DNA of 48,985 nucleotides from Oscillospiraceae bacterium (GTDB taxonomy: Bacteria; Bacillota; Clostridia; Oscillospirales; Oscillospiraceae): NCBI GenBank assembly GCA_902784305.1, contig CACZUK010000004.1:1-48985 (forward strand), read 5' to 3'. Within the stretch, counting starts at the first letter, position 1, and the number at the start of each line of letters is the position of its first letter. This document shows positions 1 through 48,985 of the stretch, piece after piece. The notes under the pieces are model-generated. The model did no database searches. It had not been told where the DNA came from and was given only the letters and a program-made list of their open reading frames with translations. The position numbers were made by a program, and so were the translations under genes.

Positions 1-1673
1 GCTACTGGGTCAAGCCCACCTACGCCAAGCCCTACGCGGACGTGAACAGCGACGGCAGCTTCTCCATTCAATACGTCACCGGCGGCGAGGACCGGAACGC
101 GCTGCTGCTGCACATCCTGCTGGTTCCGTCCAGCTACACGCCCGGCGTTGACTTCAACGAGGCGAAGAGCCACGCGGTGGACTATGTGAAGGTGGTCCGG
201 GACAAGGACGGCGGCGTGACCGTCACGCCGGACCGGCAGGCACCCACCCCGTCCAAGGGCAAGTCCTCCGGCCTGAAAACCAGCGACAAGCGCATCGCGG
301 TGAACGTGGGCTTCTACACCCAGGGCCAGCCCGGGGACAAGCTCACCGAAAAGCAGGTCAAGGCCCTGCTGAATCAGGTGAAGCCCTTTGCCAACATCGT
401 GCGCTTCTACAGCGCCGGGGGCGAGGTGTCCAAGGCGTACAAAATTGCCCACGACATGGGCCTCAAGGTGGTGGGCACCGCCTGGCTCTCCGGCAGCAGC
501 GCCAGCGACCGCTCCGAGCTGGACGCCCTGATTGACCAGTGCAACAAGGGCTACGTTCAGGTGGCCTGCGTGGGCAGCGAGACCCTGCTGCGCGGGGACC
601 TGAGCGCGGAGCAGCTCATCGAGCACCTGAACTATGTGCGCAAAAAGCTCAAGAATCAGAGCATTCCCGTCACCACCGCCGACAGCGCGGGCGAGCTCAT
701 CAACGCCCCGGACGTGCGGGGAGCCTGCGACCTGCTGATGCCCAACATCTATCCCTATTGGGAGGGCGTCGCGGTGAAGGACGCCGGAGCGGCCTTCGCC
801 TCCGCCATGGAGCAGATGAGCGGCTGCGCCGCCGGCAAGGAGATTCTGGTCTCCGAGACCGGCTGGCCCACCGACGGCGAGAGCAAGCAGGACGCCGTGG
901 CCAGCGACGCCAACGCGGCGGCCTACTTCGAGGCGGTGCGCCAGTGGTCCCTGGACCACAAGACGGTGGTGCTGTGGTTCGACGCCCTGGACGAGCCCTG
1001 GAAGCAGCGGGATGAGGGCGTGGCAGGCGCCCACTGGGGCGTGCTGACCAAGGACGGCAAGCTCAAGAGCGGCTACGGCAAGACGGCCTTCTTCAAGAGC
1101 GTGCTGTCCGTGGGCAAGCCGAAGCTTCAGAGCGCGCAGAACGCCAAAGGCGGCGTGAAGCTGGGCTGGAGCAAGGCCAAGGGCGCCGTGCGCTACGAGC
1201 TGTGCTGCAAGAACGGAAAGGCCTGGAAGGTGGTGGCAAAGACCAAAAAAACCGCGCTTTTGGTCAAAACCAGCGACGGAAAGCGGGCGCTCCAGAGCGG
1301 CAAGCGCTACACCTTCGCGGTGCGCGCCGTGAACGCCGCGGGCAAGAAGTCCATGAGCGCGGCGAAGAGCGTGGTCTATGTGGCTGCGCCCGCGTGGAAG
1401 GCGGCGAAGAACAGCCAGCCGGGCACCCTCACCGTGACGCGCAAGGGCGCTGCGGGGCTCTCCGGCTGGCAGGTGCAGTACAGCACCGACAAGCGCTTCC
1501 CCAAGGGCAGCGGCAGCGTGAGCGTGGCGGGGGCGAAGGCCGTGAGCGTCAAGGTCACCGGGCTGACCCGGGGCAAAACCTACCATCTGCGGCTGCGCGG
1601 CTACAAAACGGTGTCCGGCAAGAAGGTGTATTCCGGCTGGAGCGCCGTGAAAAAGGTGAAAATCGCCAAGTGA
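1..1673 (+). CDS. GH17-like beta-glucanase with two C-terminal FN3 domains (5' partial)
   Basis: The reading frame is open at the window edge (codons run from base 3), so the N-terminus and any signal peptide are missing. Counting from the GTG at 42, a GH17-type (beta/alpha)8 region spans about residues 84-350. It shows VGSETL (candidate acid/base Glu180), VTTADS, NIYPYW, SETGWPT (candidate nucleophile Glu272) and a WFDALDEPWK segment, all in the order expected for GH17 beta-1,3-glucanases. Two fibronectin-III repeats follow (about 358-448 and 450-541), each with the late 'SGKRYTFAVRAVNAAGK' or 'GKTYHLRLRGY' strand. FN3 tails are typical of extracellular bacterial glycosidases, so secretion is inferred. 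The exact substrate is not readable; a glucosyl hydrolase or transglucosylase is most likely. GH17 is uncommon in Firmicutes. A hairpin terminator follows the stop. Confidence 0.72.
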   Translation, partial: YWVKPTYAKPYADVNSDGSFSIQYVTGGEDRNALLLHILLVPSSYTPGVDFNEAKSHAVDYVKVVRDKDGGVTVTPDRQAPTPSKGKSSGLKTSDKRIAVNVGFYTQGQPGDKLTEKQVKALLNQVKPFANIVRFYSAGGEVSKAYKIAHDMGLKVVGTAWLSGSSASDRSELDALIDQCNKGYVQVACVGSETLLRGDLSAEQLIEHLNYVRKKLKNQSIPVTTADSAGELINAPDVRGACDLLMPNIYPYWEGVAVKDAGAAFASAMEQMSGCAAGKEILVSETGWPTDGESKQDAVASDANAAAYFEAVRQWSLDHKTVVLWFDALDEPWKQRDEGVAGAHWGVLTKDGKLKSGYGKTAFFKSVLSVGKPKLQSAQNAKGGVKLGWSKAKGAVRYELCCKNGKAWKVVAKTKKTALLVKTSDGKRALQSGKRYTFAVRAVNAAGKKSMSAAKSVVYVAAPAWKAAKNSQPGTLTVTRKGAAGLSGWQVQYSTDKRFPKGSGSVSVAGAKAVSVKVTGLTRGKTYHLRLRGYKTVSGKKVYSGWSAVKKVKIAK

Positions 1674-1723
1674 GCACGGAACCCCCTGAAACGGACGAAA
1701 ACAACTGAAACGGACCAAAAACA

Positions 1724-1765
1724 ACCGCCCCGGGCTGGAAAACCCAGTCCGGGGCGGCATTTTGT
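1724..1765. terminator. Strong hairpin terminator between convergent genes
   Basis: A GC-rich stem of about 14 bp (CCGCCCCGGGCTGG against CCAGTCCGGGGCGG) has a short A-rich loop and is followed by CATTTTGTTT on the plus strand. It is preceded by an A-rich run on the other side. It lies between the GH17-like gene (plus) and the VOC gene (minus), so it may serve both directions. Confidence 0.85.
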
Positions 1766-1774
1766 TTGAGATTT

Positions 1775-2167
1775 TTACAGCTCCGTGAAGAACTCCACGT
1801 CCTCGCCCACGGGCCCCTTGCAGAAGGCCATGCGAATCTTCATGCCGCCCTCGGCGTGGGGCAGGGTCAGGTTCTTCGGCTCGATGGTGATTTCGTACCC
1901 GGCCTCCCGGACGCGGCGGACGCACTCGTCCACATCGTCGGTGAGCAGGGCGAAGTGGTGGATGCTGCCCTGGGGGCGCTGCTCCTCCCCGTTGTCGTTG
2001 ATTTCCAGGATGGAGTTGCCCGTCCAGAGGAACACGCCGGAGCCGTCCTCCCAGCGGCGCAGAATGGCCATACCCAGCAGATTGCGGTAGAAGTGGATGG
2101 TTTCCTGAAGCTGCTCCCGGCCCACGGGCTTCAGGGAGATGTGATGAGTACCTTTGATGAGGGGCAT
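1775..2167 (-). CDS. VOC-superfamily (glyoxalase-like) protein
   Basis: A 130-residue protein with the paired beta-alpha-beta-beta-beta fold of the vicinal oxygen chelate family. The first half begins 'IKGTHHISLKP' and continues 'FYRNLLGM'; the second has 'IHHFALLTDDVDE' and ends 'GEDVEFFTEL'. His and Glu residues at the usual strand positions could hold a divalent metal. Members act as lyases, isomerases, epimerases or dioxygenases, and the sequence does not say which. It is the last gene of the minus-strand sugar operon, 79 nt after the FGGY kinase, with a good AGGAG 9 nt before ATG. An isomerase or epimerase step on the operon's substrate would fit, but that is inference. Confidence 0.85.
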   Translation of the reverse strand: MPLIKGTHHISLKPVGREQLQETIHFYRNLLGMAILRRWEDGSGVFLWTGNSILEINDNGEEQRPQGSIHHFALLTDDVDECVRRVREAGYEITIEPKNLTLPHAEGGMKIRMAFCKGPVGEDVEFFTEL

Positions 2168-2246
2168 GTCCTGCGCTCCTTTCGTGATTCCGTGGGGGCG
2201 TCCGGGCGAAAACCTTCGCTCAGACGCCCGTTTTTGCGGTATTTGC

Positions 2247-3794
2247 TCAGCCCAGAGGCTTTTTCTTGCCCTCCACCAGCAGTTGGAGGTCCTCCCAGAG
2301 GCCGTCCAGCAGGCCGATGGACTTGACGTACATGGCGTACTTCCAGTCGTACACGTCCGCCAGCTCCCGGTTGGGCTCGAACACGCCCGCCACGCTGCTC
2401 ATGTTCGCCACGGCCTCGTCCAGAGAGGCGTACTCCCCGGTGGCCACGGCGGCGGCAATGGCGCAGCCCAGCGCGCCCGTCTCGTGGGCGGCGATGGTCT
2501 CCACCCGCACCTGCATCACGTCCGCGAACATCTGGGCCCAGACATCAGCCCGGGCGGCGCCGCCTGCCAGACGGATGACGGAGGGCGGAGCGGCCTTGGT
2601 CTCCGTGAGCTTGTCGAAGTGGTAGCGGTGGCAGAAGGTGATGCCCTCGAAGATGCTGCGCACCAGGTGCTTCCGGGTGTGGTTGGCGGCCATGCCGATG
2701 AAGCAGCCCTTGGCGTTGGGGTGCACGTTGGAGGCCATCAGGAAGGGCAGGAACAGGGGGACGAACTCCTGAGGCGGGGTCTCCTCCACCCACTCGTCCA
2801 CCAGCGCGTGAATGTTGCCGCCCAAATCCTTGACCTGCTCCGTCAGCTCCGGCAGAAGCTGGCGGATGAACCACTCCAGATTGCCCGCGGAGGTGGGCGA
2901 GGACTCCTCAATGAGGTAGTAGCCCGGCAGGGCGAACAGGGAGTTCATCTGTACGGTACCGTCGAGCACGGGGGTTTTGCGGATGTACTCGTTGATGGAC
3001 CAGGTGCCCGCAATCATGCAGACCTTGTCCTCGTCGATGACGCCGGAGGCGATGGCGCAGGCGTTGATGTCAAACATGCCGCCGATGACGGGAGTCCCGG
3101 CCCGGAGGCCGCACTGGGCGGCGGCGTTGAGGGTGATTTTTCCGCAGATGTCCGTAGCCCGGCACAGGGGCGGCAGGGCGTAGCGAATCTCACTCAGGCC
3201 GAAGAGCTCCAGCAGCCGCTCGTCGTATTGACCGGTGTGGAGGTTCAGCAGGCCGGAGCCGGAGATGTCGGTCAGCTCCGCGCCGGGGATGCCGGTGAGG
3301 CGGAAGCGGATGTAGTCCTTGCACTCGAAGATGTACTTGATGTGCTCGTAGCTCTCCGGCTCGTTGTCCCGCAGCCAGGCCAGCAGAGCCACCGGCTGAC
3401 AGGCCATGACGTGCTGCGCGGAGTATTGGAAGGCCTTTTCCTCGGTGCCGTCCTCCCGCCAGCGCAGGGGGTAGGCGTAGGCGCGGTTGTCGGTGGAGAT
3501 GATGCCGTTGCGCAGGGGCCGGTCGTCGTCGCTCCAGAGGTAGAGGCCCTTGCCGTGGCCGGAGATGCCCAGACCGGCGATGTCCGCGGGATTGACGCCG
3601 GTTTTGGCCAGAACGCCCCGAATCACGGAGCAGTTGGCCTCCCACATCTCCTCCATGTCCCGCTCCACGAAGCCGGGCCGGGGGGTGATGGCCTTGGTGG
3701 CGATGCCGCAGCTGCCGATTTCCCGACCATTTCGGTCAAACAAGGCGGCCTTTGTGGCGGTTCCACCGTTGTCCAGTCCGATAAAATAGTGCAT
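2247..3794 (-). CDS. FGGY-family carbohydrate kinase, L-xylulokinase-like
   Basis: A full-length 515-residue FGGY kinase that phosphorylates a sugar or polyol with ATP in the cytosol. The N-terminal phosphate-binding motif reads DNGGTATKAALFD (about residues 8-20). The nucleotide-binding half has 'GTWSINEY', 'ESSPTSAGNLEWF' and 'RLAGGAARADVW'. The overall pattern, including 'PGFVERDMEEMW', 'GISGHGKGLYLW' and 'CKDYIRFRLTG', resembles E. coli LyxK (L-xylulokinase) more than glycerol kinase or XylB as I recall those sequences. The substrate remains uncertain: a ketopentose, tetrulose or polyol is likely. GGAG lies 6 nt before ATG. It is transcribed with a ribose-type ABC transporter, which presumably supplies its substrate. 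Confidence 0.9.
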   Translation of the reverse strand: MHYFIGLDNGGTATKAALFDRNGREIGSCGIATKAITPRPGFVERDMEEMWEANCSVIRGVLAKTGVNPADIAGLGISGHGKGLYLWSDDDRPLRNGIISTDNRAYAYPLRWREDGTEEKAFQYSAQHVMACQPVALLAWLRDNEPESYEHIKYIFECKDYIRFRLTGIPGAELTDISGSGLLNLHTGQYDERLLELFGLSEIRYALPPLCRATDICGKITLNAAAQCGLRAGTPVIGGMFDINACAIASGVIDEDKVCMIAGTWSINEYIRKTPVLDGTVQMNSLFALPGYYLIEESSPTSAGNLEWFIRQLLPELTEQVKDLGGNIHALVDEWVEETPPQEFVPLFLPFLMASNVHPNAKGCFIGMAANHTRKHLVRSIFEGITFCHRYHFDKLTETKAAPPSVIRLAGGAARADVWAQMFADVMQVRVETIAAHETGALGCAIAAAVATGEYASLDEAVANMSSVAGVFEPNRELADVYDWKYAMYVKSIGLLDGLWEDLQLLVEGKKKPLG

Positions 3795-3907
3795 ATCTGC
3801 TCCAATTCTGCCGTCCGGCCGACATGCTCCGCGGGGACCCGGACGGCTCAGCCCGCGCGGCAGGGAAGGAGGGCCCGCGCAGGCAGACCCTCCCCGTTTC
3901 CCGGTTC

Positions 3908-4891
3908 TTACTTCTTGTAGTCCTTGTTGAGCAGGTCACGGCCGATGTCCTTGCCGCTGAGGAAGTCGGCGGCGATGTCGATGGCCTTCTTGTACATGCT
4001 CCAAAGGGCGTCTGTGGTCTGGGCGGAGACGTGGGGGGTGAGGATGACGTTGTCCAGCCCGATGAGGGGGGAGTCGGTGCTCAGCGGCTCCTGGGCGAAC
4101 ACGTCCAGGCCCGCGCCGAGAATCTTGCCGGCCTTGAGGGCCTCGGCCAGAGCCTCCTCGTCCACCAGGCCGCCGCGGGCGGTGCAGACGATGACCGCGT
4201 CCTTCTTCATCATCGCCAGGCGCTCGGCGTTGACGATGTGGTGGTTCTCCTTGGTGTAGGGCACATGGATGCTGATGGCGTCGCACTCCTGGAAGATGGT
4301 GTCCAGGTCGGTGAGCTTCGCGCCCAGCTTCTCCGCGATTTCGGGGGGCATGAAGGGGTCATAGGCCAGAATCTCGCAGTCGAAGCCGGAGAACAGCTTG
4401 GCCAGCCGCTGCCCGATGGCGCCGAAGCCCAGAATGCCCACCTTCTTGTTCATCATCTCGCCGCCGATGTTGCGCACCCAGTTGCCGGACTCCACGCAGG
4501 CGCGGTTCCGGGGCAGCTGCCGCTTGGCGGCCATAATCATGGTCATGGCCATTTCCGCCACGCTCTGGGCGTTGGCGGCGGTGGTGCGGGCGATGGCGAT
4601 GCCGTTCTTGGAGGCGTCGGCCAGATTGACCGCGTCGAAGCCCACGCCGTAGCGGACCAGCAGCTTGACGGAGTCCTTCACCTGAGAGAAAATGGCGTCG
4701 TCGTAGGGCTCCACGTCGATGATGCCCGCGTCCGCGCCCTGGAGGGCGGCGATGGCGCTCTCATTGGAGAAGGGCATCTGGGGAACCCACACATACTCCA
4801 GACCCAGGCCCGCCGCGTAGTCCTTGGCCTTCTTGTTCAGCTCGTTGTAGAGCTCGGAGGGGGTACCGTACAGACAAACCAGTTTTTTCAT
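3908..4891 (-). CDS. D-isomer-specific 2-hydroxyacid dehydrogenase family protein
   Basis: A 327-residue NAD(P)-dependent dehydrogenase of the phosphoglycerate, glyoxylate and hydroxypyruvate reductase family. The Rossmann motif ILGFGAIG lies at 153-160, and the catalytic triad is visible as Arg239 (TARGG), Glu268 (FAQEP) and His287 (TPHVSA). Length is that of the two-domain enzymes without an ACT domain, so it is not a classical SerA. It sits between the FGGY kinase and an amidohydrolase in a sugar operon, which suggests oxidation or reduction of a sugar-acid or 2-keto acid intermediate. AAGGAG precedes the ATG. Substrate unknown. Confidence 0.9.
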   Translation of the reverse strand: MKKLVCLYGTPSELYNELNKKAKDYAAGLGLEYVWVPQMPFSNESAIAALQGADAGIIDVEPYDDAIFSQVKDSVKLLVRYGVGFDAVNLADASKNGIAIARTTAANAQSVAEMAMTMIMAAKRQLPRNRACVESGNWVRNIGGEMMNKKVGILGFGAIGQRLAKLFSGFDCEILAYDPFMPPEIAEKLGAKLTDLDTIFQECDAISIHVPYTKENHHIVNAERLAMMKKDAVIVCTARGGLVDEEALAEALKAGKILGAGLDVFAQEPLSTDSPLIGLDNVILTPHVSAQTTDALWSMYKKAIDIAADFLSGKDIGRDLLNKDYKK

Positions 4892-5032
4892 GTAGATTAC
4901 TCCTTTTTATCGGCGGGCCTCAGGCCGTCTGAGGGGTCTGACGCCCGCTCTGGCGGCTCCGGCGCCCCCAACAAGGGGGAAAAAGGGACGCCGGAGCAGA
5001 AAATGACGAAATCAGCCTGAAAAGGGGACTAA

Positions 5033-5947
5033 TCAGTCAAAATAGACCAGCTTCGCGTTGTTGTAGTACACGTCTGCCAGCTCCTCGGCGGTGAAGGCGC
5101 TGCCCTTCTGGAGGTAGTCGGTCAGATGCTCATAGCTGTCGTTGGTGGCAGCGTAGGGGGCGTCGGTGCCCCACATGAGCTTCTTCGCGCCGACGATGTC
5201 CTTGGCCTGGGCCAGGTACTCGTGGGTCTCCGGATAGGGGTACACGTCGGGGGCCATGATTTTGGGCATGGCGGCGATGTCGAACCAGATGTTGGCCTGG
5301 CTCAGCAGGGACAGCTCCGCGCGCCACTCTTTGGTCTTGGCGCGGGCGGGGGCCAGCAGGTGGCAGACCACCAGCTTCAGGTCGGGGCAGCGGTCCGCGA
5401 TGCGCTCCAGAGCGGAGACCTGATGGCTCTCCATCTCGATGTCGCCCACGTCCAGAGCCACAACGCCCTTGTGCTGCTCCACCAGCTTGTAAATGCGCAT
5501 CATGCGCTCGCCGGAGAGGTCGAAGGGGTCATGGCAGCCCATGAGGCCGCCGCCGCAGCTGACCTCGAACTTGGCCAGCCGGAAGCCCAGCTCCTCGAAG
5601 TCCCGCTCCAGCTTCTCCATGTACCCGGTCATGAAGGGGTCGATGGTGCAGGAGGGGCAGAAGCGGTCGGGATACTTCTTCAGCAGCTCCGCGTGATAGA
5701 GGTTCTGGAAGCCGTACATGCTGCCGTTCATCAGCACGGCCCGCTCCACGTCGTTGCGGTCCATGATTTTGAGGGCCTGCTCGGCGGTGAAGTGGTCGTC
5801 GCCGTAGTCGCCGTTGGTGGGCAGGAGCTGGAACTCCTCGCCGTTGCCCCAGGAGGCCCTGCCGCCTCCGATGGCTCTCAGCTCGCCCCGGCGGCAGTAG
5901 CCGGCGAGGACCTTCGCCAGGTGCAGGTGCGCGTCAATTTTCTTCAT
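5033..5947 (-). CDS. Amidohydrolase-2 family metal-dependent hydrolase
   Basis: A 304-residue TIM-barrel hydrolase. The N-terminal 'IDAHLHL' gives the HxH pair of metal ligands, 'LVVCHLLAP' offers a strand-5/6 His, and 'MWGTDAPYAAT' carries the C-terminal catalytic Asp. These are hallmarks of the amidohydrolase_2 group, which contains sugar lactonases and nonoxidative decarboxylases. In an operon with a sugar transporter, kinase and 2-hydroxyacid dehydrogenase a lactonase role is attractive, but not shown by sequence. GGAGG lies 9 nt before the ATG; the upstream permease gene ends 4 nt before this start. Confidence 0.85.
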   Translation of the reverse strand: MKKIDAHLHLAKVLAGYCRRGELRAIGGGRASWGNGEEFQLLPTNGDYGDDHFTAEQALKIMDRNDVERAVLMNGSMYGFQNLYHAELLKKYPDRFCPSCTIDPFMTGYMEKLERDFEELGFRLAKFEVSCGGGLMGCHDPFDLSGERMMRIYKLVEQHKGVVALDVGDIEMESHQVSALERIADRCPDLKLVVCHLLAPARAKTKEWRAELSLLSQANIWFDIAAMPKIMAPDVYPYPETHEYLAQAKDIVGAKKLMWGTDAPYAATNDSYEHLTDYLQKGSAFTAEELADVYYNNAKLVYFD

Positions 5948-5951
5948 GGGT

Positions 5952-6938
5952 TCAGGCCTCCTTCTTCACAATCTTCTTAACCTTCTTGCGGGCCTGATCG
6001 GTGTGCTGGAGGGCGTCGAAGCCGACCGCGATGATAATCACCAGACCCTTGACCAGACCGGCGTGGGTGGAGGGAACGCTCATCAGGTTCAGGCCGTTGT
6101 TCAGCAGGCCCATGAGGACCGCGCCGAACATGGCGCCGAGCACGGTGCCCTCGCCGCCCAGCAGGGACACGCCGCCGATGACGCCGGCGGTGATGACGTC
6201 GTTGGTGTAGCCGCTGCCGGTGGAGGCCATGGCCTGCTGGGTCATGGAGGCCAGAATCACGCCGCCCAGGGCGGTGGTGAGGCCGGAGAAGACGTAGCAG
6301 AGCACGGTGGAGCGGCGCACGTTGATGCCGGAAATCTCAGCCGCGGTGGCGTTGCCGCCCACGGCGTAGATGTAGCGGCCGAACTCGGTCTTGCGCAGCA
6401 CATACCAGGCCAGCGCGGCGATGAGAATCATCAGATAGATGGGCAGGGGGAAGCCCAGAATCTTCTTGGCGCCGATGGCGGTGAAGGCGGCGGGCTCCGT
6501 GCAGCTGATGATTTTATTGGAGGTGACAATCATGCTCAGGCCCAGGAAGATGCTCTGGGTGGCGAAGGTCACCAAAAAGGCGGGGATGTGGAAGCGGGTG
6601 ATGACGATGCCGTGGAGGCAGCCGGCCGCGGCACCCACCGCCAGAGCGGCGAGGATGCCCGCGAAGACGCCGCCGGTGGAGTTGTGGAAATAGGTGATGG
6701 TCTTCACCGTCACCACGGCGCAGAAGCCGCACAGGGTGGCGATGGAGAGGTCAATGCCTCCGATGAGGAAGACGAAGATGGTGCCGCAGACCATGATGCC
6801 GATGACGGAGATGGACCAGAGCACGTTGGCAAAGTTGCTCACCGTCAGGAAGGTAGAGGGCCGGAGGATGGTCAGCACAATGATAAACACCAACAAAATC
6901 AGGGGTTTAGAGTACTTAGTCAGGTTGAAATTCTTCAT
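5952..6938 (-). CDS. Ribose-type sugar ABC transporter permease (second permease)
   Basis: A 328-residue inner-membrane protein with about eight to ten hydrophobic segments and the RbsC/AraH/XylH (BPD_transp_2) signature, for example 'GGIDLSIATLCGF', 'GGNATAAEISGINV' and 'TAGVIGGVSLLGGEGTVLGA'. It forms the membrane channel with the neighbouring permease. Its start overlaps the stop of the ATPase gene by 4 nt (ATGA), indicating translational coupling. Two different permeases flank the ATPase, so the transporter is probably a permease heterodimer rather than an RbsC homodimer. Confidence 0.92.
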   Translation of the reverse strand: MKNFNLTKYSKPLILLVFIIVLTILRPSTFLTVSNFANVLWSISVIGIMVCGTIFVFLIGGIDLSIATLCGFCAVVTVKTITYFHNSTGGVFAGILAALAVGAAAGCLHGIVITRFHIPAFLVTFATQSIFLGLSMIVTSNKIISCTEPAAFTAIGAKKILGFPLPIYLMILIAALAWYVLRKTEFGRYIYAVGGNATAAEISGINVRRSTVLCYVFSGLTTALGGVILASMTQQAMASTGSGYTNDVITAGVIGGVSLLGGEGTVLGAMFGAVLMGLLNNGLNLMSVPSTHAGLVKGLVIIIAVGFDALQHTDQARKKVKKIVKKEA

Positions 6939-8461
6939 GATGCCTCCTCCTCTTCTGCCACGCCCTGGCCGGCGGCAAGCACCTTGGACTGGGTGACCTC
7001 GACGTTCTTGAACTCCTTGACGATGTCGCCCTTGCGCATGACGAGGATGCGGTGGGACACGCGGATGAGCTCCTGGAGGTCCGAGGTGACGACGATGACC
7101 GCCACGCCCTGCCTGGCCAGGTCCTCAAGGATGCGGTAGATTTCGTCCTTAGCACCCACGTCGATGCCCGCGGTGGGCTCGTCCACGATGAGCAGGTTCA
7201 AATCCCGCATCAGCCACTTGCCCAGAACCACCTTCTGCTGGTTGCCGCCGGACATGACGCCGACCTGCTTGCCGGGGTCCGCGGGCCGGATGTCGATGGA
7301 GGAGATGGCCTTCTTGCTCATCTCCAGCTCGGCGGCGTCGGACACGGACAGGCCGTTTTTGGGCAAAATATCGTAGTTGGTCAGGGCCACGTTCCGGGTG
7401 GTGGAGAGCAGGGGGATGAAGCCCTGATTGCGCCGGTCCTCGGGCACGAAGCCGATGCCCGCCAGAATGCTGTTCTTGGGGGAGGGGCTGAGGGTCTTGC
7501 CGTCCAGGATGACGGTGCCGCTCTGGGCCTGGTCCACGCCGTAGATGGCGCGCACCAGCTCGGTGCGTCCGGCACCGATGAGGCCGCCGAAGCCCAGAAT
7601 CTCGCCCCGGTGCACCTGGAAGCTGATGTTGCGGAAGCGGTCGGCCTTGTCGGTGAGGTTCTGCACGTCCAGCCGGACCTCGGTGTCCTCGCTGTGGAGC
7701 ATCTTCTTGGAGCCGGCGGACTCGTCCACCTCCTTGCCGATCATGGTCTTGATGACCTTGGCGGGGACGATTTCCTCCTTCTGGAGCACGGCCTCGTTCT
7801 TGCCGTCGCGCAGGATGGTCAGCCGGTCGGAGAGGCGGTAGACCTCCTCCAGACGGTGGGAGATGTAGATGATGGACACGTTCTGCTCGCGCAGGGTGGT
7901 GATGATGCGGAAGAGCATCTCCGCCTCCTTGCCGGACAGGGACGCGGTGGGCTCGTCCATAATCAGCAGCTTGGAGTTCTGGGACAGGCCCTTGAGAATC
8001 TCGATGAGCTGGCGCTGGCCGATGCCCAGGTTGTCCACGATGGTGGTGGGCTTGAGGGGGAACTCATACTTGTCGATGAGCTCCTGGGTCATTTCGTTCA
8101 TCTTCTTGTGGTCGATGAGGCCGAAGGCGTTCTTCGGCTCCCGGCCCAGGAAGACGTTCTGGGCCACGGTCAGCGGGGGAATGACGGAGAGCTCCTGATA
8201 GATACACGCCACGCCCAGCTTCTGGCAGTCCTGATAGTTGTTGATTTCAACGGGCTTGCCCTCCCAGTAAATCTGGCCGTCGTCCTTGGTGTACACGCCG
8301 GTGATGATTTTGATGAGGGTGGATTTGCCGGCGCCGTTCTCGCCCATCAGGGCGTGGACCTCGCCCCTGCGGACCTCGAAGCGGACGTCTTGCAAGACGG
8401 GCACGCCGGAAAAGCTCTTATAGATGCCCTTTGCCTCCAAAATAGTCTCATGATTCGCCAT
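6935..8461 (-). CDS. Sugar ABC transporter ATP-binding protein (RbsA/MglA type)
   Basis: A 508-residue protein with two fused ABC domains. Domain 1 has a canonical Walker A (GENGAGKST, 40-48), signature 'LGIGQRQLIEI' and Walker B 'LLIMDEPTA'. Domain 2 has the degenerate Walker A 'GLIGAGRTE' usual in this family, with 'MSGGNQQKVVLGKWL' and 'LLIVDEPTAG'. This is the standard plan of RbsA, MglA and XylG, which energise uptake of monosaccharides. It overlaps the upstream permease gene by 1 nt and the downstream one by 4 nt. Confidence 0.95.
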   Translation of the reverse strand: MANHETILEAKGIYKSFSGVPVLQDVRFEVRRGEVHALMGENGAGKSTLIKIITGVYTKDDGQIYWEGKPVEINNYQDCQKLGVACIYQELSVIPPLTVAQNVFLGREPKNAFGLIDHKKMNEMTQELIDKYEFPLKPTTIVDNLGIGQRQLIEILKGLSQNSKLLIMDEPTASLSGKEAEMLFRIITTLREQNVSIIYISHRLEEVYRLSDRLTILRDGKNEAVLQKEEIVPAKVIKTMIGKEVDESAGSKKMLHSEDTEVRLDVQNLTDKADRFRNISFQVHRGEILGFGGLIGAGRTELVRAIYGVDQAQSGTVILDGKTLSPSPKNSILAGIGFVPEDRRNQGFIPLLSTTRNVALTNYDILPKNGLSVSDAAELEMSKKAISSIDIRPADPGKQVGVMSGGNQQKVVLGKWLMRDLNLLIVDEPTAGIDVGAKDEIYRILEDLARQGVAVIVVTSDLQELIRVSHRILVMRKGDIVKEFKNVEVTQSKVLAAGQGVAEEEEAS

Positions 8462-9462
8462 TATTCCATGCCCTCCTTTGCGCCTTGCTCCTTCGCCGCA
8501 CGGTCCATGCGGTTCTTGTAGGCCGCGTCGAACATGACCACGAGGATGATGATCACGCCCTTGATGACGTACTGATAGGCATTGTTCATATCCAGCTTCT
8601 GCACGCCGCTCTCCAGGGTGGCCATGAACAGGGCGCCGATGAGCATGCCGACCACGTCACCGCTGCCGCCGCTCAGGGCGACGCCGCCCACGACGGCCGC
8701 CGCGATGGGGTTGAACTCGAAGCCGTCGCCGATGGCGGTGGTGGCGCTCTGGAGCCGGGCGGTGGTGAACACGCTGCCCACAGCCGCGCACAGGCCGACG
8801 ATGGTGTAGACAATCATGCGGGTCTTGGCCACGTCGATACCGGACAGGGCGGCGGCCTTCTTATTGGCGCCGACCGCGTAGATGTTGGTGCCCAGACGGG
8901 TGTACTTGAGCAGGATTTGACCGGCCACGACGAAGAAGATCATGGCCAGAACCACGAAGTAGAACGGGCCGATGGCGTAGCCCAGCACCGCGTAGGTGGA
9001 AATGTTCATGGGCTGGCTCATAATGACCCCGTTCGCGTCCTTCACGGCGATAATGTAGGTGACGGCGCGGAAGATGGTCATGGTGGCCAGGGTGCCGATG
9101 AACTCAGGGATGCCGATCTTGCCGATGATGTAGCCGTTGAACAGGCCGCACAGCACGCCGACGATGAGGCCCAGCAGAATCATGATGGGGATGGGCCACA
9201 GGGTGTAGGCATAGATATTGGCCATGGTCATGCCCACCACGGCCATGATGCTGCCGGTGGACAGGTCGATGCCCGCGGTGATGATGGCGTAGGTGACGCC
9301 CACGCCGACGATGGCCACCACGGAGGTGTCCCGAACGATTTCAATGAAGTTGTTGGCGTTCAGGAATTTGGTCCCGGCCAGGGCCGAGAACAAAATGATG
9401 AGGACGACCAGCATGGCAATGGAGATCAGCCGTCTGAGAGTAGACTGTTTCATCTGTTTCAC
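8461..9462 (-). CDS. Ribose-type sugar ABC transporter permease (first permease)
   Basis: A 333-residue RbsC-family membrane protein. It shows 'TAGIDLSTGSIMAVVGM', 'VGANKKAAALSGIDV' and 'AAAVVGGVALSGGSGDVVG', the conserved loops of the family, separated by hydrophobic segments. The N-terminus (MKQMKQSTLRRLI) is positively charged before the first membrane span. It lies 39 nt after the substrate-binding protein gene. It differs clearly from the second permease of the operon, so the two are paralogues rather than a recent duplication. Confidence 0.93.
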   Translation of the reverse strand: MKQMKQSTLRRLISIAMLVVLIILFSALAGTKFLNANNFIEIVRDTSVVAIVGVGVTYAIITAGIDLSTGSIMAVVGMTMANIYAYTLWPIPIMILLGLIVGVLCGLFNGYIIGKIGIPEFIGTLATMTIFRAVTYIIAVKDANGVIMSQPMNISTYAVLGYAIGPFYFVVLAMIFFVVAGQILLKYTRLGTNIYAVGANKKAAALSGIDVAKTRMIVYTIVGLCAAVGSVFTTARLQSATTAIGDGFEFNPIAAAVVGGVALSGGSGDVVGMLIGALFMATLESGVQKLDMNNAYQYVIKGVIIILVVMFDAAYKNRMDRAAKEQGAKEGME

Positions 9463-9501
9463 TTTGCATTCGCTCCTCTGCTATGGATTTGGGGCTGCCG
9501 A

Positions 9502-10548
9502 TTACCAGCGGTCCTCGGCGGCGATGGAGCCAACGGTCTCCTTGGTAGCCACGATGGGCTCCATGATGACCTGAGGAGTTTCAGTGAGCACGTTGTAGCT
9601 GTACTCGGAGCCAATCATCAGCAGCGCGATCTTGGCGGCAGTGGAGCCCTCGTCCCAGCTGTTGGTGTAGATGGTGCCGCTCATCTGGCCGTTCTCGATC
9701 ATGGCCAGGGCGTCCTTCTCGCCGTCGGCGCCCCAGATGCACAGCTTGCCGCCCAGGCCCTTGGAGTCGGCAGCCAGCGCGGCACCCTCGGCCATGGCGT
9801 CGTTGATGCAGAACACGCCGGCCAGGTCGCTGTGGCTCTGGAGGAAGCTGTTCATGACGGTCATGGCCTTCTCCTTCTCGAAGGAGGCGGACTGCGCGTC
9901 AACGATCTCAATGTCGGGGTAGTTGGCGATGGTCTCACGGAAGCCCTGCTCCAGGTTGTCGGTCCGGTGCAGGCCGGGCACGCCCTGGATGATGCCGATC
10001 TTGCCCTTGCCGCCCAGCTGCTCGGCCATCTTGTCGGCGGCCATGCGTCCGGCGTCATAGTCCACGGCCATGACCAGGGCGCTGTGGACGGTGTCGGCGT
10101 CCAGGTTCAGGGTGATGACGGGGATGCCGGCCTCCTCAGCCTGGGCCACGGACTGGGCCAGGGCGGTGCCGTCGGAGCACTGAATGATGATGGCGTCGTA
10201 GCCCTGGTTGATGATGTCGCCCATGAGCCGCACCTGGGTCTCGGCGCTGCTCTGGCCGTCGAACTCACCGATCTTGATGTTGGACCAGGACGCGCACTCG
10301 CGCTTGATGCCCTCCAGCCACGCCTGGTTGTTGGGGGTGCCGATGTCGTGGGCGACATAGGCGATTTTAATCTCGTCGGCGGTGTAGGGGTCCTTTTTGA
10401 CCTTGTTGCTCACACCGCCCACGGCCTCACCGGCAGCGGCGGTGTTCCCGCCGGCGGGATCGACGCGCACGGTTTTCTGGATGGTGCAGCCGGAGCAGGC
10501 AACGAGCAGCATGGCCGCCAGAACAAACGCAAGCAGTTTCTTTTTCAT
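9502..10548 (-). CDS. Sugar-binding lipoprotein of the ABC transporter
   Basis: A 348-residue periplasmic-binding-protein-like receptor of the ribose/galactose (type I, Peripla_BP_4) class. The start is the ATG at 10548, with GGAGG 8 nt upstream; the frame is open further upstream but without support. The lipoprotein signal is MKKKLLAFVLAAMLLVAC, with lipobox LVAC and candidate lipidated Cys18. Mature sequence starts its fold at 'IKIAYVAHDIGTPNNQAW' and includes 'INQGYDAIIIQCSD' and 'CINDAMAEGAALAA'. It is first in the operon, as is common for the most abundant component. Ligand cannot be read from sequence. Confidence 0.93.
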   Translation of the reverse strand: MKKKLLAFVLAAMLLVACSGCTIQKTVRVDPAGGNTAAAGEAVGGVSNKVKKDPYTADEIKIAYVAHDIGTPNNQAWLEGIKRECASWSNIKIGEFDGQSSAETQVRLMGDIINQGYDAIIIQCSDGTALAQSVAQAEEAGIPVITLNLDADTVHSALVMAVDYDAGRMAADKMAEQLGGKGKIGIIQGVPGLHRTDNLEQGFRETIANYPDIEIVDAQSASFEKEKAMTVMNSFLQSHSDLAGVFCINDAMAEGAALAADSKGLGGKLCIWGADGEKDALAMIENGQMSGTIYTNSWDEGSTAAKIALLMIGSEYSYNVLTETPQVIMEPIVATKETVGSIAAEDRW

Positions 10549-10861
10549 GTTCTTCCCTCCTGATGGTGTCAAGATGATTGGGAACGGGAATGCCCCCGTT
10601 CGGGATGGCCCGGGGCCTGGGGCACGGGGCCGGTGCTGACTTCCTCCTTTCTGCGAACGGTGGATGGATATGAACGGGCCGCGGTCCCCGAACGCGCAAA
10701 GGGGCGGGGAGAGCGGCAAATTCAACGAAAACGCTCCGGAGTCCCGGGAAAGAATCCGGCTGAATATCTTGAATACATTAATTTTAATACGGGATGTAAA
10801 CAAATTGATAGATTCCTGTCGGTTTTCAAATGAACATTTTTAAAATAAACCATTTTATATA

Positions 10862-10890
10862 AGTATACATTGGAAAATATTGAAAATCAA
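10862..10890 (-). promoter_or_regulatory. Predicted sigma-A promoter of the sugar operon
   Basis: On the minus strand TTGATT (10885-10890) and TATACT (10862-10867) are separated by exactly 17 nt. Transcription would start near 10855, leaving a leader of about 300 nt before the lipoprotein gene. A GTATAC palindrome overlaps the -10 box. A perfect TTGACA (complement of 10892-10897) lies just upstream but is 24 nt from this -10, so I prefer TTGATT. Confidence 0.6.
10863..10868. promoter_or_regulatory. Candidate GntR operator O1 (GTATAC core)
   Basis: AAGTATACATT, a GTATAC palindrome overlapping the -10 of the sugar operon promoter. Binding here would block RNA polymerase. The B. subtilis GntR operator also has a GTATAC centre, which makes the neighbouring GntR gene the obvious candidate binder. 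Confidence 0.5.
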
Positions 10891-10975
10891 TTGTCAATTA
10901 CCCACAAATTAGCTGGATTTCCCTTGTGCAAATCGACGAAAATCAGAAAAAAACGTGATTTTCGCGATTGACTAT

Positions 10976-11003
10976 TTGAAAAGCTGCCGCCGTGTGTTAT
11001 AAT
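10976..11003 (+). promoter_or_regulatory. Predicted promoter of the gntR-family gene
   Basis: TTGAAA (10976-10981) and a perfect TATAAT (10998-11003) are separated by 16 nt, in an AT-rich part of the divergent intergenic region. The start site would be near 11010, about 155 nt before the regulator's ATG. Confidence 0.6.
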
Positions 11004-11016
11004 TTTACGAAAGCCT

Positions 11017-11026
11017 ATGTATACAT
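11017..11026. promoter_or_regulatory. Candidate GntR operator O2 (perfect palindrome)
   Basis: ATGTATACAT is a perfect 10-bp palindrome, placed just after the predicted start site of the regulator gene. This suggests autoregulation. Confidence 0.5.
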
Positions 11027-11071
11027 TAGAGAGAGTCAATCAGCCTGTGGTTCAAGGAAGAGTGCTATGAT

Positions 11072-11077
11072 GTATAC
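11072..11077. promoter_or_regulatory. Candidate GntR operator O3 (GTATAC core)
   Basis: TGATGTATACAAG contains the third GTATAC core in the same intergenic region, 53 nt from O2 (close to five helical turns). Confidence 0.42.
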
Positions 11078-11166
11078 AAGAGTAAAGCGTGATGGACACA
11101 AGCAAAAGTGATTTATGTCACATCTAAATACATACACCCCTGATTTGGTTGCTCTGGAGGATAGTG

Positions 11167-11880
11167 ATGGATAGAACAAAGCAGAACAACAGCCGCAATA
11201 CCGTGTATCATGTATTGAGAGAGCGCCTCATCAACTGCGTCTACGCGCCGGGCAGCCGCCTCAACGAGGTGCGTCTGGCGGAGGAGTTCGGCGTGAGCCG
11301 CACGCCCATCCGGGAGGCCGTGGGCAAGCTGGAGATGGACGGCTATGTGAAGGTGCTGCCGAAACGGGGCATTTATGTCACAGATGTGACCATGAAGGAC
11401 GTTTTTCAGATTTTTCAGACCCGAATCGAGATTGAACCCCTGGCGCTGCGGCTGAGCATCCCCCATCTGAACCGGGAGGAGCTGAGGGTGTTCCGGGAGC
11501 AGTTCACGGGGGAGGACCCGGACCTGGCCCACGCCTTCCGGGTGGACACGGCAATGCACCTGTTCCTCATCGACCACTGCGGGAACAACTACATCATCAA
11601 CATGATGCACAAGCTCTTTGACGACAACACCCGGGTGGTTCTGGCCACGAAGCAGGACCAGACGAAGATTCACCGGGCCCGGGAGGAGCATCTGGCGATT
11701 CTGGACGCCCTGCTGGAGGGCCGCGGCGCGGAGGAGTGCGCGGAGCTGATGCGCAGGCATCTGGAGACCTGTCGGCAGGCGGCGGTGTCGTTCTTCTACA
11801 ACAGCCAGAGCTCGGCGCAGGTGCCCTCGGCCAGCGACTACCTCTCCAACGCGCTGCGCGGCATCGAGGGGAAGTACTGA
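11167..11880 (+). CDS. GntR-family transcriptional regulator, FadR/FCD subfamily
   Basis: A 237-residue DNA-binding regulator. The winged helix-turn-helix spans about 12-72 (core 'RLAEEFGVSRTPIREAVGKL'), followed by an all-helical FCD ligand domain (about 78-205). Candidate metal/ligand residues Asp127, His131, His175 and His198 occupy the usual FCD positions. The ATG at 11167 has CTGGAGG 6 nt upstream and is preferred over GTG 11164 or TTG 11149. FCD regulators usually sense small organic or sugar acids. It diverges from the sugar operon, and GTATAC palindromes between them suggest it represses that operon and itself. Confidence 0.92.
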   Translation: MDRTKQNNSRNTVYHVLRERLINCVYAPGSRLNEVRLAEEFGVSRTPIREAVGKLEMDGYVKVLPKRGIYVTDVTMKDVFQIFQTRIEIEPLALRLSIPHLNREELRVFREQFTGEDPDLAHAFRVDTAMHLFLIDHCGNNYIINMMHKLFDDNTRVVLATKQDQTKIHRAREEHLAILDALLEGRGAEECAELMRRHLETCRQAAVSFFYNSQSSAQVPSASDYLSNALRGIEGKY

Positions 11881-11894
11881 TGTAAAATTGACGA

Positions 11895-11930
11895 AAAAAG
11901 CCCTGAATCGGCGAGGATTCAGGGCTTTTT
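11895..11930 (+). terminator. Rho-independent terminator of the gntR-family gene
   Basis: AAGCCCTGAATC pairs with GATTCAGGGCTT across a short GGCGAG-type loop, with A-tract before and TTTTT after. It starts about 15 nt past the stop codon and can act in both directions. Confidence 0.9.
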
Positions 11931-11946
11931 CTGTGAAATTGTTACA

Positions 11947-11993
11947 GCAGAGGGGGGTCAGCCTCAGGGAACCCCCGGGCGAATCCCCTCTGC
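11947..11993. repeat. Inverted repeat in the gap between gntR and alaA
   Basis: GCAGAGGGG pairs with CCCCTCTGC around about 29 nt. The remaining 120 bases up to the aminotransferase hold nothing else I can support. Confidence 0.4.
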
Positions 11994-12114
11994 GGGGCAC
12001 TTTGGCCGCAAGCGGCTCACGCACGGTTTCCCCCTGCAAAAAGGAGGGGATTTCCGACAAATGCACCGTTTTAGGACGCTTTCAAGGGGCTGCGCCGGAC
12101 GCGCCCCCCTGCAC

Positions 12115-13335
12115 TCACTGGCGATAGGTCTTCAGGAAGTCGCCGATGTCGAGGATGGCGTCGTGGAGCTTCTGCGCCTCAGGCAGGAGCACCAGGCGGA
12201 AGTGGTCGGGGTCGGGCCAGTTGAAACCGGTGCCGCCGACCAGCAGGATGTGCTTGGCCTCCAGCAGGTCCCGGGCGAACTTGCGGTCGTCCTTGATGTT
12301 GAACTTCGGGTCAATCTTCGGGAACACATAGAAGGCGGCGTTGGGCCGGCGGTAGGAGAGGATGCCCTCGTCCTGGAGCTGGTCCAGGGCCTCGATGGCG
12401 GCCTTGCGCTGCTCGTAGATGCGCCCGCCGGGGGACATCATGGCGATGGTGCTGTCGGGGTCGTTCATGGCGGCGGGCACCACAAGCTGGGTCAGGGCGT
12501 TGGCGCACAGGCGCATGGAGCACAGCTTGTTGAAGTTGGTGTGCAGGTCCTTGGTGTACTCTCTGGGACCGCTGATGACCGCCCAGCCGCAGCGGAAGCC
12601 GCAGATGATGTGGCTCTTGGACAGGCCGTTGAGGGTGACCACGGGGATGTCCGGCGCGAGGGCGGCGGTGGAGCGGAAGGGCACGTCGCCCACGATGAGC
12701 CGGTCGTAAATCTCGTCAGAGATGAGCAGCAGCTCGTGGTCGCGGCAGAACTGGGCCACCTTCTCCACCAGCTCGGGGGCGTAGACCTGACCGGTGGGGT
12801 TGTTGGGGTTGATGATGAGCACGGCCTTGGTTTTGGGGCTGAGCTTCTTCTCCATATCGGCCAGGTCGGGATACCAGTCGGACTCCTCGTCGCAGCGATA
12901 GAACACGGGCTTGGCGCCGGCCAGGTAGCAGGAATTGCTCCAAAGGCTGTAGCCGGGGGTGGGCATGAGCATCTCGTCCCCGGCGCTGAGGATGGAATCG
13001 CAGAGCATGGGGGCCAGCTCGCTGACGCCGTTGCCGATGAAGATGTCGTCGATGTTGATGTCCTGAAGGCCGCGGCTGAGGTGGTACTCCAGCAGGGCCT
13101 GGCGCGCGGCGGGCATGCCCTTGTGGTCGCAGTAGCCCACGGCCTTGTCGGCGTTCTCCAGCAGGGCCTTTTTCACGCTGTCGGGCATGCCGAAGCCGAA
13201 GGTGGCGGGGTTGCCGGTGTTCAGCTTCATGACCTCAATGCCCTGGCGGGTCATCTCCTGGGCGCGCTCGAAGACGGGCCCGCGAATGTCACTGTGGACG
13301 ATTTTCAGCTTGTCAGAGCTTTCAATGACCTTCAT
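12115..13335 (-). CDS. alaA: AlaA-like alanine (PLP-dependent class I) aminotransferase
   Basis: A 406-residue fold-type I aminotransferase that matches E. coli AlaA closely over its length as I recall that sequence. Shared blocks are 'DIRGPVFERA', 'LNTGNPATFGF', 'GYCDHKGMPAAR', 'IFIGNGVSEL', 'IINPNNPTG', 'SDEIYDRL', 'LNGLSKSH' (Lys of the PLP Schiff base), 'SMRLCAN', 'GGRIYEQR' and 'GTGFNWPDPDHFR'. The expected reaction is glutamate plus pyruvate to alanine plus 2-oxoglutarate. AGGAGG precedes the ATG. It is monocistronic with its own promoter and converges on gntR. Confidence 0.93.
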   Translation of the reverse strand: MKVIESSDKLKIVHSDIRGPVFERAQEMTRQGIEVMKLNTGNPATFGFGMPDSVKKALLENADKAVGYCDHKGMPAARQALLEYHLSRGLQDINIDDIFIGNGVSELAPMLCDSILSAGDEMLMPTPGYSLWSNSCYLAGAKPVFYRCDEESDWYPDLADMEKKLSPKTKAVLIINPNNPTGQVYAPELVEKVAQFCRDHELLLISDEIYDRLIVGDVPFRSTAALAPDIPVVTLNGLSKSHIICGFRCGWAVISGPREYTKDLHTNFNKLCSMRLCANALTQLVVPAAMNDPDSTIAMMSPGGRIYEQRKAAIEALDQLQDEGILSYRRPNAAFYVFPKIDPKFNIKDDRKFARDLLEAKHILLVGGTGFNWPDPDHFRLVLLPEAQKLHDAILDIGDFLKTYRQ

Positions 13336-13399
13336 GATTCCTTCCTCCTGTCAGATAGAGACTCTTTTCATTTCTGTCCGAACAAATGTTACCTTCTAT

Positions 13400-13428
13400 A
13401 ATATACCAAAGAATCGGAACTGCGTCAA
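13400..13428 (-). promoter_or_regulatory. Predicted sigma-A promoter of alaA
   Basis: On the minus strand TTGACG (13423-13428) and TATATT (13400-13405) are 17 nt apart, about 65 nt before the alaA start. Confidence 0.65.
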
Positions 13429-13597
13429 GGTTCTTTGGCAATCTTTTACAAAAATACAAGCCAAAACCGGGCGGCGGGGGTGGGAGTGCGGGCTCCGGAC
13501 AGAACCCGACGGAGGCGGTTTCGTTCCCGTAAGGTTCCAGGGCAACAGCATTTAAAACCGCATGAAAACAGCGCATTTATCGGAAATTTGCAACCTT

Positions 13598-13670
13598 TTG
13601 TAGGGGCGGCCATTGGCCGCCCGGCAAAGATTGAGAGAATCCCGGGCGCGCAATGCACGCCCCTACACAA
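13598..13670. repeat. Palindromic intergenic repeat (TGTAGGGGC ... GCCCCTACA)
   Basis: Terminal inverted repeats TGTAGGGGC and GCCCCTACA enclose two inner blocks, GGCGGCCATTGGCCGCC and GGGCGCGCAATGCACGCCC, each partly palindromic. This architecture, with 'CCATTGG' and 'GCAATGC' centres, looks like a REP-type dispersed element of clostridial genomes. It lies between the divergent alaA and cobalamin operon promoters. The rest of this 648-base gap holds the two promoters and the leader described separately. Confidence 0.7.
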
Positions 13671-13750
13671 AATGACAGCAAATCGGGCTGTTGTAGCGCG
13701 AAAACAAAGAAATTTTAATGCGGTTGCCCTGCGGAAGGTTCACCCCGGAC

Positions 13751-13779
13751 TTGCGGGCGGGGGCAAAATGGGCTATAAT
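13751..13779 (+). promoter_or_regulatory. Predicted promoter of the cobalamin operon
   Basis: TTGCGG (13751-13756) and a perfect TATAAT (13774-13779) are separated by 17 nt. Transcription would begin near 13786, giving a leader of about 200 nt before cobD. The leader can form two hairpins (GCGGGA/TCCCGC near 13792-13830 and CGGAGC/GCTCCG near 13864-13888). No B12 box (GCCACTG) is visible. Confidence 0.6.
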
Positions 13780-13904
13780 AGGGTACACTTTGCGGGAGCC
13801 GGGCTGTGGACGCGGTTTCCCGCTCGGAAGCGTTGAAACAACAACAAATTTTGAAGGAACGGGCCGGAGCGGCAGGACTGCTCCGCGCCGATGAAGCAGC
13901 AAGA

Positions 13905-14002
13905 GGGAGGGGACCGGCATGAGCGAAGCAATCCATGTGACAGTCGAACTCCCTGTAACAATTTTGTCCGGGAGGGGAGCAGCATGAGCGAACCAATCCA
14001 CG
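13905..14002 (+). repeat. Imperfect 33-bp direct repeat covering RBS and start codon
   Basis: Bases 13905-13937 and 13970-14002 match at 29 of 33 positions. Both contain GGGAGGGGA, a short spacer, then ATGAGCGAA-CAATCCA. The offset is 65 bp. The first copy starts the leader ORF and the second starts cobD, so the initiation region has been duplicated. Confidence 0.85.
13919..13987 (+). CDS. 22-codon leader ORF coupled to cobD
   Basis: It begins MSEAIHVTVELPV and stops at TGA 13985-13987, overlapping the cobD ATG (13984) as ATGA. It has its own Shine-Dalgarno (GGGAGGGG) 6 nt upstream. Its first codons are a copy of the cobD start (MSEPIH), after which the frame differs from CobD. It may be a translational coupling or regulatory leader peptide, or a by-product of the local duplication. 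No function is known. Confidence 0.45.
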   Translation: MSEAIHVTVELPVTILSGRGAA

Positions 14003-15054
14003 GCGGGGACGTGTGGCGCTGGGGCGCGGCGCGCCCGCTGGACTTCTCCGCCAGCCTGAACCCGATGGGCATGGCTCCGGAGGTGCGTCAGGCCGCCCAC
14101 CGCGGCGTGGAGCTGAGCGTCCACTACCCGGACCCCCTTTGCGCGGGCCTGAGCCGGGCGCTGAGCGCGCAGACGGGCCTGCCTGAGGACTGGATGGTCT
14201 GGGGCAACGGCGCCGCCGCCCTGCTGGAGGCCGCTGTGGGCACTCTGCGTCCCCGTCGCGCCCTGCTGTTCTCCCCCTGTTTCGGGGAATATGAGCGGGT
14301 TTTGACCCAATTTCATTGCGAAATTCACCACCACCCCCTCCGCTCGGAGGACAGCTTTGACCTGACCGGGGCCGCGCTGTCGGCCATCGTTCCGGGGCTG
14401 GATTTGGTGCTGCTCTGCACGCCCAACAACCCCACGGGCCGCTGCATCGACCCGGCGCTGCTCTCTGCGGCGCTGGAGCGCTGTGAGCAGGTGGGCGCGG
14501 CGGCGCTGGTGGACGAGAGCTTTCTGGAGCTCAGCGACCCGGAGCGCCGGACGAATCTGCTGCCCCGGCTCCGTCCGGGCTGCAAGCTGCTGCTGCTGCG
14601 CTCCCTGACCAAAAGCCACTGCATCCCCGGTCTGCGGCTGGGCTGCGCCCTGTGCGCCGACGAGGCGTGGATGTCGGCCATCCGCGGCTGGGGGCAGCCC
14701 TGGAGCGTCAGCGTCCCCGCGCAGCTGGCCGGGGAGGCGGCGATGGGGCGTCCCGACTGGCCGGAGGCGGCGCTGCGCCTCATCCGACCCGAACGCGTGC
14801 GCATGACAAAAGCGCTGCGGGAACTGGGCTGCACGGTCTGGGAGAGTGATACGAACTTTCTGCTCTTCCGCGCGCCGGGGGACCGGACGCTGCGGGAGCG
14901 GCTGCTGGGCCGCGGCATCCTGATTCGCAGCTGTGCGGATTTCAGGGGCCTGGGGCTGGAATACTACCGCGCGGCCATCCGCACGGGGGAGGAAAATACC
15001 ACTTTATTGGCCGCAGTCAGAGAGGAGAGGGGCACATGGCACGACCCATTATGA
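13984..15054 (+). CDS. cobD: L-threonine-O-3-phosphate decarboxylase
   Basis: A 356-residue class I PLP enzyme making (R)-1-amino-2-propanol O-2-phosphate for the nucleotide-loop linker of cobalamin. Recognisable blocks are the N-terminal 'HGGDVWRWG', 'DFSASLNPMG', 'CTPNNPTGR', 'VDESFLELS', 'SLTKSHCIPGLRLG' (PLP lysine) and a C-terminal 'SCADFRGLG'. Histidinol-phosphate aminotransferase is the main look-alike; the HGGD start and the operon favour CobD. The ATG at 13984 has GGGAGGGGA 6 nt upstream. First full-length gene of the operon; its 3' end overlaps cbiP by 19 nt. Confidence 0.92.
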   Translation: MSEPIHGGDVWRWGAARPLDFSASLNPMGMAPEVRQAAHRGVELSVHYPDPLCAGLSRALSAQTGLPEDWMVWGNGAAALLEAAVGTLRPRRALLFSPCFGEYERVLTQFHCEIHHHPLRSEDSFDLTGAALSAIVPGLDLVLLCTPNNPTGRCIDPALLSAALERCEQVGAAALVDESFLELSDPERRTNLLPRLRPGCKLLLLRSLTKSHCIPGLRLGCALCADEAWMSAIRGWGQPWSVSVPAQLAGEAAMGRPDWPEAALRLIRPERVRMTKALRELGCTVWESDTNFLLFRAPGDRTLRERLLGRGILIRSCADFRGLGLEYYRAAIRTGEENTTLLAAVREERGTWHDPL

Positions 15055-16514
15055 TACAGGGCACCACCTCCAACGCGGGAAAGAGCCTGATTTGTGCGGC
15101 TTTGTGCCGGATTCTGCGGCAGGACGGGTATCGGGCGGCGCCCTTCAAGAGCCAGAACATGGCCCTGAACTCCTACGTCACGCAGGACGGTCTGGAGATG
15201 GGACGCGCCCAGGTGCTTCAGGCCCGGGCGGCGGGTCTGGAGCCGGACGTGCGCATGAACCCCATCCTGCTCAAGCCCACCTCGGACGTGGGCTCTCAGG
15301 TCATCGTCAACGGGGTCAGCCGGGGCAACTTCCGGGCGAAGGAGTACTTTTCCCGGAAAAAAGAGCTGATTCCGGATATTTTAGCCGCGTATGAGGGCCT
15401 TTCGGCGGAAAACGATGTGATTGTCATCGAGGGGGCGGGCAGCCCTGCGGAAATCAATCTCAAGGAAAACGACATTGTGAACATGGGCCTTGCGGCGCTG
15501 GTGGACGCGCCGGTGCTGCTGGTGGGGGACATCGACCCCGGCGGGGTCTTCGCGGCCCTCTACGGCACGGCGGCGCTGCTGGAGCCGGAGGAACGGGCAA
15601 GAATCCGGGGTTTTATTATCAACAAGTTCCGGGGCGACGTGACCATTCTGGAGCCGGGTCTGCGGCAGCTGGAGCAGCTGACCGGCATCCCGGTGGTGGG
15701 GGTGGTCCCCTGGCTGCATCTGGATTTGGACGACGAGGACTCCCTGTCCCAGCGGCTGACGCGCCGGGAGGCGGGCGGCGCGGCGGACGTGGCGGTGATT
15801 CGCCTGCCCCGCATCTCCAACTTCACGGACTTCAACCCGCTGGAGCGCATGGGCGAGGTGAGTCTGCGCTACGTCCGCTCCGCGTCGGAGCTGGGCGCGC
15901 CGGATTTGGTGGTTCTGCCCGGCACAAAGAACACGCTTTCGGACCTGAACTGGCTGAAACAGTCGGGTTTGGCGGACAAAATTCTGGCCCACGCGCGCGC
16001 GGGCGGCGCGGTGCTGGGCATCTGCGGCGGTTATCAAATGCTGGGGAGACAGATTTCCGACCCCCAGGGCGTGGAGGGCGGCGGCAGCGCGCCCGGACTG
16101 GGCCTGCTGGCTGCGGAGAGCGTGCTGATGGGGGAGAAGACCCGCCGCCGCGTTCGGGGCCGCGTTCTCCGCGCCGGGGGCGTGTTCGCGCCGCTGGCCG
16201 GGACGCCCTTCGCGGGCTACGAGCTGCACATGGGCCGCACGGAAGTCACCGGTCCCGCCTTCGCCGCCCTGAACGGTGCAGAGGAGGACGGAGCCGCCGC
16301 CGGGAACGTCTTCGGCACCTACGTCCACGGGCTCTTCGACCAGGGCGAGTTTGCCGCGGCGCTGGTGAACTGCCTGCTGGCGGCCAAGGGCCTGCCTCAG
16401 ACGGCCCGCGCCGGGGACTGGTCCGCGGTGCAGGAGCGGGAGCTGGACCGGCTGGCAGAGGCGGTGCGGCGGAGCATCGACATGAAACTCATCCATAAGC
16501 TGGTGAAAGCATGA
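15036..16514 (+). CDS. cbiP: Cobyric acid synthase
   Basis: A 492-residue glutamine-dependent amidotransferase that amidates the b, d, e and g side chains of adenosylcobyrinate a,c-diamide. The N-terminal ATPase domain has the P-loop 'GTTSNAGKS', 'FKSQNMALNSYVT' and 'GAGSPAEINL'. The C-terminal class I GATase-like domain has 'GICGGYQMLG' (nucleophilic Cys) and 'GTYVHGLFD' (catalytic His). Length is normal for CbiP/CobQ. It starts inside the cobD 3' end in another frame, and its TGA overlaps the cbiC ATG. Confidence 0.96.
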   Translation: MARPIMIQGTTSNAGKSLICAALCRILRQDGYRAAPFKSQNMALNSYVTQDGLEMGRAQVLQARAAGLEPDVRMNPILLKPTSDVGSQVIVNGVSRGNFRAKEYFSRKKELIPDILAAYEGLSAENDVIVIEGAGSPAEINLKENDIVNMGLAALVDAPVLLVGDIDPGGVFAALYGTAALLEPEERARIRGFIINKFRGDVTILEPGLRQLEQLTGIPVVGVVPWLHLDLDDEDSLSQRLTRREAGGAADVAVIRLPRISNFTDFNPLERMGEVSLRYVRSASELGAPDLVVLPGTKNTLSDLNWLKQSGLADKILAHARAGGAVLGICGGYQMLGRQISDPQGVEGGGSAPGLGLLAAESVLMGEKTRRRVRGRVLRAGGVFAPLAGTPFAGYELHMGRTEVTGPAFAALNGAEEDGAAAGNVFGTYVHGLFDQGEFAAALVNCLLAAKGLPQTARAGDWSAVQERELDRLAEAVRRSIDMKLIHKLVKA

Positions 16515-17149
16515 ACAATCTTATCGAATACGTCCGCCCGGAGGACATTGAGGAGCGGAGCATGGCGCTCATCGAGGCGGAGCTGCCCGGGCCGCTGCCG
16601 GAGCCCATCGCGCCGGTGGTGAAGCGGGTCATCCACACCACGGCGGACTTCGACTACGCAAAAAACCTGGTCTTTTCGCCCGGCGCGGTGGAGCGGGGCC
16701 GCGCGGCCCTGCTGCGGGGCTGCACGGTGGTCACGGACACGACCATGGCCCAGGCGGGCATCAACAAGCGGGCGCTGGAGCGGTTGGGCGGCAAAACCGC
16801 CTGCTTCATCGCCCACCCGGAGGTGGCGCGCCGGGCCAAAGAGGCGGGCACCACCCGCAGCGCGGCGGCGGTGGACTTCGCCGCGGAGACCCTGACGGGG
16901 CCGTTGCTGTTTGTGGTGGGCAACGCCCCCACGGCGCTGCTGCGGCTCCGGGAGCTGGTGGAGGCGGGGCGCGTGTCGCCGGAGCTGGTCATCGGCGTGC
17001 CGGTGGGCTTTGTGAACGTGGTGGAGGCCAAGGAGCTGGCCCTGACGCTGAGCGTGCCCCACATCGTGGCCCGGGGCCGCAAGGGGGGCAGCAACGTGGC
17101 CGCGGCCATTGTCAACGCGCTGCTCTACGGCTGCCCGGGCGGCCGGTAA
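16511..17149 (+). CDS. cbiC: Cobalt-precorrin-8 methylmutase
   Basis: A 212-residue CbiC/CobH protein that moves the C11 methyl group to C12, giving cobyrinate. The catalytic His lies in 'RVIHTTADFDY', and 'VTDTTMAQAGIN', 'VVGNAPTALL' and 'GVPVGFVNVVEAKE' are family blocks. It overlaps cbiP by 4 nt (ATGA). Confidence 0.95.
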   Translation: MNNLIEYVRPEDIEERSMALIEAELPGPLPEPIAPVVKRVIHTTADFDYAKNLVFSPGAVERGRAALLRGCTVVTDTTMAQAGINKRALERLGGKTACFIAHPEVARRAKEAGTTRSAAAVDFAAETLTGPLLFVVGNAPTALLRLRELVEAGRVSPELVIGVPVGFVNVVEAKELALTLSVPHIVARGRKGGSNVAAAIVNALLYGCPGGR

Positions 17150-17174
17150 AACGTGCAAATAAGAGGAAATAACC

Positions 17175-17993
17175 GTGGAAAAACAGGAAAAACAGGAGAA
17201 AATGCAGGGCACACAGGCCCTTTTGGTGGTCAGCTTCGGCACCACCCACAAGGACACGCTGGAGCGGAGCATTGAGGCCATTGAGGCGGATCTGCGCGCG
17301 GCCTTTCCCCAGCGGGAGTTCCGGCGCGCCTTCACCAGCGGCATCATCCGCCGCCGGATTCGGCTCCGGGACCGGGTGAAAATCGACGGCGTGGTGGAGG
17401 CGCTGGAGGCCCTGTGGCTGGAGGGCTACGAGGACGTGCTGGTGCAGCCCACCCACATCATCAACGGCGAGGAAACCGCCCGGCTGCGCTCGGAGGTGCG
17501 GCTCTACTCGGACCAGTTCAAGAAGCTGCGGGTGGGGGAGCCGCTGCTGACGCAGCAGCGGGACTACGAGCAGCTGGTGGAGGCCATCGTGGCGGAGCTG
17601 CCCGATTTGGGCTTCGACGGCGCGCTGGCGCTGATGGGCCACGGCACGAAGCACTTCGCCAACCCGGCCTACGCGGCGCTGGAGTACGTCTTCCACGCCA
17701 AGGGCCACACCAACGTGTTTGTGGGCACGGTGGAGGGCTATCCCACCATCAAAGAGCTGATTCAGCGTCTGGACGGCCAGCTCAACGCCCGCCGGGTGTT
17801 CGTCGCGCCGCTGATGGTGGCCGCGGGCGCTCACGTCAGCGAGGACATGGCCGGGGACGGCCCGGAGAGCTGGAAGAATCAGCTTTTGGCCCACGATTAC
17901 CAGCCCATTCTCATTGAAAAGGGGCTGGGCGAGTACCCGCTGGTACGGGAGCTGTTCGTGCGCCACGCGAAAGAGGCGCTGGAGCGGCGATGA
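17175..17993 (+). CDS. cbiK: Sirohydrochlorin cobaltochelatase
   Basis: A 272-residue anaerobic cobaltochelatase that inserts Co2+ into sirohydrochlorin. 'VVSFGTTHKDT' opens the fold; metal-binding His residues are in 'LMGHGTKHF' and 'AAGAHVSEDM', and 'QPTHIINGEE' is also conserved in CbiK. There is no export signal, so it is a cytoplasmic form. It starts at GTG with AGAGGA upstream and lies 25 nt after cbiC. CbiK rather than CbiX supports the early-insertion, oxygen-independent route. Confidence 0.95.
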   Translation: MEKQEKQEKMQGTQALLVVSFGTTHKDTLERSIEAIEADLRAAFPQREFRRAFTSGIIRRRIRLRDRVKIDGVVEALEALWLEGYEDVLVQPTHIINGEETARLRSEVRLYSDQFKKLRVGEPLLTQQRDYEQLVEAIVAELPDLGFDGALALMGHGTKHFANPAYAALEYVFHAKGHTNVFVGTVEGYPTIKELIQRLDGQLNARRVFVAPLMVAAGAHVSEDMAGDGPESWKNQLLAHDYQPILIEKGLGEYPLVRELFVRHAKEALERR

Positions 17994-19129
17994 AACCGCT
18001 GGAGCACTATATAGAGGTAGGGCAGCAGCGGCTGCGCTGCGGCTGCACCACGGGCACCTGTGCGGCGGCGGCGGCCCGGGCGGCGGCGACCTTGCTGCTC
18101 ACGGGCACGGCGCCGGGCGCTGTGCTGGTGGACACGCCCGCCGGGCTCACCGTGGAGGTGGAGGTGGAGGCGTCCCAGCTGCACACCGACGAGGCTGTTT
18201 GCGCCGTGACCAAGGACGCCGGGGACGACCCGGACGTGACGGACGGTCTGCACATCGTGGCCGCGGTCCGGCGGGACCCTTCGGGCTTTTCGGTTCACGG
18301 CGGGGACGGCGTGGGCCGGGTCACGCGGCCGGGTCTGGACCAGCCCCCCGGTGCGGCGGCCATCAACTCCGTGCCCCGCCGGATGATATTGGAGCAGCTT
18401 CGGATTGCGGCCGGGGAGGCGGGCTATGCGGGCGGCCTCAGCGCCACGATTTCGGTCCCGGAGGGGGCGCGGGTGGCCGCGAAAACCTTCAATCCCCGGC
18501 TGGGCATCGTGGGCGGGGTGTCCATTCTGGGCACTACGGGTCTGGTCCGGCCCATGAGCGAGGAGGCGCTGATCGCCTCCATCCACGCGGAGCTGAACTT
18601 GCACAAAAGTGAAGGGGAGACGGACCTGCTCCTGACGCCGGGCAGCTACGGCGCGGCCTTCTGCCGGGACGTTCTGCGCCTGGAGACGGAGCGCGCGGTG
18701 CAGTGCTCCAACTACATCGGTGCGGCGCTGGACCATGCGGCGCTGCTGGGCTATCGCTCCGTGCTGCTGGTGGGCCACGCCGGGAAGCTCATCAAAGTCG
18801 CCGCGGGGGTGATGAACACCCACTCGCGCACGGCGGACGCCCGGCTGGAGACTCTGGCCGCTCACGCCGCCCTCAGCGGCGCGGACCGCTCCCTCGTCCG
18901 GTCGGTCATGGACAGCGCCACCACCGACGCCGCCCTGGACTGCCTGCTGTGCGCCGATCTGCTGCGCCCCACCATGGACAGCCTCACCGCCGCGCTGGAG
19001 GAGCGCCTTCGGAGCAGGGGAGGGGAGGGGCTGCAAGTGGAGGCCATCCTCTTCAACCACCGCCACGGGCTGCTGGGCCGCACCCGGGGGGCGGATGTAT
19101 TGCTTGCACGACACAGAAAGGAGCGCTGA
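17990..19129 (+). CDS. cbiD: Cobalt-precorrin-5B (C1)-methyltransferase
   Basis: A 379-residue CbiD, the anaerobic-pathway-specific C1 methylase. Blocks include 'LRCGCTTGTCAAAAARAA', 'GDDPDVTDG', 'GGDGVGRVTRPGLDQPPG', 'INSVPRRMI', 'GISILGTTG'-like 'GVSILGTTGLVRPMS' and 'VGHAGKLIKVAAGVMNTH'. Full length. It overlaps the cbiK stop by 4 nt (ATGA). Confidence 0.96.
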   Translation: MKPLEHYIEVGQQRLRCGCTTGTCAAAAARAAATLLLTGTAPGAVLVDTPAGLTVEVEVEASQLHTDEAVCAVTKDAGDDPDVTDGLHIVAAVRRDPSGFSVHGGDGVGRVTRPGLDQPPGAAAINSVPRRMILEQLRIAAGEAGYAGGLSATISVPEGARVAAKTFNPRLGIVGGVSILGTTGLVRPMSEEALIASIHAELNLHKSEGETDLLLTPGSYGAAFCRDVLRLETERAVQCSNYIGAALDHAALLGYRSVLLVGHAGKLIKVAAGVMNTHSRTADARLETLAAHAALSGADRSLVRSVMDSATTDAALDCLLCADLLRPTMDSLTAALEERLRSRGGEGLQVEAILFNHRHGLLGRTRGADVLLARHRKER

Positions 19130-19135
19130 GCTGAG

Positions 19136-19891
19136 ATGGTACACTTTGTGGGGGCCGGTCCGGGTGCCCCGGACCTTATCACCGTTCGGGGATACAACCT
19201 GCTCCGGCAGGCGGACGTTGTGGTCTATGCGGGGTCCCTGGTGAACCCCGAACTGCTCCAGGGGTGCAAACCCGGGTGCCGGTGCTATAATTCCGCGAAA
19301 ATGACGCTGGAAGAGGTGGTTTCTGTGCTGGAAAGCGCCTCAAAAAATGGGTGTGAAGTAGTTAGACTTCACACTGGAGATCCGGCCCTCTACGGGGCAA
19401 TCCGGGAGCAGATGGAGGCTTTGGACGCTCTGGGGGTCCCCTGGGACGTGACGCCGGGGGTATCCTCCTTCTCCGCGGCGGCGGCGGTGATGGGCGCTGA
19501 ATATACCCTCCCGGGGGTATCTCAGACGGTGATTTTGACCCGCTGCGCCGGTCGGACGCCGGTGCCGGAGGGGGAGGCCCTCTCCTCCCTGGCATCCCAC
19601 GGCGCGAGCATGGTGCTCTTCCTCTCCACGGGGCTGGCGGAGCAGGTGCAGGCCGACTTGCTGGCCGGGGGCTATGACCCGGACACCCCGGCGGCGGTGG
19701 TCTACAAGGCCAGCTGGCCGGAGGAGCGGATTCTGCGCTGCACCGTGGGGACCCTGGCCGGGACGGTGGCCGCGTCGGGCCTCAAGCAGACGGCGCTCAT
19801 CACGGTGGGGGACTTCCTCTCCGGCACGGTGGAGCGCTCGAAGCTCTACGACCCGGGCTTCTCCCACGGCTGGCGGGAGGCGAAGCCGTGA
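19136..19891 (+). CDS. cbiF: Cobalt-precorrin-4 C11-methyltransferase
   Basis: A 251-residue SAM-dependent tetrapyrrole methylase. N-terminal 'VHFVGAGPGAPDLITVRG' and 'ADVVVYAGSLVNPELL' are CbiF/CobM-type; 'RLHTGDPALYGAI' and 'GVSSFSAAAAVMGAEYTLP' form the SAM and substrate site. Product is the substrate of CbiG. ATG lies 6 nt after cbiD; its TGA overlaps the cbiG GTG. Confidence 0.95.
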   Translation: MVHFVGAGPGAPDLITVRGYNLLRQADVVVYAGSLVNPELLQGCKPGCRCYNSAKMTLEEVVSVLESASKNGCEVVRLHTGDPALYGAIREQMEALDALGVPWDVTPGVSSFSAAAAVMGAEYTLPGVSQTVILTRCAGRTPVPEGEALSSLASHGASMVLFLSTGLAEQVQADLLAGGYDPDTPAAVVYKASWPEERILRCTVGTLAGTVAASGLKQTALITVGDFLSGTVERSKLYDPGFSHGWREAKP

Positions 19892-20916
19892 AGCTGGCCC
19901 TGACCGCCTTCACCCGCCGGGGGGTAGAGTTGGCCCTGCGCCTGCGGGACCTGCTGGGCGAGGGCGAGGTCTGGACCCTGCCCCAATTCGTCCGGAAGGG
20001 CGTAAAAATCTACGCCTCCCTGTCAGACTGGACGGCGGAGCGATTTGCACAAAACTATGGTCTGGTCTATGTGGGCGCCGTGGGCATCGCGGTGCGGGCC
20101 ATTGCCCCCTGTGTCCGTGACAAGCGGACAGACCCGCCGGTGCTGGCGGTGGACGAGGGCGGGCGCTGGGTGGTGCCCCTGCTCTCCGGACACGTGGGCG
20201 GGGCCAACGCATTGGCCCGGCGCGCGGCGGCGCTGCTGGGGGCGGAGGCGGTGCTGACCACCGCCACGGATGTCCGGGGCCTCTTCGCCGTGGACCAGTG
20301 GGCCGCGGAACACGGGATGACCATCCCCGACCCGGCGGCGGCGAAGCGCGTCTCCGCGGCCCTGCTGGAGGGGCGGACGGTGGGCTTCGTCTCGGAGCTG
20401 CCCCACGGTCCCCTGCCCGCGCAGGTGGAGGAGGGCGAGAGCGTCCCCGGCTTCGCGGTGAGCTGCCGCAGCGGGGACTGCTTTCCGCCCGGCATGCTGG
20501 TACTGCACCCGAAACTGCTGAGCGTGGGCGTCGGCTGCAAGCGGGGCACCAGCGCCGAGCGGCTGGAGGCGGCGGTGCGCGGTGCGCTTTTGGACGCGCA
20601 TCTTGCCCCGGAGAGCGTGGAGGCGCTGGCCTCCATCGACCGCAAGGCGGACGAGCCGGGGCTGCTGGCCCTGGCGGAGCGCTGGGGGGTCCCCTGCCGC
20701 TTCTACACCGCCGACGAGCTGCGGGCGGTGCCGGGCGCGTTCACGGCCTCGGCGTTCGTGCAGAGCGTCACGGGGGTGGACAACGTCTGCGAGCGCAGCG
20801 CGGTCTGCTCCGCGGAGGGCGGGATGCTGCTGGTGCGCCGCCGCGCCGGGGACGGCGTCACCGTGGCGGTGGCCCGGAGAACGTGTTTCTATTCATTTTG
20901 TGATGAGGAGGGCTGA
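19888..20916 (+). CDS. cbiG: Cobalt-precorrin-5A hydrolase
   Basis: A 342-residue CbiG that opens the delta-lactone and releases acetaldehyde in the anaerobic pathway. It shows 'YVGAVGIAVRAIAPCVRDK', 'VVPLLSGHVGGANALAR', 'ATDVRGLFAVDQWA' and the C-terminal 'LSVGVGCKRGTSAERLE' and 'SIDRKADEPGLLALA' of the CbiG_C domain. It starts at GTG overlapping cbiF by 4 nt. Confidence 0.95.
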   Translation: MKLALTAFTRRGVELALRLRDLLGEGEVWTLPQFVRKGVKIYASLSDWTAERFAQNYGLVYVGAVGIAVRAIAPCVRDKRTDPPVLAVDEGGRWVVPLLSGHVGGANALARRAAALLGAEAVLTTATDVRGLFAVDQWAAEHGMTIPDPAAAKRVSAALLEGRTVGFVSELPHGPLPAQVEEGESVPGFAVSCRSGDCFPPGMLVLHPKLLSVGVGCKRGTSAERLEAAVRGALLDAHLAPESVEALASIDRKADEPGLLALAERWGVPCRFYTADELRAVPGAFTASAFVQSVTGVDNVCERSAVCSAEGGMLLVRRRAGDGVTVAVARRTCFYSFCDEEG

Positions 20917-20918
20917 AT

Positions 20919-21245
20919 ATGGCCTCAACAAAGGACTATCTGACCTTCATTCTGGACCAGCTTTCGGAGCTGGAGCATGTGCGCAGCCGGGCGATGATGG
21001 GGGAATACCTCCTCTATTACCGGGACAAGCTCTTTGGCGGCGTGTACGACGACCGGCTGCTGGTGAAGGACCTCCCCGCGGCCCGGGCCCTGATGCCCGA
21101 CGCGCCGCTGGAGGAGCCCTACCCCGGCGCGAAGCCCATGCTGCTGGTGGAGCAGGTGGACGAGCGGGCGTTCCTGACCGCACTGGTGCGGGCCATGGAG
21201 CCGGAGCTGCCCGCCCCGAAGCCGAAGCGGAGGAAGAAATCATGA
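20919..21245 (+). CDS. TfoX N-terminal-domain protein inside the cobalamin operon
   Basis: A 108-residue protein with the TfoX/Sxy N-terminal fold: 'LDQLSELEHVRSRAMMGEYLLYYRDKLFGGVYDDRLLVK' region (about 10-50; key blocks RAMMGEYL and FGGVYDDRLLVK), followed by 'PYPGAKPMLLV'. There is no C-terminal TfoX domain; the tail is basic (PKPKRRKKS). It has a perfect AGGAGGG 6-8 nt before ATG, 2 nt after cbiG, and overlaps cbiH by 4 nt, so it is a genuine operon member. Stand-alone TfoX-N proteins have no agreed role. Nothing in the sequence connects it chemically to cobalamin. Confidence 0.88.
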   Translation: MASTKDYLTFILDQLSELEHVRSRAMMGEYLLYYRDKLFGGVYDDRLLVKDLPAARALMPDAPLEEPYPGAKPMLLVEQVDERAFLTALVRAMEPELPAPKPKRRKKS

Positions 21246-21967
21246 GCCTGTACCTGGTGGGTCTCGGGCCCGGCGGCGGCGCGGATATGACCCGGCGGGC
21301 CCGGGAGACCCTGGAGCGCTGCACGATTTTGGCGGGATACACCACCTATATCGAGCTGATTCGGGCGGATTATCCACAAAAAGAGCTGCTTGTCACCCCC
21401 ATGCGCCGGGAGGAGGAGCGCTGCCGCCGGGCGCTGGAGGCGGCGCAGACGGCGGACGTGGCGATGGTCTGCTCCGGGGACCCGGGCGTCTACGGCATGG
21501 CGGGGCTGTGTCTGGAGCTGGCGCCGGAGTACCCGCCTGTGGAGATTGAGGTGGTGCCCGGAGTCACCGCCGCCACGGGGGGCGCGGCGGTGCTGGGCGC
21601 GCCGCTGACCCACGACTTCGCGGTCATCTCCCTGTCGGACCTGATGACCCCCATGGAGCTGATTCTGCGCCGGGTGGAGGCCGCCGCCGCCGTAGACTTC
21701 GTGCTGTGCCTCTACAACCCGGCCAGCCGCGCCCGGACGGACCATCTGCGCCGGGCCTGTGACGAGATTCTGCGCCACCGCGGCCCGGAGACCCACTGCG
21801 GCTGGGTGCGCAACGCGGGTCGTGCCGGGCAGGAGCACAGGCTATTGACCCTCGCGCAGCTGCGGGAGGAGCGGGTGGACATGCTCACCACGGTCTTCGT
21901 GGGCAGCAGCCAGACCCGGGTTGTCAATGGCCGTCTGGTCACGCCCCGCGGGTACTTACAGCGATGA
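21242..21967 (+). CDS. cbiH: Cobalt-factor III (precorrin-3B) C17-methyltransferase
   Basis: A 241-residue tetrapyrrole methylase that performs ring contraction with C17 methylation. Features are 'LYLVGLGPGGGADMT', 'AGYTTYIELI', 'VCSGDPGVYGMAGL', 'VVPGVTAATGGAAVLGAPLTHDF' (blocks VPGVTA and GAPLTHDF) and 'LYNPASRAR'. No C-terminal extension such as the Fe-S domain seen in some CbiH60 proteins. ATGA overlaps on both sides. Confidence 0.95.
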   Translation: MSLYLVGLGPGGGADMTRRARETLERCTILAGYTTYIELIRADYPQKELLVTPMRREEERCRRALEAAQTADVAMVCSGDPGVYGMAGLCLELAPEYPPVEIEVVPGVTAATGGAAVLGAPLTHDFAVISLSDLMTPMELILRRVEAAAAVDFVLCLYNPASRARTDHLRRACDEILRHRGPETHCGWVRNAGRAGQEHRLLTLAQLREERVDMLTTVFVGSSQTRVVNGRLVTPRGYLQR

Positions 21968-22704
21968 GGCTGCTGATATTCGGCGGCACCAGCGAGGGCG
22001 CGGAGCTGGCCCGCCGCCTGCCCTCCGCGGACTGTGCGGTGACGGTCTGCGTCGCCACGGACTACGGTGCGCAGATGTTGGAGGGCCTGCCGGTGACGGT
22101 GCGCACGGGCCGTCTGAACGCGGCGGAGATGGAAACGCTGATGGCCGGCTTCGACGCGGTTCTGGACGCGACCCACCCCTACGCCGTGGAGGTGAGCAAG
22201 AACATCCGCACGGCGGCGGCGCGGCGCGGCCTGCCCTGCACGCGGCTGCTTCGGAGCGACGAGGGCGGCGCGGGGGACTGGACGGAGGTCCCGGACGCGG
22301 CGGCGGCGGTGGAAGTGCTCCAAAATCTGCCCGGAAAAGTCCTTTTGACCACGGGAAGCAAGGATTTGGACGTTTTTTCCACCCTTCCCGATTTCCGGGA
22401 ACGGGTCTGGGCGCGCATCCTGCCCAGCCGGGCGAGTCTGGACCGGGCGCTGGAGCTGGGCTGGCCGGAGCGGCACCTCATCGCCATGCACGGCCCCTTC
22501 TCCGAGGAGCTGAATCTGGCTCTGCTGCGTCAGTTTGACATCCGGGTGCTGGTGACGAAGCGCTCCGGCCGGGCCGGGGGCTTTGCGGAGAAGGTCCGCG
22601 CCGCCCGCCGCGCCGGGACGGCTCTGGTGGTGCTGGCGCGGCCGGAGGAGCGGGAGGGCGAGACGCTGAAGGAGATTCTGGCCCGATTCGGCGCGAAAAC
22701 CTGA
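21964..22704 (+). CDS. cbiJ: Cobalt-precorrin-6A reductase
   Basis: A 246-residue NAD(P)H-dependent CbiJ/CobK. Recognised by 'LLIFGGTSEGAELAR', 'DATHPYAVEVSKNI', 'TRLLRSDEG', 'VLLTTGSKDLDVF', 'ARILPSRASL', 'AMHGPFSEELNLALL' and 'LVTKRSGRAGGFAEK'. It overlaps cbiH by 4 nt and is followed by the only sizeable gap inside the operon. Confidence 0.94.
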   Translation: MRLLIFGGTSEGAELARRLPSADCAVTVCVATDYGAQMLEGLPVTVRTGRLNAAEMETLMAGFDAVLDATHPYAVEVSKNIRTAAARRGLPCTRLLRSDEGGAGDWTEVPDAAAAVEVLQNLPGKVLLTTGSKDLDVFSTLPDFRERVWARILPSRASLDRALELGWPERHLIAMHGPFSEELNLALLRQFDIRVLVTKRSGRAGGFAEKVRAARRAGTALVVLARPEEREGETLKEILARFGAKT

Positions 22705-22755
22705 GAATTATCACAAAAAACAAGGTGTTAGTATGGAAGTGTGCTGGTATTCTGG

Positions 22756-22910
22756 CCTTGCCTCCCGCTTTCACTGACGCCTGCCGAATGGCAATTCCTT
22801 AATCGGCGGCGTGCAGGCGAAGTGCCCCGGAGGGGGTGGAGCTGTGGCTCCCTGAGCCGCGCGAGTCGCAGGGAGGCAGCACGGCGAAGCCGTGACGGAG
22901 GGAGTGGAAG
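22756..22910. repeat. Intergenic palindromic repeat inside the cobalamin operon
   Basis: The 304-base gap between cbiJ and cbiET holds a run of nested palindromes: CTCCCTGAGCC-type and GCGAGTCGCAGGGAG arms, then CACGGCGAAGCCGTG and ACGGAGGGAGT near 22880-22910. The 'CACGGCGAAGCCGTGACGGA' core resembles a dispersed element I associate with Oscillospiraceae genomes (inference). The gap has no terminator-like T-tract before cbiET and no credible gene. Confidence 0.6.
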
Positions 22911-23008
22911 TTTCCCGATTTGTTCTTTTTTCCACTCGCCAGACCAGGAAAAAGCCACCAACACACGTTGCCACTATCACCATAATCAACAAAAAAGGGG
23001 GCAAAACC

Positions 23009-24223
23009 ATGGGAGAGCGCAAACGAATCCTGCTGGTGGGCGTGGGCATGGGCAACCGGGACCAGCTCACCCGGGAGGCGGAGGAGGCCATCCGGGGCAG
23101 CGGTCTGCTGCTGGGCTCGGCGCGGCTGCTGAGCCAGTTTCGGGACCTGGACCTGCCTCAGGAGGCGCTGATTCGGCCCCGGGAGCTGGCCGCGGCGATT
23201 CAGGAGAGCGAGGCGGAGCAAATCGCGGTGCTCTTCTCCGGCGACCCGGGTTATTTCAGCCTGGCCCGCAGCCTGCTGCCCCTGCTGGAGGGGTTGGAGG
23301 TGGAGGTGCTGCCCGGCGTGTCCAGCCTGAGCTGCCTCTGCGCCCGGCTGGGCACGAGCTGGCAGGACGTGTTCTCCCTCTCCTGCCACGGCCGGGACGA
23401 GGGCGTGGTGGCGGCGGTGCAGAGCCACAGCCGCTGCTTTGTGCTCACGGGCGGCGTGTTTCGGGTGGAAACGGTGTGTAAAATGCTGACAAAGGCGGGC
23501 CTGGGCCAGCTTTTGGCCACCGCCGGGGAGCGGCTGAGCTACCCGGAGGAGCGCGTGGTCACGGACACGGTGGAGGCCCTGAGCCGGGACAGCTTCGCGG
23601 ATTTGTCGGTGCTGCTGGTGGAGAACCCCCGGCCGGTGCAGCGCATCTTCCAGGCACCGGGGCTCAGCGACGACGCCTTTCACCGGGGCAAGGTGCCCAT
23701 GACGAAGGAGGAGGTCCGCGCGCTGGTGATTTCCAAGCTGCGCCTGTGCAGCCGGGACGTGCTCTGGGACGTGGGCGCGGGCACCGGCTCGGTGAGCGTG
23801 GAGGCCGCGTTGTGCCTGACCGAGGGGACGGTCTGGGCGGTGGAGCGCCGGGCGGAGGCCTGTGAGCTGATTCACCGCAACCGGGAGCAGTTCCAGCTCA
23901 GCAACCTCCATCTGGTGGAGGGGGAGGCGCCTCAGGTGCTCCACGGCCTCTGCGCGCCGGACAGCGTGTTCATCGGCGGCAGCTCCGGCGCGCTGCGGGA
24001 CATCGTGGGCGCGGCGCTGGAGAAGAACCCGGCGGTGCGGATTGTGTGCAGCGCCATCACGCTGGAGACCCTTCAGGAGGCACTGGGGGCCATCCGGCAC
24101 TTCGGCTTTCAGGACACGGAGGTGGTGCAGCTCAGCGTCACCCGCTCGGCCAGCGTGGGGCCCTACCACATGATGCGCGCGGAGAATCCGGTCTACCTCA
24201 TCTCCATGGAGAAGCCCCTGTGA
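23009..24223 (+). CDS. cbiET: Fused cobalt-precorrin-7 C5-methyltransferase / C15-methyltransferase-decarboxylase
   Basis: A 404-residue CobL-like fusion. CbiE occupies about 1-215 ('ILLVGVGMGNRDQLT', 'VLFSGDPGYFSLA', 'VLPGVSSLSCLCARLG'). CbiT occupies about 224-404 ('PMTKEEVRALVISKLRL', SAM site 'LWDVGAGTGSVSVEAAL', 'VFIGGSSGALRDIV'). Together they methylate C5 and C15 and decarboxylate the C12 acetate. I chose ATG 23009 because the protein fold starts there; the frame stays open upstream to 22892 through repeat sequence. Confidence 0.93.
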   Translation: MGERKRILLVGVGMGNRDQLTREAEEAIRGSGLLLGSARLLSQFRDLDLPQEALIRPRELAAAIQESEAEQIAVLFSGDPGYFSLARSLLPLLEGLEVEVLPGVSSLSCLCARLGTSWQDVFSLSCHGRDEGVVAAVQSHSRCFVLTGGVFRVETVCKMLTKAGLGQLLATAGERLSYPEERVVTDTVEALSRDSFADLSVLLVENPRPVQRIFQAPGLSDDAFHRGKVPMTKEEVRALVISKLRLCSRDVLWDVGAGTGSVSVEAALCLTEGTVWAVERRAEACELIHRNREQFQLSNLHLVEGEAPQVLHGLCAPDSVFIGGSSGALRDIVGAALEKNPAVRIVCSAITLETLQEALGAIRHFGFQDTEVVQLSVTRSASVGPYHMMRAENPVYLISMEKPL

Positions 24224-25581
24224 GCGCCCGGCTGCTGCTGGGCGGCACCCGGAGCGGCTGCGGCAAGACCAGCTTCACCTGTGCACTGCTGCGCGCCTGG
24301 GGACAGGCGGGGGTGCGGCTCGCCAGCTGCAAGAGCGGTCCGGACTACATCGACCCCCTGTTCCACCGCTCCGTTTTGGGGACAAAAAGCTGCAATCTGG
24401 ACCTGTTTTTCACCAATTCTGATACCACGCGGGGCCTTCTGCGTCAGCACAGCGCGGGCTGTGACCTGACAGTGCTGGAGGGGGCCATGGGCTACTACGA
24501 CGGCATCGCCCTGAGCAGCGAGGCCAGCGCCTGGGACCTGGCCCGCGTCACCGAAACCCCGGCGGTGCTGGTGGTGGACGCCCGGGGCGCCGCGGCCAGC
24601 CTGTGCGCGGAGGTGGAGGGCTTCGTGCGCCACCGGCCCGACAGCGGACTCCGGGGCGTGCTGCTCAACCGCGTCTCGCCCATGCTCTACCCGCGGCTTC
24701 GGGCGCTGATTCGGGAGCGCTGCGCCGTGGAGGTCTTCGGCTTTCTGCCGCCGCTGCCCCAGTGCGCCTTTGAGAGCCGTCATCTGGGCCTGATGACCCC
24801 GGCGGAGCTGACGGGTTTGAACGAAAAGCTGGACGTTTTGGCAGAAAACGCCCGAAAATACGTCGATTTGGACGCCCTGCTGGCCCTCGCCCGGACGGCT
24901 CCGCCCCTGGAGGGTCCCGCGCTGTCTCTGCCGGAGCCAGTGCCCGGACGGCCGGTGGTGGCCGTGGCCCGGGACCGGGCCTTTTGTTTCCACTATGAGG
25001 AGAATTTCGCCCTTTTAGAGGCGCTGGGCGCGGAAATCCGCACCTTTTCTCCGCTGAACGGGGAAGGACTGCCCCCCTGTGACGCTCTCTGGCTGGGGGG
25101 CGGCTACCCGGAGGTCCACGCCGCCGCTCTGAGCGAAAACCGGAGCCTGTGGGCGCAGATACGCGCCGCCGTCGCGGACGGTCTGCCCACTGTGGCGGAG
25201 TGCGGCGGCTTCCTCTGCCTCCAGAGCGCGCTGGAGACAGAGGAGGGGGTGCGCTGGCCCATGGCGGGTGTGTTCCCCGGCGTGGGTCGGCCTGTGGGGA
25301 AGCTGCGCCGCTTCGGCTATGTGACCCTCACCGCCCAAGGGGACAGCCTCCTGCTGCGCGCGGGGGAGACGATTCCCGCCCACGAGTTCCACTATTGGGA
25401 CGTAGACGACCCCGGAGCGGACTTTTCTGCCCAAAAGCCCCAGTCGGACCGGGGCTGGCGCTGCGTCCACGCGGAGCCGGGCCTCTACGCGGGCTTTCCC
25501 CACCTCTACCTTTATTCCAATCCCACACTGGCCCGGCGGCTGCTGCTGGCCGCACTGCGTCACAGAGAGGAGCGACGATGA
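24220..25581 (+). CDS. cbiA: Cobyrinate a,c-diamide synthase
   Basis: A 453-residue glutamine amidotransferase acting on the a and c carboxylates. N-terminal P-loop 'GGTRSGCGKTSFT', 'CKSGPDYIDPLFH', 'EGAMGYYDG', and C-terminal GATase 'VAECGGFLCLQ' (nucleophilic Cys) with 'PAHEFHYWDVDD'. It starts at GTG 24220, overlapping cbiET by 4 nt, although the frame is open further upstream. Confidence 0.95.
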   Translation: MSARLLLGGTRSGCGKTSFTCALLRAWGQAGVRLASCKSGPDYIDPLFHRSVLGTKSCNLDLFFTNSDTTRGLLRQHSAGCDLTVLEGAMGYYDGIALSSEASAWDLARVTETPAVLVVDARGAAASLCAEVEGFVRHRPDSGLRGVLLNRVSPMLYPRLRALIRERCAVEVFGFLPPLPQCAFESRHLGLMTPAELTGLNEKLDVLAENARKYVDLDALLALARTAPPLEGPALSLPEPVPGRPVVAVARDRAFCFHYEENFALLEALGAEIRTFSPLNGEGLPPCDALWLGGGYPEVHAAALSENRSLWAQIRAAVADGLPTVAECGGFLCLQSALETEEGVRWPMAGVFPGVGRPVGKLRRFGYVTLTAQGDSLLLRAGETIPAHEFHYWDVDDPGADFSAQKPQSDRGWRCVHAEPGLYAGFPHLYLYSNPTLARRLLLAALRHREERR

Positions 25582-26636
25582 ACCTGAATGAGCTGTGCCG
25601 GAGCGTGCGGCCCCTCAGCGCCCCGGCCATGGAGGCGTCCCGCCGCCGCTGGGACGCGGTGGCCAAGCCCCTGGGGTCCCTGGGGGAGCTGGAAACCCTC
25701 ATCACCCGCATCTGCGGCGTGACGGGCACCGACCAGCCGTCCATCGCCCGGAAAGCGGTGCTGGTGTTCTGCGCGGACAACGGCGTGGTGGCGGAGGGCG
25801 TCACGCAAAGCCCTCAGTCGGTGACGGCCACCGTGGCCCGGAGTTTGGCCCGGGGCGGCAGCAGCGTGTGCGCCATGGCCCGGGTGGCGGGCGCGGAGGT
25901 GATTCCGGTGGACGTGGGCATGGTGACGACCGTGGACGAGCCGGGGCTGCTCCGGCGCTGTGTCCGCCGCGGGACCGGCAATCTGGCCCGGGAGTGTGCC
26001 ATGACCCGGGCGGAGGCGGAGCGGGCCATCCTCACCGGCGCGGCGCTGGTGCGGGAGCAGAAGGCCCGGGGCGTGGAGCTGCTGGCCACGGGGGAGATGG
26101 GCATCGGCAACACCACCAGCTCCGCCGCCGTCACAGCGGCTGTGCTGGGTCTGGACGCGCAGAGCGTGACGGGCCGGGGCGCGGGGCTCTCCGACGAGGC
26201 CCTTGCGCACAAGTGCGCGGTCATCGACCGGGCTCTGCGGCTCCACCGGGGGCAAATCAGTGACACATTGGATGTGATTTCTCACCTGGGGGGGCTGGAC
26301 ATCGCGGCCATGGTTGGGGTATACTTAGGCGGTGCGGCGTATGGCGTGCCGGTGCTGATGGACGGCTTCATCTCAGCGGCGGCGGCGCTGTGCGCGGTGC
26401 GGCTGTGCCCGGCGGTGCGGGAGCACCTGATTCCCAGCCATTGCTCCGGCGAAGCGGCGGGGGCGGTGCCTCTGCGGGCGCTGGGTCTGGAGCCTGTGCT
26501 GTGCGCGGGCCTGCGGCTGGGGGAGGGCACCGGCGCGGTGGCCCTGATGCCCCTTCTGGACATGGCCTTGGCGGTCTACCGCAGCGCGGGCAGCTTTGAC
26601 GACATTGGAATGGAGGCTTACGAGCACCTGTCATGA
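25578..26636 (+). CDS. cobT: Nicotinate-nucleotide:base phosphoribosyltransferase
   Basis: A 352-residue CobT that makes alpha-ribazole phosphate from the lower-ligand base. Family blocks are 'AKPLGSLGELE', 'VFCADNGVVAEGVTQSP', 'GEMGIGNTTSSAAV', 'GRGAGLSDEALAHK', 'MDGFISAAAAL' and 'LRLGEGTGAVALMPLL', which holds the candidate catalytic Glu. GAGGAG precedes ATG, and the ATGA overlap with cbiA is conserved. The lower ligand itself is not determined; no bluB or bza gene is seen here. Confidence 0.95.
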   Translation: MNLNELCRSVRPLSAPAMEASRRRWDAVAKPLGSLGELETLITRICGVTGTDQPSIARKAVLVFCADNGVVAEGVTQSPQSVTATVARSLARGGSSVCAMARVAGAEVIPVDVGMVTTVDEPGLLRRCVRRGTGNLARECAMTRAEAERAILTGAALVREQKARGVELLATGEMGIGNTTSSAAVTAAVLGLDAQSVTGRGAGLSDEALAHKCAVIDRALRLHRGQISDTLDVISHLGGLDIAAMVGVYLGGAAYGVPVLMDGFISAAAALCAVRLCPAVREHLIPSHCSGEAAGAVPLRALGLEPVLCAGLRLGEGTGAVALMPLLDMALAVYRSAGSFDDIGMEAYEHLS

Positions 26637-27154
26637 TGACTTTGGTATCCGGCGGCGCGGGCAGCGGCAAGTCCGCCTTTGCGGAGGAGCTGGCGCTGCG
26701 CTCCGGCGCCCCCCGGCGCTGCTATCTGGCGACTATGGCGGTCTGGGGCGAGGAGGACCGGGCGCGGGTGGCGCGTCACCGGGCGATGCGCCGGGGCAAG
26801 GGCTTCGTCACGCTGGAGCGTCAGCGGGAACTGAGGGCTCTGCGCGTCCCGGCAGACAGCGTGGTGCTGCTGGAGGATTTGTGCAACCTCACCGCCAACG
26901 AGTGCTTCGGCCCGGCGGGCTTCGACGGGGCGCGGGAGCGGATTCTGGCGGGACTGGACGCCGTTTCCGCTCAGTGCCGGGACCTCATCGTGGTCACAAA
27001 CGAGCTGTTTTCGGACGGATATGCCTACCCCGCCGAAACCCGGCGCTATCTGGAGCTTCTGGCCGATTTGAACCGCGCTCTGGCCGCGCGGAGCGAGCGG
27101 GTGGCGGAGGTCGCGGCGGGACTGCCCATCCTCTGGAAGGGGGAGCTGGAATGA
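26633..27154 (+). CDS. cobU: CobU-like adenosylcobinamide kinase/guanylyltransferase
   Basis: A 173-residue CobU homologue expected to phosphorylate adenosylcobinamide and attach GMP. The N-terminal P-loop is intact ('SGGAGSGKSAFAE'), and 'VARHRAMRRGKGFVTLE' retains a His in the place of the guanylylated His of CobU. The C-terminal motif usually read as NEVGxGIVP is altered to 'NELFSDGYAYP'. A second CobU-like gene beyond cobS has the reverse pattern. It overlaps cobT and cobS by 4 nt each. Confidence 0.88.
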   Translation: MMTLVSGGAGSGKSAFAEELALRSGAPRRCYLATMAVWGEEDRARVARHRAMRRGKGFVTLERQRELRALRVPADSVVLLEDLCNLTANECFGPAGFDGARERILAGLDAVSAQCRDLIVVTNELFSDGYAYPAETRRYLELLADLNRALAARSERVAEVAAGLPILWKGELE

Positions 27155-27921
27155 GGCTGCTTTCTTCGATTATCGTCACATTTTCCCTGTATTCCGCCCT
27201 GCCCATGCCCCAAATCCGCTGGGAGGAGGACAGCATGGAGTACTCTCTGGCCTGCCTGCCGCTGGTGGGGGTCGTGCTGGGGGGCGCGCTGTGGCTGTGG
27301 CTGCGTCTGTGTCTGTTTTTGGGGATGGGCGCGCTGCTGCGGGGCGCGGGTGCGGTGGCCCTGAGCGCGGCGCTCACCGGGGGCATCCACCTGGACGGCC
27401 TGTGCGACACCTGTGACGCTCTGGGCTCCCATCAGACCCGGGAGCGGATGCTGGACATCCTCAAGGACCCCCACATCGGGGCCTTCGGGGTGCTGGGCTG
27501 CGGGGTCTATCTGCTCACCCAGTTCGCCGCCTGGTCCGAGCTGCCCCTCACGCCCCGGAGCCTGCTTCTGGCGGCGCTGATGCCCGTGCTGGCCCGGAGC
27601 TGGGTGGCGCTGGGGGTCCTGACCCGGCCCAACGCCCGGGGCAGCGGTCTGCTGGCCACCTTCACGAAGGCCAGCGCCCTGGGCCGCAACCGGGCGGCGG
27701 CGGCGCTCTGGCTGGTGCTGAGCAGCACGGCGCTGGTGCTCCTCGGGGGAGCGGGGCCGTGGATGGCCCTGACGGCGGCCGTCGTCTACGCGCTGAGCGT
27801 CTGGAAGACCCAAAGGGCCTTCGGCGGTCTCACCGGGGACCTGGCCGGGTGGACATTGTGCCTGCTGGAGCTGTGTCAAGTATTATGCCTTGCCATTCTG
27901 GAGGGGAGGGCCGCGCTGTGA
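27151..27921 (+). CDS. cobS: Adenosylcobinamide-GDP ribazoletransferase (cobalamin synthase)
   Basis: A 256-residue integral membrane protein joining alpha-ribazole (phosphate) to the activated corrinoid. The conserved catalytic stretch 'GGIHLDGLCDTCDALGS' with 'DILKDPHIGAFGVLG' is present, among about six hydrophobic segments. ATG overlaps cobU; its TGA overlaps the next GTG. Confidence 0.95.
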   Translation: MRLLSSIIVTFSLYSALPMPQIRWEEDSMEYSLACLPLVGVVLGGALWLWLRLCLFLGMGALLRGAGAVALSAALTGGIHLDGLCDTCDALGSHQTRERMLDILKDPHIGAFGVLGCGVYLLTQFAAWSELPLTPRSLLLAALMPVLARSWVALGVLTRPNARGSGLLATFTKASALGRNRAAAALWLVLSSTALVLLGGAGPWMALTAAVVYALSVWKTQRAFGGLTGDLAGWTLCLLELCQVLCLAILEGRAAL

Positions 27922-28286
27922 GGCTGGTCATCGGCGGTTTCCGACAAGGAAAACTACATTACACCATGGAGCGGTACGGTGTCGCCCCCGATGAGGTCGC
28001 GGAGGACTTCAAAGAATCGGAAAAGGCCCGGATTTTCCATAATTTTCAACAGGCTGTGCAAAAAGCGTTGAGCGCGGGGGAGGACCCGCGAAAAAAACTT
28101 GAGGATTTGTTGAATGTCAACCCGGAGCTGATTGTCATCTGCGACGAGGTGGGCTGCGGCGTGGTCCCCGTGGACCGGGAGGAACGGATTTGGAGAGAGA
28201 CAGTGGGACGGCTGTGCTGCACCCTGGCGCAGAGGGCCGAGAGCGTGGAGCGGGTCTTCTGCGGCCTGGCCCAGCGCTTGAAATAA
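27918..28286 (+). CDS. Second, short CobU-like protein
   Basis: A 122-residue protein resembling CobU at both ends but missing the middle. Its N-terminus 'VIGGFRQGKLHYT' is a P-loop-like GGxxxGK lacking the Ser/Thr after Lys. The guanylylation-His region is absent. The C-terminus 'CDEVGCGVVPVDREER' followed by an 'AGRLxxxLA'-like helix and 'VFCGLAQRLK' matches the NEVGxGIVP end of CobU well. It may act with the upstream CobU, which lacks exactly this motif, or be a regulatory or degenerate paralogue. GTG start, overlapping cobS by 4 nt. Confidence 0.75.
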   Translation: MRLVIGGFRQGKLHYTMERYGVAPDEVAEDFKESEKARIFHNFQQAVQKALSAGEDPRKKLEDLLNVNPELIVICDEVGCGVVPVDREERIWRETVGRLCCTLAQRAESVERVFCGLAQRLK

Positions 28287-28861
28287 GGCTGCTGCGCCAC
28301 GCGGCTACCGCTGCAACGCGGCTGGGACGCTATCAGGGCGTCACAGACGAGCCTCTGGACGCGGAGGGGGCGGAGGACGCCTGCCGCCGTGCCGGCGCTC
28401 TGGAGCCGGTTGAGGCGCTCTGGAGCTCTCCGCTGCTGCGCTGTCGGCAGACGGCGGCGCTGCTGTACCCGGACCGGACGCCGACGCTGCTGGACGGGCT
28501 GCGGGAGCTGGACTTCGGCCACTGGGAGGGGCACACCTGGGACGAGGTGGGGGACCCCGCCGTCTACGACCTCTGGCTGGCGGAGGACCCCTCCGCGCGC
28601 TTTCCCGGCGGGGAGACGCTGGGGGCCTTTCGCCGCCGCACGGACGCGGCCTTGAACGAAATCGCGGAACAATGCCGCAAACACGGCATCAAGACCGCCG
28701 CGGTCGTGACCCACGGCGGGGTGCTGATGGCGCTGCTGTCCGGCCACGCGCGGCCCCATCGCGGCTACTTCGACTGGCACTGTCCGCCCTGCGGAGGCTA
28801 TTCGGCCCGGCTGGACCCCGTGACGCTGACCCTGGACCGGGTGGAGGCCCTGCCATGGTGA
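28190..28861 (+). CDS. cobC: Alpha-ribazole phosphatase (histidine phosphatase family)
   Basis: A phosphoglycerate-mutase-like phosphatase that dephosphorylates alpha-ribazole 5'-phosphate or adenosylcobalamin 5'-phosphate. The catalytic His is in 'IRLLRHAATA' (RHAAT instead of RHGET); further motifs are 'LWSSPLLRCRQTA', 'LRELDFGHWEG' and 'VVTHGGVLMALL'. The start is problematic: near the family N-terminus only ATA or CTG codons exist. The one start with a proper Shine-Dalgarno (GGGAGGA, 6 nt spacing) is TTG 28190, which adds about 31 residues and overlaps the previous gene by 97 nt. A start near 28283 is the alternative. Confidence 0.88.
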   Translation: MERDSGTAVLHPGAEGRERGAGLLRPGPALEIRLLRHAATAATRLGRYQGVTDEPLDAEGAEDACRRAGALEPVEALWSSPLLRCRQTAALLYPDRTPTLLDGLRELDFGHWEGHTWDEVGDPAVYDLWLAEDPSARFPGGETLGAFRRRTDAALNEIAEQCRKHGIKTAAVVTHGGVLMALLSGHARPHRGYFDWHCPPCGGYSARLDPVTLTLDRVEALPW

Positions 28862-29838
28862 GGGCGTTGCTGCTGCTGAGCGCCTGGCTGGTGGACGCGC
28901 TGGTGGGGGACCCGCCCCGACTGCCCCACCCTGTGCGTTGGATGGGCAGCCTCATCGCCTGGCTGGAGCGGACGCTGCGGCCCCGGTTTCCGGCGATTCC
29001 CCGGGGGGAGCTTTGGGGCGGCAGAATCCTTGTTTTGGGAACTTTAACGGCGGTTTTTATATGTACAGCAATACCGCTTTACATCATGAAAAGGGTATCG
29101 TTTTGGCTCTGGTTTGCCGTTTCCGCGGTTTTTTCCGGCTTTTTACTGGCACCCCGCTCCCTCCGGGAGGAGAGCACCCGCGTGGAGAGCGCGCTGGAGG
29201 CGGGGGACCTCATCGGCGCCCGAAAAGCACTTTCGTGGATTGTTGGCCGGGACACGGCGGAGCTGGACGAGGAGGCCGTGGCCCGCGCCGCTGTGGAAAC
29301 CGTGGCGGAGAACGCCTCTGACGGCGTGATTGCGCCGCTGCTGTACCTGGCCCTCTTCGGCCCGGTGGGCATGGCGCTCTACAAGGCGGTGAACACCATG
29401 GACTCCATGCTGGGCTACCACACGCCCCGCTATGAGCACTGGGGCCGCGCCGCCGCCCGGCTGGACGACCTGGCCAATTGGATTCCCGCCCGGCTGTCCG
29501 GGGCGCTGCTGTGCGCCGCCGCGCCGCTGGTGGGGCTGGACAGCGCGAACGCCTGGCGCGTGTTTCTGCGGGACCGGCTGAACCACAAATCCCCCAACAG
29601 CGCCCACACGGAGGCGGCCTGTGCGGGGGCGCTGGGGGTGCAGCTGGGCGGTCCCAGCCGCTACTTTGGCGCGTGGGTGGACAAGCCCACCATCGGGGAC
29701 GCGCTGCGCCCGGTGGAGGCCAGGGACATCCGCCGCGCCAACGCCCTCATGACCGCGGGCGGGCTGCTCTGCCTGCTGCTGTGCTGTGTGGGGGCGGTTT
29801 TCTGGAACATGCTCAAGGACAGTTGGGGGATACCGTGA
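28855..29838 (+). CDS. cbiB: Adenosylcobinamide-phosphate synthase
   Basis: A 327-residue membrane protein joining aminopropanol phosphate (from CobD) to adenosylcobyrate. It begins 'LVDALVGDPPRLPHPVRWMG', and has 'GRDTAELDEEAVARAAVETVAENASDGV' blocks (VGRDTAELDE, VAENASDG), 'LYKAVNTMDSMLGYH' and 'KSPNSAHTEAACAGALGVQL'. ATG 28855 or GTG 28858 could start; both overlap the cobC end. Confidence 0.94.
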   Translation: MVRALLLLSAWLVDALVGDPPRLPHPVRWMGSLIAWLERTLRPRFPAIPRGELWGGRILVLGTLTAVFICTAIPLYIMKRVSFWLWFAVSAVFSGFLLAPRSLREESTRVESALEAGDLIGARKALSWIVGRDTAELDEEAVARAAVETVAENASDGVIAPLLYLALFGPVGMALYKAVNTMDSMLGYHTPRYEHWGRAAARLDDLANWIPARLSGALLCAAAPLVGLDSANAWRVFLRDRLNHKSPNSAHTEAACAGALGVQLGGPSRYFGAWVDKPTIGDALRPVEARDIRRANALMTAGGLLCLLLCCVGAVFWNMLKDSWGIP

Positions 29839-30539
29839 CAGATTCAAAAAAATACGGAGTTTTTTACGGCGTCGGCGTGGGTCCGGGGGACCCGGAGCTG
29901 CTGACGCGCAAGGCGGAGCGCATCCTGCGCGCGGCGGACGTTCTGGCCGCGCCGGACCCGGGGGCGGGGGCCTCCATGGCCCTGGGCATCGTGGGGGAGC
30001 TGGCCCGCGGCAAGCGGATTCTCTTCTGCCCGGCACCCATGACCCGGGACAAATCGCGTCTGCGCGCGGCCTGGGACGAGGGCGCGGCCCTCATCTGCGG
30101 AGAGCTGGAGCAGGGCCGCAGCGTGGCCTTTGTGACCCTGGGCGACCCGGGCATCTACTCCACCTGCGGCTACCTGCTGCGCCGGGTGCGGCAGCGGGGC
30201 TTTGAGACGCAGCTTGTGCCGGGGGTGCCCTCCTTCTGCGCCGCCGCCGCCGCGCTGGGCGTGAGCCTGTGTCAGGGCCGGGAGCCGCTGACCATCGTGC
30301 CCGCCGCCAGCCCGGAGCTGGAAGACGCGCTGACGCGGCCCGGTGCGCGGGTGGTGATGAAGGCGGCGGCGCGGCTGGAGACGCTTCAGACCCTGCTGGA
30401 GCGGCAGGGGGAGCTGGACGGCGCGGTTCTGGTGGAGAACTGCGGCCTGACGGGGGAGCGCAGCCTCCCACTGGGGGAGGCGGACTGCGCTGGATACTTT
30501 TCCACCGTGATTATCCCCAAAAAAGAGAAAAATCCATAG
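29835..30539 (+). CDS. cbiL: Cobalt-factor II C20-methyltransferase
   Basis: A 234-residue SAM-dependent methylase with 'GVGVGPGDPELLTRKAERIL', 'FVTLGDPGIYSTCGYLL', 'VPGVPSFCAAAAALG' and a terminal 'GYFSTVII'. It acts immediately after cobalt insertion by CbiK. GTG start overlaps cbiB by 4 nt. It is the last cbi gene before the hem genes. Confidence 0.94.
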   Translation: MTDSKKYGVFYGVGVGPGDPELLTRKAERILRAADVLAAPDPGAGASMALGIVGELARGKRILFCPAPMTRDKSRLRAAWDEGAALICGELEQGRSVAFVTLGDPGIYSTCGYLLRRVRQRGFETQLVPGVPSFCAAAAALGVSLCQGREPLTIVPAASPELEDALTRPGARVVMKAAARLETLQTLLERQGELDGAVLVENCGLTGERSLPLGEADCAGYFSTVIIPKKEKNP

Positions 30540-30581
30540 AGACAGGAAGGAAACGGGCGATTTTGCCCGAAGGTGGGAGCT

Positions 30582-32216
30582 ATGATAGTGACGATGGGGG
30601 GTCTGGACCACACCACGGCCCCGGTGGAGCTGCGGGAACAGCTCTCCTTTGACGCGCAGCAGGTGCAGGCGCTCAACCGGTCCATCGCGGCCCTGGACGG
30701 GGTCTCGGGGGCGGTGCTGCTGTCCACCTGCAACCGCACGGAATTGTATATCAGCGCGGGCCGCTATGTGCCCCACCCGGGCCAGCTGCTCTGTCAGGCG
30801 GCGGGCCGGGACTGGGAGCGCTTTCGGGAGCACTTCGTCCGCCGGCAGGGGGAGGAGGCCGCGCGGCACCTGATGGAGGTGGCGGCGGGGCTTCACAGCC
30901 GCATCTGGGGCGAGGAGCAGATCGTCACCCAGGTGCGGCAGGCCATGGAGCGCGCCCGGGCGGTCAGGAGCGCGGACGGCCTGCTCAACACCCTCTTCCA
31001 GCGCGCCCTGACGGCGGGCAAGGCGGTGCAGACCCGGGTGACCTTCACGGCGGTGCCCGGCTCCGCCGCGTCTCAGGCGGTGGAGCTGGTGCGGCAGCGG
31101 CTGGGCGGTCTGGAGGGCCGCCGGGCGCTGGTCATCGGCAACGGGGAGATGGGGCGGCTGAGCGCCCGGCTCCTCCAGGCCGCGGGGGCGGAGGTCATCG
31201 TCACGCTGCGCCGCTACCGGCACCGGGAGACGGTGGTGCCCCACGGCTGCACGGCGGTGCCCTACGAGGACCGTCTGGCCCTGATTGACGGGGCGGACGT
31301 GCTCTTTTCGGCCACCACCAGCCCGCATTACACCTTTACGGCGGCACAGGCCCGCTCTCTGCGGCGCTGCCCGCCCTTCCTCATCGACCTGGCCATTCCC
31401 CGGGACATGGAGCCGGAGGCGGCGCTGAGCGGGGTGGAGCTGTACAATGTGGACGACTTCGGGGTCCGGCCCGCCGAGAGCGACGCCGCGGCCCTGAGCA
31501 AGGCCAGAGCCATTGTGGAGGAGCAGCTGGGCGCGCTCCGGGCCTGGAAGGGCTACCGGGACAGCCTGCCTGCCATGGCGGAGCTCAAGGCGGCGCTGGG
31601 CCGTCGTCTGGCCGCCACGGGCGTGACGGACGTGCAGCAGGCGGCGGACCGCTCCGTGGAGCTGCTGCTGGGCGGCTTGCGGACCTGCTACGGTCCCGAG
31701 GACTTGCTGCGCTGCGCGGGGAAAATCGACGCTTTCACCCGCCGCGGCAGGCGAAACGCCTCAAAATGCCGGGAGGAGTTCCCCTTCCCGCTGTTTCTGG
31801 ATTTGCGCGAGCGGCCCGTGGTGGTCGTGGGCGGGGGCGCTGTGGCCCGCCGCCGCATCGACGCCCTGCTGAGCTTCGGGGCGCGGGTGACGGTCATCGC
31901 ACCCACGCTGCGGGGCTCGCCGGAGGGTCTGGACTGGCAGCCGCGGCAGTTCCAGCCGGGCGACACGGCGGGCGCGGCTCTGGTCGTCGCCGCCACGGAC
32001 CGCCGCGCCGTGAACCGTCAGGTGGGCCGGGAGGCCCGGGGCCGGGGCATCCCGGTGAGCGTGGCGGACGCGGCCAGCGAGTGCACCTTCTTCTTCCCGG
32101 CCCTGTGCCGCGGGGAGCGGGTGCTGGCGGGGGTGTGCTCCCGGGGCGCGGACCACGGGGCCGTGGCCAAGGCCGCCGCGTCCATCCGATTGAAGCTGAA
32201 GGAGGAAGCGCTGTGA
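30582..32216 (+). CDS. hemA: Glutamyl-tRNA reductase fused to precorrin-2 dehydrogenase
   Basis: A 544-residue fusion. HemA (about 1-390) has 'GLDHTTAPVELRE', the catalytic Cys50 in 'LLSTCNRTELY', 'GLHSRIWGEEQI' (typically GLxSxVLGExQI) and the NADPH motif 'ALVIGNGEMG'. The second part (about 396-544) is a SirC/Met8-type dehydrogenase with 'VVVVGGGAVARRRIDALL' and 'ASECTFFFPA'. It would link the first committed step to oxidation of precorrin-2. The SirC part replaces the usual STGGKSP loop with 'CSRGADHGA'. I prefer ATG 30582 by family alignment over GTG 30573. The 42-nt gap before it includes a small GGGCGA-TTTT-GCCC hairpin. Confidence 0.92.
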   Translation: MIVTMGGLDHTTAPVELREQLSFDAQQVQALNRSIAALDGVSGAVLLSTCNRTELYISAGRYVPHPGQLLCQAAGRDWERFREHFVRRQGEEAARHLMEVAAGLHSRIWGEEQIVTQVRQAMERARAVRSADGLLNTLFQRALTAGKAVQTRVTFTAVPGSAASQAVELVRQRLGGLEGRRALVIGNGEMGRLSARLLQAAGAEVIVTLRRYRHRETVVPHGCTAVPYEDRLALIDGADVLFSATTSPHYTFTAAQARSLRRCPPFLIDLAIPRDMEPEAALSGVELYNVDDFGVRPAESDAAALSKARAIVEEQLGALRAWKGYRDSLPAMAELKAALGRRLAATGVTDVQQAADRSVELLLGGLRTCYGPEDLLRCAGKIDAFTRRGRRNASKCREEFPFPLFLDLRERPVVVVGGGAVARRRIDALLSFGARVTVIAPTLRGSPEGLDWQPRQFQPGDTAGAALVVAATDRRAVNRQVGREARGRGIPVSVADAASECTFFFPALCRGERVLAGVCSRGADHGAVAKAAASIRLKLKEEAL

Positions 32217-33088
32217 AGCTGCGCATCGGCAGCCGGGCCAGCCGCCTGGCGGTGATCCAGACCGAGCTGGTGATGGACGCGCTGCGTGCCGTCCGGCCGG
32301 AGCTGGAGCTGGAGCTGGTGACCATGACCACCACCGGGGACCGGATTCTGGACCGGACCCTGGAGCAAATCGGCGGCAAGGGCCTGTTCGTGCGGGAGCT
32401 GGACCGGGCGCTGCTGGCCGGGGAGGTGGACCTGTGCGTCCACTCGCTGAAGGATTTGCCCATGCAGCTGCCCCCGGAGCTGCCCATCGCGGCGTATTTT
32501 CGCCGGGAGGACCCCCGGGACGCGCTGGTTTTGCGCCGGGACCTGACGGATTTGCCCCAGCGGCCGGTCATCGGCACGGCCTCAAAGCGGCGGGCGCTGC
32601 AAATCGCGAAGCTGTATGAAAATGTTGAGATAAAGCCCGTCCGGGGCAATGTTCAGACCCGATTGGCGAAGCTGGACGCCGGGGACTACGACGCCCTGAT
32701 TCTCGCCGCCGCGGGACTCAAGCGCTGCGGTCTGGCCGGACGCGTGAGCGCGTATCTGGACCCGGAGCGGTTCCTGCCCGCCGCCGGACAGGGGATTCTG
32801 GCCGTTCAGAGCCGCGCCGGGGCCGTGTGCGAGCTGCTTTCGGCGCTGGACGACCCGGACAGCCGCGCCTGTGCGCTGGCGGAGCGCTCCTTTGCGTCCG
32901 CGCTGGAGGGGGGCTGCACCGCGCCCACCTGTGCCTATGCCACGGCGGAGGGGGAGACTTTGCGGCTGCGGGGGCTGTACCAAACCGGCGCCGGAGCTGT
33001 GCGCCGGGGCGCGCTGGAGGGTCCCCGCGGCGACGCGGAGGCCCTGGGCCGTGCGCTGGCGGAACGCCTGAGAGGAGAAACGCTATGA
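32213..33088 (+). CDS. hemC: Hydroxymethylbilane synthase (porphobilinogen deaminase)
   Basis: A 291-residue HemC that polymerises four porphobilinogens. 'LRIGSRASRLAVIQTE', 'GKGLFVRELDRALL', 'VHSLKDLPMQ', 'GTASKRRALQI' and 'PAAGQGILAVQ' are present, and the Cys in 'EGGCTAPTCAYA' is the dipyrromethane attachment site. GTG start with AAGGAGGA upstream; overlaps hemA by 4 nt. Confidence 0.96.
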   Translation: MKLRIGSRASRLAVIQTELVMDALRAVRPELELELVTMTTTGDRILDRTLEQIGGKGLFVRELDRALLAGEVDLCVHSLKDLPMQLPPELPIAAYFRREDPRDALVLRRDLTDLPQRPVIGTASKRRALQIAKLYENVEIKPVRGNVQTRLAKLDAGDYDALILAAAGLKRCGLAGRVSAYLDPERFLPAAGQGILAVQSRAGAVCELLSALDDPDSRACALAERSFASALEGGCTAPTCAYATAEGETLRLRGLYQTGAGAVRRGALEGPRGDAEALGRALAERLRGETL

Positions 33089-34596
33089 CAGGCAAGGTGA
33101 CGCTGGTGGGCGCCGGGCCGGGGGACCCCGGTCTGCTGACCCTCCGGGGGCTGGAGGCGCTGCAATCGGCGGAGGTGGTGGTCTATGACCGGCTGGTGGG
33201 CGAGGAGATTCTGAACCTCATCCCCGCCTCCGCGCAGCGCGTGGACGTGGGCAAGCACCCCGGCCATCACCCGGTGCCCCAGTGGAGCATCAACGAAATA
33301 TTGCTGAAAGAGGCTCAAAAGGGCCGCAATGTGGTCCGGCTCAAGGGCGGCGACCCCTACCTCTTCGGCCGGGGCGCGGAGGAGCTGGAGCTGCTTCAAA
33401 AGCACGGCGTGCCCTTCGAGGTGGTCAGCGGCGTGACCTCGGCGCTGGCGGCGCCCGCGGCGGCGGGGATTCCCGTCACGCACCGGGACTGGGCCTCGTC
33501 GGTACACATCGTCACCGGCCACGCCCGCTCGGGCAAGGCGCTGGACCTCAACTTTTCGGCGCTGACTGCGGCCGGGGGCACCTGTGTCTTCCTGATGGGC
33601 ATGGCGGCGCTGGAGGGCATCTGCACCGGCCTGCTGGCGGCGGGCATGGACCCCGACACCCCCGCGGCGGTGGTGGAGCGGGGGACCCTCCCCGGCCAGC
33701 GCAAGGTGGTGTCCACTTTGGCCCGGCTGGCGGCGGAGGTCCGCTCGGCGGGTCTGAGCAACCCGGCCGTCATCGTGGTGGGGCCGGTGGCGGCCCTCTC
33801 GGAGGCGCTGGACTGGCGTTCCGCCCGGCCCCTAACGGGCCAGAGGGTGATTGTCACCCGCAGCGCCGGGCGCGGAGAGGCCCTGTGCCGCTCTCTGCGG
33901 GCGCTGGGGGCCGAGGTGCTGAACTGCCCAACTGTTTCCACTGTTTCCACGGTGGATTCCGAAAAATTGACAAAAATTCTGAACCTGTCAAAACAGATAC
34001 AGTGGATAGCCTTTACCAGTGCCGCCGGGGTGGAGGCGGTGTTCTCCGCCCTCTGGGAGGCGGGTCTGGACGCCCGGAGCCTGGGCGCGGTGCGCTTCGC
34101 GGCCATCGGACCGGCCACGGCCCGGGCGCTGGAGGCCCAGCGTCTGCGCGCGGATTTCGTCCCGGCGCTCTACGACTCCGAGCACCTGGCCCGGGGGCTG
34201 GCGGAGCGTCTGGAGGGCGGCACAGTCCTGCTGCTGCGCTCGGCCATCGCCACGCCGACCCTGAGCCGCGTGCTCACGGAGGCGGGTGCCTCCTGGCTGG
34301 AGGTCCCGGTGTACGACGCGCGGCTCCCGGAGGAGCCGGACCCGGCCCTGACGGCCTGGCTGGAACGGGGGGAGAGCCTTGTGACCTTCTCCTCCGGCTC
34401 CACGGTGCGGGGCTTCGTGCGCGCGCTGGAGCCGGGCGCGGACCTGAGCCGGGTGCGGGGCGTGAGCATCGGGGCCCAGACGGCGGCGGTGTGCGCACAA
34501 AACGGAATCCCCACCCTTGTGGCCGCCGAGGCCACGGAGCGGGGACTGATTGACCTGATTTTGAACCAATTTGGTGAGAGGAGAGCAGAACCATGA
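33085..34596 (+). CDS. cobA-hemD: Fused uroporphyrinogen-III C-methyltransferase / uroporphyrinogen-III synthase
   Basis: A 503-residue fusion. The CobA/SUMT domain (about 1-245) has 'LVGAGPGDPGLLTLRG', 'VVYDRLV', 'VVRLKGGDPYLFGRG', 'GVTSALAAPAAAGIPVTHR' blocks and 'GMAALEGI'. The HemD domain (about 248-503) starts 'GQRVIVTRSAGRGEAL' and contains 'WIAFTSAAGVEAVF' and 'LVTFSSGSTVRGF'. It makes and methylates uroporphyrinogen III in one polypeptide. A small 9-bp tandem duplication near 33935 encodes the TVSTVSTV stretch. ATG overlaps hemC by 4 nt. Confidence 0.95.
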   Translation: MTGKVTLVGAGPGDPGLLTLRGLEALQSAEVVVYDRLVGEEILNLIPASAQRVDVGKHPGHHPVPQWSINEILLKEAQKGRNVVRLKGGDPYLFGRGAEELELLQKHGVPFEVVSGVTSALAAPAAAGIPVTHRDWASSVHIVTGHARSGKALDLNFSALTAAGGTCVFLMGMAALEGICTGLLAAGMDPDTPAAVVERGTLPGQRKVVSTLARLAAEVRSAGLSNPAVIVVGPVAALSEALDWRSARPLTGQRVIVTRSAGRGEALCRSLRALGAEVLNCPTVSTVSTVDSEKLTKILNLSKQIQWIAFTSAAGVEAVFSALWEAGLDARSLGAVRFAAIGPATARALEAQRLRADFVPALYDSEHLARGLAERLEGGTVLLLRSAIATPTLSRVLTEAGASWLEVPVYDARLPEEPDPALTAWLERGESLVTFSSGSTVRGFVRALEPGADLSRVRGVSIGAQTAAVCAQNGIPTLVAAEATERGLIDLILNQFGERRAEP

Positions 34597-35576
34597 AGCT
34601 GACAAAGCGGCCCCGCCGCCTGAGGAGCAGCGAGAGCCTGAGAAAACTGGTCCGGGAGACCCGCGTGAGCCCGGAGAGCCTGATTTACCCCGTGTTTTTC
34701 GTGGAGGGGGAGGGCGTGAAGCGGGAGATTCCCTCCATGCCGGGGCAGTACCACTGGTCCGTGGACCGCGCCGGGGAGCTGGTGGAGCTGTGCCGCTGCG
34801 CCGGGGTGAGCCGCCTGCTGCTCTTCGGCATTCCGGACCACAAGGACGGCTGCGCCAGCGCCGCTTTTGACCCGGAGGGCATCATTCAGCGCGCGATGCG
34901 GGCCCTCAAGGCCCTTGCGCCGGAGTTCTACCTCATCACGGACGTGTGCATGTGCGAGTACACCGACCACGGCCACTGCGGCATCCTCCACGGCCGCGAG
35001 GTGGACAACGACGCCACGCTGGAGGTGCTCTCGCGCATCGCCCTCTCCCATGTGGAGGCGGGGGCGGACATGGTGGCCCCTTCGGACATGATGGACGGCA
35101 GAATCGCGGCCATTCGGACAATTCTGGACGAAAACGGCCATGAAAACACCCCGATTCTCTCCTATGCGGCGAAGTACGCCTCCGCCTTCTACGGGCCCTT
35201 CCGGGAGGCGGCGGGGAGCGCTCCGGCTTTCGGGGACCGGCGGGGCTACCAGATGGACCCCCACAACGTCCGCGAGGCGCTGAAGGAGTGCGCGCTGGAC
35301 GTGGAGGAGGGCGCGGACCTGCTGATGGTCAAGCCCGCGCTGGCCTATCTGGACGTGATTGCCAAGGTGAAGCAGCGCTTTGACCTGCCCCTGTGCGCCT
35401 ACGCGGTGTCGGGGGAGTACGCCATGGCCAAGGCCGCGGCGGCGGCGGGCCTCATCGACGAGTACCGGGTGATGTGCGAGAGCGCCGTGGCCGTGTACCG
35501 GGCGGGTGCGGACCTGCTCATCACCTACTACGCCCCGGAGCTGGCCGGGGCCATGCGAAGGGGGGACCTGGGATGA
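34593..35576 (+). CDS. hemB: Delta-aminolevulinic acid dehydratase (porphobilinogen synthase)
   Basis: A 327-residue HemB. The Cys-rich 'DVCMCEYTDHGHCGIL' indicates the Zn-dependent active-site type. Schiff-base lysines lie in 'SYAAKYASAFYGPFREA' and 'LLMVKPALAYLD', and 'APSDMMDGRI' is conserved. GAGAGGAGAG precedes the ATG, which overlaps cobA-hemD by 4 nt. Confidence 0.97.
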   Translation: MKLTKRPRRLRSSESLRKLVRETRVSPESLIYPVFFVEGEGVKREIPSMPGQYHWSVDRAGELVELCRCAGVSRLLLFGIPDHKDGCASAAFDPEGIIQRAMRALKALAPEFYLITDVCMCEYTDHGHCGILHGREVDNDATLEVLSRIALSHVEAGADMVAPSDMMDGRIAAIRTILDENGHENTPILSYAAKYASAFYGPFREAAGSAPAFGDRRGYQMDPHNVREALKECALDVEEGADLLMVKPALAYLDVIAKVKQRFDLPLCAYAVSGEYAMAKAAAAAGLIDEYRVMCESAVAVYRAGADLLITYYAPELAGAMRRGDLG

Positions 35577-36859
35577 AAAGCTCCGAGGCGCTGTTTGCGC
35601 GGGCGGTGAAGGTGCTGCCCGGCGGCGTGAACTCCCCAGTGCGGGCCTGCGGCAACGTGGGCATGACCCCCCGCTTCATCGCCCGGGCCAAGGGCGCGCA
35701 CCTGTGGGACGTGGAGTGCCGCCGCTACATCGACTATGTGGGCTCCTGGGGCCCGATGATTCTGGGCCACGACTTCCCGGAGGTCACCGAGGCGGTGCAG
35801 GCCGCCGTGAAAAACGGCCTGTCCTTCGGCGCGCCCTGCGAGGCGGAGGTGCGGATGGCCGAGCTGATGTGCGCTCTGGTGCCGGGTCTGGAGATGGTGC
35901 GCATGGTCAGCTCCGGCACAGAGGCGGTGATGTCCGCGCTGCGGGTGGCCAGAGGCGCCACGGGCCGGTCAAAAATCATCAAGTTTGCGGGCAACTACCA
36001 CGGCCACTGCGACGCCATGCTGGTCAAGGCCGGCTCCGGCGCGCTGACGGGCGGCCGACCCGACTCCCTGGGCGTGACGCCCGGCGCGGCGGGGGACACC
36101 CTGACGGCGAACTACAACGATTTGGAGAGCGTCCGCAGCCTGCTCTCTGCCCACCCGGGGGAGGTGGCGGCCATCATCGTGGAGCCCGTGGCGGCGAACA
36201 TGGGCGTGGTGCCGCCGGAGCCGGGCTTTCTGGAGGGTCTGCGGAGGCTGTGCGACGAGAGCGGCGCGCTGCTGATTTTCGACGAGGTCATCACCGGCTT
36301 CCGGCTGGCTCTGGGCGGCGCGCAGGAGTTCTTCGGGGTCCGGGCGGATTTGGTGACCTTTGGCAAAATCATCGGCGGCGGCATGCCCGTGGGCGCTTAC
36401 GGCGGCAAACGGGCGCTGATGGAGCTGGTGGCACCCTGCGGCGGGGTGTACCAGGCGGGCACCCTGTCCGGGAACCCGGTGGCGATGGCCGCGGGTCTGG
36501 CCCAGCTGCGGCATCTCCGGGACCACGCGGAGCTCTACGACGAGCTGAGCAAACGCGGCGCGTATCTGGCCCAGTGCCTCCGGGTGCTGGGGGAGCGGAC
36601 GCAGGTGCCCGTGCAGGTGAATCAAATCGGGTCCCTGCTGACGGTGTTCTTCACCGAAGCGCCGGTGACGAACTTCCAGGGCGCCTGTGCGAGCGATTTG
36701 GACCGCTTCGGGCGCTGGTATCGGGGCCTGCTGGAGCGGGGCATCTACACCGCGCCCAGCCAGTTTGAGGCCCTGTTCCTCTCCGCGGCCCACACGGAGG
36801 AGGATTTCAGCCGCACGCTGGAGGCGGCGGAGGAGACGCTGCGGCAGCTGCGGCGCTGA
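35573..36859 (+). CDS. hemL: Glutamate-1-semialdehyde 2,1-aminomutase
   Basis: A 428-residue PLP enzyme producing 5-aminolevulinate. Typical blocks: 'PGGVNSPVRACGNVG', 'GSWGPMILGHDFPEV', 'MVSSGTEAVMSALRVARG', 'GNYHGHCDAMLVKAGSG', 'LIFDEVITGFR', 'TFGKIIGGGMPVGAYGG' (PLP lysine) and 'YQAGTLSGNPVAMAAG'. It completes the C5 route with HemA. ATG overlaps hemB by 4 nt. Confidence 0.97.
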   Translation: MKSSEALFARAVKVLPGGVNSPVRACGNVGMTPRFIARAKGAHLWDVECRRYIDYVGSWGPMILGHDFPEVTEAVQAAVKNGLSFGAPCEAEVRMAELMCALVPGLEMVRMVSSGTEAVMSALRVARGATGRSKIIKFAGNYHGHCDAMLVKAGSGALTGGRPDSLGVTPGAAGDTLTANYNDLESVRSLLSAHPGEVAAIIVEPVAANMGVVPPEPGFLEGLRRLCDESGALLIFDEVITGFRLALGGAQEFFGVRADLVTFGKIIGGGMPVGAYGGKRALMELVAPCGGVYQAGTLSGNPVAMAAGLAQLRHLRDHAELYDELSKRGAYLAQCLRVLGERTQVPVQVNQIGSLLTVFFTEAPVTNFQGACASDLDRFGRWYRGLLERGIYTAPSQFEALFLSAAHTEEDFSRTLEAAEETLRQLRR

Positions 36860-36883
36860 TGAGGAGAAGGGGGACAATCGGCG

Positions 36884-37867
36884 TTGACAATCAAACGAAA
36901 CGAGACCATTGACGTGCTGCGCATTCCGGCCAGCGTGGCGGTGCTGTTCTGTCATGTGAGCTTTCCGGCTCCGGTGGACGACTACACGGTGGCGGTGTGC
37001 CGCTACGCGGTGCCCTTTTTCTACCTGGTCACGGGCTGGTTCCTCTGGCGGGAGGACGAGGTGCGCGGACGGCGGGCGATGCTGCGCTCCCTGCGCACGA
37101 CGCTGCGGATGCTCTTCATGGCCACGGTCATCAGCCTGCCCGCCACCATGATCGGCAATCTCATCAAGGGAAAGCCCTTCCAGGTGTGGCTGGACCACTA
37201 CCGGACGCCGGAGACGCTGCACGAGTTTCTGCTCTACAACCGTTCCACCTTCATCAGCTCCATCACCTGGTACCTCTTCGCGCTGCTCTACGCCCAGGTG
37301 ATTTATCTGGTGCTGGTGCGCATCCGGCTGCGTCCGCTGCTGTGCGCCCTCAGCCCGGTGCTGCTGGCGGCGGGGGTGTACCGGGTGTCGGTGCTGCATC
37401 TGCCCTGGTACTACACGGGCAACTGGCTGTACACGGCTCTGCCGCTGCTGGTGCTGGGAACGGTGCTGCGGGAGCGGGGCTGGTGTCAGAAGCTCCCGGC
37501 GTGGTCCGCCTGGGTCATGGTGGTGCTGGGTACCGGTCTGACGCTGTGGGAGACCTCCTGGAACGGTCAGCGCTTTCTCACCGTCGGCGTGCTGATGCTG
37601 GCCTTTGGGATGTTCACCCTGGCCATTCAGGGCTGGGGCATGCAATGGAAGAGCTGGCTGACCCGCTTCGGCCGGGAGGCCACGCCGGTGATTTTCCTGG
37701 TGCACTGCCCGCTGCGGGAGATGATTTACGCCTGGACCGGCAAGCCGGAGGGCGTTCTGGGCTGGCAGATGCCCTTTGTGATTCTGGATCTGAGCGTGGT
37801 CATCGCCCTGGTGGTGATGCTGGTGCGCGCCGTGACGCGGGAGCTGAAACGGGTTCAAATGCTGTAA
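36884..37867 (+). CDS. Acyltransferase-3 family membrane protein
   Basis: A 327-residue protein with about ten hydrophobic segments and the acyltransferase_3 plan: N-terminal 'NETIDVLRIPASVAVLFCHVSF' blocks (IDVLRI, LFCHVSF with the conserved His) and 'AVPFFYLVTGWFLW'. Such enzymes O-acetylate or O-acylate surface carbohydrates or other membrane-accessible substrates. It starts at TTG 36884 with AGGAGAAGGGGGA upstream, 24 nt after hemL, and no terminator separates them. Its position may only reflect read-through. Confidence 0.82.
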   Translation: MTIKRNETIDVLRIPASVAVLFCHVSFPAPVDDYTVAVCRYAVPFFYLVTGWFLWREDEVRGRRAMLRSLRTTLRMLFMATVISLPATMIGNLIKGKPFQVWLDHYRTPETLHEFLLYNRSTFISSITWYLFALLYAQVIYLVLVRIRLRPLLCALSPVLLAAGVYRVSVLHLPWYYTGNWLYTALPLLVLGTVLRERGWCQKLPAWSAWVMVVLGTGLTLWETSWNGQRFLTVGVLMLAFGMFTLAIQGWGMQWKSWLTRFGREATPVIFLVHCPLREMIYAWTGKPEGVLGWQMPFVILDLSVVIALVVMLVRAVTRELKRVQML

Positions 37868-37902
37868 AAATGGCTCTTCCGCCGATGGAAGAGCCATTTT
37901 TT
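37866..37902 (+). terminator. Terminator closing the cobalamin/tetrapyrrole operon
   Basis: AAATGGCTCTTCC pairs perfectly with GGAAGAGCCATTT around a GCCGAT loop, followed by TTTTTT. It begins at the acyltransferase stop codon and is the first strong terminator after 13786. Confidence 0.93.
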
Positions 37903-37968
37903 GGGATAATTGGACCGCACAGACCCGGGTAAGCGCCGAAGCAGCCCCCGGGGCGGCGATACGGGCGC

Positions 37969-38760
37969 TTATGCCTCACGGCCGGGCCGGGCGAAGCGGG
38001 CGTGGGGCCTCAGAAAGTCGTTCAGGCACACGATTTCGTTGTAGCACAGCCGCAGCCGGTACTTTTCGTTGGTCTGGTCCTGATGCAGATGCCCGGCGAA
38101 CCAGTAGCGGAAGCTGGTGCTCAGATAGACCTCCGAGAGGTAGTCCCGGGTGGGCTCGGAGGGCATCAGGCCGGTGAGGCTGGGCGCGATGAGGCACTGG
38201 GGGATGGTGTGGGTGAGGATGAAGTCCACCCTGTGGCCGTGGGCGGCCAGGGTTTCGAGGCCGTGGTCCCGCTCGGCCCGGCTGGGAATCTCCTCCTCCC
38301 ACCAGGAGTAGCCCGCGGTGCGGTACTCCTTGTCGTGGCTCTCCGCGCCGCCCATGACCCAGAAGGTGAAGCCGTCCAGGTCGTAGCACTCGCCCCGCTT
38401 GAGGTGCAGCACGTTGTCGGCCAGCGGGTGGACGTTCACCAGACCGCCCTTCCAGCTGGATGTGGGCCGGGCGTACCAATAGGGATGGTTGTCGTGGTTG
38501 CCGTCCAGCCAGAGAATGGTGTAGGGCTGCTGGGAGAGCCATTTGCACCAGTAGTGGCAGCTCTTCTGGCTGGAGCGCTCGCGCTGATTTGCGGGCATTT
38601 TGTCCAGCGGGTCCGCGTCCGTGGAGAGGAAGGGGAAGCCGAAGTCGCCGCAGACGATGAGGTAATCGTCCCGGTTGAGCCTTTTGCCCTTGGGGAAGCG
38701 CTTGCGGGCCAGTTTTTCGATGTCCAGGCCGCCGTGGGTATCACCGGTAATAAAAATCAC
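37969..38760 (-). CDS. Calcineurin-like metallophosphoesterase
   Basis: A 263-residue phosphoesterase with all family motifs in order: 'ITGDTHGG', 'IVCGDFGFP', 'LDGNHDNHP', 'ILTHTIP' and 'WFAGHLHQD'. A two-metal centre is therefore likely. GTG 38760 has AGAGG 8 nt upstream; GTG 38769 is an alternative adding three residues. Substrate unknown. It is downstream of, and on the same strand as, the LysR gene. Confidence 0.9.
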   Translation of the reverse strand: MIFITGDTHGGLDIEKLARKRFPKGKRLNRDDYLIVCGDFGFPFLSTDADPLDKMPANQRERSSQKSCHYWCKWLSQQPYTILWLDGNHDNHPYWYARPTSSWKGGLVNVHPLADNVLHLKRGECYDLDGFTFWVMGGAESHDKEYRTAGYSWWEEEIPSRAERDHGLETLAAHGHRVDFILTHTIPQCLIAPSLTGLMPSEPTRDYLSEVYLSTSFRYWFAGHLHQDQTNEKYRLRLCYNEIVCLNDFLRPHARFARPGREA

Positions 38761-38793
38761 AGAAAACACCTCTAATTTCGCCAGTTTTGTCAG

Positions 38794-39696
38794 TTATACG
38801 TTCATCCAGCCCTCGTCCATCATGTACCCCAGAATCTCCTTGCGCAGCGACTGGGCCGCGGGGGAGATGAAGTCCGGGTAGACGGTCAGCAGGCCGATGG
38901 TGATGGAGATGGGCGGCTCCAGCGGGTAGAGCCGGGTGTCGCTGGGGTTGCACTGGGCGGCCAGCGCCGAGGTGACGCACAGCCCGAAGCCCCGCTCCAC
39001 CAGCGTGTGGCAGGTGCCGTCCGTCTCAATGCGAAAGTCGGAGTCGGCCTCCACGCCGTTGCGGCGCAGAAACTCCATGGCCTCGGTGTCGTAGCCCTCC
39101 AGCTGGAGGATGACGGGCATCTTTTGAAAGTCCGCGGAGCTGAGCTGGTCCCCCCGCTCGGGCACGTAGTCCCGGGGCGCGATGCACACCATCTGCGTCC
39201 GGTGCAGGGGGATGAAGGAGGGGTAATTGCGCAGATTCACGTCCCCCAGCACGGATTTGCTGATGGCCAGGTCCACCTCGCCCTGCTCAATCCACTCCCG
39301 GATGCTCAAATCGCCGGACTGCATCACCACCACCTTCACATTGGGGTGCTTCTTGCGAAAGCGCAGCAGGATGTCCGGCAGCCACAGCTTGGTGGCGGTG
39401 TTGCTGGCCGCGATGCGCACCATGCCGCTGCTGCTCTCCTTGAGGCTGCGCAGCTCCTGCTCCAGCGCGTCGCCGGTCTTGAGCAGATTTTGCACATAGG
39501 GCAGCAGCAGCTGCCCGTTGACGGTCAGCGCCACGCTGGAGCGGCTGCGGATGAGCAGGGAGTAGCCGCACTCCTCCTCCAGCTTGGAGACCATATGGCT
39601 CACGGCGCTGGTGCTCAGGTGGAGGGCCCGGGCCGCCTTGAGAAAGCTGCCCTGCTCCACCACGGTCATCAGCACCTCCCAGGGATAGGTGTTCAC
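38794..39696 (-). CDS. LysR-family transcriptional regulator
   Basis: A 300-residue LTTR. The N-terminal winged helix spans about 1-60 ('QGSFLKAARALHLSTSAVSH', 'LEEECGYSLLIRS') and the C-terminal effector domain follows ('RIAASNTATKLWLPDIL', 'GEVDLAISKS'). I prefer GTG 39696, which has GAGG 8 nt upstream and gives the usual LysR N-terminus; ATG 39702 and GTG 39705 are too close to that site. It diverges from the 28-codon gene at 40062, with a TTGAA-N6-TTCAA palindrome between them. Confidence 0.93.
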   Translation of the reverse strand: MNTYPWEVLMTVVEQGSFLKAARALHLSTSAVSHMVSKLEEECGYSLLIRSRSSVALTVNGQLLLPYVQNLLKTGDALEQELRSLKESSSGMVRIAASNTATKLWLPDILLRFRKKHPNVKVVVMQSGDLSIREWIEQGEVDLAISKSVLGDVNLRNYPSFIPLHRTQMVCIAPRDYVPERGDQLSSADFQKMPVILQLEGYDTEAMEFLRRNGVEADSDFRIETDGTCHTLVERGFGLCVTSALAAQCNPSDTRLYPLEPPISITIGLLTVYPDFISPAAQSLRKEILGYMMDEGWMNV

Positions 39697-39945
39697 GCGC
39701 ATCACCTCACGAGATTGCTGTCCTTAGTGTACCAGAAAAGTCCGCGGAAGGGAAGAGGAAGGTTGAGCATTTCTTCAACGAACTTTGAGGCGGATGAGGC
39801 CCGCGTCCCCCTTCCGCCGCCTTGGGCGGGGCGGAAAAAGCCGTCCCGGCGGCCTGTTATCCGTCTCCGGGGCCACGCGGCGGCGGAGCTGTCCCTGAGA
39901 CGGGGACGCGGGGGGCTTTGGGCGCGGATTTGGGGATGCAGATAC

Positions 39946-39961
39946 TTGAACAATCATTCAA
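39946..39961. promoter_or_regulatory. Candidate LysR-type operator (TTGAA-N6-TTCAA)
   Basis: TTGAACAATCATTCAA is an interrupted palindrome 23 nt upstream of a -35 box, the usual place for an LTTR activation site. The remainder of the 365-base gap between the LysR gene and the small gene has GC-rich sequence with no other feature I can support. Confidence 0.4.
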
Positions 39962-39983
39962 CGAAACATGTGAATAATTGCGC

Positions 39984-40012
39984 TTGCAAACAACGAAGCG
40001 CGGGTGTATGAT
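39984..40012 (+). promoter_or_regulatory. Predicted promoter of the 28-codon gene
   Basis: TTGCAA (39984-39989) and TATGAT (40007-40012) are 17 nt apart; the start site would be about 40019, some 43 nt before the ATG. Confidence 0.62.
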
Positions 40013-40061
40013 ACAGACATCGAGAGAAAACAAACCGATGCATTCGGAAGGAGAGGTCATC

Positions 40062-40148
40062 ATGAACAAGCACAACGTCTTCGCCCGCGAGTACCTGAAC
40101 AGCTATGCCGACTGCGCCCGTCTGCTGCGCAAGGTGTTCCACTGGTAA
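40062..40148 (+). CDS. Orphan 28-residue small protein
   Basis: ATG 40062 follows AAGGAGAGG at a spacing of about 6 nt, and the frame ends at TAA 40146. The peptide starts MNKHNVFAREYLN and ends LLRKVFHW; its middle contains SYADCARLL with one Cys. It is amphipathic and basic at the C-terminal end. Promoter, ribosome site and terminator all fit a dedicated small gene. It has no downstream partner gene on the same strand. I do not recognise a family; a LysR-controlled small protein or leader peptide are both possible. Confidence 0.6.
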   Translation: MNKHNVFAREYLNSYADCARLLRKVFHW

Positions 40149-40163
40149 TCAGTCAGGCTTTCC

Positions 40164-40192
40164 GCGTCCGGCTCCGGCCGGGCGCTTTTTTT
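40164..40192 (+). terminator. Terminator of the 28-codon gene
   Basis: GCGTCCGGC pairs with GCCGGGCGC (one G-U pair) around a four-base loop and is followed by TTTTTTT. It begins 16 nt past the stop codon. Confidence 0.85.
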
Positions 40193-40206
40193 CATCATTT
40201 TTAAGC

Positions 40207-40254
40207 AAAAACAGCGCCTGATTCCCCGAAATGAGGGAGAATAGGCGCTGTTTT
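40207..40254. terminator. Bidirectional hairpin terminator
   Basis: AAAACAGCGCCT-ATTCCC pairs with GGGAGAATAGGCGCTGTTTT, with A- and T-tracts on both sides. It separates the small gene from the converging tex gene. Confidence 0.8.
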
Positions 40255-40290
40255 ATGCTTCTATCGTTCAATTTTTGCGCGTCAGCAGTC

Positions 40291-40413
40291 TAAGAGGCTG
40301 TATTCACAAGGTGCCGCACACCATCTGGACGGCCCTTTTGCCGCCACTCTGCGTTAAAATTTCTTGAAATCCACAAAGGATTCCTGCACTTCACTTGTGA
40401 ATACAACCTCTAA
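40291..40413. mobile_element. MITE-like element (about 123 bp)
   Basis: Terminal inverted repeats of about 20 bp, AGAGGCTGTATTCACAAG and CTTGTGAATACAACCTCT (one mismatch), enclose about 80 bp with no coding capacity. TA lies at each outer edge, which could be a target duplication. This is the form of a miniature inverted-repeat element mobilised by a transposase encoded elsewhere. It lies between the small gene's terminators and the tex stop. Confidence 0.7.
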
Positions 40414-40442
40414 AAGTTTCGGGGAGTCCAGAGGGGGGCTTT

Positions 40443-42614
40443 TCAAAGCCCCCCTTTGGCGGCCTGCTTCATGGACAGAGAGATGCGCTTCTTCTTCTCG
40501 TCCACCTCCAGCACCATGACCTTGACCACATCGCCCACGCTGACCACCTCGCTGGGATGCTTGATGAAGCGGTCACAAATCTGGGACACATGCACCAGAC
40601 CGTCCTGATGGACGCCCACGTCCACAAACGCGCCGAAGTCGATGACGTTGCGGACCGTTCCGGTCAGAATCATCCCCGGCTTGAGGTCCTTGTAGTCCAG
40701 CACGTCCGTGCGCAGAACGGGCTTGGGCAGCTCGTCCCGGGGGTCGCGGCCGGGCTTGAGCAGCTCGGAGACGATGTCCCGGAGGGTGGCCGCGCCCACG
40801 CCGCACTGGCGGGCGGCCTCCTCCTCGCCCAGACGGGCCACGCGCTGGGGCAGGTCGGAAACCTTGCCCGCGCTCAAATCGGCCTTGGTGTAGCCGCACA
40901 GCTTCAGCAGGGCCTCGGCGGCGGCGTAGGACTCGGGGTGGACGGCGGAGTTGTCCAGCAGATTCTTGCTCTCCGGCACCCGCAGGAAGCCCGCGGACTG
41001 CTGGAAGGCCTTGGGGCCCAGCTTGGGCACCTTGAGCAGCTGCTTTCGGGTGGTGAACACGCCGTTGGCCTCCCGATAGGCCACGATGTTCTTCGCTGTC
41101 GTGGTGGTGAGGCCCGCCACCCGCTGGAGCAGGGAGGGGGAGGCCGTGTTCACGTCCACACCCACGGCGTTGACGCAGTCCTCCACCACGCCGCCCAGCG
41201 TCTCATCCAGACGCTTCTGGGGCATATCGTGCTGATACTGCCCCACGCCGATGGCCTTCGGGTCGATTTTCACCAGCTCGGCCAGCGGGTCCTGGAGCCG
41301 CCGGGCGATGGACACGGCGCTGCGCAGATTCACGTCGAACTGGGGGAACTCCTCCGCGCCCAGCTTGGAGGCGGAGTAGACGCTGGCACCGGCCTCGTTG
41401 ACCATGGCGTAGGAGACTCTGCGGCCCTGGGCGGCACACTGGCGAATCAGCTCCACGGCCATGGCCTCGGTCTCCCGGCTGGCGGTGCCGTTGCCGATGG
41501 CCAGATGCTCCACGCCGTGGCGGAAAATCAGCTTTTGCAGCACCTCAATGGCCTCCCGCTTCTTGACGAGGCTGAAGGTGGGGTAGACCACCGTGGTGTC
41601 CAGCACCTTGCCGCTGGGGTCGATGACGGCCACCTTGCAGCCGTTGCGGTAGCCGGGGTCCAGACCCATGGTGACGTGGCCCTTGACCGGGGGCTGGAGC
41701 AGCAGGGGACGCAGGTTCAGGGCGAAGTTGTGAATGGCACCCTCGCAGGCCTCCTCGGTGAGGGCGCTGCGGGCCTCCCGCTCCAGAGAGGGGAAGAGCA
41801 GGCGGCGGTAGGAGTCCTCGGCGGCGGCGCGCACGAGGCGGCCGCAGGGGGCGTCGTTCTTCACCACCCGCCGGGTCAGGATTTTCAGGGCGAAATCCTC
41901 GTTCAGGGTGATGGAGACCTTCAAAAAGCCCTCTTTTTCGCCCCGGTTGATGGCGAGAATCTGGTGGTCCTGGAGGGCATTCACGCGCCGGGTGAAGTCG
42001 TAGTAGAGCTGATAGACGCTCTCCTCCTCCTTGGCGGCGACGCTGCTCAGCTCGCCCCATTTGCGCACCATTTCCCGCAGCTCGCCCCGAATCTCCGGGC
42101 TGTCGGAGAACAGCTCGGCCAGAATGTCGCTGGCGCCGGAGAGGGCGGCCTCCACGCTCTCCACGCCCTTCTCCGCGTCCAGAAAGGGCTCGGCCAGGGC
42201 ATTGGGGTCGGCGTTGGGGTCCTGGAGCAGCAGCCGGGCGGCCAGGGGCTCCAGCCCCTTCTCCCGGGCGATGGTGGCGCGGGTGCGCCGCTTCTGCTTG
42301 TAGGGCCGGTAGAGGTCCTCCACCGCGGCGAGGGTGGCGGCGTCGTCAATGGCTTTGGAGAGCGCTTCGGTGAGCTTCCCCTGGGCGTCAATGGCGCGTT
42401 TGACCTCCTCCCGGCGCGCGTCCAGATTGCGCAGATAGGTCAGACGGTCCTCCAGGGTGCGCAGGGTGGTGTCGTCCATGCCGCCGTGGAGCTCCTTGCG
42501 GTAGCGGGCGATGAAGGGGATGGTGTTGCCCTCATCCAGCAGCTTCACCACGTTGGACACGCACTCCGGCTTCTGATTCAGTTCCGCGGCGAGGGCCGCA
42601 ATCAGCTTGTCCAT
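40443..42614 (-). CDS. tex: Tex-family RNA-binding transcription accessory protein
   Basis: A 723-residue Tex protein. The N-terminal Tex domain has 'VVKLLDEGNTIPFIARYRKE', the YqgF-like core has 'MGLDPGYRNGCKVAVID' and 'AIGNGTASRETEA', a helix-hairpin-helix segment follows, and the C-terminus is an S1 domain ('GTVRNVIDFGAFVDVGVHQDGLVH' blocks, GTVRNVIDFGAFVD and GLVHVSQI). Tex binds nucleic acid and supports transcription elongation. I chose ATG 42614 with AAGGAGA 11 nt upstream; the frame is open to 42677. Confidence 0.96.
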   Translation of the reverse strand: MDKLIAALAAELNQKPECVSNVVKLLDEGNTIPFIARYRKELHGGMDDTTLRTLEDRLTYLRNLDARREEVKRAIDAQGKLTEALSKAIDDAATLAAVEDLYRPYKQKRRTRATIAREKGLEPLAARLLLQDPNADPNALAEPFLDAEKGVESVEAALSGASDILAELFSDSPEIRGELREMVRKWGELSSVAAKEEESVYQLYYDFTRRVNALQDHQILAINRGEKEGFLKVSITLNEDFALKILTRRVVKNDAPCGRLVRAAAEDSYRRLLFPSLEREARSALTEEACEGAIHNFALNLRPLLLQPPVKGHVTMGLDPGYRNGCKVAVIDPSGKVLDTTVVYPTFSLVKKREAIEVLQKLIFRHGVEHLAIGNGTASRETEAMAVELIRQCAAQGRRVSYAMVNEAGASVYSASKLGAEEFPQFDVNLRSAVSIARRLQDPLAELVKIDPKAIGVGQYQHDMPQKRLDETLGGVVEDCVNAVGVDVNTASPSLLQRVAGLTTTTAKNIVAYREANGVFTTRKQLLKVPKLGPKAFQQSAGFLRVPESKNLLDNSAVHPESYAAAEALLKLCGYTKADLSAGKVSDLPQRVARLGEEEAARQCGVGAATLRDIVSELLKPGRDPRDELPKPVLRTDVLDYKDLKPGMILTGTVRNVIDFGAFVDVGVHQDGLVHVSQICDRFIKHPSEVVSVGDVVKVMVLEVDEKKKRISLSMKQAAKGGL

Positions 42615-42753
42615 AGGCTCAAAAGTCTCCTTTTTTTCGTCAGGAACGACGGGGGACAACCGTCGTTGAGGGCACATTATACCACGCTTCGGGCGTTTTG
42701 AAAAGCGCGGCGGCGGTATTTTTTAAAATTTGGCGAAAAGGGACAGCCGCGCC

Positions 42754-42783
42754 TTGCCAAGAAGGGGAAGAATATGGTAAGAT
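42754..42783 (+). promoter_or_regulatory. Predicted promoter of the AGCS symporter gene
   Basis: TTGCCA (42754-42759) and TAAGAT (42778-42783) are separated by 18 nt, about 85 nt before the start codon. Confidence 0.45.
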
Positions 42784-42873
42784 AGGAAACGACAACAACG
42801 GGCCGGGGCGGACGCCCTGTCCCGGCGGGCGCGCCGCGCGGAGCGCTCCAGCGAGAGAAAGAGAGGTAATGCT

Positions 42874-44295
42874 ATGTCAATCGTCGAAATCCTGGATAAA
42901 ATTGACGGGATACTCTACTATCCCATTCTGATTGTGATTCTGTCCGCCGCGGGCATCTATTTCACTCTGCGCACCCGGGCGGTGCAGCTGCGCATGTTCC
43001 CGGAGGCCTGTAAGCAGATTCTGGAGCCGCCTCCCGGCGGGGACAAGGAGGCGGTCAGCTCCTTCCAGGCGCTGATGGTGTCCACCGCGTCCCGGGTGGG
43101 CACGGGCAACATCGTGGGCGTGTCCACAGCCATCTGTCTGGGCGGCCCCGGCGCGGTGTTCTGGATGTGGGTGCTGGCGATTCTGGGCGGCGCGTCCGCC
43201 TTTGTGGAGAGCACCCTGGCCCAGGTCTACAAGCGCCGGGACGAGGAGGGCGGCTACTACGGCGGTCCGGCCTACTACATCGAGCAGGCCCTGCACGCGC
43301 CGCTGATTTCCAAGCTGTTCTGCATCTTTTTGATTCTCACCTACGCCTTTGGCTTCAATTTGCTGTGTTCCTACAACCTCCAGACCACGTTTCAGGCCTA
43401 TTCCTTCTACAATCCACAGCTGACCCCGGTGCTCATCGGCGCGGTGCTGGCGATTCTGGTGGGCTACTGCCTCTTCGGCGGCGGCAAGCGCATTGTGGAC
43501 ATCACCTCGGTGATCGTGCCCTTCATGGGCGTGTCCTACGTCATCATTGCGCTGATCGTTCTGGTGGTCAACGCGAAGAATCTGCCCGCCATGTTCGGCA
43601 TGATTTTCGCCGACGCCTTTGACTTCAAGTCCATTCTGGGCGGCATCAGCGGCTCGTGCATGATCTACGGCATCAAGCGGGGCCTGTACTCCAACGAGGC
43701 GGGCGTGGGCAGCGCGCCCAACGCCGCCGCCGCCGCGGACGTGTCCCACCCGGTGAAGCAGGGTCTGGTGCAGGCGCTGAGCGTGTACATCGACACGATT
43801 CTGCTGTGCACCGCCACGGCGCTGATGTGCCTGTCCACCGGCGTGCCCTTCAACGAGGAGGTGTCCGGCGCGCCCTACGTTCAGAACGCGATTTCCTCCG
43901 TTTTTGGACCCATCGGGCCGCTGTTCATCACCTGCGCCATGATTCTGTTCGCCTTCACCACCCTGCTGGGCAATCTGTTCTACACGGTCAACGCGCTGAA
44001 CTACCTGAACAACAAGCAGGAGCCGTCTGAGCCGTTCATGCGCATTTACTACGTGATTTGCGCCATTATCATCTTCGTCGGCGCGATTCTGCCCGCCACG
44101 GCGGTCTGGGCGCTGGCGGACATCACCATGGGCGGCATGGCGTTTTTCAACTTGCCCTCCTGCATTGCCCTGAGCGGCGTGGCCATTGCGGCGCTGAAGG
44201 ACTATGAGAAGCAGAAGGCGGCGGGGAAGAACCCGGTGTTCAAGGCCCGCGACATCGGCATGGACGACTCCGAGCTGGACTGCTGGGCGGACTGA
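42874..44295 (+). CDS. Sodium:alanine (AGCS family) symporter
   Basis: A 473-residue integral membrane protein with about eleven hydrophobic segments. It shows the AGCS blocks 'STASRVGTGNIVGVSTAI' and 'GGPGAVFWMWVLAILGGAS', plus 'YYGGPAYYIE' and 'SNEAGVGSAPNAAAAADVSHPVKQG' pieces. It imports alanine, glycine or a related amino acid with Na+. AGAGAGG precedes the ATG. Its TGA stop is the triloop of the first hairpin of the downstream 132-bp-type repeat. Confidence 0.95.
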   Translation: MSIVEILDKIDGILYYPILIVILSAAGIYFTLRTRAVQLRMFPEACKQILEPPPGGDKEAVSSFQALMVSTASRVGTGNIVGVSTAICLGGPGAVFWMWVLAILGGASAFVESTLAQVYKRRDEEGGYYGGPAYYIEQALHAPLISKLFCIFLILTYAFGFNLLCSYNLQTTFQAYSFYNPQLTPVLIGAVLAILVGYCLFGGGKRIVDITSVIVPFMGVSYVIIALIVLVVNAKNLPAMFGMIFADAFDFKSILGGISGSCMIYGIKRGLYSNEAGVGSAPNAAAAADVSHPVKQGLVQALSVYIDTILLCTATALMCLSTGVPFNEEVSGAPYVQNAISSVFGPIGPLFITCAMILFAFTTLLGNLFYTVNALNYLNNKQEPSEPFMRIYYVICAIIIFVGAILPATAVWALADITMGGMAFFNLPSCIALSGVAIAALKDYEKQKAAGKNPVFKARDIGMDDSELDCWAD

Positions 44296-44540
44296 GTCCG
44301 CTGGCAAGCTCCCTACGACGGATAGCAGTCACCGAACTCCCGGCCACGAACGCATGAAATAAACCAACCATTGAGAGGCCGGGTCCTGGAGCCGCCGGAC
44401 TGCGTCCGGAGGCAAGCTCCCTTCGAGCGATAGAGGAAACCGGACTCCCGGCCACCACTGACAGTGTGAAACCGGAAGAAGGAAGGGCCGGGTCCTGGAG
44501 CCGAAACGTTGCAGTCAGTCGGAGGCACAAAACTGCGCCC
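44287..44540 (+). repeat. Two copies of the ~132-bp structured repeat after the symporter gene
   Basis: Unit 1 (44289-44396) is a 108-bp form lacking the last segment; unit 2 (44397-about 44530) is full; a truncated third start follows (to about 44540). Each has GGCAAGCTCCCTTCG-like, GATA, ACTCCCGGCC, a variable loop, GGCCGGGTCCTGGAGCC and CAGTCGGAGGCA blocks. Head hairpins are GCGGAC-TGA-GTCCGC (44287-44301) and CCGGAC-TGC-GTCCGG (44395-44409). Beyond these the 418-base gap holds only the terminator and promoter listed separately. Confidence 0.88.
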
Positions 44541-44578
44541 CGGACTGTGTCTCTAATGCCCCAACCCCTTCCAATCTG

Positions 44579-44619
44579 CGCCCCCAACCGGGAGAACCAC
44601 CGGCTGGGGGCGATTTTTG
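44579..44619 (+). terminator. Terminator after the symporter gene and its repeats
   Basis: CGCCCCCAACCGG pairs with CCGGCTGGGGGCG (one mismatch), followed by ATTTTTGTT. Confidence 0.88.
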
Positions 44620-44648
44620 TTGTGATGCGGGCCTTTTGGTGGTATACT
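44620..44648 (+). promoter_or_regulatory. Predicted promoter of the conserved membrane protein gene
   Basis: TTGTGA (44620-44625) and TATACT (44643-44648) are exactly 17 nt apart; the start codon is about 60 nt beyond the predicted start site. Confidence 0.65.
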
Positions 44649-44713
44649 GACCCCGAACCCCTGAATCAAGGCAGCCGGACAGAGTGCAAAGCTGCCCAAA
44701 GGAGGCGAAAGGC

Positions 44714-45556
44714 GTGAAAGACATTCGGCGGGAGGACCTCAAAGAGAACGTCCGGCGGGAGCTGACCCGCGGCATCCAGCGCACCCGGGCGCTGCGCTTC
44801 TATCTGTTCAAATTTGTGCTGCGATTGAGCCTGTTTCTCGCGGTTTTGGGTATGTATGTGCTGGACCGGCCGCTGCTGCTGGAGGTGGTGCAGACCTTCA
44901 GCTGGCGGCGCTTCACGGTGGTGCATCTGGCGTGGCTGGTGTTCATGACCATCATGCTGCTGCACATCATCCCGACAAACTCCATCACCATGGCCTGGAA
45001 GAAGGCCCGGGGCGAGGTGTTCCGCGAGGTGCCCGGCTACGACCGCCTGCGGCTGCTGGAGCAGACCCAGCTCCAGAATCAGCGCGCCTGGCAGGTGATG
45101 CTGGTGTGGCTGTGCTTCAACGCCATTTTTGGCTTTCTGTACCTTTGGGGCGTTATCGGGGAGGGGGAGCTGCTGCTGCTGACGATGTTTTACTTCGTCT
45201 GCGACTACATCTGCATCCTGTTTTTCTGTCCGTTCCAGACCTTTTTGATGAAGAACAAGTGCTGTATCAACTGCCGGATTTACGACTGGGGACACTTTAT
45301 GATGTTCACTCCCATGCTCTTCATCCGCAACTTTTACAGCTGGAGCCTGTTTTTTATGGCGCTGGTGGTGCTCATCCACTGGGAGCTGGAGTACGCGAAG
45401 CACCCGGAGCGCTTCTGGGAGGGCTCCAATGTGACGCTGCAATGCCGCAGCTGCCGGGAGCGCACCTGCCAAATCAAGCGCCAGGCTGCGCCTGGAGGCA
45501 AGCTCCCTTCGACTGTCAGTGATAATCGAACTCCCGGCCACGAACAAAGGAAATAG
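44714..45556 (+). CDS. Conserved membrane protein of unknown function with C-terminal Cys motif
   Basis: A 280-residue protein with a basic N-terminal segment (about 1-35) and about five hydrophobic segments. Loops carry 'KNKCCINCRIYDWGHFMMF' and 'ELEYAKHPERFWEGSN', and the tail has LQCRSCRERTCQIK, with Cys residues that could bind metal or form an iron-sulfur or zinc site. I know similar sequences from other Clostridia without a function. GTG 44714 has AGGAGG 8 nt upstream. The last 24 or so residues (from RQAAPGGK) are encoded by the first 132-bp repeat unit, so the native C-terminus has probably been replaced. Confidence 0.75.
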   Translation: MKDIRREDLKENVRRELTRGIQRTRALRFYLFKFVLRLSLFLAVLGMYVLDRPLLLEVVQTFSWRRFTVVHLAWLVFMTIMLLHIIPTNSITMAWKKARGEVFREVPGYDRLRLLEQTQLQNQRAWQVMLVWLCFNAIFGFLYLWGVIGEGELLLLTMFYFVCDYICILFFCPFQTFLMKNKCCINCRIYDWGHFMMFTPMLFIRNFYSWSLFFMALVVLIHWELEYAKHPERFWEGSNVTLQCRSCRERTCQIKRQAAPGGKLPSTVSDNRTPGHEQRK

Positions 45557-45800
45557 TCCATCCTTTGAGAGGCCGGGTCCTGGAGCCGGACCGTTACAGA
45601 TAGTCGGAGGCACTAGGCTGCGCCTGGAGGCAAGCTCCCTTCGGACGATATTGATTATCGAACTCCCGGCCCCGAACAGAAAGAATAGTCCAACTTTGGT
45701 GAGGCCGGGTCCTGGAGCCGGACCGTTGCAGCCAGTCGGAAGAGCGAGGCTGCGCCGGTCGGCAATCTCCCTCTGAATGATAGTGAGAACCAGAATGCGC
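45481..45800 (+). repeat. Tandem ~132-bp structured repeat array (two full units plus a partial one)
   Basis: Units begin at 45484, 45616 and 45748, an exact 132-bp period. The third decays after about 50 bp. Conserved blocks are CAAGCTCCCTTCG, TCGAACTCCCGGCC, GAGGCCGGGTCCTGGAGCC and GGACCGTT-CAG-CAGTCGG. Head hairpins are CCAGGC-TGC-GCCTGG and CTAGGC-TGC-GCCTGG. Inner stems CCCGGCC/GGCCGGG and GCTCC/GGAGC recur in each copy. The loop between is variable (for example CAAAGGA/TCCTTTG in one copy). Confidence 0.9.
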
Positions 45801-45836
45801 CGCCCAATCAGGAACCCTGAACGCTCAAACAGCTGC

Positions 45837-45866
45837 GCCGGGGAGGGAAATTGACCCTCCCCGGCA
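45837..45866 (+). terminator. Strong GC-rich hairpin after the repeat array
   Basis: GCCGGGGAGGG pairs perfectly with CCCTCCCCGGC around AAATTGA. The following ACTTTGCTG is only weakly T-rich, so its efficiency as a terminator is uncertain. Confidence 0.6.
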
Positions 45867-45909
45867 CTTTGCTGCCCATATTGAGCTGATTTAAGACGTT
45901 TTTATCACT

Positions 45910-46010
45910 TTTCAAGGGTGGGAGCGGCGTTCAGCATCGTCTCAGCCAGAATCCCGTAGCCGCGGGTGGGGTCGTTGACCAGCACATGTGTACGTCTATG
46001 CACCCCATAA
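45910..46010 (-). pseudogene. 3' remnant of a gene cut by the mobile element
   Basis: On the minus strand a frame reading VLVNDPTRGYGILAETML ends LEK and stops at TGA (about 45904-45910). It has host-like GC-rich codon use, no start and no credible continuation upstream, where AT-richer sequence and the recombinase gene begin. It looks like the last 30 or so codons of an interrupted gene. I do not recognise the family. The change of sequence character near 45990-46030 would be the element end. The rest of this 481-base gap is the repeat array. Confidence 0.5.
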
Positions 46011-46025
46011 TTGGACGACAACCGT

Positions 46026-46050
46026 GAAACAGGAGACCTACTCCTGTTTG
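46026..46050 (-). terminator. Hairpin over the recombinase stop codon
   Basis: AAACAGGAG and CTCCTGTTT form a perfect 9-bp stem whose loop contains the recombinase stop codon. No T-tract follows on the minus strand, so it could equally be an attachment-site or RNA-stability hairpin. Confidence 0.4.
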
Positions 46051-47618
46051 GGTTCCTCAGAGATGTTCATTCTTCCTCTGGTCAACGCATCGAACCGGGG
46101 ATAGAGGTCAATCTCCACCGGACCGCCGCGCTCTCTCCGATATTCCATCCGCTTGACGATGGCCTTCAGTGCCTCGTTGCGTTCCTGGACACTCATCTGG
46201 TCGTAGCTGGAGAGAAGCCGCTCTGCCTGCGGAATCATGTTCTTTCGGGAAAAATCGGTCTTCTCCATTCGTTCCATCTCATTCTTCAGAGCCGCAGTCT
46301 GAGCGTCCAGGGACTCCATTGAGCCCTCCAGCCTGGAGCGTCTGCTTTTAAACTCCTCCAGCGTGTAGATGCCCTGCTCGACGAAATTGTAGGCCCGCTC
46401 CATTTGCTGCTCCAGTTTTTCCCGCTCCGCCTGAAGCTCCTCCAGCTTTGCGCGCAGTTGGGCGAGGTCCTCCCCAAAGCCGGTGACGTTGACCTTGATC
46501 TGATAGCCTTCAAACCAGATTTTGACGGCGTTCAGAATCGCTTCCTCCACCTTTTGACAGCCTGCGGTGGCGTTGTGACAATTTCGCATATTGACGCACC
46601 GGAACCGGGGCCTTGCGTTTTGCCTGAGAGAGCCGACGGTTCGCCCGACCCGCTTGCCGCAGACGGCGCAGAAGAGGAGTCCGGCGAAGGGGTTTTGCAG
46701 TTCGTGGGTAGCGTCTACCTTCGGCTTCCCGATCCGCTCCTGCCGGATTCTCTGGGCCAGCAGAAAGGTCTCCTCTGAAATCAGCGCCGGGTGGAGGCCG
46801 TCGTAGAGCGGGTAGTCCTCGGGATTCTTCTTCCGCTTGATTCGTTTTACCACGGCTCCGTCCTCGATGGACTTGATTTGTTTGCTCCACCCGCGTCGGA
46901 TTTTGCCCATGTAGACAGGATTGGTGACAATGTTGCTGATGGTGGAGTAAGACCAGAGGTCGCCGTGCCGCGTGGGAATCCTCTTGTCATTGAGATAGTT
47001 GGCGATTCTTTTCGTTCCGTTGTACTGCAGGAAGAGTTCAAAAATCTCCTTCACCACCGGGGCTTCCTGCTCGTCCGGCTCCAGCGTGTAGCCCTTTTCA
47101 TTCTCCAGCTTTTTGCGCCGATAGCCGTAGGGCGGGATACTGCTGATGTATTTCCCCTCGGAGGCGGAGCTGTTGCGGCCCCGGATGAGTCGGCGGTTGA
47201 TGGTTTTGTACTCACGGCGGCTCATAAAAAGGCCGAATTCAAAGTATTCCTCGTCAAACTCGTTGCTGGGGTCGTAGGTCTTGCTTGGCGTGATAATTTT
47301 GGTGCCGGAGAACTGAAAGACCTGACTGATGTAGGCCTGGTCTGCTCCGTTGCCTCTGGCCAGCCGCTCCACATCCACCACCAGCACGCCGGTATAGAGG
47401 CCCGCACTGACCTCCTCCAGCATCTTCTGGATTTCCGGTCGTGCGGCGATGGACTCACCGGAAACCACCTCGTAGTAGGTTTTGGCGATGTGGTATCCCC
47501 GCTCCGCCGCCAGCTTGTCGAGTATTGCCTCGTGGCGCTTGAGCGTCTCATCGACGGACAGCTCTGCGTAGTCCCGGTCCATCCGGGACTTGCGCAGATA
47601 GATGACGTACTGCTCCAT
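46038..47618 (-). CDS. Large serine recombinase (integrase of a mobile element)
   Basis: A 526-residue site-specific recombinase. The resolvase domain (about 1-150) has the catalytic Ser11 in 'YVIYLRKSRMD', 'VDVERLARG' and 'FGLFMSRREYKTINRRL'. The recombinase domain has 'PPYGYRRKK' and 'WSYSTISNIVTNPVYMG', and a zinc-ribbon follows with 'CAVCGKRV' and later Cys residues, then a long coiled coil (about 400-475). This is the plan of integrases of Tn4451/Tn5397-type elements and phages. ATG 47618 has AAGGAG 7 nt upstream. Codon use and base composition are more AT-rich than in the host genes. Confidence 0.95.
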   Translation of the reverse strand: MEQYVIYLRKSRMDRDYAELSVDETLKRHEAILDKLAAERGYHIAKTYYEVVSGESIAARPEIQKMLEEVSAGLYTGVLVVDVERLARGNGADQAYISQVFQFSGTKIITPSKTYDPSNEFDEEYFEFGLFMSRREYKTINRRLIRGRNSSASEGKYISSIPPYGYRRKKLENEKGYTLEPDEQEAPVVKEIFELFLQYNGTKRIANYLNDKRIPTRHGDLWSYSTISNIVTNPVYMGKIRRGWSKQIKSIEDGAVVKRIKRKKNPEDYPLYDGLHPALISEETFLLAQRIRQERIGKPKVDATHELQNPFAGLLFCAVCGKRVGRTVGSLRQNARPRFRCVNMRNCHNATAGCQKVEEAILNAVKIWFEGYQIKVNVTGFGEDLAQLRAKLEELQAEREKLEQQMERAYNFVEQGIYTLEEFKSRRSRLEGSMESLDAQTAALKNEMERMEKTDFSRKNMIPQAERLLSSYDQMSVQERNEALKAIVKRMEYRRERGGPVEIDLYPRFDALTRGRMNISEEPKQE

Positions 47619-47665
47619 GAAAAAGCTCCTTCCCGTCCTGAATGCTTTCATCTGATTCTAACATA

Positions 47666-47712
47666 AAAATCGGAGAACGTCCAATGACATTCTCCGATTT
47701 CCTTTTTTTTCA
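47666..47712. terminator. Hairpin terminator between the small ORFs and the recombinase
   Basis: AAATCGGAGAA pairs perfectly with TTCTCCGATTT over 11 bp. The plus side is followed by CCTTTTTTTT and the minus side by TTTTATG, so it can terminate both ways. On the minus strand it separates the small ORFs from the recombinase and may limit its expression. Confidence 0.8.
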
Positions 47713-47757
47713 GGCTTCACCGCATAATGGAACGAGGGCGAATTGTAAGGGGAGGCC

Positions 47758-47937
47758 TTAAGCGATTTCGCCGCCGGGCTTCTCATCGGGCACCGCCGCT
47801 TGCTCCAGCAGCCTCCGCTTGTAGGAGTCGGAGGTGATTTGAGCGACCCGTTCCAACATAGCCTGAGGCGAAGCCTCAAAGTAGTCGTCGTGAATCCTCA
47901 CAATACTATCTCCGACTTTCAGTTCTCTTACGACCAC
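47758..47937 (-). CDS. 59-residue small protein upstream of the recombinase
   Basis: A GTG start follows AAGGAGAG at 6 nt. The protein begins VVVRELKVGDSIVRIHDDYF, contains SDSYKRRLLEQ and ends GGEIA. It is acidic overall with a predicted short beta segment then helices. Similar small ORFs accompany serine-recombinase elements in Clostridia as I recall, but no function is known. It could be a recombination directionality or regulatory factor (speculative). Confidence 0.65.
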   Translation of the reverse strand: MVVRELKVGDSIVRIHDDYFEASPQAMLERVAQITSDSYKRRLLEQAAVPDEKPGGEIA

Positions 47938-48115
47938 AACGACTCTCCTTTCTGTATGTCTGCATGCGTCTCTTAGGGCGCAGGTGTGGTTCTCCCGTAG
48001 TATGGTCGATTCCTGGAAAAATATCTGCGCTCAGCGCATCGCTAAGAAGCTCCTTATGTCCCGCCGACGGCGGAATCGGGCAGAGCTCTTCTTCTCTGAT
48101 ATTAATTGTATGCAT
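47906..48115 (-). CDS. Possible 69-residue protein of the mobile element
   Basis: ATG 48115 opens a frame beginning MHTINIREEELCPIPPSAG, continuing LLSDALSADIFPG and ending in a basic tail. It overlaps the 59-residue gene by 32 nt in another frame. There is no clear Shine-Dalgarno, so expression may depend on coupling to the small ORFs before it. The composition is protein-like, but support is limited. Confidence 0.42.
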   Translation of the reverse strand: MHTINIREEELCPIPPSAGHKELLSDALSADIFPGIDHTTGEPHLRPKRRMQTYRKESRCGRKRTESRR

Positions 48116-48148
48116 CTTTGAAAAAATGTTAAATCAGCATCCAAACAT

Positions 48149-48235
48149 TTACTCAATTTCCAGCTTCTGCTGCCCAAAAACCCATAGCAAATGGGGAGCA
48201 GGGACTTTTGTTGTCGCATCAATTTGTTTTGTCAT
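48149..48235 (-). CDS. Possible 28-residue ORF coupled to an 8-codon leader
   Basis: ATG 48235 overlaps the stop of the 8-codon leader (ATGA). The peptide begins MTKQIDATTKVPAPH and ends QKLEIE. No homologue known to me. Translation would rely on the leader's strong ribosome site. Confidence 0.35.
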   Translation of the reverse strand: MTKQIDATTKVPAPHLLWVFGQQKLEIE

Positions 48236-48258
48236 CGTTGTTTTACATTGTCTTTCAT
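48232..48258 (-). CDS. Possible 8-codon leader peptide with perfect Shine-Dalgarno
   Basis: MKDNVKQR, preceded by CAGGAGG at a spacing of 8 nt. It follows a terminator hairpin and precedes a run of small ORFs, the arrangement seen in attenuated resistance and element operons. Confidence 0.35.
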   Translation of the reverse strand: MKDNVKQR

Positions 48259-48280
48259 GACCGTGTCCTCCTGAAATAAT

Positions 48281-48339
48281 AAAAAGAAGCGCTTTATCTG
48301 CCTCGGAAAAACCGAAGTCAGAACAAAGCGCTTCTTTTC
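48281..48339 (-). terminator. Attenuator-like terminator in the leader of the element operon
   Basis: GAAGCGCTTT and AAAGCGCTTC form the base of a long hairpin with inner TCTG/CAGA and CGG/CCG stems. On the minus strand the stem is followed by TTTTTATTATTT and then directly by CAGGAGG and the leader ATG. The plus side also ends in TTTTCT. Confidence 0.78.
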
Positions 48340-48346
48340 TGATTCT

Positions 48347-48352
48347 ATTATA
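48347..48352 (-). promoter_or_regulatory. Candidate -10 box of the element operon
   Basis: A perfect TATAAT on the minus strand just upstream of the attenuator hairpin. The -35 region is poor (CTGAAC at 17 nt), so the promoter is uncertain. Confidence 0.35.
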
Positions 48353-48502
48353 TACGAAATCAGTAATTCGTTCAGGAATCCATAAAGAAATATAGGAAAA
48401 AATGATAATGCGAAAGGTCTCCGGTCATGCTGTCAAAGCAGAGCAGCGGATGGTGCCCATTTATAGTTGAACGCTGCGCTTTCCTGTTTCCCATAGGCAG
48501 CC

Positions 48503-48730
48503 CTGAATCATATCTGTTCGAATCCTTACTTGCTCACCTTTCGACGAGAGCCAACAGAGAGTATTCCGCGTGTGAAACTGACAGAAGAAGTCCTCGCAGA
48601 ACCAATGGCAGAAATCCCATCGCAACAAGTGTTCATGGTAACTGGGGTTCGAGGCAGCGGGAAAAACGTGTTTATGACGACAGCTGCAAATTCGATAAAA
48701 AAACAAGCGGAACAAGATTCCTTGGGATAG
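48503..48730 (+). pseudogene. N-terminal remnant of a P-loop (AAA-type) ATPase
   Basis: An in-frame stretch reads SNPYLLTFRREPTESIPR, then QVFMVTGVRGSGKNVFM and stops at TAG 48728 after about 75 codons. The family I recall as 'ITGVRGSGKTVLMTEIAN' ATPases runs to several hundred residues, so this is only the first domain part. The Walker A Thr is replaced by Asn (GSGKN) and no sensible start lies upstream. It is probably a decayed gene carried in or beside the mobile element. Confidence 0.6.
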
Positions 48731-48806
48731 CCGACAAGGCACTTTTGTTATCAACTCAGAATCAAGACAAAATATTCTTACCATTTTACCATACCAACAC
48801 ATATCA

Positions 48807-48852
48807 AATAATGGCACAGAAGCAGGTTGCAATCCTCTTCTGTGCCATTATT
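48807..48852. terminator. Perfect 16-bp inverted repeat, terminator-like
   Basis: AATAATGGCACAGAAG pairs with CTTCTGTGCCATTATT around 14 nt. The flanks are AT-rich but lack a strong T-run. The sequence from here to the window end (48853-48985) is AT-rich and shows no gene I can support. Confidence 0.6.
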
Positions 48853-48985
48853 ATTAGAAAGATCTGATTTAACAAAAATGCCGTTAAGCTCCTTACTTGC
48901 ATAGTGTTGCAGTCAATCTTCCGAGATTTGTGAGAAAAATTCTCTATATCGCAGTGTTATCGACGTTTTGAAAGCCAGATTCAGT

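What the first reader, a model, noticed from the sequence alone, without database searches (positions are those of the whole stretch)
44287..45800. A ~132-bp tandem repeat with covarying hairpins sits behind two neighbouring genes
Four copies and two partial ones occur in two clusters, one touching the symporter stop codon and one entering the 3' end of the next gene. In the second cluster the period is exactly 132 bp. The head hairpin keeps its structure while its arms change in pairs: GCGGAC/GTCCGC, CCGGAC/GTCCGG, CCAGGC/GCCTGG, always with a TGA or TGC triloop. Inner stems CCCGGCC/GGCCGGG and GCTCC/GGAGC recur, while the loop between them varies. Paired changes imply selection on folded RNA or single-stranded DNA. 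Neither REP, CRISPR nor any riboswitch class I know fits. It could be a new structured RNA or a mobile palindromic element mobilised as single strands.
Basis: seen in the sequence. Interest (0 to 1): 0.82.

Follow-up and report, generated by a model that had tools for sequence, protein, structure and literature searches.

The report
Stop-codon-docked palindromic repeat family
A bacterium carries dozens of short hairpin-forming DNA repeats that often sit exactly at the stop codons of ordinary genes, on the coding strand, which suggests that they act on the ends of messenger RNAs and are not just random junk.

Summary
The repeats are real and form a genome-wide family. The ~108-nt window element ('type A') has 39 matches of full span among 58 model matches in its own genome (35 of the 39 built the model) and none of full span in 31 congeneric genomes; Rfam has no match. 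Covariation is genuine in the head hairpin: three of its six pairs rank 1, 2 and 4 of 5,778 column pairs against simulated nulls. The inner stems are nearly invariant, with one paired change in divergent copies. The head is shared with other bodies.

The main new result is position. In 10 of 43 leading heads the hairpin starts exactly 0 nt after the stop codon of a sense ORF; none of 56 heads lies within 18 nt of an antisense ORF stop. The rule recurs in a second species, 2 of 3. Eight of the ten upstream ORFs match protein families. Apical loops are about 40% identical between loci, the main motifs 89-97%.

Best reading: a lineage-specific, REP-like family of mosaic palindromes acting in the 3' UTR at translation termination or on mRNA ends. 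It is not shown to belong to the GTAG-REP/RAYT kind. Mobility mechanism unknown.

The parts
44286..44393 (+). type A copy 1; head hairpin 44287-44301 (GCGGAC TGA GTCCGC); its triloop is the stop codon of the symporter
   Evidence: E 2.7e-20
44394..44502 (+). type A copy 2, directly abutting copy 1 (spacing 108); head 44395-44409 (CCGGAC TGC GTCCGG)
   Evidence: E 5.3e-20
44503..44539 (+). degenerate tail resembling the unit spacer of cluster 2
   Evidence: family D3
45480..45587 (+). type A copy 3; head 45481-45495 (CCAGGC TGC GCCTGG); its first part is read through as the C-terminal extension QAAPGGKLPS... of the upstream ORF
   Evidence: E 3.4e-21
45612..45719 (+). type A copy 4, 132 nt after copy 3; head 45613-45627 (CTAGGC TGC GCCTGG)
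   Evidence: E 7.7e-20
45744..45816 (+). partial copy 5, 132 nt after copy 4, head degenerate (CGAGGC TGC GCCGGT)
   Evidence: E 0.00115
42874..44295 (+). sodium:alanine symporter (Na_Ala_symp, PF01235); five orthologs read end W-K, W-N or W-D then stop, here the W codon is followed directly by the head
44684..45556 (+). ORF of 290 aa, no Pfam match; one relative (G012) ends about eight residues past the point where copy 3 begins

Best explanation
This is a lineage-specific family of short, mosaic, palindromic repeats of REP type. A shared head hairpin (paired 6-bp arms, triloop TGC, then GGCAA or similar) is joined to one of several bodies, in the window to the type A body. Copies often sit on the coding strand at gene ends, the head starting at the first base after the stop codon or with the stop inside the hairpin, so they would be transcribed as the start of the 3' UTR. 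Most likely (inferred) the head acts as an RNA hairpin docked on the terminating ribosome or on the trimmed mRNA 3' end. It would modulate termination, ribosome recycling or decay of the upstream message, much as E. coli REPs within 15 nt of a stop codon do, with the conserved body as a sequence-specific protein-binding or structural part. Spread between genes is by an unidentified copying process (inferred); local arrays arise by tandem duplication that can copy the end of the gene too (seen in the sequence of L020 and L023). Shown: family, anatomy, head covariation, sense-strand stop docking, conserved motifs with variable loops. Inferred: transcription, function, mobility.
For: Position: 10 of 43 leading heads at exactly 0 nt after the stop of a sense ORF of at least 100 codons, two at -1, two at -4, one at -9; 29 of 43 have such a stop within -60..+120, so about 0.16 at zero would be expected if uniform (my arithmetic); antisense 0 of 56 within 18 nt. 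One further case (L020, 323 codons, TAA|CCAGG) was missed by that script's filter. The rule spans bodies A (L012, L013, L014, L016, L018, L020, L023, L027), B (L083, L087) and C (L086) and a second species, 2 of 3 leading heads, after a malic enzyme and a LUD-domain gene. Of the ten ORFs at zero, eight match a family and seven of these reach the last three profile positions: TrmD, citrate synthase, TelA, threonine ammonia-lyase, L7/L12 (125 of 125), adenosylhomocysteinase, acetylglutamate kinase. Five symporter orthologs end W-x-stop where the window head follows the W codon. Head covariation: 4 of 6 pairs change on both sides; pairs rank 1, 2 and 4 of 5,778 against 60 simulated nulls on 35 copies and again against 100 on 39 copies; 9 perfectly paired arm sequences. 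Motifs against loop between loci: 0.96-0.99 against 0.42 on 35 copies, 0.89-0.97 against 0.40 on 39. Where the stop is not before the head, it can lie inside it: triloop TGA in window copy 1; TAG in the arm with partner CTA in L097-. Precedent: REPs within 15 nt of a stop stall ribosomes (PMC12306157, passages, citing Liang 2015).
Against: No transcript data. 33 of 43 leading heads are not at exact zero and 14 of 43 have no long sense ORF stop in the interval; several are nested in other repeats. The ORFs were not all validated as genes; two of the ten at zero (L016, L086) have no family match. G-U exceeds A-C in the heads only 15 to 8 (one-sided p 0.105), so it is not settled that the sense RNA is the folded strand. 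Three of four window copies do not fold better than shuffles. In the shuffle control, the number of pairs with changes on both sides (4 against 3.1, 147 of 500) and of further pair types is not raised, only the number of such cells and the covariation score. The 35 copies were picked partly by their motifs, so motif identity is biased upward; with the four divergent copies GGCA falls to 0.89. The divergent copies are less tidy: +1, +5, and two without a head. Headless element Q lies 1 nt after a stop in 2 of 11 cases and GTAG REPs supply the stop in 3 of 12, so some stop proximity is shared with other repeats of this genome.
Confidence: 0.5

Rival explanations
1. Purely selfish DNA: the head is the recognition hairpin of an HUH (Y1) or other transposase acting in trans on single strands, bodies are hitch-hikers, and stop-codon docking is target choice or the trace of selection against insertions inside genes. 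Motif conservation reflects what is needed for copying.
For: Dispersed, modular, nested copies; a Y1 gene exists in the genome and GTAG REPs are thought to be mobilised by such enzymes (PMC3733652, passages); a long-lived active lineage could keep motifs while loops drift.
Against: The one Y1 match covers profile positions 40-121 of 121 only and its coding region carries two GTAG-type REPs, not heads. Of the 33 leading heads not at zero, one (L093, at a contig edge) is preceded by a stop-like triplet TAA/TAG/TGA (list), so a simple DNA target motif does not explain docking. Insertion anywhere in a 3' UTR should be harmless, so avoidance alone does not give exact zero.
Confidence: 0.27
2. A new structured RNA with its own activity (ligand-, protein- or RNA-binding, or a trans-acting small RNA), carried in 3' UTRs, for which the stop codon is only a convenient place.
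For: Conserved body motifs with variable loops, covarying head, one paired change in the inner stem, sense orientation at gene ends.
Against: No Rfam match up to E 5; full-span copies in 1 of 32 genomes of the genus; no energy excess in three of the four window copies; pairing of the inner helices is hardly tested by variation; the named upstream genes suggest no common pathway.
Confidence: 0.08
3. Mutational origin of the paired arms: template switching inside the palindrome re-perfects imperfect arms, so paired changes need no selection.
For: Nested and partly duplicated heads show that hairpin-templated events may occur (L011, L012, L080, L089, L092, L096).
Against: Wobble and mismatched intermediates persist (15 G-U and 8 A-C among 34 distinct arm combinations); the core pairs 6-15 and 8-13 and the triloop stay nearly fixed while the outer arms vary; it does not explain docking at stops.
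Confidence: 0.08
4. A site-specific recombination site of attC type: imperfect palindrome after a stop codon, conserved boxes, variable terminal loop.
For: Architecture: conserved ends, variable loop, sense orientation after genes, local arrays.
Against: Named upstream genes are chromosomal housekeeping genes, not typical cassettes; the GTTRRRY/RYYYAAC boxes of attC (recalled) are not among the conserved columns; an integron integrase was not searched for.
Confidence: 0.04

Closest known systems
E. coli REP / BIME sequences close to stop codons
   Same: Dispersed palindromes transcribed in 3' UTRs; a class within 15 nt of the stop stalls ribosomes next to the termination codon (PMC12306157, passages seen, citing Liang 2015, which I did not read)
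   Different: Here docking is often exact, the sequence is unrelated, the body is a longer conserved module, and no effect on translation has been measured
GTAG- and CGTC-tagged REPs, REPINs and RAYTs
   Same: Species-specific, multi-copy hairpins, sometimes supplying a TAG stop to the flanking ORF (PMC3733652, passages); REPINs seen only in a search listing (PMC3116915)
   Different: No GTAG tag outside the hairpin; the genome's Y1 gene goes with a separate GTAG family; no transposase is linked to the head
Yersinia palindromic sequence YPAL, ERIC, RUP, Correia, RPE (small mobile repeats)
   Same: About 100-170 nt repeats, some described as expressed with or fused to upstream genes (PMC2229807, passages)
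   Different: No terminal inverted repeats seen here; head shared by several bodies; zero-distance docking
attC sites of integrons
   Same: Imperfect palindrome behind a stop codon with a variable loop (recalled)
   Different: No attC boxes in the conserved columns; named neighbours are housekeeping genes

Membership tests
REP/REPIN with RAYT | short dispersed palindrome, many copies, mostly extragenic | tested here: met
   56 head-pattern matches in the own genome, 0 of the reversed control; 39 type A matches of full span
REP/REPIN with RAYT | GTAG (or CGTC) tag at the foot of the hairpin | tested here: not met
   of 34 distinct head arm combinations two begin GTAG, and there it is part of the stem; the genome's GTAG REPs are a different sequence
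REP/REPIN with RAYT | cognate Y1 transposase gene flanked by the same repeats | tested here: not met
   one Y1 match, 23.3 bits; the coding region and 350-400 nt on either side that I printed hold GTAG REPs inside the gene and no head; assembly is 97% complete in 168 contigs
Rfam RNA families (4227 models) | covariance-model match | tested here: not met
   0 at gathering over the whole window, 0 up to E 5 over 44250-45850
MITE | terminal inverted repeats | tested here: not met
   no inverted repeat of 14 nt or more joins the two ends of a window element; none seen in the alignment
MITE | target-site duplication on insertion | not testable with these tools
   no closely related empty site: the best congeneric symporter is 62% identical in protein; one genome per species is held
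attC site | conserved boxes GTTRRRY / RYYYAAC | tested here: not met
   absent from the conserved columns of alignment A1 by inspection; the box consensus is recalled
CRISPR array | short direct repeats with unique spacers and cas genes | not tested
   units of 108-139 nt with internal variable loops argue against it; cas genes not searched
stop-proximal REP acting on translation (works like) | hairpin within 15 nt of a stop codon, sense strand | tested here: met
   10 of 43 leading heads at 0 nt, 20 of 43 from -9 to +13
stop-proximal REP acting on translation (works like) | changes ribosome stalling or mRNA decay | not testable with these tools
   needs experiment

The most novel reading that the evidence does not exclude
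A new class of cis-acting 3'-UTR RNA element that is defined by docking on the stop codon itself: the terminating ribosome must melt the head, so the hairpin reports whether a ribosome sits on the stop. Head and conserved body together would make a termination- or recycling-sensing switch that a mobile, modular repeat has distributed over housekeeping genes such as rplL, relA/spoT, trmD and greA. A bold corollary is that the element is copied into place by a process that recognises translated stop codons rather than a DNA motif.
Probability: 0.22. Interest if true: 0.85.

Novelty: new variant of a known kind. Interest (0 to 1): 0.52.

Why it matters
If the docking is functional, it offers a natural set of genes in one genome in which the same kind of hairpin starts at the first base of the 3' UTR, with paired arm variants already made by evolution. 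That would make the open question of how hairpins at the stop codon affect termination, recycling and decay directly testable. If it is target choice, it would be a mobile repeat that finds translated stop codons, for which I know of no enzyme. Either way it is a repeat family without an Rfam entry and with strong positional regularity.

Tried and rejected
Rfam at gathering and at E up to 5: nothing. Scan of genome contigs for an exact pattern of the 3' half of type A: 12 stretches, by title in Streptomyces, Kitasatospora, Glycomyces, Actinomycetales, Rhodospirillales, Elusimicrobia and Caldilineaceae; I read them as chance and did not inspect them (records of the own genome may be left out). 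Viral contigs: none for that pattern and none for one exact head+GGCAA form. Reverse transcriptase (RVT_1) in the own genome: none at E 0.001, so an RT-borne route has no candidate in this 97% complete assembly. Y1 transposase: one gene, linked to GTAG REPs, not to heads. A DNA target motif (stop-like triplet, or T-R-R) left of the head was considered and rejected, because heads not at zero seldom carry it (triplets). A GGCAA/TTGCC pairing (81.1% of cells paired, no compensatory change) and a CGG/CCG middle arm (52.6% of cells paired, two pairs with double changes) were counted and are not part of the model used. G-U against A-C asymmetry was tried to name the folded strand: inconclusive (a first, over-permissive head list was discarded). 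Greedy gene calling by ORF length was misled by antisense ORFs and was not used for counts. Terminators: the consensus scan listed none on the + strand behind the arrays; a hairpin with a T-run at about 44580-44619 is seen by eye only. My first view that the inner stems never covary rested on 35 copies chosen by motif; adding the four further copies that the model found showed one paired change, and the text was mended. A realignment of all 39 (A2) was made but not used for counts. Paper searches for earlier descriptions showed analogues, not this family, in their listings; a passage search in PMC5009743 found nothing. Most subscription papers are not in that library.
Full report
The observation. 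The window holds four full copies of a ~108-nt element (44286-44393, 44394-44502, 45480-45587, 45612-45719), a partial one (45744-45816) and a degenerate tail. Spacing is 132 in the second cluster and 108 in the first. A 15-nt core with up to two mismatches occurs 4 times in the window against 0.28 expected.

A genome-wide family. One copy used as a blastn query finds 31 places in the own genome. I fetched stretches around these and later matches and aligned 35 type A copies from 19 loci, chosen by overall place and by their 3' motifs. A covariance model of these finds 58 matches in the own genome, 39 of them over the full span (the 35 and four more), and none over the full span in the 31 other genomes of the genus; G006 has two head-only matches. 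An exact-pattern scan of the collection of 84,980 species for the 3' half gave 12 stretches, by title in unrelated and mostly GC-rich groups, which I read as chance without inspecting them. Rfam has no match. The taxon of the own genome was not established.

Anatomy (sense strand): a head hairpin of 6 bp, mostly with a TGC triloop; GGCA; CTCCC; a variable middle; CCCGGCC, an apical loop of about 34 columns, GGCCGGG; then TCCTGGAGCC. On the 35 copies the motifs are 96-99% identical between loci (triloop 94%), the middle 58% and the apical loop 42%; within a locus the loop is 72% identical. Because the 35 were partly chosen by motif, I added the four further copies: GGCA 0.89, CTCCC 0.97, stem arms and 3' motif 0.96, triloop 0.91, loop 0.40. 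So arrays grow locally, and the copies are not simply recent: the motifs are held while the loops drift. Two readings remain open, constraint on every copy where it sits, or constraint on an active copying lineage.

Covariation. On the 35 copies 4 of 6 head pairs have changes on both sides and no inner pair has; 43 cells have a double change against 15.9 +- 5.4 in shuffles, while the number of pairs with double changes (4 against 3.1) and of pair types is not raised. Against 60 alignments simulated on the maximum-likelihood tree, head pairs 7-14, 3-18 and 5-16 rank 1, 2 and 4 of 5,778 column pairs, with 0, 0.2 and 1.15 pairs expected at or above their scores over all pairs; rank 3 is a pair of neighbouring loop columns, 95-96. 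With 39 copies and 100 nulls the values are 0.01, 0.53 and 0.92. Scaled to the 17 proposed pairs (my arithmetic) all three are below 0.005. The other three head pairs give no signal; two are nearly fixed. In the inner stem one pair, 61-98, changes from C-G to A-T in three of the four added copies (L158 and both L160 copies), rank 15, 15.6 expected over all pairs, about 0.05 for the 17. The other ten inner pairs show nothing. Across all body types there are 34 distinct arm/loop combinations among 73 head-like matches, 9 arm sequences perfectly paired: CCAGGC, GCGGAC, CCGGAC, GTGGAC, GCGGGC, CCGGGC, GCAGAC, GTAGGC, GCAGGC (a few of the 73 may be chance hairpins).

The head is a shared module. 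The pattern GRCTGCGYCNNNNGGCAR has 56 matches in the own genome and 0 for the reversed control; among the other 58 genomes searched G006 has 5, every other 0-2; in all 17 of 59 genomes have at least one. The matches fall into several bodies: A (the window type), B, C and D/E. The B body is an element of its own, found without head and in both orientations.

Docking at stop codons. For 43 leading heads (the first of each array, with a recognised body) in the held own-genome stretches, I looked for the stop of a sense ORF of at least 100 codons from -60 to +120 nt. It lies at exactly 0 in 10; at -1 in 2, at -4 in 2, and at -9, +3, +6, +9, +10 and +13 in one each; elsewhere in 9; none in 14. On the other strand, none of 56 heads has an ORF stop within 18 nt. 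L020 (TAA directly before CCAGGC, 323 codons) was missed by the filter and is a further case; L093 is a like case at a contig edge with only 61 codons left. The ten include A bodies (L012, L013, L014, L016, L018, L023, L027), B bodies (L083, L087) and a C body (L086), with stops TAA and TGA. At -1 the TAG shares its G with the arm (L019, L085); at -4 the TAG lies in the arm GTAGGC (L084, L097). In G006, four of the five pattern matches were fetched and give three leading heads, two of them at 0, after a malic enzyme (TAA) and a LUD-domain gene (TGA); the fifth match is not a hairpin of this kind. The copies found only by the model are less tidy: +1 behind GpsA, +5, and two without a head.

The upstream genes. 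Of the ten ORFs at zero, eight match a family: TrmD, citrate synthase, TelA, an HtrA-like protease (below the curated cut-off), threonine ammonia-lyase, ribosomal protein L7/L12 (125 of 125), adenosylhomocysteinase and acetylglutamate kinase; seven reach the last three profile positions; L016 and L086 have no match. Elsewhere next to heads are RelA/SpoT, an OppF-like ATPase, SigG, GreA and GpsA. In all, 6 of 20 upstream proteins had no NCBIfam match. In GreA (L091) the profiles end at residues 153-156 and the head begins in codon 156, so the stop seems to have been replaced and the head is read through as QAAPGG.... The window shows both situations. Five symporter orthologs end W-K, W-N or W-D before the stop; here the W codon is followed directly by the head, and the triloop TGA ends the gene. 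The neighbour ORF runs into copy 3; of its two relatives, the G012 one ends about eight residues past the corresponding point, and the G038 locus was read in the wrong frame and says nothing.

Tandem copies. In L023 the unit of 138-139 nt includes the last 18 nt of the gene and its stop, repeated; L020 repeats a gene end likewise. These look like ordinary tandem duplications and explain arrays without transposition.

How it probably works. Shown: family, shared head, paired head arms, conserved body motifs, sense-strand docking. Inferred: transcription as 3' UTR and an effect on termination or decay. The precedent: E. coli REPs within 15 nt of a stop stall ribosomes at the termination codon (PMC12306157, passages), and GTAG REPs often supply a TAG stop to the flanking ORF (PMC3733652, passages). 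In this genome, too, GTAG REPs supply the stop in 3 of 12 cases, so repeats meeting stops is a shared habit here, and the head is the extreme case.

Against. 33 of 43 leading heads are not at zero. Some are nested in other repeats. No strand asymmetry of wobble pairs could be shown (15 G-U, 8 A-C, p 0.105). Three of four window copies do not fold better than shuffles. No empty site, strain comparison or transcript was available.

Novelty. A family, new to Rfam and to the papers I could search, of a known kind (REP-like small palindromic repeats) with an unusual feature, exact docking on stop codons across several bodies and two species. The paper searches did not show this family, but that library lacks most subscription papers.

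Noticed in passing
own genome C65:11646-12128 (L104 1369-1851): A Y1 (RAYT-like) transposase gene whose own coding region contains two GTAG-type REPs in inverted orientation, read in frame as VGATCGRP and GRPQVAPT; the Pfam match starts only at profile position 40.
   Followed up: partly
window 13600-13666: Two GTAGGGGC REPs in inverted orientation about 60 nt apart, a REPIN/BIME-like pair of a repeat family separate from the finding.
   Followed up: no
L086, L089, L091, L092, L097 and others: An independent dispersed palindromic element (TCGCTTCGCCCGTCGGCGGC ... GCCGCCGAGGGAACAAAGTGCCTCGTACAGTAAATTGGTTTCCAT) in both orientations, with variable paired stems by eye, with or without a head.
   Followed up: partly
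window 46038-47651, minus strand: A large serine recombinase (Resolvase, Recombinase, zinc ribbon) directly beyond the second array, perhaps the edge of an integrated element that runs off the contig end.
   Followed up: no
L014, L016, L022: A further short repeat, AATGCACAATGCACA, just downstream of several type A copies.
   Followed up: no
L011, L080, L089, L092, L096: Heads nested in heads: the 5' arm and triloop of an older head kept after the stop or gene end, followed by a complete new head.
   Followed up: partly
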